From Branchiostoma floridae (Eukaryota; Chordata; Leptocardii; Amphioxiformes; Branchiostomatidae), in contig NC_049985.1 in assembly GCF_000003815.2 (NCBI RefSeq), positions 23,377,406 to 23,441,405 on the forward strand: a stretch of DNA of 64,000 nt, in the 5' to 3' direction. Shown here piece after piece: positions 1 to 64,000 of this stretch. The position numbers and the translations under genes were made by a program. The notes under the pieces are model-generated. The model saw nothing but the letters and a program-made list of their open reading frames with translations, had not been told where the DNA came from and ran no database searches. Every line of letters begins with the position of its first letter. Position 1 is the stretch's first letter.

Positions 1-1336
1 GTCTTCTTAACTGCCATGGTACAGCCCGAAACAATGCAACTGACCTGCACAAATATTTGCCTTGAGCTCACATCAAAGAGACGGTATTTCTCTTTATCTG
101 GGAAAGTATTGCTGATCCTCAAAAAAATCTGAGGTTTGTATTTTATCAATGATCATAGATTTCTTTCTTATGTTCATAAAATTACCACTTTCTTGATTTG
201 ACCAAGATGCATTCTAATCTATCATCCGGTTACTTGAATTTTGCAAAAATTATACAGAAAGAATCCAAGCATCATTTAGTCAATAGTACAATAATCTAAG
301 GAAAAAATTGCATGCACAAAGTTTGTAGACAATTCTTTACTTAGTGAAATGCCTCTACTAAAATACAAGAAAACATATATTGTGAAGAAAGCCAAAGATG
401 ACAGTTCGAAATGTTCTAAAATTGTAACATCCCGTATGTACTACTTGTACACATGCATCCCGACACAAATAGACACAACATATAAACTTTACTCTGTTAC
501 CTTGGGGCACTAATAAACACAATATAGCACGATGATCACAAACACAGTGTAAGTCAACACAGCGGGCAAATATCTGTATCACCAGAAGTGGCTGTTTGGT
601 TGATAAACACAGCCAGGTCGGTGGGGGACTTATATGATAGCCAGTGATGACAAAGTTTAGCTACAGCATAACTTCCCATCCAGACAACTAGACCCTACAC
701 TGTGCATGTGGACACCTCACACATAGAACAATGATGTTCTCTTCAAACTCAGGAGTTGATAGAAAGATAGCAGTAGTTCATTATAGAAAAGGATAAAGCT
801 ATATGTTTTGCAACTGACATATTTTTGCTACTCTTGTGTAACTTGTCAGCAAAAGCATCGCGAGTTCTTTCAATATCTACTATGAGATTAGTTTTTTTCA
901 GTAATTGCCTCGAATGTCTTAAATTCATCTTATTCGTAGATTATGGTTCATCATTTCGTCCAAGTTTCAAGGTGATTTTGCTAATTTCTTGGTATTTTGT
1001 GAACAATAAGTAAAACGTTCTGAGTTACAAGTGTATCTTTTTAAGTATGACAGTGGCAAATGAGTGATAATTTATGGAATTCAAACTCACATAATATAGA
1101 AAAATGAATTAAAACTTTACATGAATATGTTTTTTTTAGTATCTGTGACATATACTACTGTCAGAATACTATTATGTAAATGAATGAAATCTGTACAGAG
1201 ATTTGCACAAAAATTCATGAAAGTGGCATAGTATTGCAAATTTTGAAAGGCACTTGCACTCGTGGAGCATTTTTTTCTGTCTAACAAGTCAGACACCCAA
1301 TTCTTCATGGCATACTCACTTCTAACAGCACCTATG
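1..1336. other. AT-rich sequence, no gene seen
   Basis: No coding exon, RNA gene or clear inverted repeat was recognised. The open frames here are short, AT-rich and have no family motif. If the MICU-type exon at 15337-15543 is correct, this stretch lies downstream of that gene's first exon and is probably intron. Confidence 0.4.
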
Positions 1337-1685
1337 CAGGGATCAAAATACATTTTTCTGCATGCCTGCACCGGTGCAGGTAACATTAGAAATTACCTGC
1401 ACCAGACAAATTTTACCTACACTACTCTGAATTTAGGACGTATGGTTCATACTAAATTTGTTGAGGGACCATTACAGCCATTTTTTTCTTTTATACTTTA
1501 TAGGTGGTAATGCAGCTAATAACAATCCACATACACCTACAACATAGGACATTTATGACTGTGTAAAACCCAATACATTTTTACATAAACCAGTGCAGGT
1601 TAGTGCAGGTAGACACCAGAAATACCTGCACAGCTTTAATTTTACCTGCACTAACCTGCATATGCAGGTGGTATTTAGAGCCCTG
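1337..1685. repeat. Dispersed element, family A copy 1
   Basis: Starts near AGGGATCAAAATAC and ends GTATTTAGAGCCCT, which are approximate inverted repeats of each other. Inside, 'cctgcaccggtgcaggtaa' and 'cagtgcaggttagtgcagg' type segments form many CCTGCA/TGCAGG inverted pairs. Two further copies lie at 2102-2434 and 3818-4452. No coding capacity, so a non-autonomous foldback-type element is the best reading. Confidence 0.7.
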
Positions 1686-2101
1686 CTGTGCCTCTGTGCT
1701 ATCCCGATAAAATGTTCAAGTCATTCACACCGTTATCACCATGGTAACCGGCGCGGGGATGCATAACAAGCGGGTGCATCCAAGTGCACAGCTCCCGACG
1801 GGGAACAGCGTGTTTGGTCGGCTATTTTGGGAGACCAGTATTTGCACAGTCACCTTTTCCTAAATTTAGAAGCAATTGTCCGGAAGATAAAGGAGGAATA
1901 GATGATATGCAAATCCTGACTTTGCAAGTTTCAACGCAACCAATAGGCCAAATAGGCCGTGTTAAGCCACGTGCACTTTTGCCTGGTGGTGGGATTTACT
2001 TTTTCCCTTAGGACACCTACTTTAACCTTTAAAGAAACGTACAAGTTGGCCAAAACTGTGAGGTGAATTTTCTTCAATTACACTTCGAATCAACAGCAAT
2101 T

Positions 2102-2434
2102 GCAGAGCTCAAAATACTTTTTTCTGCATACCTGCACTGGTGCTGGTAACATTGAAAATTACCTGCACCAGACAAATTTTACCTGCACCACAAGTTTAGA
2201 AAGGATGAATCATACTAAAATTATTAAGGAACCATTGCTTTTTTTCTTCTTTTTAATAGGTGGTCAATGCAGCTAATAACAATCCCTATATACATCAAAA
2301 TCAAAGGAAATTTATGTATAAAACCCAGTACATGGACCAGTGTAGGTTAGGTGCAGGTAGACACCAGAAATACCTGCACAGCTCCAATTTTACCTGCACT
2401 AACCTGCATATGCAGGTGGTATTTAGAGCCCTGG
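2102..2434. repeat. Dispersed element, family A copy 2
   Basis: Same order of blocks as copy 1: GAGCTCAAAATAC start, the CCTGCACTGGTGC block, a central AT-rich block with 'aggtggtcaatgcagctaataa', then 'agacaccagaaatacctgca' and the GTATTTAGAGCCCT end. About the same length as copy 1. The short open frames across it are repeat-encoded. Confidence 0.7.
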
Positions 2435-3817
2435 ATTGTATGCAATAATGACAGAAGGACCACGACTGTTGGAAAAATCTGTATAACATTAATCACAAGC
2501 AGTCTTCTCATTATCTGCAAAATATGATTATGCATACAAAAACATATTATACCGATCTAGTTGTAATGTAACATTTTCTACAATTTAGCTAGTACTATAT
2601 TTCTATCTCAATCTTAAGTTGTTTACATGATGTATCCGTAACAACAGACTAATGGTTTACTTGAATGGGGAAGGCAAACGTCAACTTGCATTGACTCTGC
2701 CAAATTTAGCCAAAGCATAAAAGGACAAAAATGTCAAATATTCCGTCACATCCAGAACTTAAAAGCTGTCAGACATACCAGTCTCTGTGGTTTCCCTCCA
2801 TGGAGACACTATAACAGGACAAACCCAAGTTTAATACCAAACCAAATACATGGTGTCAGGTATAGGCTGGAGAACTATTGAGCCTTATTTTATACCCAGT
2901 TATAGCTCTATGTTCTACAACCAGGCTTTTAGCCAGGATGCCTCATGGCGTCATCTGGACTTGCTTTTCTTAGAAAAACAATAAATTAGCTTCCCTTACA
3001 CTGGGGAGCAGATCCTCTGAAAGCATGAAATTCTGATTAATCAGGGATGCTACCAGGTCATTTGTGGTAGCAGTTTTCTACTGTGACCACTTTCACAGTG
3101 TTTTTGCCCCTCAGGATACCTTTGAATGCACCAATTTAACTTGAAATTCTAAAAAAACTGGATGTTGGATGCCCTGGACCCCCCTGTAATAGCCACTTAC
3201 CACAACTAAAATCCTATCTAAAAACCTGCGCACAAGTCCTATGTTCCTGAAGCCATATACAAAATTTTCCCAGACACCATTTTTTCTGATGCCCCAATGT
3301 TCCAATCTACCCCTACCTCTACCCCTAACCCTATTCCAAGGTCTGCCAGCACATACATGTAGAATTGTCAGAACAAATGACTTTTTGAGAAAGAACAAAG
3401 CATATCTTTTCCAAACTTTTAATTCAGGAATCATCATACATGTAAAGTTTATGTAGGCCAGACTTATAAACACCTAACAAATAGGGCCTGTATCATTGAA
3501 CAAGACACACAGTAAAATATATCCCTATTGATTGCATTACAAGTTAAATGCATACAAATACTAGTACTGGGCAGTGCAATTCATAGTTTCAAACAATAAC
3601 CAACTGTTACATGATTTAAAGACTAAATGTTTTAGGAACCAAATACTGTTCAAAGACTTGAATACTTTGTCAGCTTCTGAGTCAAAAGTCTGCCATTTTG
3701 ACTACATCAAGCAAACCACTAATCAGGTCATATCTCTATCATCAAAATCTTGTTAACACCACATTAGAGTCCCCTTTCCCTGACCCTGCATTCTCCCACA
3801 CTCTCAGCCTACTACAA
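2435..3817. other. No gene seen
   Basis: AT-rich sequence without recognisable exon, RNA or structured repeat. The open frame on the minus strand at 3111-3473 has no domain and low-complexity runs. Confidence 0.35.
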
Positions 3818-4452
3818 CAGGGCTCGAAATACTTTTTCTGCATACCTGCACTGGTGCAGGTAACGTTTATAATTACCTGCACCAGACAAATTTTACCTAC
3901 AACACTTTGAATTTAGGAAGTATGGATCATACTAAAATTGTTGAGGAAGCATTGCTATGTTTTATTTTATACCTACATGTAATACCGGTAGGTGGTAACA
4001 CTAACAGTCAATGCTAATAAAAATTCATAATACACCTGAATCATAGGACATTTATGTATAGAACCCAGTACATGGACCAGTGCAGGTTGGGTACACAACA
4101 GAAATACCTGCACAGCTCCAATTTTACCTTCACTAACCTCTGTATATACCCAGTACATGGACCAGTACAGGTTAGGTGCAGGTAGACACCAGAAATACCT
4201 GCACAGCTCCAATTTTACCTGCACTAACCTCTGTATATACCCAGTACATAGACCAGTACAAGTACAGGTTAGGTGCACAGAAATACCTGCACAGCTCCAC
4301 AGCTCCAATTTTTACTTCACAAACCTCTGTATATACCCAGTACATGGACCAGTACAGGTTAGGTGCAGGTAGACACCAGAAATACCTGCACAGCTCCAAT
4401 TTTACCTGCACTAACCTGCATACATTGTATGCAGGTGGTATTTCCAGCCCTG
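3818..4452. repeat. Dispersed element, family A copy 3 with internal expansion
   Basis: Ends AGGGCTCGAAATAC and GTATTTCCAGCCCT, a near-perfect terminal inverted repeat. It is almost twice as long as the other copies because an approximately 85-100 bp segment, starting 'acccagtacatggaccag' and ending in the 'cacagctccaattttacct' block, is repeated about four times between 4065 and 4410. The copies differ by small indels, so the expansion is not brand new. Confidence 0.75.
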
Positions 4453-4909
4453 TACAAGGACTGTGAACTGTATCTAAAGTACCATAGAGACCAGTTATCT
4501 AACTAAGACAACATCTAACGGGTCACAATAAGGGCCCACAGTTGAGAAGTGTGTACACTGCTCTCCATATCTGGAGTACATTCCCCGCCATACAACAACA
4601 TAGCCAAGGCTGTGGCATTTGCATTGTTCCCAAAATGCTGTTGGGATGAAAGGTGCACACCCACTCTCTAAACTTTGAACAATTCCAACATCAGTTTGGC
4701 TGATAAGCCAAGAGAGCGTGTTTGCTTGAACATCAAAGGATCAGGCAGATAGTTTTCCAAGCAGGGGCTCATTTTGGCCCTGTGCTGACGTAATTGGTGG
4801 AATAACAATCGGCACTTGGGTTGTAAATCAGACTGGATTGAGTTGGACCCTGATAAGAGCAGTGGAGAAGGCTGGAGTCTTTGTTCTAGCAAGGTTTCCT
4901 TATTGTGAC

Positions 4910-5135
4910 CCATCACATTTGGCGAAAATCGATCGGAGGACGATTCTGAGGCAATTGCCTGAGCCTCGCTTATAATTATAACTTTATTGCACAACAATTG
5001 TACGTAGGTACAAAGTATGGCTTATATGTGACAGGGACGGTCTTCAGATGAAAAATACGCGCAACCCTCTGTCAAACTTACAAATGGCCAATCCTCCATT
5101 AATACACCCGAAGATCGTGGATAATGTGACAGTGG
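4910..5135 (-). mobile_element. MITE, family B copy 1 (TA target, CCNCTGTCACATT ends)
   Basis: On the minus strand this matches the better preserved element at 30223-30450 along its whole length, including the internal blocks GAGGGTTGCGCGTATTTTTC and GTGCAATAAAGTTAT. The right edge shows AATGTGACAGTGG followed by TA; the left edge is mutated. About 226 bp, no coding capacity. It carries an AATAAA on the minus strand. Confidence 0.7.
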
Positions 5136-7790
5136 TATAAGAATGTGGAAATAGCCATCCAATACATCTTCATAAATCAAGACGCTTCTTCATTAAAAAA
5201 CATTGTTGCTTAATGATGTCATTTCATCCTTCCTTTATTACTGGGAGGGAAATATCCTGCGTTTTCTCGAAAATGTCGCCTTTCTAGTTCTCAATGACAA
5301 CTTTTTGGGATACTCAGATTATATCAGGGTGCTTGCTTGTTTCCAGTTCCTTTTTCAACCTCCTTGCTTGTTTCAAAGTCAAAACCACTACTTTAGCATG
5401 TGTGTTTGAGGAAACTGAACAGGTTTTGAGTCCGTCGAAAAATCTCTGAGAAAATGGAAAGAATTTAACCTTGACCGTGCCGAAAAAATGGCAACCTGTA
5501 AACTGCCGTTTCGTACTCATGTTTCTCCCTACGCCCTCCCCACAAGTTTGCCAGTTTGTGTACACAGTGTAAGGTTAAGGAGCACGAGCCGACCTTACGT
5601 TAGATATCGGGCCGCTGACAAATTAACAGGTGACCTCATGTGAAAACAGCTGTTTTGTGAGGAGGTACAAGGTGTGAAGGGACGAGGCTTCAACCGGCCC
5701 TGACAGTCTCGATTCCTAGAAAAACTACACCCGCCCCTATCAAAACAGTCTTTATCCCCACTGTAAGAGGATCTTCCGCTTTAATCTGTCCATTCTTTGA
5801 AACACACAAAAAGATTCGGGGAGATACCATAGCCAAACTCTATCCCCATGCCGTTTGGTACAAAGCTTTTTCCAAAAGCCACGAATCTGCCTAACTGGAA
5901 CTGCACGGAAGATATGGCAAAGAAACCATTTATCTTGCCACCATTCACTGTCTATGGGCACTTCCATGATCCACCGGCTTCAGTTCTACGTCTTCAAAGA
6001 GAGCCGCAGGTAACGGATTGACCGAGCTTATCTTTCGCTATCTTTTATCGGAGACAAAGCATCAATACCCACCTCTTCATTAAGGAGATTTCCCATTCAA
6101 AACACTAACACTCCCACTCACGGGGTAACAAAAAAAGCCATAAAAATGTCACGGCTTCATTACCTTTTGGTAAATCATTAGCTGCAGGAAAAGAAATAAT
6201 CACAGTCTCTCACCTGCTTTTAGAAAGTAACTGAAAATGAAGAAAGATTTCCAGAGGTGTGCATTTCATTAATCATAATAAAAACCTAGTCGAGAGCACA
6301 AACTTTAGGTATACGCAACATTCAATCGAGGTAGTTTCTGCACTGGTGCATGTACTTTGCTTCTTGTTGCTGTAGACACTTGTTACATGTAACTACAACA
6401 ATATCAGACTCCCAGGAGGAAATCAGATGCTTTTGAAATTGTACGAGATATTTGATCCATCGCAAAAACGTGGCAAGAACTGTCCCAATAACAAGTGATC
6501 CAAGACACTCCTGAAGAAAGACAAGCATAACATACAAAGTGTTTACCATAACACAGTAACACAACAATAAACGAGTAAATATCAGTTTGGTTTTAAGAAG
6601 GTTTCATTGATGTCAGTTTGCCAGTATCGCACAACTGTCCAGCAAAATTCTAAAACATAGAAGTCAAAAGGATAACTGTTTACAATCCAGAAAGATTTAT
6701 CCGAAACAGTCTCCTTGGAAATGCGTACATTTACTGAGAAAGACACAAACAACACGGTTGTTATCGAACCACATTGTTCCACTGGAATCCAAACTTTTCT
6801 TTTTCTGCGAGCTTCCGTGCGTTTCCCCCCCACATACCTCTCCTATTCATGTCAAACCGACTTTTTCACTTTGGGCAACAGTATATCTGCTCTGCTTGGT
6901 GCCTCTGCATGCCTAGCACCAATTCTCTCAATCCCTGCCTTCTTTTCATCCTCAGCTCTTGAAAGAACTGGCTCTTCTTAAAGCAAATGAAATGAGCAAG
7001 AATCCTAATACCACCGATGGTTGGGGGATGTTCTAGTAAGGTGCGTTACAGACAATAAAGTGATCTTGCAGTCCACGTAAAGCACAATGAACATGCAGCG
7101 GTCCCTGGTTAAATAAACTCCCCCTGGAAATTGGCTGGGAGCCTGGCATTACCTGAGCATGCGGTCGAACAACGCCAGAGGAGCCACTGTTGTTCCTGTC
7201 TCAGTCCAGAGAGTATCAGACTCAATAGGAACAGATCCCGGCAATCTACGACCAGCTGGTCTGAAAGGAAGAGGGCCTGGCAATCGTGGATTAGTCCCAC
7301 CTCCACTTGTAGTCCTTGGGACAACAACAAAGCAACGGGCGCTCGGTCGGGCTCTGGAAAGTCTTGAGCTAGCAGAGATAAACCCTTAAGACCAATTAGA
7401 TTTAGTGCTGAGACCATCTGGGTAAGCCTAGCTTCCCATCGACAAGCACTTGGCCATTCTGGGAATCCTTTACCACCTGCTTCTGTCTATGGGTGAGAAC
7501 ATACAAGATACACCACACTTTCCACCTGTGCTAAACATGAGCAAAATGGAATCTACCAAACAGAAAAAAACAACACTTGGGGGGAAGAGAGCCATTCAGA
7601 GTTTGACCTGTGGTGTTTTCGATGGTTTATTTTCTTACCTTAGCATGTCCTCCACCTACCACATTCTTTCCATTGTCAGGTGAAGTGGGGAGAAACGGTT
7701 GGTAATGCTACAGCAATCGGAAGAATTACCCTGAGAGGAAATATCACTCTGCTGTTCAGCTGTGCTGCTTTGTAAAGTGCTATAAAACTA
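5136..7790. other. No gene seen
   Basis: Several 60-100 codon frames exist on both strands but none has a recognisable family, consistent splice sites or overlap with a conserved-looking block. I searched the minus strand for EF-hand or MICU-type exons and recognised none by eye. Confidence 0.35.
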
Positions 7791-7945
7791 GTCTCCAAGC
7801 AGACCCTACAGTGCCTTTGAGATAGTATCAAAGCTGGCTAAGGAGTATAGCCGGCACCGGTGCCCGTTTGACTCCCTTTGGCAGGCTATACTCTTTTGCC
7901 AGCTTTGGTACTATCTCTAAGGTAACGCAGGGTCTGCTTGGAGAC
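7791..7945. mobile_element. MITE, family C copy 1 (intact)
   Basis: A 155 bp element flanked by TA on both sides (7789-7790, 7946-7947). Ends are GTCTCCAAGCAGACCCT and AGGGTCTGCTTGGAGAC, a perfect 17 bp terminal inverted repeat. The interior is also partly palindromic (AGCTGGC...AAGGAGTATAGCC against GGCTATACTC...GCCAGCTTTG). TA target duplication and size fit a non-autonomous Tc1/mariner-like or similar element. This copy gives the uninterrupted form of the nested element near 24.6-25.1 kb. Confidence 0.85.
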
Positions 7946-8770
7946 TACTATAAACCATAAGATCAGATGGTTCCATGATCATAGTCATGACACTGATATC
8001 AGAAATGTTTCTTACTAGTTGTACACATCTATCTCGAAACAAAGCATCACTAAGTTTCACGTAATTTCCTGACTACTACTAGTAATACAATGGGGCATAC
8101 ATATACATTTATGGAAGAAAACAAAAATCAACCACCAATCAAAAATCCATGCTACACTTCTGCCCTCTCCTAAGTAAAATTTGCCTTCTTTAGCTAAAAA
8201 GAGATCTCCGAAAAAAGGCTCAAGACATTAAACACAATATCTGTACATTTCTTTCAACTTCAACTATATGTAAGCCTAAAACTGTCACAATACTTTTTGT
8301 CCTCTGCGTGTTGGACACAAAACTATTGACTTCTTCTGAACTCTTTCAACCCCTATTTGTAGTGATACTGGTTTCTCTCAATGTCAATACACCCTGTATT
8401 AAAACAGCCGTATACCAGCACACAGTGCACCAGCGCTGTGGTTCCTCTCCCCACTTTATGACGGTATCAAAGGTTACTCAGGGATCAATCCTGCCTTTTG
8501 ATGGAGCGCTCCGACATGCAAAAACACAGTAAAACGCACATAAAAGGACTAGATGTACCAGCCACACAGCCACAGCTGGGCCCATCTGTAAACTGCTGAG
8601 CTTGTTAGTCTTCAATATACTTGTAAACACGGCGATTAAAGACAAAATTAACAATTTTGCAAAGTTCAAGAAAAGTTTAATTTTTACCCTATGTGATCAT
8701 CATACCAGTCACCGCAAGGCCTACACTTTAAAGTTTGAAACTATGCTTGCCAGAATGGCTAAGGTTATGT
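7946..8770. other. No gene seen
   Basis: AT-rich; no exon, RNA gene or clear inverted repeat recognised. Confidence 0.3.
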
Positions 8771-9010
8771 TTTAGGCTTGTGCATCTGTTTGTCCTTCCG
8801 TCTGTGAACAGAAGCCTTGGATGGATCCCGCTGGTATTTGGTAGGTGGGTAGGGGTCGGGAAAACGAAGGTCAATGATGGCCCCCTAGCGGCTTGCTAAG
8901 GTACTGCAGCGGAACTTCCATTTTTGATATCTCGTGTTCTGGACATGCTGTGGTCGTGATATTTGAGTGGTAGATAGCCCTTGTTTCTCATGTTTTCGTA
9001 AGCATGATTA
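8771..9010. repeat. Dispersed repeat, family D fragment
   Basis: Contains the blocks 'ggccccctagcggcttgc', 'ggtactgcag' and 'tttgagtggtagatagccc', which recur in changed form at 40630-40800, 46890-47340, 47560-47830, 51780-52018, 52899-53230 and 59520-59720. The order of blocks is kept between copies, so this is a common dispersed element. No reverse-transcriptase or transposase reading frame was recognised, and the class is unknown. Confidence 0.5.
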
Positions 9011-10859
9011 TCTCTGACATTAACAATCTGTTTCGAGACATTCTGAGACATAATACTATATCACATAAAAAAACTGTGTACTTGTAATATCATATCATGA
9101 TTGTATATAACTTGCCAAGGGTCAAGATGTACATGATAATTGTATTTTCGTCTAGAGGGAAAAATGGATGTTTAATCCAATAGTACGTGACAAGTACAGT
9201 ATACTACTACTACTACGTAGTCTGACTCTGAGAACAAAGAATACAACCTATGACTTCTTAAGTGTTGTCAGCAACAACACCTGATGAACATATCTTCAGT
9301 CAGGTGTGTAAAACAGGTCTTACGGGAGGCTAACACCTGCAGGTGTGAAGTGAAGAGCCTTGGCCTTCTACTAGTCAGTCAGGGCAGTATACATGTACAT
9401 TGCATGTCATTGACCTAACACTTGTAACAGCACTGCAGAATACTTTATGGTAGGTCCTGATATCTCTGCGACTCAACCTCTGCTTGGAGAATACATGTAG
9501 GTAGACTGACTCAGGGGTGATTGAACACATTTTAACCTCCATTATCTTCTCGCTGCTTCAATGAATTTATGGGGAATCATATTATGCCTAGGAATATTTT
9601 CGAGAATAGTAGTATTTTATTTTGGAGACGACAGTTCAAGTCCCCAATAAGGTCATCTGTCTTTCAGAAGGGGTATAAAATGGGGATCCCTTGTTCAAGG
9701 AGATGCCCACGTTAGACTTTACAGGAAGAGGTTGCTAGTCCTAATGCCTTGTCAAAAAAACTTGCTGTGCTACTGATGAACAGCAAGGAAACTTCCGACC
9801 TATGTACCACTATAGACAAAAGTCTGAACGAACGAACAAACTGTTCTTTTCCACGGAGTCCCGCCAATATCTGTCAACATCCTCTGGACAGGATTAAGTC
9901 CTGACAGTTGCTTATTTCTTTTCCTGCAGAAGTTTCCACAGCACTTTGCTGCATTGTGTCAAGCTTTCATTGGTGATACTGGGCAGGGGACTCATTACAT
10001 TACATCAGCACGATTAGACATTACGCTGTCTGTAGACAATGGTGGGGAGGGCAGGGGTCATATGCCAAGGCTGAGGCTACTGTGAACGACAATGAATATA
10101 TGGGTCATACTCTCATAGATCTAATACAGTGGTGTCTATATCCTGTATTACTTATGAGCCTTAAGTTAAGCTATAGCTGTAGTTATGTAGATGCCGTACT
10201 TTGTACCTCGTACAATTGTTGTGCAATAAAGTTATATATATTCTAAAATGGTTCAAACAAAATGGATCCACATGCAATTAGTTATTTCACCTATTTGAAA
10301 TGGTATAGCTAAAGTAAGGTCTTTGGGACTCCTTCCTGCTTATTTTCTGAATGAAACAATTCCGAAACTGTACATTTTGTATACGAAACAGAAAATAGGG
10401 GGGAGAGGGGTGCAGGGGCAGTCTGAATTTCCTTGTAAAGCTACAAAAGGTCACACGATTTAGAAAATATTACATAATTATAATGTAGTCATAATATAGA
10501 TATAACATAATTTGCTATTTCTTTCTTGACCTTTATTTTCTAAGTACACCCTTTCTACAGTCTAATCAAAGTCCATGGCGTTTCATTATGTTTTAATTCC
10601 ATTTGAAAAAGGAATTATCATGTAATTTATCATAGATGCTAAAGACATTACTGTACTAGCAGAGACCCCTGCTCTCTGTGTCAGTATGGAATGTCCCAGA
10701 ACCTTGAGTGATGGATAATACCACTGTAGATGAGGTAATCCACTGGATGGTACTTAATTCTATCAAATTCACTGATAATCCAATAGGAGACCAAGCACGG
10801 TCTCCAGTGTTGATGTTGGACCTACCAAACTGCATTGAGTTCCCTATCAACATTCCAAC
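9011..10859. other. No gene seen
   Basis: No recognisable coding exon. Near 10200-10240 'ttgtgcaataaagttat' matches the internal block of the family B elements (4910, 30223) and may be a remnant of one. Confidence 0.35.
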
Positions 10860-11400
10860 AATTCCTGCTCATTCACGCCACTCTCGGGTCTCCTCCCTAC
10901 GCTATGCGGAGTCACAAAGGCCCCGTCGGTCGACTGGCCGTACCGACACCGCCGACAGAGTAGCCACGCACACCAGATACTGTTGCTCCTCCCTGACCCC
11001 ATACAATTTTATTGAAAACGCAAACAAATGGAAGCATTCGGGGACATTTGTCTGGGGCTACACCGGTGGCCTGAACTTGGGTGGCCCGTGTATGTACACT
11101 GGTGTAGGGTGTCGGTGCATGCGCTGCCACAAATGGGGCCGACCGCGGAAAACATGTTCCGTGATATTTCTCCTCTGTGACCTACCGTAGCCTCTTTGTC
11201 GCCGACACAATGTGGGCAGGTGACGGGAAGACAACATAGCGTGCCGCTGCCCGGCCCCCGTGCAGCCGTGTCAACAGAACACGATATCGCGCCACCCTCT
11301 TCGCCGCCGACCAAGCATGCCCCGCCATTAGCTGTAATGTCTGTGCCTCAGCTAGATATCGGGGTATCGTTACATCAAACTTTACATTGGCATTGATATA
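10860..11400. other. GC- and CpG-rich block of unknown role
   Basis: This block is clearly richer in G+C and in CG dinucleotides than the surrounding sequence, for example around 10920-10960 and 11220-11320. An open frame crosses it (10708-11190, plus) but the predicted protein has no recognised domain and starts in the AT-rich flank. It could be an unmethylated island, a promoter, an unrecognised exon or an old transposon. I cannot choose between these. Confidence 0.35.
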
Positions 11401-13069
11401 CCCTATCTGGTGAACAACACTGGCACACCGTCAACTTTAGGCCAGGCAAAGTGATACTGCAAGATTTGGCACACCAATACACCTTGATAGCATCACCTAC
11501 AAAGGACAATTCCAGCATTTCTCGGCACCGTTGAAAACAGCTCTAGAGTTTCAACTAACCTAAACAATCACACTTATGTATGGTGACAAATTAACATGGC
11601 CTACATGCCATACAACCGGGGACAGCGCTAGACGTTAGAATTACAGAATACACTCTATATGTGGGGTCCGTGTGATGGCAACAAAACGTACACCATGGAT
11701 ATCGATGTTGTCAAAGCAAGTCGACTGAGCATGGGAGAAGTGGGGGAACAAAGAGTCTGTAATAATGATCATCACTAACTTTATTTTGTCTGGTTTAAGA
11801 TTAGCGACCCACAATGTAGATGTTCAGTATACAAGCCAAGCTCTTAAGAGTTGGACTACTAGTATGTGTACAAAACAGTTGAGAAAGGATTATGTTTCCA
11901 TGATTAGAAATTGTGAATACAGTTATAAGATATTTGCTACTCAGGTAAGCATCACTCAAGTGCAGTTGCAATCTCTTTTGGGTCATTGAACATGCAGAAG
12001 TATCGTTTAAGGGAACTTTGCTGGGCCGGGCCAGTCTTTAAAATAAAATTCCGACAGATTGGCAAATACATGTACTTTACATTATATTACGTTGTCACGT
12101 TCCTCCAGTTTGCTACATCTTTTTTCTTCATCGTCACTAAGTCCTGCATCTTTAACACAGAAATAATTGTTTATAAAACAGAGGAAGTTGCTATAGTAAC
12201 TGGCCCATGGCATTCAAGTCTACACCTAGGACAGTTACAGAAGTTACCTTTGTAAAAAAAAGATGGATCACTTTCCAAGCAAACAGGATGCAAGAAAGAA
12301 GATACAATGCATCTTTTATCTGTATAGAGTTATATGTGTCAGTTTGCTTAATATAGAGTTACATGATTTCTAGTTGCAGGTGTTTGCTACTGTATTGTGT
12401 GGCCCAGCTGGCACTGTGAATAGTTGTTTGCGAATTGCACATCTTCAATTGATGCTTAGTGATGCTCTATCTGAGACTCTCATGTGTGCGTACTATATTG
12501 AGAAACACCTGCACGGATTCAATTGCCTCCTCCAACCAAATTCACATCAATGACTAGAACTTTTCAAATCCTGGATACAAGTAACAACATTTTTTATTAA
12601 TATATGAAAAAAATTTGAGCTGACAAAACCAAGTCAAATAATAAGTTAGTAAAACGTCAACAACAAAAAAAGACTCAAGGAAACAATCTTATTGCGCAGT
12701 GTCTACCCACTAATTGCATGTCAAAGCTAATAGTTCAATTCCATAGCTCACACCCATCTGTCAAATTTAAAATGTATGGATGCAAAACAAAAACTTTATA
12801 CGAAATGAAAATACATGATTCATTATCTGCAACCACTTCATTGGTTTATACCGATGATTCCATTCTCCCATTGGTTAAAGAGCTAATTGTGATTGACAGG
12901 TATACTAGGTTCATTCTTATCTAAAAAGATATCATGACTCTCCAAGGGTTAAACAAGACCACTTCAGTAAGAAAAGAAAAATACAGTATTAGTAAAACAA
13001 GCTTACCGTAAAACATGACGATAATATGCTACAAAATGTACATGTCCATACTCTGTCGTAGAAGGGTTT
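11401..13069. other. No gene seen
   Basis: AT-rich, with scattered short frames only. Nothing recognisable. Confidence 0.3.
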
Positions 13070-13277
13070 ATGGCCCAGAAATGTTTGCAGTAGTTTTATG
13101 TTCACGGTTTTTGCAGTTGCCACTTCACCCCAAACTTAAAACCAACACGAACATTTTCCCATTATTTATATATGTCACTTCAGTCTATGACGCTACCATG
13201 AACTTAAAACCAACGCGAGCACTCCAGTTTCCCGCTACGGTGAAATTAAATCCCTGCGAACTTAATTGCATTTACAG
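13070..13277. mobile_element. MITE, family E decayed copy
   Basis: Aligns over its length with the element at 24678-24885: shared blocks include CAGAAATGTTTGC, 'gccacttcacc', 'aacttaaaacca' and the right end GCATTTACAG followed by TA. The left terminal repeat is degraded and the CG-rich stem of the 24.7 kb copy has lost most CG dinucleotides, as expected from methylation-driven decay. Confidence 0.65.
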
Positions 13278-13633
13278 TATACAAAGTTTAGGCAAGCATT
13301 TAACCTGGGTGTAGCCATGGATGGTGGCCGAGATGACTCAAAATATACACGTGATTCATGGACACTTGCTCTGACAAGACAAATGGCTGATACCATAAGA
13401 AGTTAAGGGTGTGGACATTTACAAAACATGTGAATGAGAGAAGCTGGATTTTGAGAAAACCACATAGTCATGGTGAACGATCATTGCTTTGTACTTATAG
13501 GAGGGTGTGTCTGTTAGTGTCAACATGCAATTCCAATGACTGCATAAACGACTTTTACGAATTTACAAGTGTACAGACTCGTATAAATCGTGTACTATCA
13601 AAGAAGTAGACAAAAAGCAATGGAAACAAGAAA

Positions 13634-13895
13634 CAGCAAAGAAAACAACATCACCAAAGAATCGGTAGAACATTAATGTTACATTCAACGTCAACGGTAT
13701 GTCTGACGTATCTGACGTCCTTCAGAAGATGCTAATCATTCAAAACAACCTTCCATATTTGGTATGTATCCTTTTTCCAAGAAAACTTGTCTTTACAGAA
13801 TAGAAAAGGCGAAGAAAACAACATCACCAAAGAATCGGTAGAACAAAGGTTAGGTTCAACGTCATTCCTATGTCCGAGGTATACAACATACTTCA
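13634..13895. repeat. Local tandem duplication, two decayed units
   Basis: The block 'gaaaacaacatcaccaaaga' followed by 'atcggtagaaca' occurs at about 13639 and again at about 13814, each followed by 'ttcaacgtca'. The units are about 175 bp apart and have diverged after the first 60 bp. Confidence 0.6.
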
Positions 13896-15336
13896 ACTCA
13901 AGGAGAAATAAACATTGACCTTAACTACTTTTAAGCACTATTGACCCAGGAACAACAATACTTCCTGTCCATTGTCGTGTCCAGGTTAACCATTCATCAA
14001 CCAGTCTGACAGCCTTCCTCCGGAACAAGAAATTCAAATTTCTGGTATTCCGACAATTTCCAAACTACTCTGCTGAATCACCTGAACTAGCAAACAAGCT
14101 ATTTTTACACGCCGAGACATTCTGTTCCACATATATTGTTTTGAACTTCAGGTTCACACGTATGACATATCTTCGGGTAAATGACTGCACCATGAAATAG
14201 AGGTATGCAACCTCACAAAGAGTGAGCGAATCAACAAAACAGCAAATAATTGTCTCATACTATCATAAGAAATATAAAACACATTTCAAAATTTTGAATT
14301 TGGCCAGAGTTGATATTCTTATTCAAAGAAAACAAGATTAACTGTTACCATCATCATAATGATAAAATCTATAAAATGATATCTTATGTACATGATCATA
14401 CAACTATATAATTCTTAATTAACCTTCCAATGGTTGTAAGGGCTGAATCTAAGATGGAAACTAAAAGTAGATATATGTTTATACTTAATTATAGCATCTG
14501 TTTTTTTTTTTTAATTCAATTTTATACAATGCTGAATGCATATAGAATTTAAAACATTAATAGTACACGTCAACAAAATGTAATTTAACTTATTCGGGAA
14601 AACAATGCTGAGACAAGTGAAAGAAATAATTGTATTAACATTAAAAGCAAATTGGTGCAAATTGAATAAATCAATAATCATAAAATGGGGGTGTATGGGC
14701 GTAGGAGCAATTCACAGTTTGCATGTAATAAGGAAATCAATATGGCTGCTTCTGACATTGACTAACGTTACGCATTTATGAATCAGTATTATCAATTTCT
14801 GTATTCAGTTTTCTCACGTTTTCCTTAGGAAAGCATTAATGTTTAGGGTGTTACAACTCCATGACATCATCGAGGTCAATGTAATGTTAGTTCATCTCTA
14901 TCCATGGGTAACCAATATCTGTTGTTTTAACTTAATCAAGGTATTTAGGGGTACCTAGTCGACAGATGATAATTTCAAGTTGCTATATTAAAACTACGTC
15001 CCGTCAACTTGATAACCCTACATACCCTGTTTTCAGTTAAAACGGATATAGGAATACAGTGCGGATATAGGTGAACTAGCGTTACATATCGAACTAGTGA
15101 ATACATTGTATTATTTAGGGGTAGGGGCGGGGCTTTATTTTTGGAATGCTGTGTTTTCCTGCAAAAGATAGCCATTCCAACACACTTGTACAGTTAAAAT
15201 TGTGTTTGTTTTACTTGCGTTGGGAAATCATAAATACTTTCAATGAAGGTATCTTGCACATTTATGATATAATAATCGATCTATAACGGTGCAAGACAAA
15301 ATTTATTATGGTATACAGAACCCAAACAACACGAAC
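13896..15336. other. Probable intron of the minus-strand MICU-type gene
   Basis: AT-rich sequence immediately 3' (minus strand) of the splice donor at 15336-15331. No exon recognised. Around 15030-15085 there is a fragment related to the inverted-repeat element at 33112-33328 ('ggatataggtgaactagcgt'). Confidence 0.4.
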
Positions 15337-15543
15337 CTCTTTCGCCATCACCACTGGTAGACCGACTTGTATGGCGGCTTCTCCGCGCCTCCTTCGGGCG
15401 TAGACCAGGCCGGTGATCGCGCCGACTGCCCCCGCAGCGTACAGCACTGCTGTGCCCCTTCTTGTACCGCTAGTAGGGACATTTTTGGTCAAAAGTGTCG
15501 TCGAATTCCGAAGCTGAGTAAAAATTCGTCGAGAAGCCGCCAT
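15337..15543 (-). CDS. First coding exon of a MICU2/MICU3-like gene
   Basis: Reads 69 codons from an ATG at 15543 to a donor GAG|GTTCGT at 15336, ending in phase 0. The peptide has a basic, serine/threonine-rich amphipathic start (MAASRRIFTQLR), typical of a mitochondrial presequence, then a small-residue hydrophobic segment at about residues 33-48 (AVLYAAGAVGAITGLVYA), a run of four arginines, and the end GLPVVMAKE. From memory human MICU3 exon 1 has the same plan: basic leader, AAAAGGG-LVGLV membrane-like segment, then LPIPVAAAKE. MICU2 and MICU3 are EF-hand partners of MICU1 that gate the mitochondrial calcium uniporter in the intermembrane space. The EF-hands are in later exons, not found here. 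The neighbouring FGF9/16/20 gene in divergent orientation supports the call. Alternative: an unrelated small mitochondrial membrane protein. Confidence 0.6.
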
Positions 15544-15546
15544 CTT
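15533..15546 (-). promoter_or_regulatory. YY1-like motif over the start codon
   Basis: The minus strand reads CAAGATGGCGGC across the ATG, matching the YY1 consensus AANATGGCGGC. In vertebrates this motif sits just downstream of the transcription start of many ubiquitously expressed genes, including mitochondrial ones, and often contains the start codon. It implies a very short 5' untranslated region. Confidence 0.5.
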
Positions 15547-15631
15547 GGATGCCCCCTTAGCGCATGCCCCAATGGGACATTATATAGCCTCGTTCACAGA
15601 CTTTCTGGATGGTCTAAAATTTAATCTTTAA

Positions 15632-15746
15632 AGAGCGTTGATTTGTAATTTTTAACATTGGATAGGTTCTATTATGCCGGAAATACTTTTTTTTTATTCC
15701 AGACATTAGGAAACCTAGCCCATGTTAAAAATGACAAACGAACGCC
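15632..15746. mobile_element. Foldback MITE, family F copy 1
   Basis: Left AGAGCGTTGATTTGTAATTT and right 'aaaaatgacaaacgaacgcc' are imperfect inverted repeats, with inner 'ttttaacatt'/'catgttaaaa'. A related, longer element lies at 22583-22908. It lies about 90 bp upstream of the MICU-type start codon. Confidence 0.55.
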
Positions 15747-16930
15747 CCTTCCAAAAACATGAAGCCAACGCTGGAAGTCTGCGATAGAGTCTACATATTA
15801 CCCAGCATGCCGTATGCGGGACAAAAGTCTCGGCGGGGTATTTAGAAAGGCCAGACCACTATAACAACTTCTCAAACATATGAATAAAAAATGTGTTGGC
15901 TGAACCTCTTGTGACTCACTGCTTTTCATTGGTCGTGTCAACAGTTTACAGTCGATGGGAAGAACGCCGCGAAAATCTGTTACTTCATACAAGGAAGTCA
16001 GCGGCTCAGGAAATATGGACGTGCAAAAAAACACTGTTTGAACCACTTGTTTGCACATTGCCACCTACGGAAAGGAAATTATGATGTCAATTTTTTGTAA
16101 CAAACGATCTGTATTTCTTAGAATTTGTTTGCTGAGCTAATGTTTGCGTAGCAATGACGTAGCTTTGACGTCAGATTGTGAGACACGTCTCCGTATTGTC
16201 CTAGTTTGCTTGTCTAGCGCTGGAAGTTCTATTTCTGTCGGCCACGTTTGCCGCCCTTAGCCTTTCCCTGCTTGCTTGAAAACTGGATCAAAGTTCGAGG
16301 TTTGTTTGTAGAAAGATGATTTTTAACTTCACAGTCTATTTGGGCTCAATGGGTTGCTTTCGAAATAGGAAACGCCTGTAGACATTGGAAAGCGTCTGTA
16401 AATGCGTCACTCGGGTTGTGGACATTCATACTGCACCGGGACCTGTGATTGGTTGGCCGGGGATCCAGTCTTCTTGTCATCGGTTGGCCGGCTCATTTGT
16501 ATTTGGGAAAAGCCCGGTCCTCGCTACCGCGTGGGTGTGGACGCACGGCCGTCAGACGTACAGTCATAGCCGAGAACCACCTTAGCTATGCGCGGTCTCT
16601 TTCAACTTCCATGCACTATCTTTTATTGTGTGCCGACGTCATGAAATCACAATGCAATGTGTCCAGCGATGAATGGGGAATAAGTAGGTGACCGGAGTAC
16701 CGGGGCGCGCGCAGCAGGAAAGCACCACCCTCCTCTTTACACCCCGTCACTGTGTGACGCGACAGTCGGAAAAACGTAACGCACTCAAGACGTAACGCTG
16801 AAAGATCAACTTCTTTATTTCTTATACTCGGCAAACTTCCTCCAAGTCTCGAGTCTCGTCCGTTACCGACCCACCTTTCCCCGTGATCGCATTCCGACAT
16901 TCCTCCAACGCAACCCTATTCAATCCCGCC
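15747..16930. other. Divergent intergenic region between MICU-type gene and Fgf9/16/20
   Basis: About 1.65 kb separates the two start codons. Its right half (about 16400-16930) is GC-rich with many CG dinucleotides. No coding exon recognised. The region is short for amphioxus, so it should hold the promoters of both genes and perhaps shared control elements. Confidence 0.5.
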
Positions 16931-16954
16931 TCCTGGCTTATTTACATATAGATG

Positions 16955-16962
16955 TATATAAA
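16955..16962 (+). promoter_or_regulatory. TATA box candidate for Fgf9/16/20
   Basis: TATATAAA lies 231 bp upstream of the FGF start codon in a GC-rich setting. Transcription would be expected near 16985-16995, giving a 5' leader of about 200 bases. Confidence 0.5.
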
Positions 16963-17192
16963 CAGCTCGATTGGCCTTCAATCTGCAGTCATTAAGAGGC
17001 AATTCAGACGACACGAGCACGTCCCAGGGCTCCCGGCCGCCGCCTTCCCGGCACATTCAAGACTCATCACCGACTTGGTGACAGGACTCGGACTAGGACT
17101 AGCTGACGACTTAAGTCCAGGAAAGGACTTCGAGGATTTATTTTCTTTCCCGCAGTACACGTCTTCACCTCACATGCTCGCCTGAGGACATC

Positions 17193-17433
17193 ATGCCAGC
17201 ACTTGGGAACTTTTTGGGAGGTTTTGGGGGATTCCAAGTCGGAGGACAAATGCCAGATCCAGGACTACTGTTGTCGGATCATATGGGGGAAAGAAGTGTG
17301 AGAAATGCCGACCAGTTTTCCCATCTGGAAGGCATCCTGAGGCGCCGACAACTGTACTGTCGCACCCGATTTCACCTGCAAATCTTCCCCGACGGCACAG
17401 TTAACGGCACGCGGCAAGACCACAGTGTTTTCG
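17193..17433 (+). CDS. Fgf9/16/20: Fgf9/16/20 coding exon 1
   Basis: Residues 1-80 plus one base. N-terminal variable part, the conserved [11 protein letters not shown] block, then [19 protein letters not shown]. The donor is G|GTAAGT at 17434. Confidence 0.96.
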
Positions 17434-20400
17434 GTAAGTGTTGTGTCATCGTAGCTACTTTGTTTGTATGGCCACCACTTCTAACATATAACACCGATTA
17501 CGCTGTGTCCAGTAGCACCGCCGGTAGCGCGCGATTCTACAAAACAGGGGGGCGACACACAGTCACACACGCGTTTTTGTTCAGGGAGGTAGGCGTGGAC
17601 GGGTAGAAACTTTTGTCAGGGCTAACTGAGAGTTTTAGTCACCAAATCTGCGTGACAGGCTCGCCGGTGTGGGATGTAGATGAGACGGAATGTTACGGCA
17701 GCCAACACCGTGTGTCATTCAGGACCAGCCCCGACGAAGCCCATTGAGAACCCCCGACTGGAATGTCGCTAACAAAAGGTGCAAATGAAGACCAAATAGG
17801 TTGTTGCCGTTGAGGGGCACTGATGGCCCGTGTTTAGTAAGACAAAGGGGATTTTATTCCCTATGCGTCACCAACTCTTGTTTTTCTCACCTCGATACAT
17901 CAATGGCCAAGTTTGCTTTGTGCGTGTTTCTAACCGCCCGTTTCGTCGCGACAGAGAAACGCTCTCGCACCTGGCCTAGCGTCGGGAACGTCTCGCTATG
18001 ACATTTTACGTCAGATTGTCGTCTGCGGAATTTCTATGGGCATTTTCAAGAAGTTTCGGTCAGGGAGAAGTCAATGGTGTGATAATCCCGCGGCTATGCC
18101 GAGGGTTTGCGAGCTGGCTATCGGAGCTGGTTGTGTACATAAGGCTGACAAGAGGGGTGACATACGAGCCCCAGGCTAAACGTTAAACCCGGCTTTAAAA
18201 CACCGAGCCTACTTCCCTCCCTCTACTCGCTGGTAGGGAGGGTTACGCTCGCAGTGGAACTCTCCGTTTTTCTAGTACTTCTCTTTCGCTGTGCGGCAGG
18301 TGAAATGATTGGGGCGGGTTGTGTTCTTAGCAAAGGAATACATACCGTCTTTGCAACATGACAAGGACGATCGTGAAAGACGACGGGCTTTTGTGTCAGC
18401 ATAATACTGTCTCACATGGTAACAAGCATCTCCCGGTATGGTTTCCATTGTTGGAGACCCACCCCTCCCCGTATGCCCGACAACCCACCAATTGAATGTG
18501 AATGCTGCACCTTTTTGTGCCTATTCCCCACAGTGTCTCATCCCCCCTGCCACACACGATGAAAAGGTCCCCGGCCCTCTTCTTTTCTTATCGGCACAAT
18601 GTACCAGCGTGAAGTGTGTAAATACATTATTTATATTGAGTCCGACAAAAACAGATGGCTTTTTGTGTCTAATTTGTATGTGGTTTCAACAGAAAATGTT
18701 CTTGTCGTACACTTTTGGCGTTATCGCTTTGTTTAACTTGGAGCCTTATAAGAACTGTGCCTGGCTGATAACAAAATAGACGGAGACTAAAAGTCACAAA
18801 TAAAGTGGTGGTTTTCTGATCCGACACGGCTGGTCATGGGAAGATGGCAGGGTCATTGGTAAAGCACTCACTCACATCAGATACAACCTACCGCCAACTT
18901 ATCGCCTTGCAAAATAAATCCAGACGCGCCAAAAACTAACTTTCTAATTTCTGTGTACACATGCCAAGCGGATAACGCATTTAGGCCGGTTTAGGATTGC
19001 CTTTGATGCCGTCCCACAATCGCATTATGTTTAAAATACGATGGAAGATTAACTAACATTTTTCTGTCAATGTTCACAATGATACCCCGAAAGAAGGAAA
19101 TGATTTCTAGAAATCTACACAATTTTTCCAAGCTTTTCGCACCGCAACGACCATTAAAAAAAACAGTCTCAGTCTCCCAACCCGTTTATATACGAAAATG
19201 TTGGACAGTGCATCCTCCATTGCATACGAAAAAGAACCCCTCAGATAGTTTAGATAGGCATAGATTTAAGATAGATGACATGCTCATGATCTGTATACGA
19301 CTGTTTTACTTTGCAATTAGCTCTCGCGCATGATCTTGCAATAAAGTTATCATCTATAGTGATGACTGACTTTTTTTGTGATTTGTGTTCGCAGGTATTC
19401 TGGAGTTCATATCAGTAGCGACGGGACTTATGAGTATCAGAGGTGTAAAGAGCGGGCTGTACCTGGGTATGGATGAGAACGGAGACATGTACGGATCGGT
19501 AAGTAGGTGAATGTTTAGACCCCCCCCCCCCCCTTTCCACTAGTCTGCGATCGTGCTGCGCTCTCATTGCGACCTTAAGTTGTTGTGTATAACCTTTGAT
19601 TGCATACTAGGGATATCATACAAAATGTAAAAGTGTGACTTAAAAGACAACAAAACACAGAAAGCATAGAATATTTGTTTTTGGCTTGTACAATTCGTTG
19701 AACGATTTGCCAAATTTTAGGTCGCAGAGAGAGCACGGTGAGAGAGCCGTCCTAGTGGAAAGGAGGTACAATGTATTAGATACTAGTATATAAAGTAGAC
19801 TTGTTGTACCTTTTTAACATAATCGTATCTACGTATCATCTGCAATCCAGCATCAATCAAATAAAGATAATACGAATATGTTTATGGGGGGGGGGGGGAG
19901 GCACTGACAAGAAAGCTGGCATCCCAGTGTCAATCGTCTTAGCAAGTGTTCTCAAATGAAATCCTCAAGTGGAGCCTCAAAATACAGGATAAGCCCCAAT
20001 CATAGGACTTTCCGCATCCTCGCTTAGAAAAACACAAGTCCACCCGTCCTCATCTTACCGGTGGTTATTGTAAGGGATGACGTGGTTTCTTTTCCTCAAG
20101 GATTTCTTCGTGAGGCGCTTGTTGGTAACCCCAAAATATTTCCCTGACGGCCGTGAGTCTCCATACAATTATGTTTGCCTGTTTGTCTGATGTTTGCTGA
20201 TCGGATTTCGCCTCAGGTAGATGAAAACCCTCTATGTGTATCAGTTTGTGTATCGGACCCGACATGGTCCAGGCCAAAGACCGCTTGCTCTCTCACCGGC
20301 GGGGCCCTTTGATTTCTGTCCTGAAGAGAGGGAAAACCGCAAAGTACGTAGTTAGGGCGCTGTGCTGACGAAACGTTTATTTGCAGTGCTCTTGAATAGT

Positions 20401-21525
20401 TTGAGCACTGTTCAGGTAAAACAGCACACCAGGGAACGGGACGCGGAAACCTTGATGTCCCCATCAAACTGTCGGTTTAACCAATTGTCCCATTGTAACG
20501 TGTATCCATTACACAGGGTATAGAAAACACAGGCACACACCAGAAGTCGTACAGGTTTCAATATGCAGTCTGGCCACGTATTGTACAAATACACATCCGT
20601 AAAGAATGAGATGTCAGGACTTCACTGAATGTTCCATAGACATCATTGTATAATGCCTGTCGTCAATACCTTAACATAGAATACGACAGAAATCTATTTT
20701 ATTCAGTGAAAATTCTTGATCCGAAAACGTCAGTTCTAGAAACACCCCCCCCCCCCCTCCTCAATAATAGTGCTTGTGATGCACTAGCCGGACTAGGCCG
20801 TGCGTATCTTTATAGCACATCTTCGCAATACAGTAATGATATAGTAAAAGTCCAAACCGATTTCGCACGGTTATAGTATGCCACAATATGTTCAAATGCA
20901 ACTAACACTGTACTTCGCGTTATTACTATCATGAGTGACCTTGATTTCGCTGTTGTTACGTTTGTACAACTTTAGGCCGTCGTTTGATGATAATTACACC
21001 GACCAAACGTGTAAGGCCGTGTAACGATGCTGGTAGTGCCGGCGGCATTGTCCACATAAAGCTCTCGCTATCTCACGATGTATCAAATGTCTCGGTTTAT
21101 TCAGCTAGATGCCCGAGTGATTCCGCAAAGACCACCCCAATCGCCCGGTATAAACCGACTAATCGTTTAAGCTTCTCTATAGCCTCGTTTCATCTCTTAA
21201 ATTCTAGGATCTGTAAACAAAAACATTTGGGATAATCTTTAACGGTTTTTCTTTCTTTTTTTACTATCTTGTCTCACAGGACCAGCTGAACAGGGATTGT
21301 ATCTTCAGAGAACACATGGAGGAGAATTTTTACAACACCTATGCGTCACACGAACACCGGAACGACAAAAACGGAAGACCATTTTTCGTCGCCTTGAACA
21401 AAGACGGAACTGCAAGAAAGGGCAATAGGTCAAGAAAGACACACAAGTTCACCCACTTTCTTCCGAGACCGGTGGATCCTGAGAAAGTACCATCTTTGTA
21501 CCAGGACATTCTTGGGAAGAGATGA
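17193..21525 (+). CDS. Fgf9/16/20: Fibroblast growth factor 9/16/20 (three coding exons)
   Basis: Secreted FGF of the 9/16/20 subfamily: a paracrine ligand that binds FGF receptors with heparan sulfate. Exons 17193-17433, 19395-19498 and 21280-21525 join in phases 1 and 0 to give 196 residues (human FGF9 has 208). The family signatures are plain: LLSDH near residue 26, the [12 protein letters not shown] block at 47-58, GILEFIS at 81, the FGF signature [15 protein letters not shown] ending in Y (Cys122), YVALNKDG-type FVALNKDG, and the C-terminal [11 protein letters not shown] block. There is no cleavable N-terminal signal; this subfamily is exported by an uncleaved internal hydrophobic signal. 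Intron positions match those of vertebrate FGFs. The start is the first ATG of the exon and aligns with the human start. One change stands out: the N-glycosylation sequon is moved four residues downstream (see findings). Confidence 0.97.
17434..19394 (+). other. Fgf9/16/20: Fgf9/16/20 intron 1
   Basis: 1.96 kb, GTAAGT...TTCGCAG, phase 1. The first 700 bases are GC-rich. The open frame at 18438-18779 has no homology and is rejected as a gene. Near 19340, 'cttgcaataaagttat' resembles the family B element interior. Confidence 0.8.
19395..19498 (+). CDS. Fgf9/16/20: Fgf9/16/20 coding exon 2
   Basis: 104 bases, residues 81-115, beginning GILEFISV and ending DMYGS. Acceptor TTCGCAG|GT, donor TCG|GTAAGT. 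The 104-base length is the usual size of the middle FGF exon. Confidence 0.97.
19499..21279 (+). other. Fgf9/16/20: Fgf9/16/20 intron 2
   Basis: 1.78 kb, GTAAGT...CTCACAG, phase 0. Holds the family G MITE, poly-G (about 19886-19897) and poly-C (about 20744-20756) tracts, and no other recognised feature. Confidence 0.8.
19531..19763. mobile_element. MITE, family G copy 1 in Fgf intron 2
   Basis: Ends CCCTTTCCACTAGTCTGCGA and 'agagccgtcctagtggaaag' are imperfect inverted repeats; inner arms are GCTGCGCTCTCATTGCGACC and GGTCGCAGAGAGAGCAC. A second copy lies at 42558-42797. A poly-C run (about 19520-19533) abuts the left end. Confidence 0.75.
21280..21525 (+). CDS. Fgf9/16/20: Fgf9/16/20 coding exon 3
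   Basis: Residues 116-196 and stop TGA. Encodes the C-terminal half of the beta-trefoil, including the heparin-binding [14 protein letters not shown] stretch and the end DILGKR. Confidence 0.97.
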   Translation, partial: DQLNRDCIFREHMEENFYNTYASHEHRNDKNGRPFFVALNKDGTARKGNRSRKTHKFTHFLPRPVDPEKVPSLYQDILGKR

Positions 21526-22582
21526 TTTTAGCTGCGACACTGGAGAGCTCACTGCCTTCTATGCAAAGACTATGCAAAGACTGTAGACATGTTGCGCCGG
21601 TGTAGCAGGGGATGCTGTCCACTCGACATTACCGTCCCACTTCGCTATAGCAATGGTTAGTACGTGGATTGGAACGCCAAGGCATTCGATCCGATAAAAA
21701 AAATTGCTCGGTGCTAATTAGTTGACTAGCATCACTGCTGCTTTTGATTGACAAGAACCACTCACCGTTATGGTTCAAATGAAACCCCCTACCCTTAGAT
21801 CATTAGTCTAGATCTCAGAACAAGCTGTGTTCGGCAAGCTGAGCACGGTGTCGATTACACACAAGATAATCACTGATATTTAGATAACAACGAATCACGC
21901 GTCCTCCTATGCGCTATGATAATCGGCTTTTTAGATGGAGACAATTTTTTTACGAATTGACCTATATGACCCAGCCGTATCTAAGATACGGCTTGATATG
22001 ATTTGTGGTGATTGACTATGATTGACTATGCTGAGCATGCGTGCGAGCAAATTGAGAAAAAATGTGACACAAAAACGAGCGAGAATCGGGACTGGTATTC
22101 GATTCTAAAGAAAAAAGAGCGTATTTATTGTAATTTATGTGTCACGTGGTTTATGTATGTACATAATACTTGTTGTAAGTATTTATTTATTGAAGAACTT
22201 TTTCTTGTCATCCAAGAACTTTTCTTACATCATATCTATATTATCTATATTGCTGCTATGCAAGAATCAAATGTGCAACTGTCATGGGTTTCTGTTAGGC
22301 CATTGTTTGATTGTATTCTCTGTCCTTTAAAACATTTTTAAATGTCAAGCTTCGAGTTTATCGTTCAAATCTTCAGTTTTTCTCAAAAGTAGGTACGTCA
22401 CCAAAGAACTCAAGTACCACTTGTGTCCCTGCTGATGTGGGCAGACGATAATGTCAAGGGTTGCTACTGGTCTCGTTAGACAGACAAAAGAGATGGGTGG
22501 GAAAATGGTTACCAGGGAAAAGACACGGAATCATTTAGCCTTCTTCACACACATTGTAGGTGCGGCTGGAGTTTTTTTAGAG
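21526..22582 (+). other. Fgf9/16/20: Fgf9/16/20 3' untranslated region, probable
   Basis: No exon seen after the stop codon. No strong AATAAA occurs nearby. The first well placed AATAAA on this strand without a repeat context is at 23545-23550, so the 3' end of the transcript is unresolved. Confidence 0.35.
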
Positions 22583-22908
22583 GAGCGCTGATTTGCAACT
22601 TTCAACATGGGGTAAGCCCTTACCAGGAGACTAGGCCGGGATCGGGCAGCTCGGACAGTTTATTCGGTGGCCCAAAAGAGTCAGACCGCCAGATTTCCTA
22701 TAAGCGCTCGGGGAGAAGGAGCTAGGTCCTTCGGGCTTAAACTCCCCCGGAGCGCTAATGTGAGATCGGCGGGCTGACTACCTTGGATCCCCGAACAACA
22801 CTCGCTAGCTACCCGATCCTGACTGGCCCCCAGGGTACAAGGGCTGTGGCACTGATCTCCCCCGGCATTTGATAAACTGGCCTATGTTGAAAAACGCAAG
22901 TCATCGCA
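22583..22908. mobile_element. Foldback MITE, family F copy 2
   Basis: Ends GAGCGCTGATTTGCAACTTT and 'gttgaaaaacgcaagtcatc' are inverted and match the element at 15632-15746. The interior is GC-rich with self-complementary blocks such as TAAGCGCTCGGGGAG and CCCCCGGAGCGCTAA. Followed by a run of C then A at about 22910-22932. Confidence 0.6.
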
Positions 22909-23770
22909 CCCCCCCCCCCCCCCAAAAAAAAAAGATACATGCGTCGCACCTAAAATATCAGATCTGTACGGGTACACTTTTTTCTGTACCATTGTGTTGT
23001 CTGGCCAAGCCCAAATTTTAAAGATACTTTTCAGACAATTTTCTGACCAGTGTTGTCAGCAAATAAAAATACTAGAGACAGATAATGACCATACCAGCAA
23101 ATGCTTGGAGAAAGAAGTACCCCCCCCCCCCCCCCAATAAAAAAGACTATAAAACGGCAAAGAAAATGTACAAGGAGTGAATATAATTGTGTGTACTTTT
23201 TTGACAGCCATTTTATTTTAGTATGTGTCAATAGCATTGTCTAGTTATTGATCGCCCCGATTTTAGCTGTCGTCCTAACAGCACAAGTTTTGAGACAAAG
23301 ATTATCACTGTTATGAAGAATCTCTTTTCTTATGTGTCTAATTGGCTGTGTGATTTTTTTTACGACGATACAGAGAGAAAAGTGTCCCCCTATTTTTGTA
23401 AGAGTTATTGTATATAGTAAGAGATATGAGTGAGAAATGTAAAAGATCTATGAAACAGAGAGACTGATACGTTGTCTGTATACGTTTGAAATTCCGCCGA
23501 GTTTGTCTCGGATGGCCGGAGTATCAGATCAAATATATTCACAGAATAAAGGAAAACAAATGATTGGAATTATACATTGTGCCTGTGATATCTTCTTCAT
23601 TTTTGTGCACTCTTAGATTATGATAAGGCCGATATGTAACTACGTTGGCAATATGATATGGTTTCGGCCATATGATTTATTAAAAAAACAAAGACGATTT
23701 GACAAACAGTATAGTATATTATATTATAAGTACATGTTTGCAAAGAGCGTTAGCTTTTCCAACTAAGCTA
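22909..23770. other. Poly-C tracts and AT-rich sequence
   Basis: Contains poly-C runs at about 22911-22922 and 23119-23136 and an AATAAA at 23545-23550 that could end the Fgf transcript. No gene seen. Confidence 0.35.
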
Positions 23771-23939
23771 ATCTCCAAGCAGATCCTACGGTAGCATAAG
23801 ATAGTATCAAAAGCTGGTAGAGGAGTGAAGCCGGCGTAGGAGTGTGTTCCGCTACATGGCAAATGCGCACCTCTCAGCTGACTGCACTCCTTGGCCAGTT
23901 TAGTATTATCTTATGCCATCGTAGGATCTGCTTGGAGAT
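23771..23939. mobile_element. MITE, family C copy 2
   Basis: 169 bp, flanked by TA at 23769-23770 and 23940-23941. Ends ATCTCCAAGCAGATCCTACG and CGTAGGATCTGCTTGGAGAT are a perfect 20 bp inverted repeat. The interior keeps 'agatagtatcaaaagctgg', as in copy 1 at 7791. Confidence 0.85.
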
Positions 23940-24677
23940 TACAACCAAGCTGTACTCTCAATATGATATACTACCCCCCCCCCCCACAACCCCAAAAAAC
24001 TGCAACTGAGTAGAATTTGTTTACTATGAAATGTTCTAAATATCATCGGCTAGCTTTCGTCAGTGACTAAAGTTCCAGTGAGTCAGTTTCCGTCGGACGT
24101 CCGATAGAATCCACCATCTGTCGTCGGTGACTGCGAAAGATAGTGGATGCTATCTGATATGTCTGTAGTCTGGTAGTAGTTGCTACCTGAAACGTCTGAC
24201 CGCTTGCCAAATCTATCAAGTTGCTTGGGTAACGTCTGCATGGCGTATCCTATTACCTGGATATCTAGCCTTCTTCGACGTACACCCAAATCAACTGCAA
24301 ACATTCTAAATTGTAGACCTACACTGTTATAACACGCAGATATTGCCGAAATATTAGTAACGAAAGATAGTGTATGCTACCTGAAACGTCTGACCGTTTC
24401 CAAAGTTATATCCAGTTGCTTGAGTAAAGTCTGCTATTTAGGGGTATCTTATTACCTGAATGCCTAACCTTCCATTGACAAAGCAGACATCACATTTGAG
24501 TATAGGTTCAGCACAGTGTGAGCACACGCTACAGGTGTGAAGACTTTATCTTGAAGAAACCTTTATGTAGTATAGCAGGCCCTACGGTACACCTGCCTGT
24601 ATAGAGATGGTATCAAAGCTGACCAAGAAGTATAGCAGGCACCGGGTGCCATATATCCTTGGCCAGCTTTGGTACTA

Positions 24678-24885
24678 CTGTAAATGCAGAAATGTTTGCG
24701 GTGGATTAATGTTCGCGGTTTTCGCGGTGACCACTTCACCGCGAATTTAAAACCACCGCGAATATTATTCTATCATGATATTAGATTGCAGTCTATGGTG
24801 TTACCGCGAACTTAAATCCACCGCGAAAAGTCCTTTTTCCCGCTACCGCAAAATTAAATCCCCACGAACTTTAATACATTTACAG
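24678..24885. mobile_element. MITE, family E (inserted at TA in the family C element)
   Basis: 208 bp, ends CTGTAAATGCAG and CATTTACAG, flanked by TA at 24676-24677 and 24886-24887. The interior is a CG-rich self-complementary array (GTTTGCGGTGG, TTCGCGGTTTTCGCGGTG, 'ttcaccgcgaatttaaa'). The intact host sequence at 7791-7945 proves the insertion point. Confidence 0.85.
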
Positions 24886-24910
24886 TATCTCTAAGGCACC
24901 GTAGGGTCTA

Positions 24911-25098
24911 CTCTCCAAGCAGAGGTTAGGCTCCGGCTGTTAAAGTTTCTTGAGTCGTTTTTATCGGGCTTTCTATTTTGTCATTTTTCTTGAAGTACGC
25001 CAGCCAAATTTAGCTTTTGATACAGCAAGATACAATACAAAATAGAAGCCCGATAAAAACGACAAAAAAAAAACGGATCCTAACCTCTGCTTGGAGAG
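24911..25098. mobile_element. MITE, family H copy 1
   Basis: 188 bp, ends CTCTCCAAGCAGAGGTTAGG and CCTAACCTCTGCTTGGAGAG (perfect 20 bp inverted repeat), flanked by TA. Inner arms: GTTTTTATCGGGCTTTCTAT and 'aatagaagcccgataaaaac'. Shares CTCCAAGCAGA with family C ends, so both may use the same transposase. Confidence 0.85.
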
Positions 25099-25120
25099 TA
25101 CGCAGGGTCTGCTTGGAGAC

Positions 25121-25960
25121 TAGAAAAAGCAGCTTGTCCGGTCGGGCAATGTGTCAGAGACCGTGGGAGTGCCCCTGAAAGTGTTTATAACATCGTGACC
25201 TTTCGCTTTGACAGAGCGCTGACATGAACGTGTGACGCTATTAGAGAAGTGACGATAACGCCGGCTCTGGTGGAGGTCACCGACGGGCCTTACCCCATCA
25301 GGCGTCGCCCGCACAAGCATATCGCCTCGCGGTTTAGACTCGATGCCAGACTGTTGCCAGGGCGTTCACAGCCCATCTCCGCAGCTCTAGGGCCAACATA
25401 CTCCAAGGAAATTCTTCAACAAGCCCCCCGAGTTAAAACTTAAACCTTCATCACGAAATATATAAGTTGCTGTCTGTATCAAATGTTTGGGCCCTCTAGC
25501 AGTTTTCGTTGGAACTTCAATGATTCGTTTCTCATTCATTCATTCATTCATTCATTCATTCATTCATTCATTCATTCATTCATTCATTCATTCATTCATT
25601 CATTCATTCATTCATTCATTCATTCATTCATTCATTCTTTCATTCCTTCGTCCCTTCGTCCCTTCATTCTCTTTCGTATCCTTTAATTCGTCCTCCTTGG
25701 GAGAGCATATAAAATAATATTCCATTACATACAAATATTGAAATGCGTATCTTAAAGCTATGGGCACAACGTTAACCCGCCGTACGTGTTATTTGTCCGT
25801 ACGTTTTTGGAGAGGCCATGTCTGCCACGTATTTCTGAAAAAGTGGGGAAGGAATGGCAAGAGCAGGGAGGGAGTACTTCTCAACGCATATAAGGGCCAA
25901 TGCCCTGAGCCTATCATGGACTCCGCCACCAATGAAAACAGATCAGAAACAGTGAACCGC
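25121..25960. other. Microsatellite and unassigned sequence
   Basis: Includes the (ATTC)n tract listed separately. Otherwise no exon or repeat family recognised. Confidence 0.35.
25532..25637. repeat. (ATTC)n microsatellite
   Basis: About 26 uninterrupted tetranucleotide units. In translation it produces an artificial FIHS repeat, not a protein. Confidence 0.97.
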
Positions 25961-25962
25961 TA

Positions 25963-26189
25963 CTCTCCGAGCAGATGTTAGGCTCCGTCTGTCTATTGAC
26001 GTTTGGGGGGGGGGGGTCATTTTTCTCTGGCTTTCTATTTTGTACGACTGTCTTTATGTCTCAATGTCTCGCGAAGTCAGTGCTTGCAGAGGTTACGCCG
26101 CGACACAACGGTACAAAATAGAAAGCCCAATAAAATCGCATGAAAAAAAACCGTCAAAAACAGCCTGAGCCTAACCTCTGCTTGGAGAG
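25963..26189. mobile_element. MITE, family H copy 2
   Basis: Ends CTCTCCGAGCAGATGTTAGG and CCTAACCTCTGCTTGGAGAG, flanked by TA at 25961-25962 and 26190-26191. Inner arms GGCTTTCTATTTTGTA and TACAAAATAGAAAGCC. A G-run lies near the left end. Flanks 'agtgaaccgc' and 'gtgaaccatt' are similar on both sides. Confidence 0.85.
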
Positions 26190-26318
26190 TAGTGAACCAT
26201 TGCCTTTAGCTCGTGGGACTGGCACTTCATTGATATGAAGGAATGTCTCAGCGACCATCTTAGCAGACTTTGTCTTTTCTCCTGACCTTAAAAGTTGTTG
26301 TTCTCGGTTGTTTGACAG

Positions 26319-26451
26319 GAAACCCGTGGATATTTACCCAGAGCTCCCGCCGTACACCACTTCTGTTGTGCGAGACGCAAACCATCCCGAGTTGAAAGCC
26401 CTGGAGAGTGATTTGATCAACCCCTGCTCCGTAGACCTACGTCAATTCTAA
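26319..26451 (+). other. Orphan terminal exon candidate
   Basis: After a plausible acceptor (GTTGTTTGACAG) one frame reads 43 codons with a coding-like composition and ends in TAA: KPVDIYPELPPYTTSVVRDA..., finishing SVDLRQF. I do not recognise the family, and no upstream exon or promoter could be linked to it. It could be the last exon of an unrecognised gene, a processed fragment, or chance. Confidence 0.25.
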
Positions 26452-28066
26452 TGGAGACCAGGCTATATTTAGAAAGGACGACACAGTTTGTGTGGATTTT
26501 CGTCCATGTTTTGTTTACCCGACGCTCTTCAACGAGCTAAATCTGTATTGCGTTTCTGGGACAACCGCTTTGGAACGTACAACATCTATGGGCGGTAGGG
26601 AACTGTATACCGACGCACGAGGACAAGGAAAACACGGGATACGCACTTCCCGAAATGGCACCGCGACTTCTGTAACTCTGACAATGTCAATGTTAGTTGT
26701 GTCTGTGTCTTGGGTTTGGTCAGGTGCGCCAGTGGGCCTTGACCTTTGCCTCCCACACACAGCCTCCTCAAAATTAAGTAAAAGTTGCAACATCTGAGGA
26801 ATTCGCTCTTGGGTGCAATAACCTTTCAACGTGGTTCTACATGTGGTATTAGTAAAAGTAGTTTCTTCGGAAGCAAAAGCTTTAAGCAAGGAATAAATGA
26901 CGAACACAAAGAGAAGCGATGAAACTGTTCAAACTAATGCGTGGCATTAAGGTAGACATAACGTTACTACGTTTACTCTTATTACTTTTCCGCGTACATT
27001 TTGAAGTAACATTGCATGTAAGGACACTTCACAGTGGCTATACGAATTTCCACAGAAGTTTCTAATGGAAATTCTAGATAATAGAGTTATACAAATTATA
27101 TCTCAAACACAACCACACCTATCAATTCAATCAGCATGATTGAACGGTGCAAACCACACCTATATCCCACAAAATTGTACGATATATTTGCGTAAATGAT
27201 CATGATATCTTGTTCAATGAAAAAAAGCATAGTTATCAAAATTTATGATTTAATGTCAGCATTAGTGGACAAATAAAAGGCACGCATATTCCCCACTCAA
27301 TGTCGAGGCTTTGGATGTCAGTGGTAACCCTATGAGAAGGTTCTTTTAAGCTGATCGGGTTGTGACGATAAAATACCCAATGATATCGCTGTCACGTAAA
27401 GAATTGTCCAGGGAGGAGGAAAAGAGGGGTAGGCAATGTAAAAGATCGATGACATCAGAGAATAGCTATATAGACAGGCATGACACTTGGTGAAACATTA
27501 AAAAGAATAGTTCTACTAGACTCCGTTGCAGGCTCCGAACGGGTCTGTTTTTTTTTTTTGTGGGGAGGTGGTGGGGGCGATTTTCAACGTTGGCTACACT
27601 CTCTTATGCCGGGGAAGGGCTGAGTTTGCCGTGGAAGATAGCTTTGCCCCGGCAACGTTGGAAATCTCGAACCAGCACCCCCCCTCCCCTTTTTTAAAGG
27701 AGTCTGGTGAGAGACTAGACTATCAATACTTATCCTCATATCGTCTCATCTATATATCTATCTGTCAATATAATCTGACCATTGGAGGACCAGAAAATCT
27801 GGCAAACAGTTCTCTTCTTTTCGGTATACCGTTCTTTTAATGTTTCAAGCAATGTATGGAGCTTTTCTTTACAGTATTTTGTATTAAACTTGGATACGTC
27901 TCGCCCTCCAGTCCCTTTGGGAAATTCCGTATGAGAAGTACGTACTAGAAGTCTATATGAATATAAATCCGAATCAGTCAACAGCACAACAGTACAATAA
28001 CATGTTTGTAAAACGTGATGGTCATACACTTAGTCCTGTCCCGGCGTAAATCTAAGTCAGAGACTA
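26452..28066. other. No gene seen
   Basis: Between about 27567 and 27672 there is a foldback region (TTTCAACGTTGG...CCGGGG against CCCCGGCAACGTTGGAAA). Open frames on both strands at 26490-26910 are mutually overlapping and have no family match. Confidence 0.35.
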
Positions 28067-28170
28067 CTCTCCAAACAGTTTGGCTGGAAGACATACAATA
28101 GAAAAAACGATAAAACAGCCTAAAACACGTCAAAACCAGCCAGAGCCGAACCTCTGCTTGGTTGGAGAGT
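28067..28170. mobile_element. MITE, family H short copy
   Basis: Ends CTCTCCAAACAG and 'cctctgcttggttggagag', flanked by TA at 28065-28066 and 28171-28172. Internally deleted to about 104 bp; the right end has a 4-base duplication in the terminal repeat. Confidence 0.7.
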
Positions 28171-30222
28171 TACAAAACGTACAGGGTCAACATTTCGCGT
28201 CACAACAAGTCTTTCTCTGTCACCAAAGCCCCATCTTTTAACACATTTAATATGTACACATATGTGCAAAGTAAAAATACAAAACCTGGTGAAAAGTTGT
28301 CTGGGGCAAATATCTGATTGTTATTCAGGTCACTTCAATGTAACGGAGTGAAAAAAAATGAGTAACGTGTCTGTACATATTAGCACATACTAGTCTGTAT
28401 AAAAATATACTGTCCAGAGTAACAACGATTTAGAAGCTATTTGTAAGGTTGAAAATCCCTTTGTCTCCGAATGAAATTATACCGGTATTACGTTTGAGTT
28501 TATTTAGATCCACAATTAGCCTCATAAGAGGCTATTCTTCCTGTATTCTACAAATTCGTATTTCCACATTACAGTTAAGAACATACAGTGACAACAGATA
28601 GCAGAAGTAATATAATTCCTCATACTAGTAGTCAATGCTTGTGGGAACATCGCAGAAAACCAGGATCTGGAACTTAGGGGTCAACGTTTGGAACAATGTC
28701 CCACAGTAAAGTAACTCGGACTGCACCTTGACCAAAACCTCACATGGGACAGCCACATAACTCAAATAGCTAAAAAGTGCAACAGAAGCTTGGCACAACG
28801 TTGAGATCAGTTACATTCCTCTTTCTTTATTCAAATAATGAGACAAGAACCCTAATTTGGGAATAATCAATGGAATAGAAGCTTGTGACACAACATTGAG
28901 ACGGATTTGATCGCATTTTTGAACCATGTTCGCCCTGGGAATATCATTTTTAATTATTATGTAAGAGTATATAAGAGAGTTATTGGCGTACACTCAAGTG
29001 ATGCATAGAAACGAAGCTTTGTTTCTATTACAGTTAGTCCCCCCCCCAAAAAAGCAACCACCTGTGAACATGATAAGAGAAAATGTGACACATAGAAATG
29101 TTTATATTTCACATAGTTTGTCTTCACACCACCGCAAAACGTAAAACTAGTAGATGATGTAAGTCCCTCACAGCCACTCGGGTGTTCAACAGTTCATACA
29201 CGTGGCTAGAACGTAGGCTTGCTATCTAACATGACCCCTTTTCCCACACCCACTATCGTTTAGAAACCGATTCAAACGTCTAAACTGCCTAGTCTGACTC
29301 AATTCAGTGTGGAGTGTATGTTATCGTTGTAATGATACCCTCGATAAGCTTAAGCTAACAAGTAATAGAGGGGCGAAAGCCACTAATCACACTCCTTTGT
29401 TGTAAACTGACGTCGCCTTGCGTCTACGTCTCTCAGATAAGGCCACGGGCGCAGAGATCAAACCGGGCGGCCGCTCGTGCAGCCTCGGTCGCCAGAAAAC
29501 AGAGGCATGCAGTCCTCGTTAGGGCGATACGAGACAGATAAAACTGGAGGGTTAGGTCGTGTGAAACAAACATACGGACAGCTGGGCCAAGGCGGGGGGA
29601 AGGTCGGGCAAGAGGTGCTCGTAAATCAGACGATAGAGGAGGAAAACGACGCACTCAGTTCCATACATACATACACGTCATTCCCGCACTAAAAGAATCA
29701 CTAAATCTTTGCTATCCCTTCTCCAACTCTCACATCAATACACCGTGGCTAACTATTCAACTACACATTGGATGTATTCCAATTTTAATCTCAAAACAGA
29801 GGTTTCAGTAGTCGACTTTTAGAGTTAGACATTAAGCCATTAGAGGAAGGCAAGCGTTAAAAAACGCGACAACTAGCCCCCGACTTAAAGCTCTGTTTGG
29901 AGAATATGCCATCCTCGCGAACGACAATTAGAATACGGCACAGAGAATCCGCCAAAGGAAAAACTTCTTCTTTTTGCAGCCTGGGAGGTCGAATATTTTT
30001 ATAGACCTTTGCACTTTAATTTTGGTTGCATGTTTCCACAACACATTTGTGGGTGATCTGGAATTACGAAGGCAAAGTAACAGACGATGATTCAGTGCTG
30101 ATTTTTATCTTTTGTACTTTTTTAGTCACAGGGCCAATGATGCTAGTAAAAGATGTAAGAGTCACTTAAACGGTCAGACGTTTCAAATACCAACCGTATA
30201 CTAGTATCTTTCGCCAGTTGTA
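28171..30222. other. No gene seen
   Basis: AT-rich with a GC-rich island at about 29400-29600 that has no recognisable exon. Around 29885-29906 'gctctgtttggagaata' may be the remnant of a family H end. Confidence 0.35.
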
Positions 30223-30450
30223 CCCCTGTCACATTATCCACAATCTTCGGGCGTATCGATGGAAGATTGGCCATATTTAAGATCGACGGAGGGTTGCGCG
30301 TATTTTTCACCTGAAAACCGTTCCTGTCACATATGAGCCATACTTTGTACCTTGTGCAATTGCTGTGCAATAAAGCTATGATTATAAGCGAGGCTCGGGC
30401 GATTGCCGTAGAATCGTCGCCCGATCGATTTTCGCCAAATGTGACAGGGG
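30223..30450 (+). mobile_element. MITE, family B copy 2 (intact ends)
   Basis: 228 bp. Ends CCCCTGTCACATT and AATGTGACAGGGG form a perfect 13 bp inverted repeat, with TA on both sides (30221-30222, 30451-30452). The interior contains GTGCAATAAAGCTATG, that is an AATAAA. Same family as 4910-5135 on the other strand. Confidence 0.85.
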
Positions 30451-31540
30451 TATTACTGATACTATATGAAACGTCTGACAGTACACAAAACGTGCCATTT
30501 TGCTTTTACATTGTGTGTCTAGATCTTATCAACTGAATGTCTAACCTCAATCGACTTTGAAAAGTAAAAGAGTTGTCCGCTACGACATGTCGAAGTTTAA
30601 GCATTGAGAGATAAAAATCAAATCTTTGACTCAAATTCCTGCAGTATTTTTATAGCAGTGTGAAAAGCTGTAGTCAAGGACGCGTCGGCAAGCAAACAGA
30701 AGATAACACAACATGAAATTACAGTTACAGCAATAAAAATCGTTTCACGATAAGATGATAAGAGCCCAAACACGGCAGGTGAGAAGGGTTTACACAAAGG
30801 GAAGGTATTGTAGCAACCGGGTCGCGGGGTTATCCTTAAACGTTTGCGCGGCGATAGAGAATTGATTCTGGCGGTAGTTAGGGAGGTAGAGCTATGGTTT
30901 TACCACGTGGCTTAATGCGTGTTCTTTATATATGTCAAAGCGGACTTATTGTAATAAAGAAATACAAGCAAACATCTAAAACAGTTGAGACAATGGGATG
31001 TGTTTTAGTGTCTTTTGCATTTGCAGTTTTCTGTACTTCAAATGCCCAAAAAGGACAACAGCATAGTTCTACAAAATTGAATTGAGTTATAAAAGGAGCA
31101 TAGCATAGCAAAGTTTCTCTCAAAGCCCTTTGCTCCCCCCAAGAACCAATTTCAATCGGCAAAAGCTAATACGGGAAAAAGGCATATTCGGCGTTTTCTG
31201 CTTCGAACTATGCTTGCCCTGTTTTTGTTCATACCTTAGTTTGTTACGTTGAAGTTTTAAACATCAATATAAGTATAGAGCACTAACATGCGTTTCTGAA
31301 AGGAGATGAAGATGTCTCCCTACGCTTAAGCTTCGAGTCTCCCTCGCTCAGGCGTACGGACTTTCGAACCAATGTGCGCAACAGTAATAAAATAGGAAAT
31401 ACATGTTGTGTTTTGTGTTAACGTTTCCTTGTCATTTCTATTGGAACCCACCAGTTATAAAGGAAAAAAAAAACACGAAGATCTAAGTTTAGAATCTCAT
31501 ATATTGCCCCCCCCCCTCCCTCAATTTTACAACATCTTAA
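30451..31540. other. No gene seen
   Basis: A frame at 30990-31083 begins like a signal peptide (MGCVLVSFAFAVF) but has no splice partner or family and overlaps an equally long minus-strand frame, so it was not called. Confidence 0.3.
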
Positions 31541-31930
31541 AACAACGCAATAAGTGGGCGAAGAGAAACACCTGATTCTATAGTTGATAACCAGCAAGTC
31601 AGGAAAATTTATTGGCCCTCTTAATGAGAGTTGATGACGGCAATAAATGCATTAACACGGCAGCGACAAAATGCCAGGCTAATTGTTTGCATAATGGAGA
31701 ACAATGCGAACAATAAGGCACAGAGTTATCGGAAAGAAAACACTTAAACATTAAGGCAACTATGGCAATAATGGCCCTACACCGTCGTTAAGGACTAGGT
31801 GGTAAATCTACTACCAGGACTTTGTTACCTGTTTGGGGCATTGTGTATGAAGGACTTGCGTCAGAGGTACCAGGTATATAAACCAGACAAAAGGTCTTTG
31901 CACTTTTACTCTCTTGGCCACAGATACTAA
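31541..31930 (+). promoter_or_regulatory. Promoter/enhancer-like block
   Basis: A low-repeat stretch with clustered motif matches: CTAATTGTTTGCATAATGG (homeodomain core TAATT plus octamer-like TTTGCATA) followed within 30 bases by two SOX-type AACAAT sites, and a TATATAAA at 31875-31882. No gene is recognised downstream. It may be a distal element of Fgf9/16/20 or the promoter of an unrecognised transcript. Low confidence. Confidence 0.25.
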
Positions 31931-33111
<1,181 letters not shown>

Positions 33112-33328
33112 TGTAACACTAGTTCACCTTTATTCGCAGGGTAACCTATATCCGTTGCACTTGTATACAAAATACAAGGGTATGTCGATGGAAGGCAGTT
33201 TGAAACTGGCATATTTTGAAAATATTGCAATTTGAAACCACCTCCCATCGACTTCATATCCCTAAATGCCCAATTTTATAAACATCGGATATAGGTTACC
33301 GCGTGGATAAAAGTGAACTAGCGTTACA
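33112..33328. mobile_element. Foldback MITE, family I
   Basis: Ends TGTAACACTAGTTCAC and GTGAACTAGCGTTACA, followed inward by GGTAACCTATATCCG and CGGATATAGGTTACC. A fragment is at about 15030-15085. No clear target duplication. Confidence 0.75.
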
Positions 33329-33639
33329 AGTCACAACACACAATACCGAAAAGTAGATTCTTCTTTTTTAAAACATTTTCTTTGACCCAGGAATTAGCTT
33401 TTGTATTCTATGACACTAGTGTCCGTTTTCCGGTACATAGTCGCTCATTTGTAGATATATCTCCAACTATAACAATTAAGATTAGCCATGGAGAAAACAT
33501 ATAAAAAAACAACTAACTATATTAGGCTTACTCCGAATACCATCCAATACTACCGTGGCTCCTACACTTACTGAACGGAAAATTTAATATACTTTTCAGC
33601 GTAGCGAGTCTAGGAACCACGGTAGTAATTAAGGGTTAA

Positions 33640-33803
33640 TGACCCGCCCCGAGGTGTATATGGTGTCATAACGCCTGGTCCTTTTGCTATAACCACCGAA
33701 TAAAACCACCGAGTGAGCGAAGCGAACGAGGTGGTTTTATGAGGTGGTTATAGCAAAGGACCAGGCGTTATGACACCATGTACACCGAGGAACAGGCGGG
33801 TCA
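33640..33803. mobile_element. Long-hairpin MITE with TTAA target
   Basis: 164 bp near-perfect palindrome with arms of about 72 bases and a short loop (about 33712-33730). Ends TGACCCGCC and GGCGGGTCA, flanked by TTAA at 33636-33639 and 33804-33807. TTAA targets are typical of piggyBac-type and Kolobok-type elements. Confidence 0.8.
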
Positions 33804-34059
33804 TTAACATTATTATCATTTAGCCTACCCAAACTTGCAAACTCCTGTATGACGCATAGATCCCTTGGTACTATACGTGTGAATTCCTTTGTCGAATTTT
33901 TGAAAGTTCACATTTGTTCATTGGTACATACATTTGTTTACAGATTGCAGTTTGAAACCAACTTTTCCACAGAAAATATTCAAAACATTGCAGTCTTTCG
34001 CTTTTTAGAACAACAAAACTCATTATCAATGTTAACAGAAGGAGCTATTCCCTCCTTGC

Positions 34060-34270
34060 AATCTGTACTTATTCCCTCTGCTCTGGCATATGTTTCGCTC
34101 CTTTTGATTGGCCAAACCCTGCATATCTTGTGTGTATCGCTCAGTCTGGTTGGTCAGAATGAATCGACACCGGCACCGGCATCGGTGCCGGTGTCGATTC
34201 ATTCTGACCAATCAGAAGGGGGATACACAAAGGCCTGGCCGGAATCTTTGTGTTACGGCGTCATAACCAA
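34060..34270. repeat. Foldback repeat with perfect 29 bp hairpin
   Basis: 34150-34211 is a perfect inverted repeat: 29 bp arms (34150-34178 and 34183-34211) around GCAT. It continues outward imperfectly ('ttgtgtgtatcgc' against 'ggatacacaaa'; TTGATTGGCC against GGCCTGGCCGG), so it is the centre of a larger foldback element. Confidence 0.8.
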
Positions 34271-34434
34271 CGTGGAACGGGGCCTTCTGATTGGACCGCG
34301 CCGCCTGGCTATATGATAATAGGAATTAACACCCAGACTATATAAGGCCATAGCATGAATAAATCTAAAGCATTTTATGACTTTATAACAAACAAACAAA
34401 CAAACAAGCAAACACTGGAATGATTGAAGAATCA

Positions 34435-34440
34435 TTTATT
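34435..34440 (-). terminator. Poly(A) signal of the defensin gene
   Basis: AATAAA on the minus strand, about 75 bases after the defensin stop codon; a suitable distance for cleavage soon after. Confidence 0.75.
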
Positions 34441-34512
34441 AAGAGGTCGGATCAAGAGGTATTTATGTTGACGGTCGGTCCGCAGGACAACGTCACTTTG
34501 ATGACTCATCTT

Positions 34513-34530
34513 CTAGCGGCAAGTGCAGAC
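34513..34530 (-). CDS. Defensin exon 4 (18 bp coding)
   Basis: After acceptor TTCTATAG the exon reads GTC TGC ACT TGC CGC TAG: the last two cysteines and the stop. Such a tiny terminal exon would be missed by most gene finders. Confidence 0.88.
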   Translation of the reverse strand, partial: VCTCR

Positions 34531-36608
34531 CTATAGAAGAATGGATAGTATAGTAGAAACAAATCGTTAGATATGTACATGAAATGTCCATTTTTGTATA
34601 TTGTACACTTCGAATTCGTTTCCGAAAATTTGCAAACGCACATAACACCTTCCATAATTATAGAGAAGAACATGCACAGGAAAGTCGTTTTATCATACAC
34701 AACTGCTCATAGTGGCTGTATGTGAGGTGCTATGACTTGGGATGTCAATGGATGAAATTATGGCATCATGAATTCGCCTATTTTTATCAATGATAATCAA
34801 TGTAACTTATGATTAGTGGTCACTTCTATGGTAGAGCGTTCATTTCATTTTCTTATAAGACACTCACAAACACCTACCACCCATACACTCAACCATCCTC
34901 CTACGCACGGTCCCCAACGGCTAGCTTACTGCCTATTGGGGCCCTGCGCATGCTGTCTGGTGGCCCACCAGTTACTGTGAGCGTCGCCACAAACCATCTG
35001 TCAGCCAATCAGAGAATAGGCCTTTCTTTGGCTATCAGCCAATCATGTTACGTCTTACATCCTCCTACGCCCGATCCCCAACGGCTGACTGCCCATATAA
35101 GGGTAAGCTCATTAATATTGATAAGGAGGGCGGTCAGTGACTGATCTGAGTGCACCAGACAGCAAACGTGACCACAAGGAGTTTCGACACGACTGTGGTC
35201 CCTCTGCGTAGGAGAATGACACTCAACCAAAAATTCAAATTCAAATGCCGGCCTGTACACACTTTAATAGTGACTCACGTTTCGGTCATCACAATATCCG
35301 CCTCTGTATCCCAGAGCGTAGCAGTGAGCTGTGCATAAGGAGTCACCGAAACTGCCGATTGGGAGGGTGAAGCTCAGAAGGTCGCAGGTGCTATAGGAAA
35401 AAAAAAATACAACAACGACAAATTACGTAACAGAAATCATAAATTTTATTTATTTAATTATCTATTCATTCTACTTATTCGTTCAGCTGTTTACAGACAG
35501 CCAGGGCTGGGAGAGAACCATACATGTTACATATAAAATCATTGCAATAAGCATTATCAATATAATATGCGAACGAATGATGAATATAGAATCACTTTCA
35601 TTAACATAAGCCTGCTATGGAGTCTAGAACGTCCAGGTCAAAAGAATTAAAGAAACGTAAGTTGTGTTGCAATGCAAAGGTCACATACAAGGCGGCCCCA
35701 AAACTGACCTTGACCGCCGTCCTTCCAACATCTACCCGTAACTATCATCGTAAAGAGTTATGATGACTACAATATCCGGAAACACAGACAGACAGACAAA
35801 CAGACAAACCCAAAACAATATCCCTATTTTTCATGATTGAAGGCAACTTACATGCGCGGCTGGGGAGCCATCTTGGGCTTGAACTTCGGGGCGGCCTGTT
35901 GGTAAAAAGAGGTAGACTCTGATAAATAGTTTCAGATTAGCGTGAAACAGGAATTTCATCTTAGGCTTAGGTCTCAATTGGAAAATGGGGCCCTGCTCAA
36001 TGGCTGTTCTTTTGGCACTTTCGGACGTGACCCCTGCGTAGCCCCAATGGACACCTTGCGGTAATAAATAAACACCGTGACCTACCCGTGGTGAACACCG
36101 AGGGATATCCCCTCGGTATCCGGCAGTCCACCGGGACAAATTTGTGGCTTCGGAGTCCGACCGGAACTTCAGCCCTGACGGGTGCTGATAATATTGGGAT
36201 CTACCCAAAGTAATGCTACCATTGTTTGGGAATTATGTTGATACCCTTCAAAATGATCCGAAAATCACTTGGACCTGCGATACGCAGATGAATTCGAAAG
36301 ATCTAGATTTGCAAAGAACTGGGGAACAACCATATGTTTCGAAACCACTATGTTATGGTTAGGGTTAGAGTGAGGGTATTGCGGAACTTTGGGGAGTCGG
36401 AACATATATAAGGCTGTCGGAACATAGGGATGTCGGAACATAGGGGTGTCGGAATATTGGGGTGTCGGAACATAGGGTGTCGGAACATAGGGGTGTCGGA
36501 ACATAGGGGGGTCGGAATATAGGGGTGTCGGAGCATAGGGGTGTCGGAACAGCTCACCTCTGCGTTAGCCAGAACGGCCAGCACAATTGCAACGATGAGG
36601 AACTTCAT
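34513..36608 (-). CDS. Secreted CSalpha-beta (insect-type) defensin, four exons
   Basis: Antimicrobial-type peptide precursor of 74 residues. Exons on the minus strand: 36608-36558, 35895-35852, 35390-35279, 34530-34513, with phases 0, 2 and 0. All introns are GT-AG. Residues 1-17 are a signal peptide (MKFLIVAIVLAVLANA). Residues 18-31 are a basic, proline-rich propeptide ending PQPR. The rest is the mature domain with six cysteines at 34, 51, 55, 65, 71 and 73: C-x16-C-x3-C-x9-C-x5-C-x-C, the cysteine-stabilised alpha-beta pattern, with CDLLSF at its start, AHC in the helix and RGGYC as gamma-core. From known insect and mollusc defensins the role is bacterial killing through lipid II or membranes. 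The mature part counts three Arg against four Asp, so it is not cationic, which is unusual. Whether it is antibacterial is inference. Confidence 0.9.
34531..35278 (-). other. Defensin intron 3
   Basis: 748 bp. Contains two diverged direct copies of a block 'cctcctacgc(a/c)cg(g/a)tcccca' at about 34899 and 35060, separated by repetitive sequence. No other exon. Confidence 0.75.
35279..35390 (-). CDS. Defensin exon 3
   Basis: 112 bases carrying cysteines 1-4 (CDLLSF, LCTAHC, GGYC). Acceptor is a run of T then CCTATAG; donor is AAC|GTGAGT. Confidence 0.92.
35391..35851 (-). other. Defensin intron 2
   Basis: 461 bp, AT-rich, donor AT|GTAAGT, acceptor CCTATAG. If retained, it creates an immediate stop (ATG TAA across the junction). 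Confidence 0.75.
35852..35895 (-). CDS. Defensin exon 2 (propeptide)
   Basis: 44 bases, AAPKFKPKMAPQPR plus two bases of the next codon. Three lysines and one arginine in 14 residues. Acceptor TTTTTACCAACAG. Confidence 0.85.
35896..36557 (-). other. Defensin intron 1
   Basis: 662 bp. The donor end holds a minisatellite (36395-36550). The open frame at 35831-36208 is repeat and intron read-through, not a gene. Confidence 0.7.
36395..36550. repeat. 16-bp minisatellite
   Basis: About ten units of GGGGTGTCGGAACATA with small variations, ending two to eight bases from the defensin exon 1 donor site. Confidence 0.92.
36558..36608 (-). CDS. Defensin exon 1 (signal peptide)
   Basis: 17 codons, MKFLIVAIVLAVLANAE, donor GAG|GTGAGC. 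An upstream in-frame ATG exists but lies before the TATA-like box, so this ATG is preferred. Confidence 0.88.
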
Positions 36609-36677
36609 GATGCAGCGGAACGTGTTCCTGTCAGAGTCAGAAATATCGTCTGCAGAGGCCGATGTGCACGTGTTTCT

Positions 36678-36705
36678 CTTATACCGTTTGCGCGGGAAAA
36701 ATCCC
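36678..36705 (-). promoter_or_regulatory. TATA-like box and kappaB-like palindrome of the defensin gene
   Basis: On the minus strand TATAAG (36683-36678) lies 70 bases before the start codon, and GGGATTTTTCCC (36705-36694) lies 10 bases upstream of it. The latter is a Rel/NF-kappaB-like site, but one base longer between the G and C triplets than the standard 10-11 bp site. Confidence 0.4.
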
Positions 36706-37221
36706 ATCTGGGCTGGAATCATGATTCAGCCAAACCATATCATCTATTGACATACTATATATAACGTTGATATGTCTTGTCAAGGACAGTGGGCCTTAAA
36801 CTCAAGTAAACAGAGCATTACGTGAGTTTACACGCGTGGCTGGGAGCTAACCGTCCACAGACCCCACTTCCACACTGTCTTAAAAAAGATTACTGCCTCC
36901 TTGTCTTTATTATCTCTATGAATATTGAACACGCAGTATATTTCATATGTTGCTCATAAAAACGGTTTGGGATAAATTGACCCCCAGTCGCAAGGTCACG
37001 ACAGGCAGTTTAGAGATATTCGCGTGTTTACCACGTGATTATGACGTGGACATCACGTGCCAATCACGTGGCTATGGCGATTTACCTTGTGGGCATTAAC
37101 GTTATAATTTTCAAGCAGAAGTCAGAGTGGACTTTGCAATGAGAGTCATGCTGTGGAGATGTTAAAACTGTTATCCTGCGGCTAGCACTAAACCCTAACC
37201 TTAAAGCAAACCCTACACTAA
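36706..37221. other. Intergenic, no gene seen
   Basis: Separates the defensin promoter (minus) from the start of the duplicated receptor block (plus). Around 37030-37075 CACGTG occurs four times in short order (CCACGTGAT, TCACGTGCC, TCACGTGGC), a local E-box cluster. Confidence 0.35.
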
Positions 37222-38010
37222 ACTAAATTACCCCAGACTAAATTTCTCGAAAGAAAATGCGTTTCTCCAGCTACAAACTACTGATCAAACTATGTGCTAC
37301 TCAAAGCAAATGCCAGACTGGCAGTGTAGACATTTTATCCTTTGACATGGTGCGTGGCGGACAGTTGTAACAGTTGAGTAGGAAGAAAGAGCTTTGATTG
37401 TCGCAAATGAACTGTTTGATCACTCCTCTTTGAACCAACGCCTAAAAAAGCTGTTTTTCTAAAAATCTAGACATTACGTTGTCGGCAGAACTTTATGTTT
37501 TTTTCTCAGTCGTGTTGATAAAGTAATCGTACCCTGAGTTGAAATTAGCAGGATTGATGTTGTCATTATCGGCAATTTAAGATTTAAGTAAACTGAGGTC
37601 TTTTGAAGAAAATTCGAGCTGGTGTAACATAATGTTGATAGCGTGTTGTGTAATTGAAAGAAACTAGCTAGCTGCAATTCATACCATTCACGCTGGTTAA
37701 AAGAGCAATTTTGCTTTTATGATGATTTCTTACATGTAGAACCTATTGAAACGCATGAATAATTCATGAGATCTTGCCTCATTAGTCTAGGTACGTCGTC
37801 TATCCTGCGCCTGCATTTCTTTCAAACCGTCGTCAGTTTCAGACAAACATTTCGCATTTTCAGCTTGTGGCCAATTCTATCACTTTTTATCGGACAAACA
37901 TTTCGTTACGGGTCGTTTCAAAACGTCTTCTATAGTCGGTTTGTCAGACATTTGGAATTCTGGGCGGAGTGCCCACTCTTGGACAAAGTGAGCTCTTTGC
38001 TTGAAGGACG

Positions 38011-38137
38011 ATGAAGAGAACAAGCATGAGAGGACGGCCCCTTCCTGCCTTACCGATGACAAACATGAAAGGAAGGCCTCTCCCTGCCTTACCGGATTCT
38101 AAGGTGCTACCACCTTCACACCAAGATCTGGATACAG
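38011..38137 (+). CDS. Lectin receptor exon 1
   Basis: Residues 1-42 plus one base. An in-frame TGA lies three codons upstream, which fixes the ATG. Contains two tandem copies of an M(R/K)GRPLPALP unit, each matching the Src-family SH3 ligand RPLPxLP. Donor G|GTAGGT. Confidence 0.8.
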
Positions 38138-41100
38138 GTAGGTGAAAGAAAGTCTAATGCTTGAGTGACGATAGCAGCAAAAGACTCCGTAGCAATTCTG
38201 CAAGATGTATGCTGACCTTCACATTACAAGCTCTATTGACACGACAGAAAGTACAGTGACTGTCACATTTGTATGGCCAACTATAAACTACCAAAAAAGA
38301 AGAATGCAGAATATGTCTTACAATTCTACTAATTAAACAGTATAGGATAATAAGATTCTACTAATTAAATAATATAGGATAATAAGGAAAAAACCTTTAT
38401 ACAATCAGGTGGGGTTAAACGTGTCACTATCTTTTCTAATCACAAATCAATATTTTATGTATTTACCGATCTTAGCATTATGAGGACTGTTAAATCTAAA
38501 GATATAGTCAATTATCTACTTCTAATATCTAGAATCTTGAAATCTGTAGTACAGTGGAAGCCGCTTATTAGAGAAGGCTATTTGCCAGCTAAATTTTCCC
38601 GACTAACCGGCGTTCCCGATTAAAAGATGTTGCTCGAAATGACCCCAGTGGGGATGGGGGAGGGGGGCATCGGCGAACGCATCGCACTCATTGACCCAAA
38701 GAATACAAACACAATCATTTCTACCAGAAATAATCAAGTCCATAATTACATTAAACTCCACAAATATGCTTTCAGTTGCAAGGCTACGCGGGTCACGGGT
38801 TCCTCACTGGGCTTCCAGTGACGAAAATGTGTTCAAAATGGCGTCATCACTGGACGCCCAGTGACGAAGAAAGTTCGTCACTGGTTGTTGTATCCAGAAT
38901 TGCTTTATTCCAGTGATGAAGCTCTCTCGTCACTCGGTTTCCAGTGATGAACTCGGCTCGTCACTCGGTTTCCAGTGATGAACTCGGCTCGTCACTCGGG
39001 ACCCAGTGATGAACTCCGCTCGTCACTCGGGGCCCAGTGATGAACTCCGCTCGTCACTCGGGGCCCAGTGATGAACGTCATTCGTCACTGGGAACCGAGT
39101 GCGGAACCATCGAGGTCACCGGTTCCTCACTGGGTTTTCCAGTGATCGGTGACTCTTCGGCACTGGACACCGAGTGATGAAATTATTTCGGCACTGGGCT
39201 TCCAGTGACCACGTTCTAATAGCACCAGAACGTTCGAGTGCTGAGTTCGATATGCAACAAAAACGCCCCGATTCACATGTCGCCATAGCGGTGTTACAGT
39301 TAGATTTGGTCCGGGAGTGTGGGGACTTGCAGAGGCGACGACAGTATAACTTTAAGTGCTAACTTTCAAATCACCTCAACTGAAACGATGATTCCTTTAT
39401 CTTCAGTAAACTGAATAATTGTCGTCACTGGTTTACCAGCTGAAGTTTCCTCATCACTGGAAAACCAGTGACGATAAATATTCCCCACTGGTAAGCCAGT
39501 GATGACGCGACTTCATCACTGGATACCGAGTGATGAGAAATTTACCCGTGACCTCGGTAGTTTTGCCTTTCAGTTGCAAATTTATCTTATATCGGTAATT
39601 GTGATATTGTGATGACATTTTAGTGTCGAAGAACACAGGAATGTGAATAACTTATTGCGTAACATATTATACATAGGGCATTCCATGACGAAGCGAAATT
39701 CATTTTCAATTTGCTTTGGACAAAATGGGCCGAACCTTTGGTCACAAATTGTCACCTACTGTAAACTTGCCATGTCTTTATGGTCATCGATCTTTTCGGA
39801 TCAATACGATCAACTCATGAAGCATTGGTCAAATTTGTACCCCGATAAAATCATAAACTTTCAGATAAATATTTTTATTGAATATATATCACAACAGATA
39901 GAGAAATCGAGGTCGATGAGAACTGTGAAGATCCGAACAGCAATGTTTGCGATCATCCACGACAAACCGGTACCCTGAGGAGAGAACCGAACAATGTCAC
40001 GTACAGCCAAGTCCCTAAAAGGCAAGGTGCTTTACGGAAGGCGAAAATAAAAGGTAACACATTGTCATAACCTACGGAAACAATGTGTTGTGTGTGTGTG
40101 TGTGTTTGTATTCGAACATTTCAAGTTTACCTCTTCAAAGAAGTTTTGTATTGTGTGAGCACGATAACTAACTCCAGAATGCCTTAGGTTACAATGTTTC
40201 TTGATATTTGCTATGTAGGTAGTTAAAGTTAAAATTAAACCCTTCCCGCGCCAAGGGCAGTGCCCATTTCTGGCGCATAGGGCGGTGCCCATCTCTGTTT
40301 CGTTAGCCCTGGGCCACACACAACGCAATCACTACAGCAGGGGGCTAGTCCACTGGTAGTGGTGTGTGTTCAACTTCCATACTCTTTCCCGAATGCTGAG
40401 TGCTAAGCAGAGAAAGCAGCATGTACCATTTTTATAGTCTTCGGTATGACTCGGCCGGGATCGAACTCACGACCTTCCGAACGCAAGGCGAACACTACCC
40501 ACTAGGCCATTGCACCGGCTATGTAGGTAGGCCTTGGTACAATTAAAGTTTGGGTTCCCATAAGGTAATGTAGAGCCACTTCCATATGTCATATTGATCA
40601 TATGTCATATTCATCATCATGCCATATTCCAGATGTCATATTTCGTGTTCTAGACATGCTTTGATCATGTTTATTAGTGGTAGATAGCTCTTGGTGCAGA
40701 AAAAAAGTACTGGAAGGTTGATTCCCATTGTAAGTTTTCTTTAGCACTACAGGGGCCGATTTTGTTACAAGAGGAGAATAACTTAGGAATGTGTTGACGG
40801 ATCGTTATCGTTTTCGGTATATAGATACTAACTATGCAAATCAACAACTAATTTGCATATATAGTAAGGAAAGTTTACAAATCCATTGCATTCTATGACA
40901 GGAATCTCGAACTTGTCACAGACATAAAATATGAGAGAGAGAGAGAGAGATGTCAATAGATACAGTATGCAAATTAAAACCTCATTTAGAGGAAAGTGCG
41001 CCATGTTTGTTTGGCCTCCTAGCAAACTCCTGAGGCCAATCAAGTCTCAAGCTTTGATATAGAATCAGTCAAGAAGGGGCTGCACTATGCATGTAGACGC

Positions 41101-41895
41101 ATTTTTTCTATAAAGAAAAGTAACCTTCTTTGTAACTTGCTGTCATCCGATATTTACATAGAGTATCAAAAATATAATACAAAGTACAAATTTCAAACAA
41201 ATTATGCCATGGAATAATTTTTCTCAATAAAGAGGTTTTGCATAATATTACTGAAACTAAATCAAAGCCATTTTTAAACAACAACAACAAAAACACATTC
41301 TATGGAGAGAATTGCTTGTTTGTAACCAATCAATATCCAAATTACACCCCTCTTACCAATTTGCATTTTGCTTTATTCCATTCTGATGGTTTAAGATTAC
41401 GATTTTTGGAAGCTTCTGGTCTCCACAGAAAATGTTTCTAAATCTTTTTTTTTTTCAAATTTTCTGTTTTTTTTTACTTGGTAAGGTATCATTTTGTACA
41501 TCACTGCGTTCTCATAATTGCATGTATCCTCAGAGAGCACATTCTTTGTAATATGTTCAGAATGTACGACTCTGTACAACGGAACCGAAGAACAATCTCC
41601 TGACACCTTTGGGTCCCATGATGATCCCACCAATGAGAACCAACGCACTGAGGAAGAAGATATCAACGATCCACGACAGGCTAGTCAGCAAAGTGGACAA
41701 TCAACTGTAGATCTAGAAGATACAGACAGGACGGACCGTACCAGTGCCTGCCTGTTGGACAATCCGATGTACGCGGCGGGTGCGATACAACAGGATGACG
41801 GAGGTACGTTTTGTTGTTTGCATTCTTGTAAAAATTACCATTTACACAACGAAGGAATGAGTGGATAAATTTAAGGACTGAATGTGTGTGTGTGT

Positions 41896-41947
<52 letters not shown>

Positions 41948-44900
41948 ATGTGTGTGAGTGTGCGAGTATTGTATGACCAGTACAACTTCTTATATCATCA
42001 CCTTTTCTGCTGCAAAGAAATGAGTAGAGCAATTAAACTAGTGAATGTTTGTGCGAGCGCACGTGTGTGCGTGAACGATCATTACAAATTGAGAATGGAT
42101 TGGAAAGACGTTGCTCTTTCTGTGAATTCCAATTAAGGAACCTTTTTATATAAGTGAAGTGAATGCTATTTCATGTCTTACAACAGGATATCATCGCAGA
42201 CCAAGACTCTTCCCTTAAAAAACGTTATATATCGTTGATCTAAAGTGAATTGGAATGAATCGGCCCAAAATTCACACGTGGAATATATATGCGCTATGCA
42301 AGTATTCACCGTTGTTATTACTTGCTTTTTGTAACTTGCTGCCATCTGATATTTACAGAACCTATCAAAGATAAAACAAAAAGAACAAAAGGTCCATTGA
42401 ACTGGGGGATTCTTTTGAGAAACATGAATAGGCAAAGATCACTAAAGCCTTTTTACACCGAATAGTCGTAAATTACAATTTCAAGTAATAGTCTGCAGAG
42501 GTATTAAACATTCTGTTGTGAGAAAATTCTTAAAGATGACAGGCTTCTTTGTAATGCCCTTTTCCCACTAGACGGCGATTGCGCTGCGCTCTCACTGCGA
42601 CCTGTGTAGGATATGTGTAACCTTCGCTTTCGAATTTCACACTGGGTATATCATACATAACGTTGAAGTGTGAATGAGAAGACAATAAAATACAAAAAGT
42701 GTAAAAAGATCCGTTTCTTTTCTATAAAATTCGTTGAGCGATCTGTGAAATTTGAGGTCGCAGAGAGAGCGCAGTGGGAGCGCCATCCTGGTGGTTTGGT
42801 AAGGCTGGTCACAACATTTTTGTACATGTTTTGAATAGATATGAGTTATTTTTTTATATCAAACTGAGTTGTTATATTAGAATATACTTGGAGTTTATAT
42901 TGTTGTTTCTTATTTTCTGTCTCCATTCAGAGAGGAATGTGTTCTTCATGCGCTCCTAAAAAGTCCATTCACATGAGAAGGAATGAGCCTGAATGCCGTC
43001 AGAATGAAAGTCCTTTCCTATTACTGGGACTTCGTAGTGTATTCTAGAAATTCTCACTGCATTCTAGATATTTGTACCCCGTTCTTTTGGCTGGCCCAAA
43101 AGTTTGTAAAAAATTTTGGAGGTGCATTTGAACGGCATTGAAAGTATATTCTAAGTGTATTTCAACTATTCCAACTGCAGTATGACCGCATTCTAAAGTA
43201 TTACAACATTATTCGAAACATTCTTATCTCATTCGTTGGTGAACGGAAACGGCAAACCACTTCGAATCCTGTCAGAATGTGGCCAAAAGAATATCTAGAA
43301 TGCAGTGTACAAAATACACTACGAATTCCCGGGAATATAAAGAATTTTCATTTTGACAGCATTTTGGCTCATTCCTTCTCGTGTGAAGGGGATATAATTC
43401 TCAACCGAATGTGGCACGAAGTTTGCTTTATTCCGGCTAATTTATTTTCAGTGTGAAGGCCCTATAAAGGTGTGTGTGTGTCAGTAGGCGCGTGTATGAA
43501 CAGCATCACTTCTTGTAACATTCATCATTTCTACCAGAAAGGAATGAGTACAGCAATTCAAGGACTGAATATGTGTGTGTGTAATAGGGCACATCTGTTC
43601 GTGAACGAAAAGTACAAAAGTTCTTAATGGATTGGAATGACATTTCCCTTTTTGGAAATTTTATAACTTACTGTCATTTGATATTTACAGAACCCATCGA
43701 AAATACCACACAAAGTGGACACGATGGACAGCCAACTGCAGAAGATACAGACAAGATGGGCCGTAACGGTGCCCGCCTGATGGACAGCCCGATGTACGTG
43801 GCGGGTGTGTTACCACAGGACGACGGAGGTAAGTTTTGTTGTTTGTTTCTATTTACGACAAATGAATTCGAACTCCAATTTTAAGGGAGTGTTTCAATTC
43901 ATAAATTTGCTATTCCCTTTTATTAGATATATTACAGACTCTATATATAATGTTACACGTCACTTTACACTTAACATTAGTATGAGACAGTTGTTGACAT
44001 AGTTTACTGTACTCTTGAAATGATGATGAATAGCACGTACTTTTTTGACAAAATTTCTCTTTGTCTTCCTGAAATGTTAAGATGTTCAAGCTTTGTGCTG
44101 GGTTCTTATCTATGTGTGATGATTGGTGATAAAATAATACTCGGTTTACCGTGGCTTTTTTTTCATGACAGCCATCAACAAATATCATAAAGTATGATTA
44201 AAAAAAGGTTTTTGCGTTTATATATAGCTCTTGCGAATGCAATCTGACAGCAGTTATGAAATAAAGATATGGAATATTTTCTGCTCACAGACAACAACGA
44301 TGCTGCAAACAGTTGCGTGTTTCCGGGAAACTTCAACGTGACATCCCACCGTTTCTGTGTGATGCTATTCGTCATCATCGCCATTGGCATTGGTGCAGGA
44401 GCTGGTCTCGTCATATTCCTCACAACTGTGCAGGAGACTCATCCTCCAACACTCAGCAGTTCTCTGGAGCGGAGTGGTACATCAAGCCGACCAGTGTCAC
44501 CATTCCCCGCCATCCCTACCGGTTCTACACTGGAAAACAAAAGTGGAAACCCCCCGGTTGGTTACCTTAACCTTGTATTGAACGTGAAGTTTTAGACCAC
44601 TACTGTAACAGTTTTTATGTCAAACAAGAAGCAGCTGTTAATGGAAAAACAGAACATCCATTTCTAATGATACGCAAAGTTTTCAGTTTATAAAAATGGT
44701 AGGTTTATGTTGTAAGCGCTGCCTCCTTTTAACCTTAACAGACGGGAGGGGTGGTGTCTGCTTTTGAGGCCTGCGCCAAATTTCATTTCGTATAATGCTA
44801 GAACGGCTTACGCTAGAGCCACCAAATTTGGTTAGTTTTCCTAAAATACTGTTCACATAGTTTTAAAAATTCCATTTTCTTGTGTTGCCATGGCTTTAGT

Positions 44901-47900
44901 TGGCAGGCATTTTTATTTTTACAACACGGGTTGGGAGTGACTTAAAACCCAACGCCGCTCCCTTAGAATTTGTAACTACCTGGTATTCTTTCATCAAAAA
45001 GCATTCAAATCAATGCGTTTAGTCTATTTCCATTTGGCGATTATTTATTGCAAAAAAAAAAGTATTTTTGAAAATTCAAGGTGTTCAATATAAGATGGCC
45101 GGGCCCAACTGGTATCTTAGATGTGTATGACATCTTTTTATGACGTCAATATTACGTCATTGATGTTGCTATTTGCAACACAAGTTGTATATTTAAATAA
45201 CATTATCATTCAGTTATCTGCAGCTGTTACATTTTTGTAGCATACCTTGCCAGTTTCTGGGAATACCTTTTCTTCATGGGTCCAGCCAATACAATCAAAA
45301 TGATGACGACATAATTACCACACATTACGTCATGATAGCGTCAAAATTTCTAAATCGTCAGATAGCATGTCTACAACATTCCCTAAAATTTTGGTGGTAA
45401 TATGATAAGTCGTTGAAGAGTTACATGACTTAAAAGGGAAGGGCCTTAAAAGCAACCCCACAAGCCACCACTTCAAATCCAGGGTTGTCCTCGGACAGAA
45501 GAGGCTCGGGAGCTGTAATGCAGCTGGATACCAGGCTAGATGAAAATAATTTATCCGTCAATAGTTGTATATGAATTGAACGCAGTCTTCTTCGGCACAC
45601 GACCCTTTTAAATTCTTCTTCAGACTTGTCATCTTGACAAGAAGTTTCGTCACGATTGATCAAGTTCGATTTGCACTGACATGACAAGTTCACTCAGCGT
45701 CGATTGAAACTGTTCATTTCGTACTAGTAACAAAGACAGACTAGTCACTGTAAGGTATACAGAAGAATATAAAGGAGGATTGTGTACCAAAGAAGACTAT
45801 TTATGTCCAATAACAATAAGTTATAATTTGATATCTACATCTTTAACAGACCATGATGATTGTGACGGAAGATCCAACCAATGCAACAGCGTTTCTTTCA
45901 AGGAAGACAGCTGATGGTATGACGCTGCCAGCTAACGTAAGAAAAAGTCAAAGGCTTTTGAAATGCCCTAGCCTACATTGTATAATGAATCACTGTTTAC
46001 GTGTATTAAGGTGTTATCTTAAACACAAAAGCTTTCTATGTCGAAAAATTGTAGCCTTAGCCTAAGATACACAAGGTAACAGTTTCTCAAACAACTGGAT
46101 AAAGTTTGCTTGAGATTGTAACCTTGCGTACCTCTATTTGATAGAATATATCCAGTGCCACTATGGTATGTAAATGAGGTTGTGACGTCACTGTTATGAC
46201 ATCACTGTTGATAGAAATACCATGATGCTCTTCTGTCTGTTTCCACCATGATGGACGCGTTGGACGTAAATGATAGCCTCTTCCAATAAAGTTGCATCCT
46301 CGCCTTTGAGTCAGTCATCCTGCATCCCCTGGTTAAATAATGACGCGGCCAATCTAACAGTCTTGTCTACATGGACGACATCTTTGAAACGAGTGCTATT
46401 CGATTTTGGAAACGAGATGTTTCCGCAGGCAAAGACAGTCGGCAGCTAAAGATAAAGTAAGAAAATGTTAAAGATCTGTGAAACGCCCTAGCCTATTATG
46501 AAATGCAGTTTTGTACTCTACAGTGATACAAACATACTTGTACTATTATTTGTCGCCAGGTTTTGACACATTCTGTGGAAAGGACAGGGTTTGACCAGCT
46601 TCAGACGACTACAAAGCAACAACCTTTAACGACCCTTGAAGGTATGACACTCAGGCGACAAATTAGTTGTTCTTATTAGTATAAATTTTTTTTTGTGTCC
46701 GAATATGCAGGTCAATCGCATATAACTAGAGCACCTGTTGATGGACATACATGATATTTGGTATTTGAGCAGCGGTTGCAGAAACAAAGGTCCTGTTCGA
46801 AAACGGTTCAACTGGAGCTTTCCGTCGACACTGCAGCGGTGCGAGTTTGTTTATGTGTGTGTTTGCGTACATGATATCTCGAGTCTTTGTGGATCATTTT
46901 GCAGGCTTTTTGGTAGTTATGTGGGAGTTGGGGAACCAAAGGTCAAGTTCGATTATGGGCCTCCTGACGCTTTCCGTTGGCACTGCAGCGAGGCAAGTGT
47001 GTTTGTGTTTGCGTTTGCGTACAAGATAACTCGAGACGTTGTGGGTCGTTTTGCATGATTTTTGGTAGTTATGTTGGGGGTGGTAAAATGAAGGTCAAAT
47101 TCGATTATGGGCCTCCTAGCGGTAAGTTACGGTACTGCAGGGGAGGTTGAAAGTTATTGGTAAAATTTTCCTGAAGTGCCAGGTTAATGATTTTTGAGTA
47201 GTGGATACGTCATCGGGCAGGGCGTTAGTCGTGTAAGTTTGGTCCCCCTGGCGGCCTTTATAAAATGGCAGGGGCCGAATTTGTTTTAGACTCAAGAAAG
47301 GTTGGACGGATTGTCATGATAGTCGATGCGTTGATAAATTGGGTGATAATTTCTATAATCAAGTTATTAGTATGTTAATCCGTGGCTAATTTGCATAATT
47401 AATCAATAGAGTTTACAGATCTCCTGCATTACCTGATAAGACCTGATTTTGGGGACAGTAGCTGCCTTCTCGGGGCTTCTAATTGTTTTGGTTGGTGAGC
47501 ACAATATAGGTCATGAAAACAAAACAATTGTCAAACGTTTATTTTTCAAAGAAATGGAGAAGGGGTACCTGTCTTGGCATGGCTATTAGTGGTAGATACA
47601 ATGTTGATCTTAAGGCTGGAGGTAAGTAGTGTAGGTTTGGGCCCCACAGAGCCTTTTTTGTTATTGAAGGGACTGGTTTATATAGTGCCAGATTTTGAAA
47701 GGGAATAACTTAACAAGGCATTGACGGATCGTCATGATTTTTGGTTTGTAGATAGCTTAAGTTATGTTTCATATATTTAAATATCAATTATGCAAATCAA
47801 ATTCTGTATCGCATAATTAAGGGGGAAAGTTTAAACCCTCTTTATAAAACAATTTTAGGACTATTCTAACATGTAACATTTTTTACTGACAAAGAGGACA

Positions 47901-50900
47901 ACACTATAGATAAATATTATGTAAATGAAGACCTTATTTGCATAATGATGAGAAAATGCTATAATCAGTTGTAAATGACGGGAATGTCTTACTTGTAGCA
48001 TTTGTAAGTTATGTACGGGTGAGCATCATCGACTAATAATTATGCAAATGAGGGTCTTATTTACATAAATTATTCTTTCTTTCTTAAAGATAGGTTGTGT
48101 ACGTCAGTTATCTGGGCGAAGGAGATTTTCGTCTCCAAGCAGACATATTAGCTAGATTAAAAAATAGAAGAATTTGGCCAAATTATTTGTCATGGGATAG
48201 CGTGGTGGTCATGTGGCCTTGTTTATGAATAAGCTTTAATCACTTTGACGCTGGAAGTCAGTTGGGATGGATAAAAGGAAATTTTCAACCGCTATATACG
48301 CACTTTCATGCAGCCGTTTAATTCTGGCAGGTACTCTGGTAATACATGGATGAGACCTTAAGACTTTGCACTCTCCATTATAAGCCTTGATTATTTGGCG
48401 AAGGTATGTGTTTCGTGAAACTCTAGTTCGAACAAAAAAAAGGTACACTGCGCACGCCAGAGCGGCGCGGTCGAAACTTCGAATACCTGATTCGGACGTT
48501 GGAACATTGCTTGTTGCGCCCGGAACCGTGCTTTGTCCGAAAACGTGCCAGGGCCCCGCGTGTCCAGAACCGTGCCTGGGGCAAAAGGACTTTTTTGGGA
48601 CACGCGGGAACTGTCCCGAACCGTGCCCAATCGCGCACAGTTCTGGGCACACAGGGGACCTTACACTACGAGGTGAATAAATGTGAAAATTATGCGAATC
48701 TGTTGCAAAATTCCAACAAAATGTGATATAATGTGAACCATTTTGAGGTTCAACAGTATCACATTTCATCACATAATCGCATAAAATAACATTAATGTCA
48801 CAATTCTGAATGCTAGCACAGAAATTGAGCTTTATGTGAAAAATGTTATTTGTTAACACCACATGTTTTCACATTTCCCCGAATCCGTCTGAAAAATCAC
48901 ATTTTAAAATATACTTTGATTATGTAAATATCACTTTCTCAGTGTAGTTTTTAACCTTTAATTGTACTGTGTTTGTTTTATGGGACAAAGACCTGATGAA
49001 AATAAATTAATAGATAAATTAAAACATGTTATCTAAATGTGACATTGGCTGTGCATCCATTATGTGAAATAATGTGACTGTCCGTACCACAGGTATGGGG
49101 AAATATATTACATTCGTAATGTTTCTTCTTCTTTCTGTTTCACCTGTCCAATCTTCAAAGCGCTTCATCTCTATCTTTCTTGGACCGAATGATTTGAAAT
49201 AGAGTGGGCTAATACCTCCAAGCATTTTTTTCTCCTGTACCCTTGTTTTACAACTAAATTACCTACATTCTGGTAAAGGAGTGCACTAGATATTGATCCA
49301 AATGACCCATCTATAATTTCTGTCATGAACCACTTCAAAATGATTTACATGTAGTCGGGGATTTTTGGGTCATTTTCAAATTGGCCCGAGGTCAACAAAC
49401 TTCTCTTTCAGGTGCTAGGCCTGTACAAGTCTATAACTTAATCAAAGAGGCAGCCAATGATCTAGCCTGAATCAAAAACCTGAGGAGGATTCGGAAGCCA
49501 TTCAGCGAGGCTGGTGTAATCTGGAAGAGTCCATTTATGCACGGGGGATTTTTAAAAAAAATTCAAATTCGGACTTATACAATTTGCTTATACAATAGGC
49601 CATATTTTCAGTGGGAGTATTTCTGCACTGGTCTATTTTGCAACTCAAATGGGGTGTGCTGTAATATTCGATTGGGGATTTTCTTCAAATTCAGTTTTGG
49701 ACGGGTGATGATTCAAAATTCCATTTTTTTAGCGGAAGTGTTTTTGTACTGGTCTATTTTACCTTTTTACATGGGGTGCATTAGAAGAGTCTATTCTTGC
49801 ACGGAGGGGATTTTTTAAAATTCATTTTTGGGCTACAGTTTAGTAAACGTCATTTTTTTAAGCAGAAGTGTTCCATTTTTTGCACATGGGTGATTTTGGA
49901 ACAGTCTATTGCTGTATGGGGAGGGAGATGGCTGAAATATACTGTATTTACTCTCAAACAAATGTCGGCCTTTTTAATGTTTCTTTATTCTGCTTGACAC
50001 GGCGTAAAGAAAAATATCCGACACATATCTCAGTTGTCTAGTTTCCACTACGGTTCATTTTCAGGGAAAGGCAACCTGGCTATTAATAAGACAGCGACCC
50101 AGAGTTCCGACTATGTTCACTGGGGGGAAGCCTTGTGTGCCGGAAAGGCTGTTGATGGTTCCAGAGCGACGGACATTAAGCCAGGAAAAGCGTGCGCTCA
50201 CACCAAATATGAGTATCAACCATGGTGGAAGGTGGATTTGTCACGTACCTACATAATAAAGAAGATCAGCATTCTAAACAGGGGCGACTGCTGTGGTAAG
50301 TTTGAGTCGAACCAAATAACCCAGCATCTATAGTTAGCTTTTACTATATCTAGACTAGTGTAGACACTTTTGATATTGTATTTTACACTGTTTGAATCTT
50401 TTATGTTACCTGCAATTAGCCCACGGGCAAGAATTTGCAATAAACTTGATAATTAAATGATGATTAAATATATTCATCTTTATTTTATCTTATTCCACGC
50501 AATAATGGTGGATTTCTACAGAACAACATCATTGTAATTATCATAAACGGATTTGAGAAGCTTAAACGAATTTGAGAAGCAGTTCAAATTTCGAAGAGCA
50601 CTGGGCACAGATAAATTTTCACGACTTTGTCAATAAGATGACGTTGAAGTTGATTTGATAGGAATTTAAACCATGTGAGAATAAGTAAATACCTCTACAG
50701 AGGTTTAGTGTGCTTTTAAAAAGCTAGGCTAATACTTATTCAGCGTGCTCTTGAAAGACGCAAATGGGTTACATTTTGTAGATTTTTTGGTGTTATTGTT
50801 ATATTATTGTGTAGGCCAACTACTCTCTCTTAACAGTCAGGGCCTGAATTGCGAGGATCTTACAATAGGCGCGGGGGTAAATCGCAAGAGTTTGTAGAAA

Positions 50901-53900
50901 GCTGCCATTCGGCGCCACTCAGGTGACCTCAATACGACAGTAATTGCCCTAGATGCGGCCATTGGACTGTAGGTTTTGAACCACTCACACCGGGAAGGAC
51001 CCCTACTCTTTTCGAGAAGTGTGGTGGGATCTTTAACGTGCTAGAGGTGTGGTTCTCCTCAAACACGGGACCTCCATTTAACGTCCTATCCGAGGACGGC
51101 CCTAACCAAAGCTAGGTACTCATTTCACCTGAGTGAAGTGAAAAAAGTCGTGTAAAGTGCCTTTTCCAAGGGCACAACATCGAGACAAATCAGCGATTTC
51201 GAACACGTTACGTCTTTGGTCTGGGTAAATACGTTACCGATTGCGCCACACGATGCTGAAAGATGTTGAAAGGCGCAATTACATTTATGAATGTTTGTAT
51301 TTGCAGGAGAACGGTTGAAGAATTTCACTGTGCGCGTCGGCCTGAATGAGGACTTTGCCCTGAATGATCAGTGCGGAGAGATGTACACGGACACACCAGA
51401 GGATGGGCAGACTATCGTGGTGTACTGCAGCCCGCCGATATCCGGCCGTTATGTGTCCGTACAGCTGATGGAACGGGAAGACGCCTTGTCACTGTGCGAG
51501 GTGGAGGTGTATGCTGAGACAGGTCAGAAACACTTTAATATGACATGTTTATTAGCATGAAACGTCATCTGTGTTGCGTTTGTATAATCCATATTGAAGT
51601 TTTGTAACTGTCATCCAATACAAGAAATTGCTCACCTCGAATTTAGCATCTATGTTTTGCTGACACAAATATGACATCAACTATACCCAAGTCTGGCGCG
51701 CATATGTGGTTAGGCACTGAGAACTGAGGGTCCGGGAAAGAGGTCGATTTCTGGATTTACACATTCTTCTCAATTATCATGCAAATGAAGCCCCGGTTTT
51801 CATACAATACATTTCAGGATTTTAATCATCACCTATGGTATGTACATACCAAAAATAATGCAAATCCACCAACCCCTCTTTGACTAATTCTCTTCCAAAG
51901 ATAACAACAAAATCGCCCACTGCAGTTCAAAACAAGCCACCAGCGGGCCCAAACTTACATGACTTACTTCCTACCCAAAGACGTCTCCACTAGCCAAAAA
52001 TCCTGAACCTGCCACTTGAAGGTACAGTCAAACCTGCCCGAGCGACCACCTCTTCTCAGCGACCACCTGGCCATTTCGACCGCCTTTTCTCGGTCCCGAT
52101 TTGTTTCCCCATTGACGTAAGCATTAAGCGACCTTTTCTCAACGACCACCTGGCCAACGCGACCGCGACCGGCCCAAATTAGGACCCATAATGACCGCAT
52201 CATTGTCAAAATTGACGTTTTCATCGATTTCTGATGATAACTAGCGCGACTTTGTGCCGAAATCGGCCAGTTTGCGTCGGATTCCCGAATTTAGTTGTTA
52301 CAAAAGTTTTTTTTTTTTAAATCCATGTCATTATAAAGTGAACGAATGCTGAAACGTATATAGCCTCATACCTTTTTAAGAAAGATCTGTGTTGCTCATA
52401 CATTTTTAAGAAAGATCTGTGTGAGTGCTTTTGTCCAACTGAACTTTACATTCACCCGTGGGTAAGTACGCTATCGGGACGTACCGGGCATCGAATTCGA
52501 AAGGTACACCGTAGTTATTTCAGATTCGGCGATCAAGAACACAGCGACGCATAAAGGCTTGTATGGTAACTAACAGCATCAAAGTTCCCTTACTGTCTAA
52601 AACGTTAGTGTACAACAAATGCTTTAAAACACTGTATCGTATTAAAGGTCGATAAAAGCTTGGGGTTAAATTTACAATTTACAGTGTGCGTGTTGTATTT
52701 GGTACCAAAGACCTCGCTTCTTTCAAATTTGCGTGCGTGCAGTGTGCTAGCTATTTGCCATTAAACACAACGGAAACCATTCATACTTTGCATCGGGCAT
52801 GTTTTGAGTCGATACTCTTCTCAGCGACCACCTGCCCAAATCGACCGCTTTTTCCCGGTCCCCCGGGTGGTCGTCTTGGACAGGTTTGACTGAACCTTCC
52901 ACTCCAACTTTGACGCTCCGCTGCAGTACAGCAACTTGTCGCCAGGACGCCCATTATCGAACTTGACCTTCGTTTTCCAAACCCCTACTTAACTACCAAA
53001 TATCATGCAAAACGATCCAGAGCGTCCACAGTTATCTTGTCCGCAACCACACACACACACACACTCGCCCCGCTGCAGTCCCGACAAAAAGTGCCAGGTG
53101 AACCGTTTTCAAACAAAACCTTGGTATCTGCAACCGCTACTCAAATACTAAATATCATGAAATTCCATCCACATCTGCTCAAATTATATCAATTGACCTA
53201 CATATAAGGTCACAATACTTTTTTTCTACCCAAAATATAATCTTCTTGGCGAAGGTAAAAATGGCACACCGTAACGAAATAACAGTAGGTCAACACGGTT
53301 GTGGTAGACCGTACCGTATTGTTTATTTTAGGATCTTCCTGTAGGCCAGCGTTATTTTAGAGGTTATCATAGTTAGGGTTGACAACTGCACCATCACAAT
53401 GACCATTCTATTATTTCCAAAAGTACATTGGTGATTTTGACTTCCAAATCTCGATAGAGTTGGCATAACAATTCTGCATCCACCTCCCCAGGATGGCTGA
53501 TACGGGATTCGTCATGGGTTGTGGGGTCCACCGGTACACCGTGGGTCAACGACGGAGTGACGTATGATGCTGCGAAGGTTTTGGATGGGGACATTTTGAC
53601 CTTGTGGAACCCTACCGGTATCAACAACAATAGATGGTACATCGCATTCGACCTCACAGTGCCCCAAACTCTGACCCGCATCGCAGTCAACAACTTCGGA
53701 GACACCGACCATGACATCGCAGCCTTCACGTTGCAAAATTCGCAGGTTGGGAGTCCGTACAACTGGGAGGACGTCGTGACCGTTACTACCGTACAAGGAG
53801 GCCTAGGGACGTACAAGCTGCAGGAGTTCGGCGGGTTCCGGGGAACAGCGCGGTACTGGAGGTTTCTCATCACTCGGACCCACTTGGGCTGGCATCCATG

Positions 53901-53931
53901 GCTCAGAGAACTGAACTTCCACGGAATCTAA
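38011..53931 (+). CDS. Type II membrane F-type lectin receptor with ITIM-like tail, eight exons
   Basis: Predicted 606-residue receptor. Exons: 38011-38137, 39898-40053, 41561-41803, 43691-43828, 44291-44560, 50065-50295, 51307-51522, 53492-53931; every intron is phase 1. Cytoplasmic residues 1-242 hold RPLPALP at 9-15 and 22-28 (class I SH3 ligands), VTYSQV at 76-81 (ITIM consensus), NPMY at 162-165 and SPMY at 208-211. One transmembrane segment lies at about 243-265. No signal peptide precedes it, so the C-terminus is outside. Residues 312-460 form an F-type lectin domain with the complete fucose motif H357-x26-R384-x-D386-x4-R391 and vicinal Cys387-Cys388. Residues 461-606 form an F5/8 C-like domain. 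Known fucolectins bind fucosylated glycans; coupling to phosphatase or Src-type signalling is inference. Weak points: the exon 5 donor (GTTACC), the 5.5 kb intron after it, and possible missed exons there. Confidence 0.8.
38782..39567. mobile_element. 786 bp non-autonomous element built of CCAGTGA/TCACTGG palindromes
   Basis: Flanked by a perfect 12 bp target duplication TTTCAGTTGCAA (38770-38781 and 39568-39579); the duplicate locus at 58847 has one copy (one mismatch) and no insert. Terminal inverted repeats are imperfect: CTACGCGGGTCACGGGT on the left against CTACCGAGGTCACGGGT on the right. The interior has more than a dozen CACTGG/CCAGTG motifs, including a tandem array of about 31 bp units (CCAGTGATGAACTCGGCTCG, then TCACTCGG) at 38940-39090, and a second internal copy of the terminal motif near 39111. 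The short frame inside (39174-39362) shows no transposase motif. Family not recognised. Confidence 0.85.
39898..40053 (+). CDS. Lectin receptor exon 2 (ITIM-like motif)
   Basis: Residues 43-94. Acidic start, then EPNNVTYSQVPKRQG. VTYSQV fits the (S/I/V/L)xYxx(I/V/L) consensus of inhibitory receptors. Acceptor ATCACAACAG, donor AAAG|GTAACA. The paralogous exon at 59169 lacks 54 bases of this one. Confidence 0.78.
40222..40517 (-). mobile_element. tRNA-derived SINE, copy 1
   Basis: 296 bp flanked by a perfect 12 bp duplication GCTATGTAGGTA (40210-40221, 40518-40529); the empty site is seen at about 59474 in the duplicate. On the minus strand the 5' end reads like a tRNA promoter: A box GGCCTAGTGGGTAG and B box AGTTCGATCCC. 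The 3' tail is rich in TTTAAC. A second copy is at 62298-62577. Confidence 0.88.
40630..41050. repeat. Dispersed repeat, family D, in the duplicated block
   Basis: Contains 'aacttaggaatgtgttgacg', GGATCGT and CTATGCAAATCAA blocks shared with 47690-47830 and with the duplicate at 59540-59960. Includes an (AG)n tract at about 40933-40949. Confidence 0.5.
41561..41803 (+). CDS. Lectin receptor exon 3 (NPMY motif)
   Basis: Residues 95-175, very acidic and low in hydrophobics, ending CLLDNPMYAAGAIQQDDG. NPMY is an NPxY-type motif, recognised by PTB domains and endocytic adaptors. Acceptor ATATGTTCAG, donor GAG|GTACGT. Confidence 0.85.
41883..41960. repeat. (GT)n microsatellite
   Basis: About 35 imperfect units immediately after exon 3. 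The duplicate copy at 61178-61210 has a much shorter, interrupted tract. Confidence 0.95.
42331..42460 (+). pseudogene. Decayed copy of a lectin-receptor tail exon
   Basis: The block 'gtaacttgctgccatctgat' + ATTTACAG followed by AACCTATCAAAGAT closely matches the acceptor and start of exon 4 (43667-43705), but the frame then loses similarity and has no DSPMY end. A further remnant of the same acceptor is at about 41131-41160. These are relics of tandem exon duplication. Confidence 0.6.
42558..42797. mobile_element. MITE, family G copy 2
   Basis: Ends CCCTTTTCCCACTAGACGGC and 'gcgccatcctggtggtttgg', inner arms GCTGCGCTCTCACTGCGACC and GGTCGCAGAGAGAGCGCAG. Aligns with 19531-19763 end to end. 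Confidence 0.75.
42965..43392. mobile_element. Foldback element
   Basis: Left 'cacatgagaaggaatgagcc' and right 'ggctcattccttctcgtgtg' are inverted; inner arms GAATGCCGTCAGAATGAAA and TTTCATTTTGACAGCATT, then 'gtagtgtattctaga' and 'aaaatacactac'. About 428 bp, no coding frame. Confidence 0.7.
43691..43828 (+). CDS. Lectin receptor exon 4 (SPMY motif)
   Basis: Residues 176-221. A diverged duplicate of the second half of exon 3: EDTDKMGRNGARLMDSPMY against EDTDRTDRTSACLLDNPMY. Here NPMY has become SPMY, which may weaken adaptor binding. Acceptor TGATATTTACAG, donor GAG|GTAAGT. Confidence 0.85.
44291..44560 (+). CDS. Lectin receptor exon 5 (transmembrane)
   Basis: Residues 222-311. Hydrophobic segment CVMLFVIIAIGIGAGAGLVI (about 244-263) followed by a Ser/Thr/Pro-rich stalk. 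The chosen donor GTTG|GTTACC is the only one that keeps phase 1 near the end of the frame; the unspliced frame continues 11 codons to a stop at 44595, which could give a short membrane-only isoform. Confidence 0.75.
46890..47340. repeat. Dispersed repeat, family D copy
   Basis: Internally repeated: 'cattttgcaggctttttggt' type and GATTATGGGCCTCCT blocks occur twice (about 46900-46970 and 47045-47120). Related to 8771, 47560 and 52899. Confidence 0.55.
47560..47830. repeat. Dispersed repeat, family D copy
   Basis: Carries the blocks 'ggatcgtcatgatttttggt', TTGTAGATAGCTT and CAATTATGCAAATCAA, in the same order as at 40790-40870 and 59700-59770. Confidence 0.5.
48063..50064. other. Late part of intron 5, no exon seen
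   Basis: The 208-codon minus-strand frame at 48236-48862 spans a CCGTGC/GCACGG palindromic repeat and has no domain, so it was rejected. Blocks near 49560-49880 ('attccatttttttagcggaa' type) repeat several times with decay. Confidence 0.4.
50065..50295 (+). CDS. Lectin receptor exon 6 (F-type lectin, first half)
   Basis: Residues 312-388: NLAINKTATQSS, the AVDG block, CAHTKYEYQPWWKVDL and ending LNRGDCC. Carries His357 and Arg384/Asp386 of the fucose site and the vicinal cysteines. Acceptor TTCATTTTCAG, donor TGTG|GTAAGT. Confidence 0.93.
50296..51306 (+). other. Lectin receptor intron 6
   Basis: 1.0 kb, phase 1, containing a SINE (50839-51255). Near 50435 'tttgcaataaacttgat' again resembles the family B interior. 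Confidence 0.8.
50839..51255 (-). mobile_element. tRNA-type SINE with a conserved central domain
   Basis: On the minus strand it begins with a tRNA-like promoter: A box TGGCGCAATCGGTAACG and B box GTGTTCGAAAT. The body includes CTTTTCGAGAAGTGTGGTGG and 'cacgggacctccatttaacg' on the plus strand, a segment that I recall as common to SINEs of many marine invertebrates. Family name not assigned. Confidence 0.7.
51307..51522 (+). CDS. Lectin receptor exon 7 (F-type lectin, second half)
   Basis: Residues 389-460, beginning GERLKNFTVRVG, which completes R-x-D-x4-R across the splice junction, and ending LCEVEVYAET, the usual end of F-type lectin domains. Confidence 0.93.
51523..53491 (+). other. Lectin receptor intron 7
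   Basis: 1.97 kb, phase 1. A family D repeat (51780-52018 and 52899-53230, minus orientation) is split by the inverted-repeat element at 52019-52898. Confidence 0.7.
52019..52898. mobile_element. 880 bp element with AAGGTNCAGTCAAACCTG ends
   Basis: Left end AAGGTACAGTCAAACCTGCC and right end GGACAGGTTTGACTGAACCTT-type are inverted repeats. Subterminal blocks AGCGACCACCT and TTCGACCGCC(TTTTC) recur on both sides. It interrupts a family D repeat. No coding frame, no clear target duplication. Confidence 0.8.
53492..53931 (+). CDS. Lectin receptor exon 8 (F5/8 C-like domain, stop)
   Basis: Residues 461-606. After acceptor CACCTCCCCAG: GWLIRDSSWVVGSTG..., with VLDGD, TLWNPTG, WYIAFDL, LTRIAV, YWRFLITR and ending LRELNFHGI. 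These are the conserved strands of the discoidin/F5-8 C fold, here of the type often found in bacterial and invertebrate carbohydrate-binding modules. The acceptor keeps the phase, and the nearest upstream in-frame ATG is absent, so this is an internal splice start. Confidence 0.93.
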
Positions 53932-56900
53932 GCAAGTAAAGAACATTTATGTTTATGAAGCATTCATATTTTGTAGCGTATTTCCGAAGATAATTTCATC
54001 AGGTTTATAGAAGAACATAGGCTATAGGAGAATAGCGTGTGTTTCCACAAGCTCTCGCTGGCTGGGAATAATTACCCCCCTCCTAGGGCTGGCGGCAATC
54101 GCAGGGCCGGCCGCTAGGGGCGCGATTTTAGTCAGGCTAATAGGAGAATTCCTTTACACAACCATCTAATACTTTTCTTACATTTTTGTATGTTTCGGTG
54201 TCTATTAGACAACTTTCTTAAAGCCGATGTAGGTGGCGTTTTTTCGGCGAGAACACAATCCCAAACTTTGCTAAGTGTATATATCCCCCCTCGTCCCGGT
54301 TCATCACTGGAATAACTGTGTAATTGGGGAGGGGACCAAGACCATTAACAGGGAAGATAACAAAATGATATGTTTATGCAAATGAGGATATTATTTTCAT
54401 AATTAATGAGAAGAGATGTATATGAAACTTCACTCCAAAAGGTTGAAATCATTTGAAGTATGAAGTCACATGCAGACGGAGACCTTACCACGTACTGATT
54501 TATTGTTTCCTCGGAGTACATGTGCACACCCCCAATGTACAATACATGAAAACTAGGGAATGATACTTGCATCGAGTACAATACAGAAAGCGGACAAATA
54601 GAATATCATTGTAGTTTAAACATTGCATACAGTAAGCTAGATCTCATCTGTGTTAGAATCCATAGTTACAAAGTTTGAGCTTTGTTTCAACACATTGGAA
54701 ACACTCGCTCCTGGCGTCATCAAACTTCCGGAACGTCAGCGCAGTGAGTGAGACATCCGATAAAGGAGGTCGGCCTAAAATTCATAAGGAGTGTTTCCTT
54801 GTATTGCTTAGCTTAAACTTTTTCTAGACCTTGTTAACTTAAAGCCGTTTTTCTTTTTTCATTAGGGATGGCGCCCAGGTGAGCCAAATGCAAGTGACTT
54901 AACATGGATACGTTCAATGTGCGTTCACTATACTGGTCATCAGGACATTCCATTGATCCTATGCGGGATAAGGTTGAGTGTTGTAAGAAAAGTGGTACAT
55001 CTGCCAGTCTTATGCTGGCATATAAGATGATGTTGGTTGAAATGGCGTGATTTGGGTAAATTCTTTTTGGTTCATACGTGCTATTAGTCAATTAATATGT
55101 ACGTCAGTTTTTTCTAGAAAAAAAAAAACTTGTGTGTGTGTGTGTGGGGGGGGGAGTTAGGGAGCAATTAAGCCAGGAGATTGTGCGGAAGGGGACATTA
55201 GTTGTTGAAGATTTGAGGTACAAATGGGACATTTTGAGGATACTTGAGGGGGAAATTATAACTTGAATGTATTTCTTTCCTTAAACATGTATATTTTGTA
55301 GCCTGTGATATACAATGAAGATAATGACAAATACGACCCAAACTTTTGGGTTCACTTGGGTGTGTAACACCCTGTAAGGCTATTCCTCTTTCTTCATATC
55401 TACATTTAGAAATTGATTAAAAGTTTTACTTAATATGAAAATTACAAAATAAACGAATGAAGACCTTTATTGCACATATTTGTCCAATCGAGTTAAGTAC
55501 ATATTTTGTTGAGATGTTGAGAAACCACAGACGTGTTGTGTTATATCTACAATGTAGCAATTTTGCTACAATCCAGACTGTGTCAGTGTGAGACACAAGT
55601 ATGTCATGTTTCACATCAATGGATTTATGGGAGTGTGTGGGAGTCAGGTAGGTGGGGCCAGACAGAAAGGGGAAGAACTAACAACTGCAGGTTGTTGCAA
55701 TTTTTGGAAGACTAAGCAATTCTGCCTATTAGGGAAATATTTTTTAAAACATTTTGATGCGATAATTGTTATGGATTACTATGTTAAATTTTGTAATTAC
55801 TCATGTCATTAATATTCCAATCTTATTTACTTTGTTACCATGGCACCATGCAGATTATGTTCACCTTATAGCAAATACAAAGTGAACTTTTCCATGGGAA
55901 AAGTGTTCTTTTTGTGGTTCGATTTACATGTTTTTGAAAATTGGAAATTAGTAAAGCTTGAAATGATAAGATATATTCTTATGTACTTTTTTCATACAGC
56001 TTCAATGTAAATAAAAATCATTTTGAAACAGACTGTATGTTAGGTGAAGATGGAAAGTAATGTTACGCTGATACATTATTGGAGGTTAAATTGGGAAATT
56101 TGAGCAAGGGGGCGCTCGTAGACAGTAGGTTGGTGCCCCGCCCTTGCTCACATGTAAACTACAAGAACCTCTGCATGTGTAGAATCATAACTTGTGTATT
56201 TTGAAAGTGTATCTAATACTTATCAGTCCTTTTTGCATGAGTGCAAAGTAAGGGTATTTTGAAAGTGTTAGTCAGAGTTTCTTTTTGCGTAGTGTTACAG
56301 TCTGTATACACTGACTGGAGATGGCTACAGACATTCATATTTTGCCTGCTTATCGATATCTTATAACGTTCATTTTTTATTTTCCTGAAATAAAAGCAAT
56401 TGTGTAAGATAAAAAGACTTTATTCAAAATTTTGGCTTCACTTCTAATTGATAATAAGTGATGCTGGACATGAAGATTAAGAAAAGTCGTGTTCTCCTAA
56501 AAATCACCGTATTGCGTATATAATCTTGCCATTTTGTGTGTGTGGATAAAGTCACATAGAAATGTAATAAAACAAACTCTGTCAAAATCATGTCTAACAA
56601 CTTCTTTGATTTGGGAATGTGGTTCATATGATATACTAAAGTGAAGAATTAAAATTTCCATACCAAGCATAGACACTGCAGAAAAGATTAAGTACAATGC
56701 GGCTGAAATAAGAGAAAGTAAATGTTTCGGTTTTACATATACGGACAACAACTTGGAAAGGGTCAGTTGAACGGAGCTGTCTATGTGGTCATAATACTTG
56801 TACGAACCGATGAATATCAATTTAAGAGAAACAATATGTCAAAAAGTTCACGCCTATAACAAAGAGGTAATAACTTAGTGGTAACAAGTCTGTTCCTATA

Positions 56901-57295
56901 TAACAAATCATAGTTGTTACAGATGTATTTGGTGGCTCTCCGTTGAACTCCCTCAACTTAACGTGTAAGAAATCTCGTGTGAGGGGACCACACCTGTGGG
57001 CAGTAATCTAAATGTGGTAATACTAACGAACGAAACAGGTTAAGTTTGACTGTTAATGGAGCATTGTACCCAACAGATCTTTTTATCATACCGAGTATGA
57101 ATTGCACTTTGACACTTTCTTATGAACATGAATATTCCAACTGAGGTTTTGACAAACCTGGAGACCAAGGTCTTCATATGTAGCAGTTCTGCTAAGTGTC
57201 GTACCATCTATATGATAGGAATAGGTTACAGGGAGTGGTTTTCTGTGACTTATTGAAGGTCCTTTTGGTAATAACTTTTGTGGGAGCTTTGTATG
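53932..57295. other. 3' flank of the lectin receptor gene
   Basis: No exon seen. AATAAA candidates for the transcript end lie at about 56009 and 56388. Contains (GT)n at about 55133-55145 and AT-rich sequence with a short stretch near 54060-54130 of GC-rich self-complementary sequence. Confidence 0.4.
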
Positions 57296-58081
57296 ACTAA
57301 ATTACCCCCAAACTAAATTGCTCGAAAGAAAATGCATTTCTCCAGCTACAAACTACCGATCAGACGCGGTGCTACTCAAAGCCAGACAGGCAGTGTAGAC
57401 ATTCTATTCTTTGAAATGATGCGTGTCGGTCAGTTGTAACAGTTGAGTAGAAATTAAGAGCTTTGATTGCCACAAATGAACTGTTTGATCTCTCCTCTTT
57501 GAACCAACAGCTAAAAAGCTGTGTTTGTGAACATCTATAGGAATTACTTTGTCGGCAGAACATTCTGTTTTTCTCAGTCGTGTTGATAAAGTAATCGTAC
57601 CCTGAGTTGAAATTAGCAGGATTGATGTTGTCATCATCGTCAATTTAAGATTTTTGTAAAACTGAGGTCTTTTGAAGACAATTCAAGCTGATGTAACATA
57701 ATGTTGTGTATTTGAAAGCAACTAGCTAACTGCAATTTATACCTTCGTGTTGGTTAAAAGAGCAATTCTGCTTTCATGATGATTTCTTACATGTAGAACC
57801 TATTGAAACGCATGAATAATTCATGGGATCTTGCTTTATTAGTCTACAATGTAGGTACGTCGTCTATCCTGCGCCTGCATTTCTTTCAAACCGTCGTCAG
57901 TTTCAGACAAGCATTCCGTATTTTCAGCTTGTGGCCAATTCTATCATTTCTTATCGGACAAACAGTTCGTTTTGGGTCGTTTCAAAACGTCACTTTTCTT
58001 GTATCGACGGTTTGTCAGACATTTGGAATTCTGGGCGGAGTGCCCACTCTTGGACAAAGTGAGCTCTTTGCTTGAAGGACG

Positions 58082-58208
58082 ATGAGGAGAACAAGCATGA
58101 GGGGACGGCCCCTCCCTGCCTTACCGATGACAAACATGAAAGGAAGGCCCCTCCCCGCCTTACCGGATTCCAAGGTGCTATCACCTACTCACCGAAATGT
58201 GGATACAG
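58082..58208 (+). CDS. Paralogue exon 1
   Basis: 127 bases as in the full gene; begins MRRTSMRGRPLPALP. Differences fall mostly at the end (LSPTHRNVDT against LPPSHQDLDT). Confidence 0.72.
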
Positions 58209-59306
58209 GTAGGTACAAGAAAGTCTAATGCTTGAATTACGACAGCAGCAAGAGACTCCGTAGCAATTCTGCAAGATGTATGCTGACCTTCACATTACAA
58301 GCTCTATTGACACGACAGAAAGTACAGTGACTGTCACTTTTGTATGGTCAACTATAAACTACCAAAAAAGAAGAATGCAGAATATGTCTTACAATTCTAC
58401 TAATTAAACAGTATAGGATAATAAGATTCTATTAATTAAATCATATAGGATAATAAGGAAAAACCTTTATACAATCAGGTGGGGTTAAACGTGTAACTAT
58501 CTTTTCTAATCACAAATCAATATTTTATGTATTTACCGATCTTAGCATTATGAGGACTGTTGGATCTAAAGATATAGTCAAATCTACTTCTAATATCTAG
58601 AATCTTGAAATCTGTAGTACAGTGGAAGCCGCTTATTAGGGAAGGCTATTTGCCAGCTAAATTTTCCCGACTAACCGGCGTTCCCGATTAAAAGATGTTG
58701 CTCGAAATGACCCGAGGGGGGATGGGGGAGGGGGGCATCGGCGAACGCATCGCACTCATTGACCCAAAGAATACAAACACAATCATTTCTACCAGAAATA
58801 ATCAAGTCCATAATTACATTAAACTCCACAAATATACTTTCAGTGGCAAATTTATCTTTTATCGGTAATTGTGATATTGTGATGACATTTTAGTGTCGAA
58901 GAACACAGGAATGTGAATAACTTATTACGTAACATATTATACATAGGGCATTCCATGACGAAGCGAAATTCATTTTCAATTTGCTTTGGACAAAATGGGC
59001 CGAACCTTTGGTCACAAATGGTCACCTACTGTAAATTTGCCATGTCTTTATGGTCATCGATCTTTTCGGATCAATGCGATCAACTCATGAAGCATTGGTC
59101 AAATTTGTACCCCGAAAAAAATCATAAACTGTCATATGTATATTCTTATTGTATATATATCACGACAGATGGAAAAATTGAGGTCGATGAGAACTGTGAA
59201 GAACCGAACAATGTCACGTACAGCCAAGTCCCTGCGAGGCAAGGGGCTTTTCGGAAGACGAAAATGAAAGGTAACACATTGTCACAACCTACGCAAACAA
59301 TGTGTT

Positions 59307-59370
<64 letters not shown>

Positions 59371-61096
59371 TATTCGAACATTTCAATTTTACCTCTTCAA
59401 AGACGTTTTGTATGTGTGAGCACGATAACTAACTCTAGAATGCCTGCGTAGGTTACAATGTTCCTTGATATTTGCTATGTAGGTAGGCCTTGGTACAATT
59501 ATAGTTTGGGTTCCCATATGTTACTGTAGAGGCACTTCCAGATGTCATATTTTGTGTTCTAGACATGCTATTATCATGCTTTTAGACAGGTAGATAGCTC
59601 TTGGTGCAGAAAAAAAGTACTGGAAGGTTGATTCCCATAGTAAGTTTTTTTTTAGAACTACAGGGGCCGATTTTGTTACAAGAGGAGAATAACTTAGGAA
59701 TTTGTTGACGGATCGTCATTGTTTTCGGTATATAGATACTAACTATGCAAATCAAGAACTAATTTGCATATATAGTAAGGAAAGTTTACAAATCCATTGC
59801 ATTCTAAGACAGGAATCTCGAACTTGTCAGATACATAAAATATGAGAGAGAGAGAGATGTCAATAGATACAGTATGCAAATCAAAACCTCATTTACATGT
59901 AGAGGAAAGTGCGCCATGTTTGTTAGGCTTCCTAGAAAACTCCTGAGGCCAATCAAGTCTCAAGCTTTGATAGAGAATCAGTCAAGAAGGGGCTGACCAT
60001 TTGTTCTGAGATTATTCACAAACGTAATGAGGGAATATTGGAATAGCCTTCCTAGTTAAAACGAGATTTTCATATTTAAAATGACATGTGTAATATTGCC
60101 AGAGGAGATAATCAACTGACATTATTTATGCAAACGAGGACCTTATTTGCAAATTCCTTGAGAAACATTTATGATACGCCAGTGGAAAACTTAAGATAAT
60201 TTGACAACGGTCTGAGGTCAGCGAACTCTAGTTATTGGATTGGATTTATGTTTTTCTGTGAATTCAAATGAACGGACCTTTACATTTCAGTTCACTGTAC
60301 AAATGGCATTCACGTTCATACAACAGGATGTACGTTTTGCACACTCAGAGTTTCCATTGAAATGTAATACAATATTAAAAGTGCACTAATAGTATGCATG
60401 TAGACGCGTTTTTTCTATAAAGAAAAGTAACCTTCTTTGTAACTTACTGTCATCCGATATTTACATAGAGTATCAAAATATATTACTAAGTACAAATTTC
60501 ACACAAATTATGCCATGGATTAATTTTTCTCAATAAAAAGGTTTTGAATAATATTACTGAAACTAAATCAAAGGGAAAAAAGACACATTCTATGAGGAGA
60601 ATTGCTTGTTTGTAACCAATCAATACCCAAATTACACCCCTCTTACCAATTTGCAATTTTGTTTTATTCCATTCTGATGGTTTAAGATTACGATTTTTGG
60701 AAGCTTCTGGTCTCCACAGAAAATGTTTCTAAATCTTTTTTTTCTTCAAATTTTCCGTTTTTTGTTTACTTGGTAAGGTATTATTTTGTACATTACTGCG
60801 TTCTCGTAATTGCATGTATCCTCAAATAGCACATTCTTTGTGGATATGTTCAGAATGTACGACTCTGTACAACGGAACCGAAGAACAATCTCCTGACACC
60901 TTTGGGTCCCATGATGATCCCACCAATGAGAACCAACGCACCGAGGAAGAAGATATCAACGATCCACGACAGGCTAGTCAGCCAAGTGGACAACCAACTG
61001 CAGATCTAGAAGATACAGACGGGATGGATCGTACCAGTGCCTGCCTGTTGGACAATCCTATGTACGCGGCGGGTGTGTTACAACAGGATGACCGAG
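58082..61096 (+). CDS. Partial paralogue of the lectin receptor (tail exons 1-3 only)
   Basis: Three exons: 58082-58208, 59169-59270, 60854-61096, with the same splice sites and phase 1 as the full gene. All are open. The tail keeps both RPLPALP motifs, the ITIM-like VTYSQV (Tyr60 here) and NPMY. Exon 2 lacks 54 bases, an 18-residue in-frame loss. No SPMY exon, transmembrane or lectin exon follows within the next 2.9 kb, because the duplication ends at 61545. Either more distant exons beyond the window complete it with a new ectodomain, or it is a truncated gene. The open frames argue against long decay. Confidence 0.65.
59169..59270 (+). CDS. Paralogue exon 2
   Basis: 102 bases; DGKIEVDENCEEPNNVTYSQ then VPARQGAFRKTKMK. 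The deletion relative to 39898-40053 joins at a CCGAACA repeat. Confidence 0.72.
59301..59367. repeat. (GT)n microsatellite
   Basis: About 30 units just after exon 2; only about 12 units at the matching place in copy 1 (40083-40106). Confidence 0.95.
60854..61096 (+). CDS. Paralogue exon 3
   Basis: 243 bases, same length as 41561-41803. Ends CLLDNPMYAAGVLQQDDRG. Donor GAG|GTACGT. A few conservative changes only. Confidence 0.78.
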
Positions 61097-61545
61097 GTAC
61101 GTTTTGTTGTTTGCATTCTTGTAAAAATTACCATTTACACTACAAAGGAATGAGTGGATAAATGTAAGGACTGAATTTGTGTGTGTGTGTGCACGCTTTT
61201 GTGTGTGTCTGTGTGACAAGTACATTTACCTTTTCTGCCACAAAGAAATGAGCAAAGCAATTTAACTGAATGTTTACGCGAGCGCACGTGTGTGCGTGAA
61301 CGATCATTACAACTTGAGGATAGATTGGAAAGACGTTCTGTGAATTCCAACTAAGGGACTTTTTTATATAAGTGAAGTGAATGCTTTTTCATGCCATACA
61401 ACAGGATATCATCGCAGACCAAGATCTTCCCTTAACGTTATATATCGTTGATCTAAAGTGATTTGGAATGAATCGGCCCAAAATTCACACGTGGAATATA
61501 TATGCGCTATGGAAGTATTCACCGTTGTTATTACTTGTTTTTTTG

Positions 61546-62297
61546 GCGACGCCTCAGGGGCGAGCCTAATGTTTATAGTGTGCGACCGTTTGACAGGAAT
61601 TCTAGGAATTCCGCAGGCATGCGAGGAATTTTTCTACGGGTATTCCCTTTTTCTACGGGTATTCCCTAGGGAATTTGTTTTTGTCTGTGACCTTTAGTCT
61701 GCTTTGGTATGGCGTATAATACGATGACGTGACCGATGTTATAAACCAGGAATTCATGTGTTAGATACTCGTTTCACCATCAAGTATACAGCACATTACA
61801 TTTTTTAACAAATTACCCGATATTATGTATCGTTAGGGTAGAATAGTGGGTCAGTTATATTTTTTGCTTGACCATTCGGCGTAATGATGTCGTGTATGTA
61901 TGAGGATTGTTTTGTTTCGTTTGAAGGTTTTTATTTCATATCTTTCTGTTATATCATTTTGTATGGTTGTGTGACTCTTGATTCCCTTTTTTCATATTGC
62001 TGTGATGATCATTTGGTTCCCAAACCATCGCGACAAAGGGGTGTACTTGTCCGTCGATTCTTCCTGTAACCTGGGGGTTGTCATGCCGGCGTTCACCTGT
62101 GGGGACAGATTGTGAGAGAGGATTCATATGAAGAATTTTTGCAATAGTGATACTAACTTAGCAACTTTTGTATGTCTGGATCGGTAAAGTGTTGTTTTCT
62201 GTTAGTTACAGGCAGTCGTAAGTGATGTAAGGCATCAAAGTAATTCAGATATAATTTATAGCAAAAGTCATACATATTGAATTACAACGCTTTTATT
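61546..62297. other. Unique sequence after the duplication breakpoint
   Basis: No exon recognised. Around 61600-61680 there are short repeats of GGAATTC/GAATTCC and 'tttctacgggtattccc' twice in tandem. Confidence 0.4.
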
Positions 62298-62577
62298 GTC
62301 ATGTCAAGTCAAAGTCCTTCCCGCTCCATGGTGCATAGGGCGGCGCCCATGTTCTTACAGTAACCCTGGGCCAAACAAATGCAATTACTACAGCAGGGGG
62401 CCAAGGCACTGGCTGTGGTGTGTGTTCAAATTATATACTCTTTCCCGAATGCTGAGTGCTAAGCTGAGAAATTAGCACGACCATTTAACACGTCATACCA
62501 TATTCGGCCGGAGATCGAACTTACGACGTACCGAATGCATGGCGAACACTCTACCCACTCGTCTCATTGCACCGGCG
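62298..62577 (-). mobile_element. tRNA-derived SINE, copy 2
   Basis: Same family as 40222-40517: shared TGCATAGGGCGGCGCCCAT, 'ctactacagcaggggg'-type and CCCGAATGCTGAGTGCTAAG blocks, and a minus-strand tRNA-like 5' end (A box around GACGAGTGGGTAGAG, B box AAGTTCGATCTCC). Target duplication not clear. Confidence 0.8.
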
Positions 62578-63490
62578 ATAACGCTTGTGTAGGCTAGCAG
62601 ACAACAATACTCGGGATGCTAACGTGTCGTTACTTTGACCAATGAGGTCTATTTCTCTTATAACCAAAGGGCACAAAAGTGCATTATCATGTAACTTTTG
62701 GTGTAGCCCGAGTTTTGAAACATTAAAGAAGTAAAAGAAATAAAATGTACCGCCGTGAATAAGAAATAATGACACAACATATCCTTTCTCGGCTTGGCTT
62801 CGCACGAACGAAGGCACATCAAAATATCAATACACATGTCTGCCTAAAAGCCACAAACGACGGCTATCGGGTCTAATATGCAGTGCACTGTTACGTCGGG
62901 TGGCGTAAACCAGTATACAGAATATTTCGCCCGTCCAACAAGTAAAACGGCTGCAATTGCAAGAGATATCCAACTTCTACGTGTGGAAGGGAGGTAAAGG
63001 TGATTGGAAAAGCATCCTGTATACAACGGCTATAACATCTCTAGCCTGTAATAACACAGAACGAAATAAGTCACATGTACGCTCACCGCTATTAAACTGC
63101 TTGGTGGACAATGGGTGATCAGATCACTGGTGCCGTTTTGGCTACAGTCAGAGCAAGTCAGAGTGATAAGACGGCGGGCGATCGGAGGACGGATGGGAGT
63201 ATGGCAGTTCCGGCAATCGTCGGTTAATTCACGACTCGTGCTCAGCAGTATTATTAAAGCACAGTGGATCCTTGTACACTGTACTAGTCCACAGACGATA
63301 AAGGGTGAGAGAAACGCAGAGAAAAAGATGTTTGAGAACGGGGACCCCGGTAACAAATCGTATCTTTGACTTTAAGACCACGGGAAACAGATGAATATGA
63401 CCACGAGAAACAGAAGCGTTTGTTGTTTGTGCGGCGGCAAGGTGGCGAAAGGAATTCCACAAGAGGGCCTCATGGAGCGCTGATATCTCC
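62578..63490. other. No gene seen
   Basis: Short frames on both strands only; no family motif, no splice-consistent series. Confidence 0.35.
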
Positions 63491-64000
63491 GGCCGATCAG
63501 AGACAAAAGGGTTGTGCCTGGTTGTGCCGTAAACAACATGTGGTATGAGTAACAAACTGCCAAGAAGTTTCCACGTTGAAAGTTATTCTCTAATCGAAAT
63601 CACCAAACACTGGCGAAACAAGGTCACAGATGAAGACTAATTCCTACACAACAATACGCCTGTAAAAATGCCAAAACTATTATGCCGTAAAAATGGGACA
63701 CATTTTTTATCCTGCTGAAACGTGATTTTGGCGGACTTTTTCGAAGTCCTAAGGTCTCGGGCGGTTTGGGGCAAGATTTGGGCCAGATCAGAGACAAAAG
63801 GGTTGTGCCTGGTTGTGCCGTAAACAACATGTGGTATGAGTAACAAACTGCCAAGAAGTTTCCACGTTGAAAGTTATTCTCTAATCGAAATCACCAAACA
63901 CTGGCGAAACAAGGTCACAGATGAAGACTAATTCCTACACAACAATACGCCTGTAAAAATGCCAAAACTATTATGCCGTAAAAATGGGACACATTTTTTA
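63491..64000. repeat. Tandem duplication, unit about 290 bp, cut by window end
   Basis: The segment from 63491 (GGCCGATCAGAGACAAAAGG) starts again at 63781 (GGCCAGATCAGAGAC) and runs to the window end with one inserted A as the only difference seen over about 220 bases. It could be the start of a satellite array, a very recent duplication, or an assembly error joining two haplotypes. Confidence 0.9.

Follow-up and report, generated by a model that had tools for sequence, protein, structure and literature searches.

The gene at positions 38011-53931 of the window (by which we mean the whole stretch of 64,000 nucleotides of Branchiostoma floridae DNA analyzed here, C7:23377406-23441405) probably encodes a type II glycan receptor, belonging to an amphioxus family that mounts different lectin heads on one tail and probably combining signalling with uptake. 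Support at the level of the sequence comes from the exon structure, the tandem copies, a tail, helix and stalk shared among genes with varied heads, and an extra DNA segment that carries the lectin exons. The window gene is well formed and part of a larger pattern than the preliminary description of this DNA had reported, and it does not seem to stand alone but to belong to a family of receptors with mixed and matched parts.

The gene itself is real, and its coordinates, its open spliced frame and the GT/AG splice sites of the eight exons first proposed for it were all confirmed. That model was incomplete, having overlooked two conserved stalk exons, so that the claim of seven introns all in phase 1 gives way to nine introns with phases 1, 1, 1, 1, 0, 0, 1, 1, and 1. 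The revised gene has 10 exons and encodes 661 residues with no internal stop:

38011..38137, + strand: exon 1, start codon and two copies of RPLPALP (class I SH3 ligands)
39898..40053, + strand: exon 2, VTYSQV (the ITIM consensus in this gene; TY[SN]Q[LV] in the family)
41561..41803, + strand: exon 3, NPMY; an alternative acceptor at 41534 is likewise phase 1
43691..43828, + strand: exon 4, SPMY in this gene, NP[MT]Y in array copies G2-G5
44291..44556, + strand: exon 5, transmembrane segment (residues 245-265 of the revised protein); phase-0 end CCG/GTTGGT
45850..45936, + strand: exon 6 (stalk A, newly found), 29 codons, phase 0-0
46560..46641, + strand: exon 7 (stalk B, newly found), phase 0 in, phase 1 out
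50065..50295, + strand: exon 8, first half of the F-type lectin, with AVDGS at 395, H412 and R439-G-D-C-C
51307..51522, + strand: exon 9, second half of the F-type lectin, with R446, the last basic residue of the triad
53492..53931, + strand: exon 10, F5/8 type C domain (F5/8C) and stop codon

The end of exon 4 duplicates that of exon 3 (86% over 106 bases). For comparison with other loci, the genome (513 Mb, 431 contigs) was searched in six frames and the best candidates were scored, match counts being therefore lower bounds. Stalk A, with the sequence TMMIVTEDPTNATAFLSRKTADGMTLPAN and the donor AAC/GTAAGA, was seen in four of the five copies of the tandem array (G1-G5) but not in G3, and in G2 it has a poor donor; a protein without it stays in frame, at 632 residues. 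Near 46333-46450 there may be a second, degenerate stalk A, which was left out of the model. Stalk B, which consists of VLTHSVERTGFDQLQTTTKQQPLTTLE plus the first base of a G codon and has the donor GTATGA, gave at least 24 genome matches, and since in 23 of these 24 cases a match to the transmembrane exon lies upstream on the same strand, at most 13 kb away, its position and reading frame are beyond chance.

Most likely, the transmembrane exon ends at 44556 in phase 0. Its phase-0 donor (GTTGGT or GTTAGT) is kept in all 11 exon 5 copies examined, and a phase-1 GT located four bases further on is also present in 11/11, in a poorer donor context. A direct junction from exon 5 to the lectin exon through the phase-1 donor GTTACC was considered and dropped, because the stalk exons (mainly stalk B) and the phase-0 donor are conserved. 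As a splice site in itself, GTTGGT is not a strong donor.

The predicted layout is type II, with the motif-bearing tail inside, as had been proposed. By hydropathy, computed on the model without the stalk, residues 245-265 are the sole strongly hydrophobic segment and there is none at the N terminus, while lysine and arginine residues are more numerous on the N side of the helix than on its C side in all 11 homologous exons compared. Hydropathy and K/R counts together predict a protein with no N-terminal signal peptide, one internal helix and the positive side inside. Counting against an inside tail, four N-glycosylation sequons precede the helix, one of them overlapping VTYSQV, and within the 236-residue stretch sequons are not depleted (three vs. 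a shuffle mean of 2.2). The transmembrane exon of one relative, L038 (see below), has equal net charges on both sides of the helix.

Within this tail, the two RPLPALP, VTYSQV, NPMY, and SPMY of the preliminary description are all present, together with the one transmembrane segment that follows them. In general, class I SH3 ligands, YxxPhi/NPxY and ITIM-type motifs are bound by SH3, AP-2/PTB and SH2 proteins, respectively. To judge how easily such motifs arise, we made 20,000 shuffles of the 236-residue tail, which gave P 0.012 for at least two class I SH3 ligands and P 0.026 for at least one NPxY. The ITIM pattern [SIVL]xYxx[ILV] has one match in the putative cytosolic tail, VTYSQV, and with a shuffle P of 0.075 for at least one ITIM this match alone is not beyond chance.

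In the proposed receptor, SH3 ligands, TYSQ[LV] and NPxY mark a conserved cytosolic tail at the N terminus, followed by one helix and a short stalk, on which lectin-type heads would be exchangeable; in the window gene and three tandem neighbors the head would be an F-type lectin in front of an F5/8C domain. With the tail, stalk, lectin and F5/8C exons spliced together, the lectin would bind fucosylated glycans on microbes or self, clustering would allow a Src-family kinase docked on RPLPALP to phosphorylate the tyrosines of YSQ[VL] and NPxY, and SH2/PTB and AP-2-type proteins would thereupon lead to signalling and to uptake of the particle. At a guess, a net inhibitory signal would be likeliest in the VTYSQ[VL] sub-group.

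The tail may instead be chiefly a sorting device, in a primarily endocytic or scavenger receptor where YxxPhi and NPxY act via AP-2/PTB and fucosylated particles are cleared without ITIM-type inhibition. We regard this as a serious possibility, if a tentative one. The survey of homologous exons points in its direction: exon 2 has at least 17 copies in the genome (18 rows, two from one locus), and in the 17 read TY[SN]Q[LV] is universal (17/17) and the strict ITIM occurs in just seven; NPMY is found in 14 of the 15 exon 3 copies read, out of at least 59 matches of exon 3 type. Against it, both SH3 ligands are identical in all five of the closely related array copies (G1-G5), which suggests docking of a kinase or adaptor, while YxxPhi is common by chance (P 0.51) and the motifs are read here by their general meanings. 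For exon 1 at least 20 matches turned up in the genome; in the weaker ones the alignment falls mostly within the second half of the exon. The exon 3 segment of one locus (L060) ends, as read, at a stop, and the SPMY of the window's exon 4 is exceptional, G2-G5 having NPTY or NPMY there. From these comparisons, YxxPhi plus NPxY appears as the family-wide signature, to which the array, at least, adds SH3 ligands, and the strict ITIM as a feature of a sub-group; TY[SN]Q[LV] and NPxY would fit docking or endocytosis as well as inhibition.

A true inhibitory receptor, with VTYSQV as the working ITIM of its sub-group, seems unlikely. The tail had been called inhibitory-receptor-like, and in that claim the match to the ITIM consensus stands and its retention across the family does not, which leaves the reading a weak one. 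VTYSQ[VL] is indeed shared by seven of the 17 exon 2 copies, G1-G5 included, but the array copies are closely related, so their agreement is weak evidence, and the remaining 10 have G or R, not V, at position -2; the motif is, moreover, a single ITIM, with the shuffle value given above. More favorable, to this reading as to the favored one, is the ITIM pathway published for amphioxus, in which, according to the part of PMC8211107 covered here, Lck phosphorylates the ITIM-bearing LRR receptor BbLcLRR. This is also an amphioxus receptor with ITIM-like tyrosine motifs and Lck phosphorylation, likened to ours by description and not by sequence, and it differs in its LRR head and in that inhibition was assayed in Jurkat cells. 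The same part of that paper gives BbLcLRR a WSC domain.

Returning to the favored reading, a signalling and uptake receptor with exchangeable heads, the claim that tail and head form one gene is backed by the tandem copies. Three of them (G2, which starts within the window at 58082, G4 and G5) lie downstream in the same orientation and have all eight originally listed exons in identical order; G3 has the tail, helix, stalk B and F5/8C and is missing the lectin exons, and G6 is a partial copy, also downstream and in the same orientation. Pooled pN/pS values among G1-G5 were 0.53 (tail), 0.85 (transmembrane exon), 0.55 (stalk), 0.59 (lectin), and 0.78 (F5/8C); because the pairs are non-independent and values above 1 occur in single pairs for the transmembrane, stalk and F5/8C parts, these values indicate constraint on average and no more, modest in the case of the tail.

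Beyond the array, the tail-helix-stalk unit is widespread. The exon 3 query gave at least 59 genome matches at E <= 0.1 (exon 4 copies included) and the transmembrane exon at least 28, one of them doubtful (C18, with stops, E 0.007); the heads catalogued here are those behind the transmembrane-exon loci examined, which are part of the 28. An F5/8C domain stands behind 11 of the 28 transmembrane exons listed, a count based on 12 F5/8C matches near transmembrane loci picked out of at least 152 in the genome, and in four of these 11 loci an F-type lectin stands between the two. At L038 (C7 19.35 Mb) the tail unit is followed by a C-type lectin exon (Pfam E 5.9e-18) with phase 1-1 borders. At L024, L037, L064, and L065 it is followed by a WSC-like exon scoring 19.7, 19.4, 22.5, and 26.1 bits, all four below the Pfam cut-off of 27.8, and in the last three of these loci F-type-lectin-like exons come after it; among the lectin-like pieces scanned there, two first halves score above the cut-off for PF22633, and another first half and a single second half score too low to pass. 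From their order only, we infer that the WSC-like and F-type-lectin-like exons of each of these three loci form one gene. Tail-like, transmembrane, C-type lectin and F-type lectin exons also come in succession at L025 (C10), which is suggestive of a single gene. At L066 (C7 23.55 Mb) there are open frames of a further head, one of which gave no Pfam match. The stretch read at L036 (C7 12.23 Mb) contains no head, and none is expected in it, since it stops short of the stalk B match there.

That exons 1-5 and exons 8-10 would instead be a tail gene and a separate lectin gene, as the 3.4-kb intron ahead of the lectin exons and the F-type lectin exons elsewhere (at least 150 scored genome matches, those at L034 on C14 and L035 on C18 without a tail exon within about 9 kb upstream) might suggest, is very improbable, given that the tandem copies keep the exon order, stalk B joins the phases, no stop lies between the parts, and F5/8C follows the tail even at loci without the F-type lectin.

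NK-complex type II C-type lectin receptors carry ITIMs in their N-terminal tails. The window gene resembles them in its predicted type II layout, with an N-terminal tail bearing a tyrosine motif and a lectin head outside, and differs in having a single ITIM that is not conserved in the tail family. Their heads are C-type whereas that of the window gene is not (no Pfam match to Lectin_C was found in its protein), but the same-tail relative L038 does have a C-type one. The description of our gene as a separate solution to the NK-type design has to be changed accordingly, as a C-type lectin exon also follows the tail of a relative in the same genome. Because both kinds of head stand behind the same tail family, the tail seems to serve as a common chassis, with the head as the part that varies.

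In the window gene, the head was confirmed to be an F-type lectin split over two exons, with the full fucose motif, followed by a terminal F5/8C domain. The lectin exons match Pfam PF22633 and PF00754 and the fucolectin structures 3cqo (E 1.7e-43) and 1k12 (E 8.9e-23), and gap-free alignments with eel agglutinin AAA (1k12) and with the first domain of bass FBP32 (3cqo) place H412, R439, D441, and R446 opposite the corresponding residues, with the 26-residue spacing between His and Arg common to all three. Both of these lectins are soluble. They are like the head of the window gene in the fucose triad and its spacing, in RGDCC and in the cation motif, and unlike it in that the latter has an F5/8C domain next to it, a membrane stalk beneath it and a tail of the signalling type. 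In G5, that is, in one of the four lectin-bearing array copies, the histidine of the fucose triad is replaced by threonine, and this copy may therefore not bind fucose. Exon 10 alone matches PF00754 with 39.2 bits (cut-off 28.2); its weak PDB neighbors are chains named glucanase/chitosanase. In the text of PMC5712786 covered here, the fucose motif is printed as HX24RXDX4(R/K) and the cation motif as h2DGx; the latter is present in our protein as AVDGS at residue 395. The eel lectin in the alignment has the same 26-residue spacing as the window gene, vs. the X24 printed in that text.

The lectin exons lie inside a DNA segment that was not found in two lectin-less relatives:

46674..53255, no strand assigned: 6.58-kb segment with the lectin exons, not found in lectin-less G3 and C3; inverted repeats inside its borders
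48664..51644, no strand assigned: core of the segment; F-type lectin loci of contigs C10 and C18 share it, introns included, though not gap-free

Both lectin-less loci, G3 and the one on C3 (L023), share the DNA of the window as far as 46673 and resume the match at 53256/53257. The shared DNA also stops at 46673 in G6, whose stretch ends before any head, and at 46665 in L038. G2, G4 and G5 share most of the 6.58-kb segment, its parts following one order but interrupted by gaps and additional pieces. Just within the outer borders, at distances of 20 and 41 bases, are inverted repeats (46693-46969 and 52940-53215, 79%). Pieces of the core are 81-97% identical to C10/C18 with gaps between them, and short repeated pieces 72-74%. 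The left edge of the core, 48664, is the edge of an interspersed repeat. As transposon ends, the borders of the core were rejected, its terminal inverted repeats being no better than those of control stretches. The best reading of these borders is that one insertion or replacement put a phase-1 lectin cassette into an existing tail-stalk-F5/8C gene, and transposon help in placing it is likely.

The preliminary description knew of no described receptor with this exact combination. No description of the receptor or of its tail family was found in the literature searched (titles and beginnings of abstracts), and in this sense the statement holds; it has to be qualified in that PMC5712786, in the text covered here, counts FA58C and transmembrane domains among those often joined to F-type lectin domains, names B. 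floridae, and gives this species over 70 F-type lectin sequence clusters. The mosaic F-type lectins of B. floridae, the Drosophila furrowed/CG9095 and the sea urchin SpCRL treated there likewise join the lectin to transmembrane, CTLD, CCP or FA58C domains. The words ITIM and tyrosine are absent from that paper by a term search, and its mosaic-lectin passages do not describe the shared tail family. As far as those parts of the literature go, priority for the architecture itself may belong to the F-type lectin architecture survey cited as Bishnoi et al.

More speculatively, the family may be a combinatorial system, in which one signalling tail, helix and stalk would receive heads of four or more kinds (F5/8C; F-type lectin with F5/8C; C-type lectin; WSC-like with F-type lectin) swapped as phase-1 cassettes, at least one swap having taken place inside a segment bounded by inverted repeats and made up in part of interspersed-repeat DNA. 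So read, it would be an invertebrate-chordate counterpart of the NK-type clusters in which the variable part is the head and not the tail; we hold this view tentatively.

The lectin-bearing and lectin-less neighbors resemble the states before and after a head exchange, which makes this step directly testable. If the tail does signal, amphioxus would show a chordate building many glycan receptors by swapping heads on one tail.

The window holds four features that lie in the predicted type II F-type lectin receptor gene or in its next tandem copy downstream (G2):

38879-39126, tandem repeat with a 31-base unit, in intron 1, inverted copies close by
46674-53255, segment carrying the lectin exons, with inverted repeats close inside each border
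48236-48868, minus strand, 210-codon open frame in the intron preceding the lectin exons
58082-58207, 59174-59269 and 60853-61092, exons 1-3 of G2

The minus-strand frame overlaps an interspersed repeat starting at 48664. Exon 2 of the tandem copy has lost 18 codons and retains VTYSQV, the tail motif fitting the ITIM consensus.

Two further features were located at related loci, one sharing the stalk exon of the window gene (L066) and the other its lectin core (contig C10):

L066 (C7, 23.55 Mb), about 1254-1790, head-module open frames downstream of the shared stalk exon
L025 7576-7650 and L062 882-954 (C10), 75-base direct repeat on either side of the lectin core

A Pfam scan of one open frame of the L066 head module gave no match. 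The two C10 repeat copies are 89% identical over 75 bases.

When the lectin-less paralogs (G3 and C3) were compared with the window, the 46674-53255 segment was not found in them. This segment may represent a case of exon shuffling helped by a transposon.
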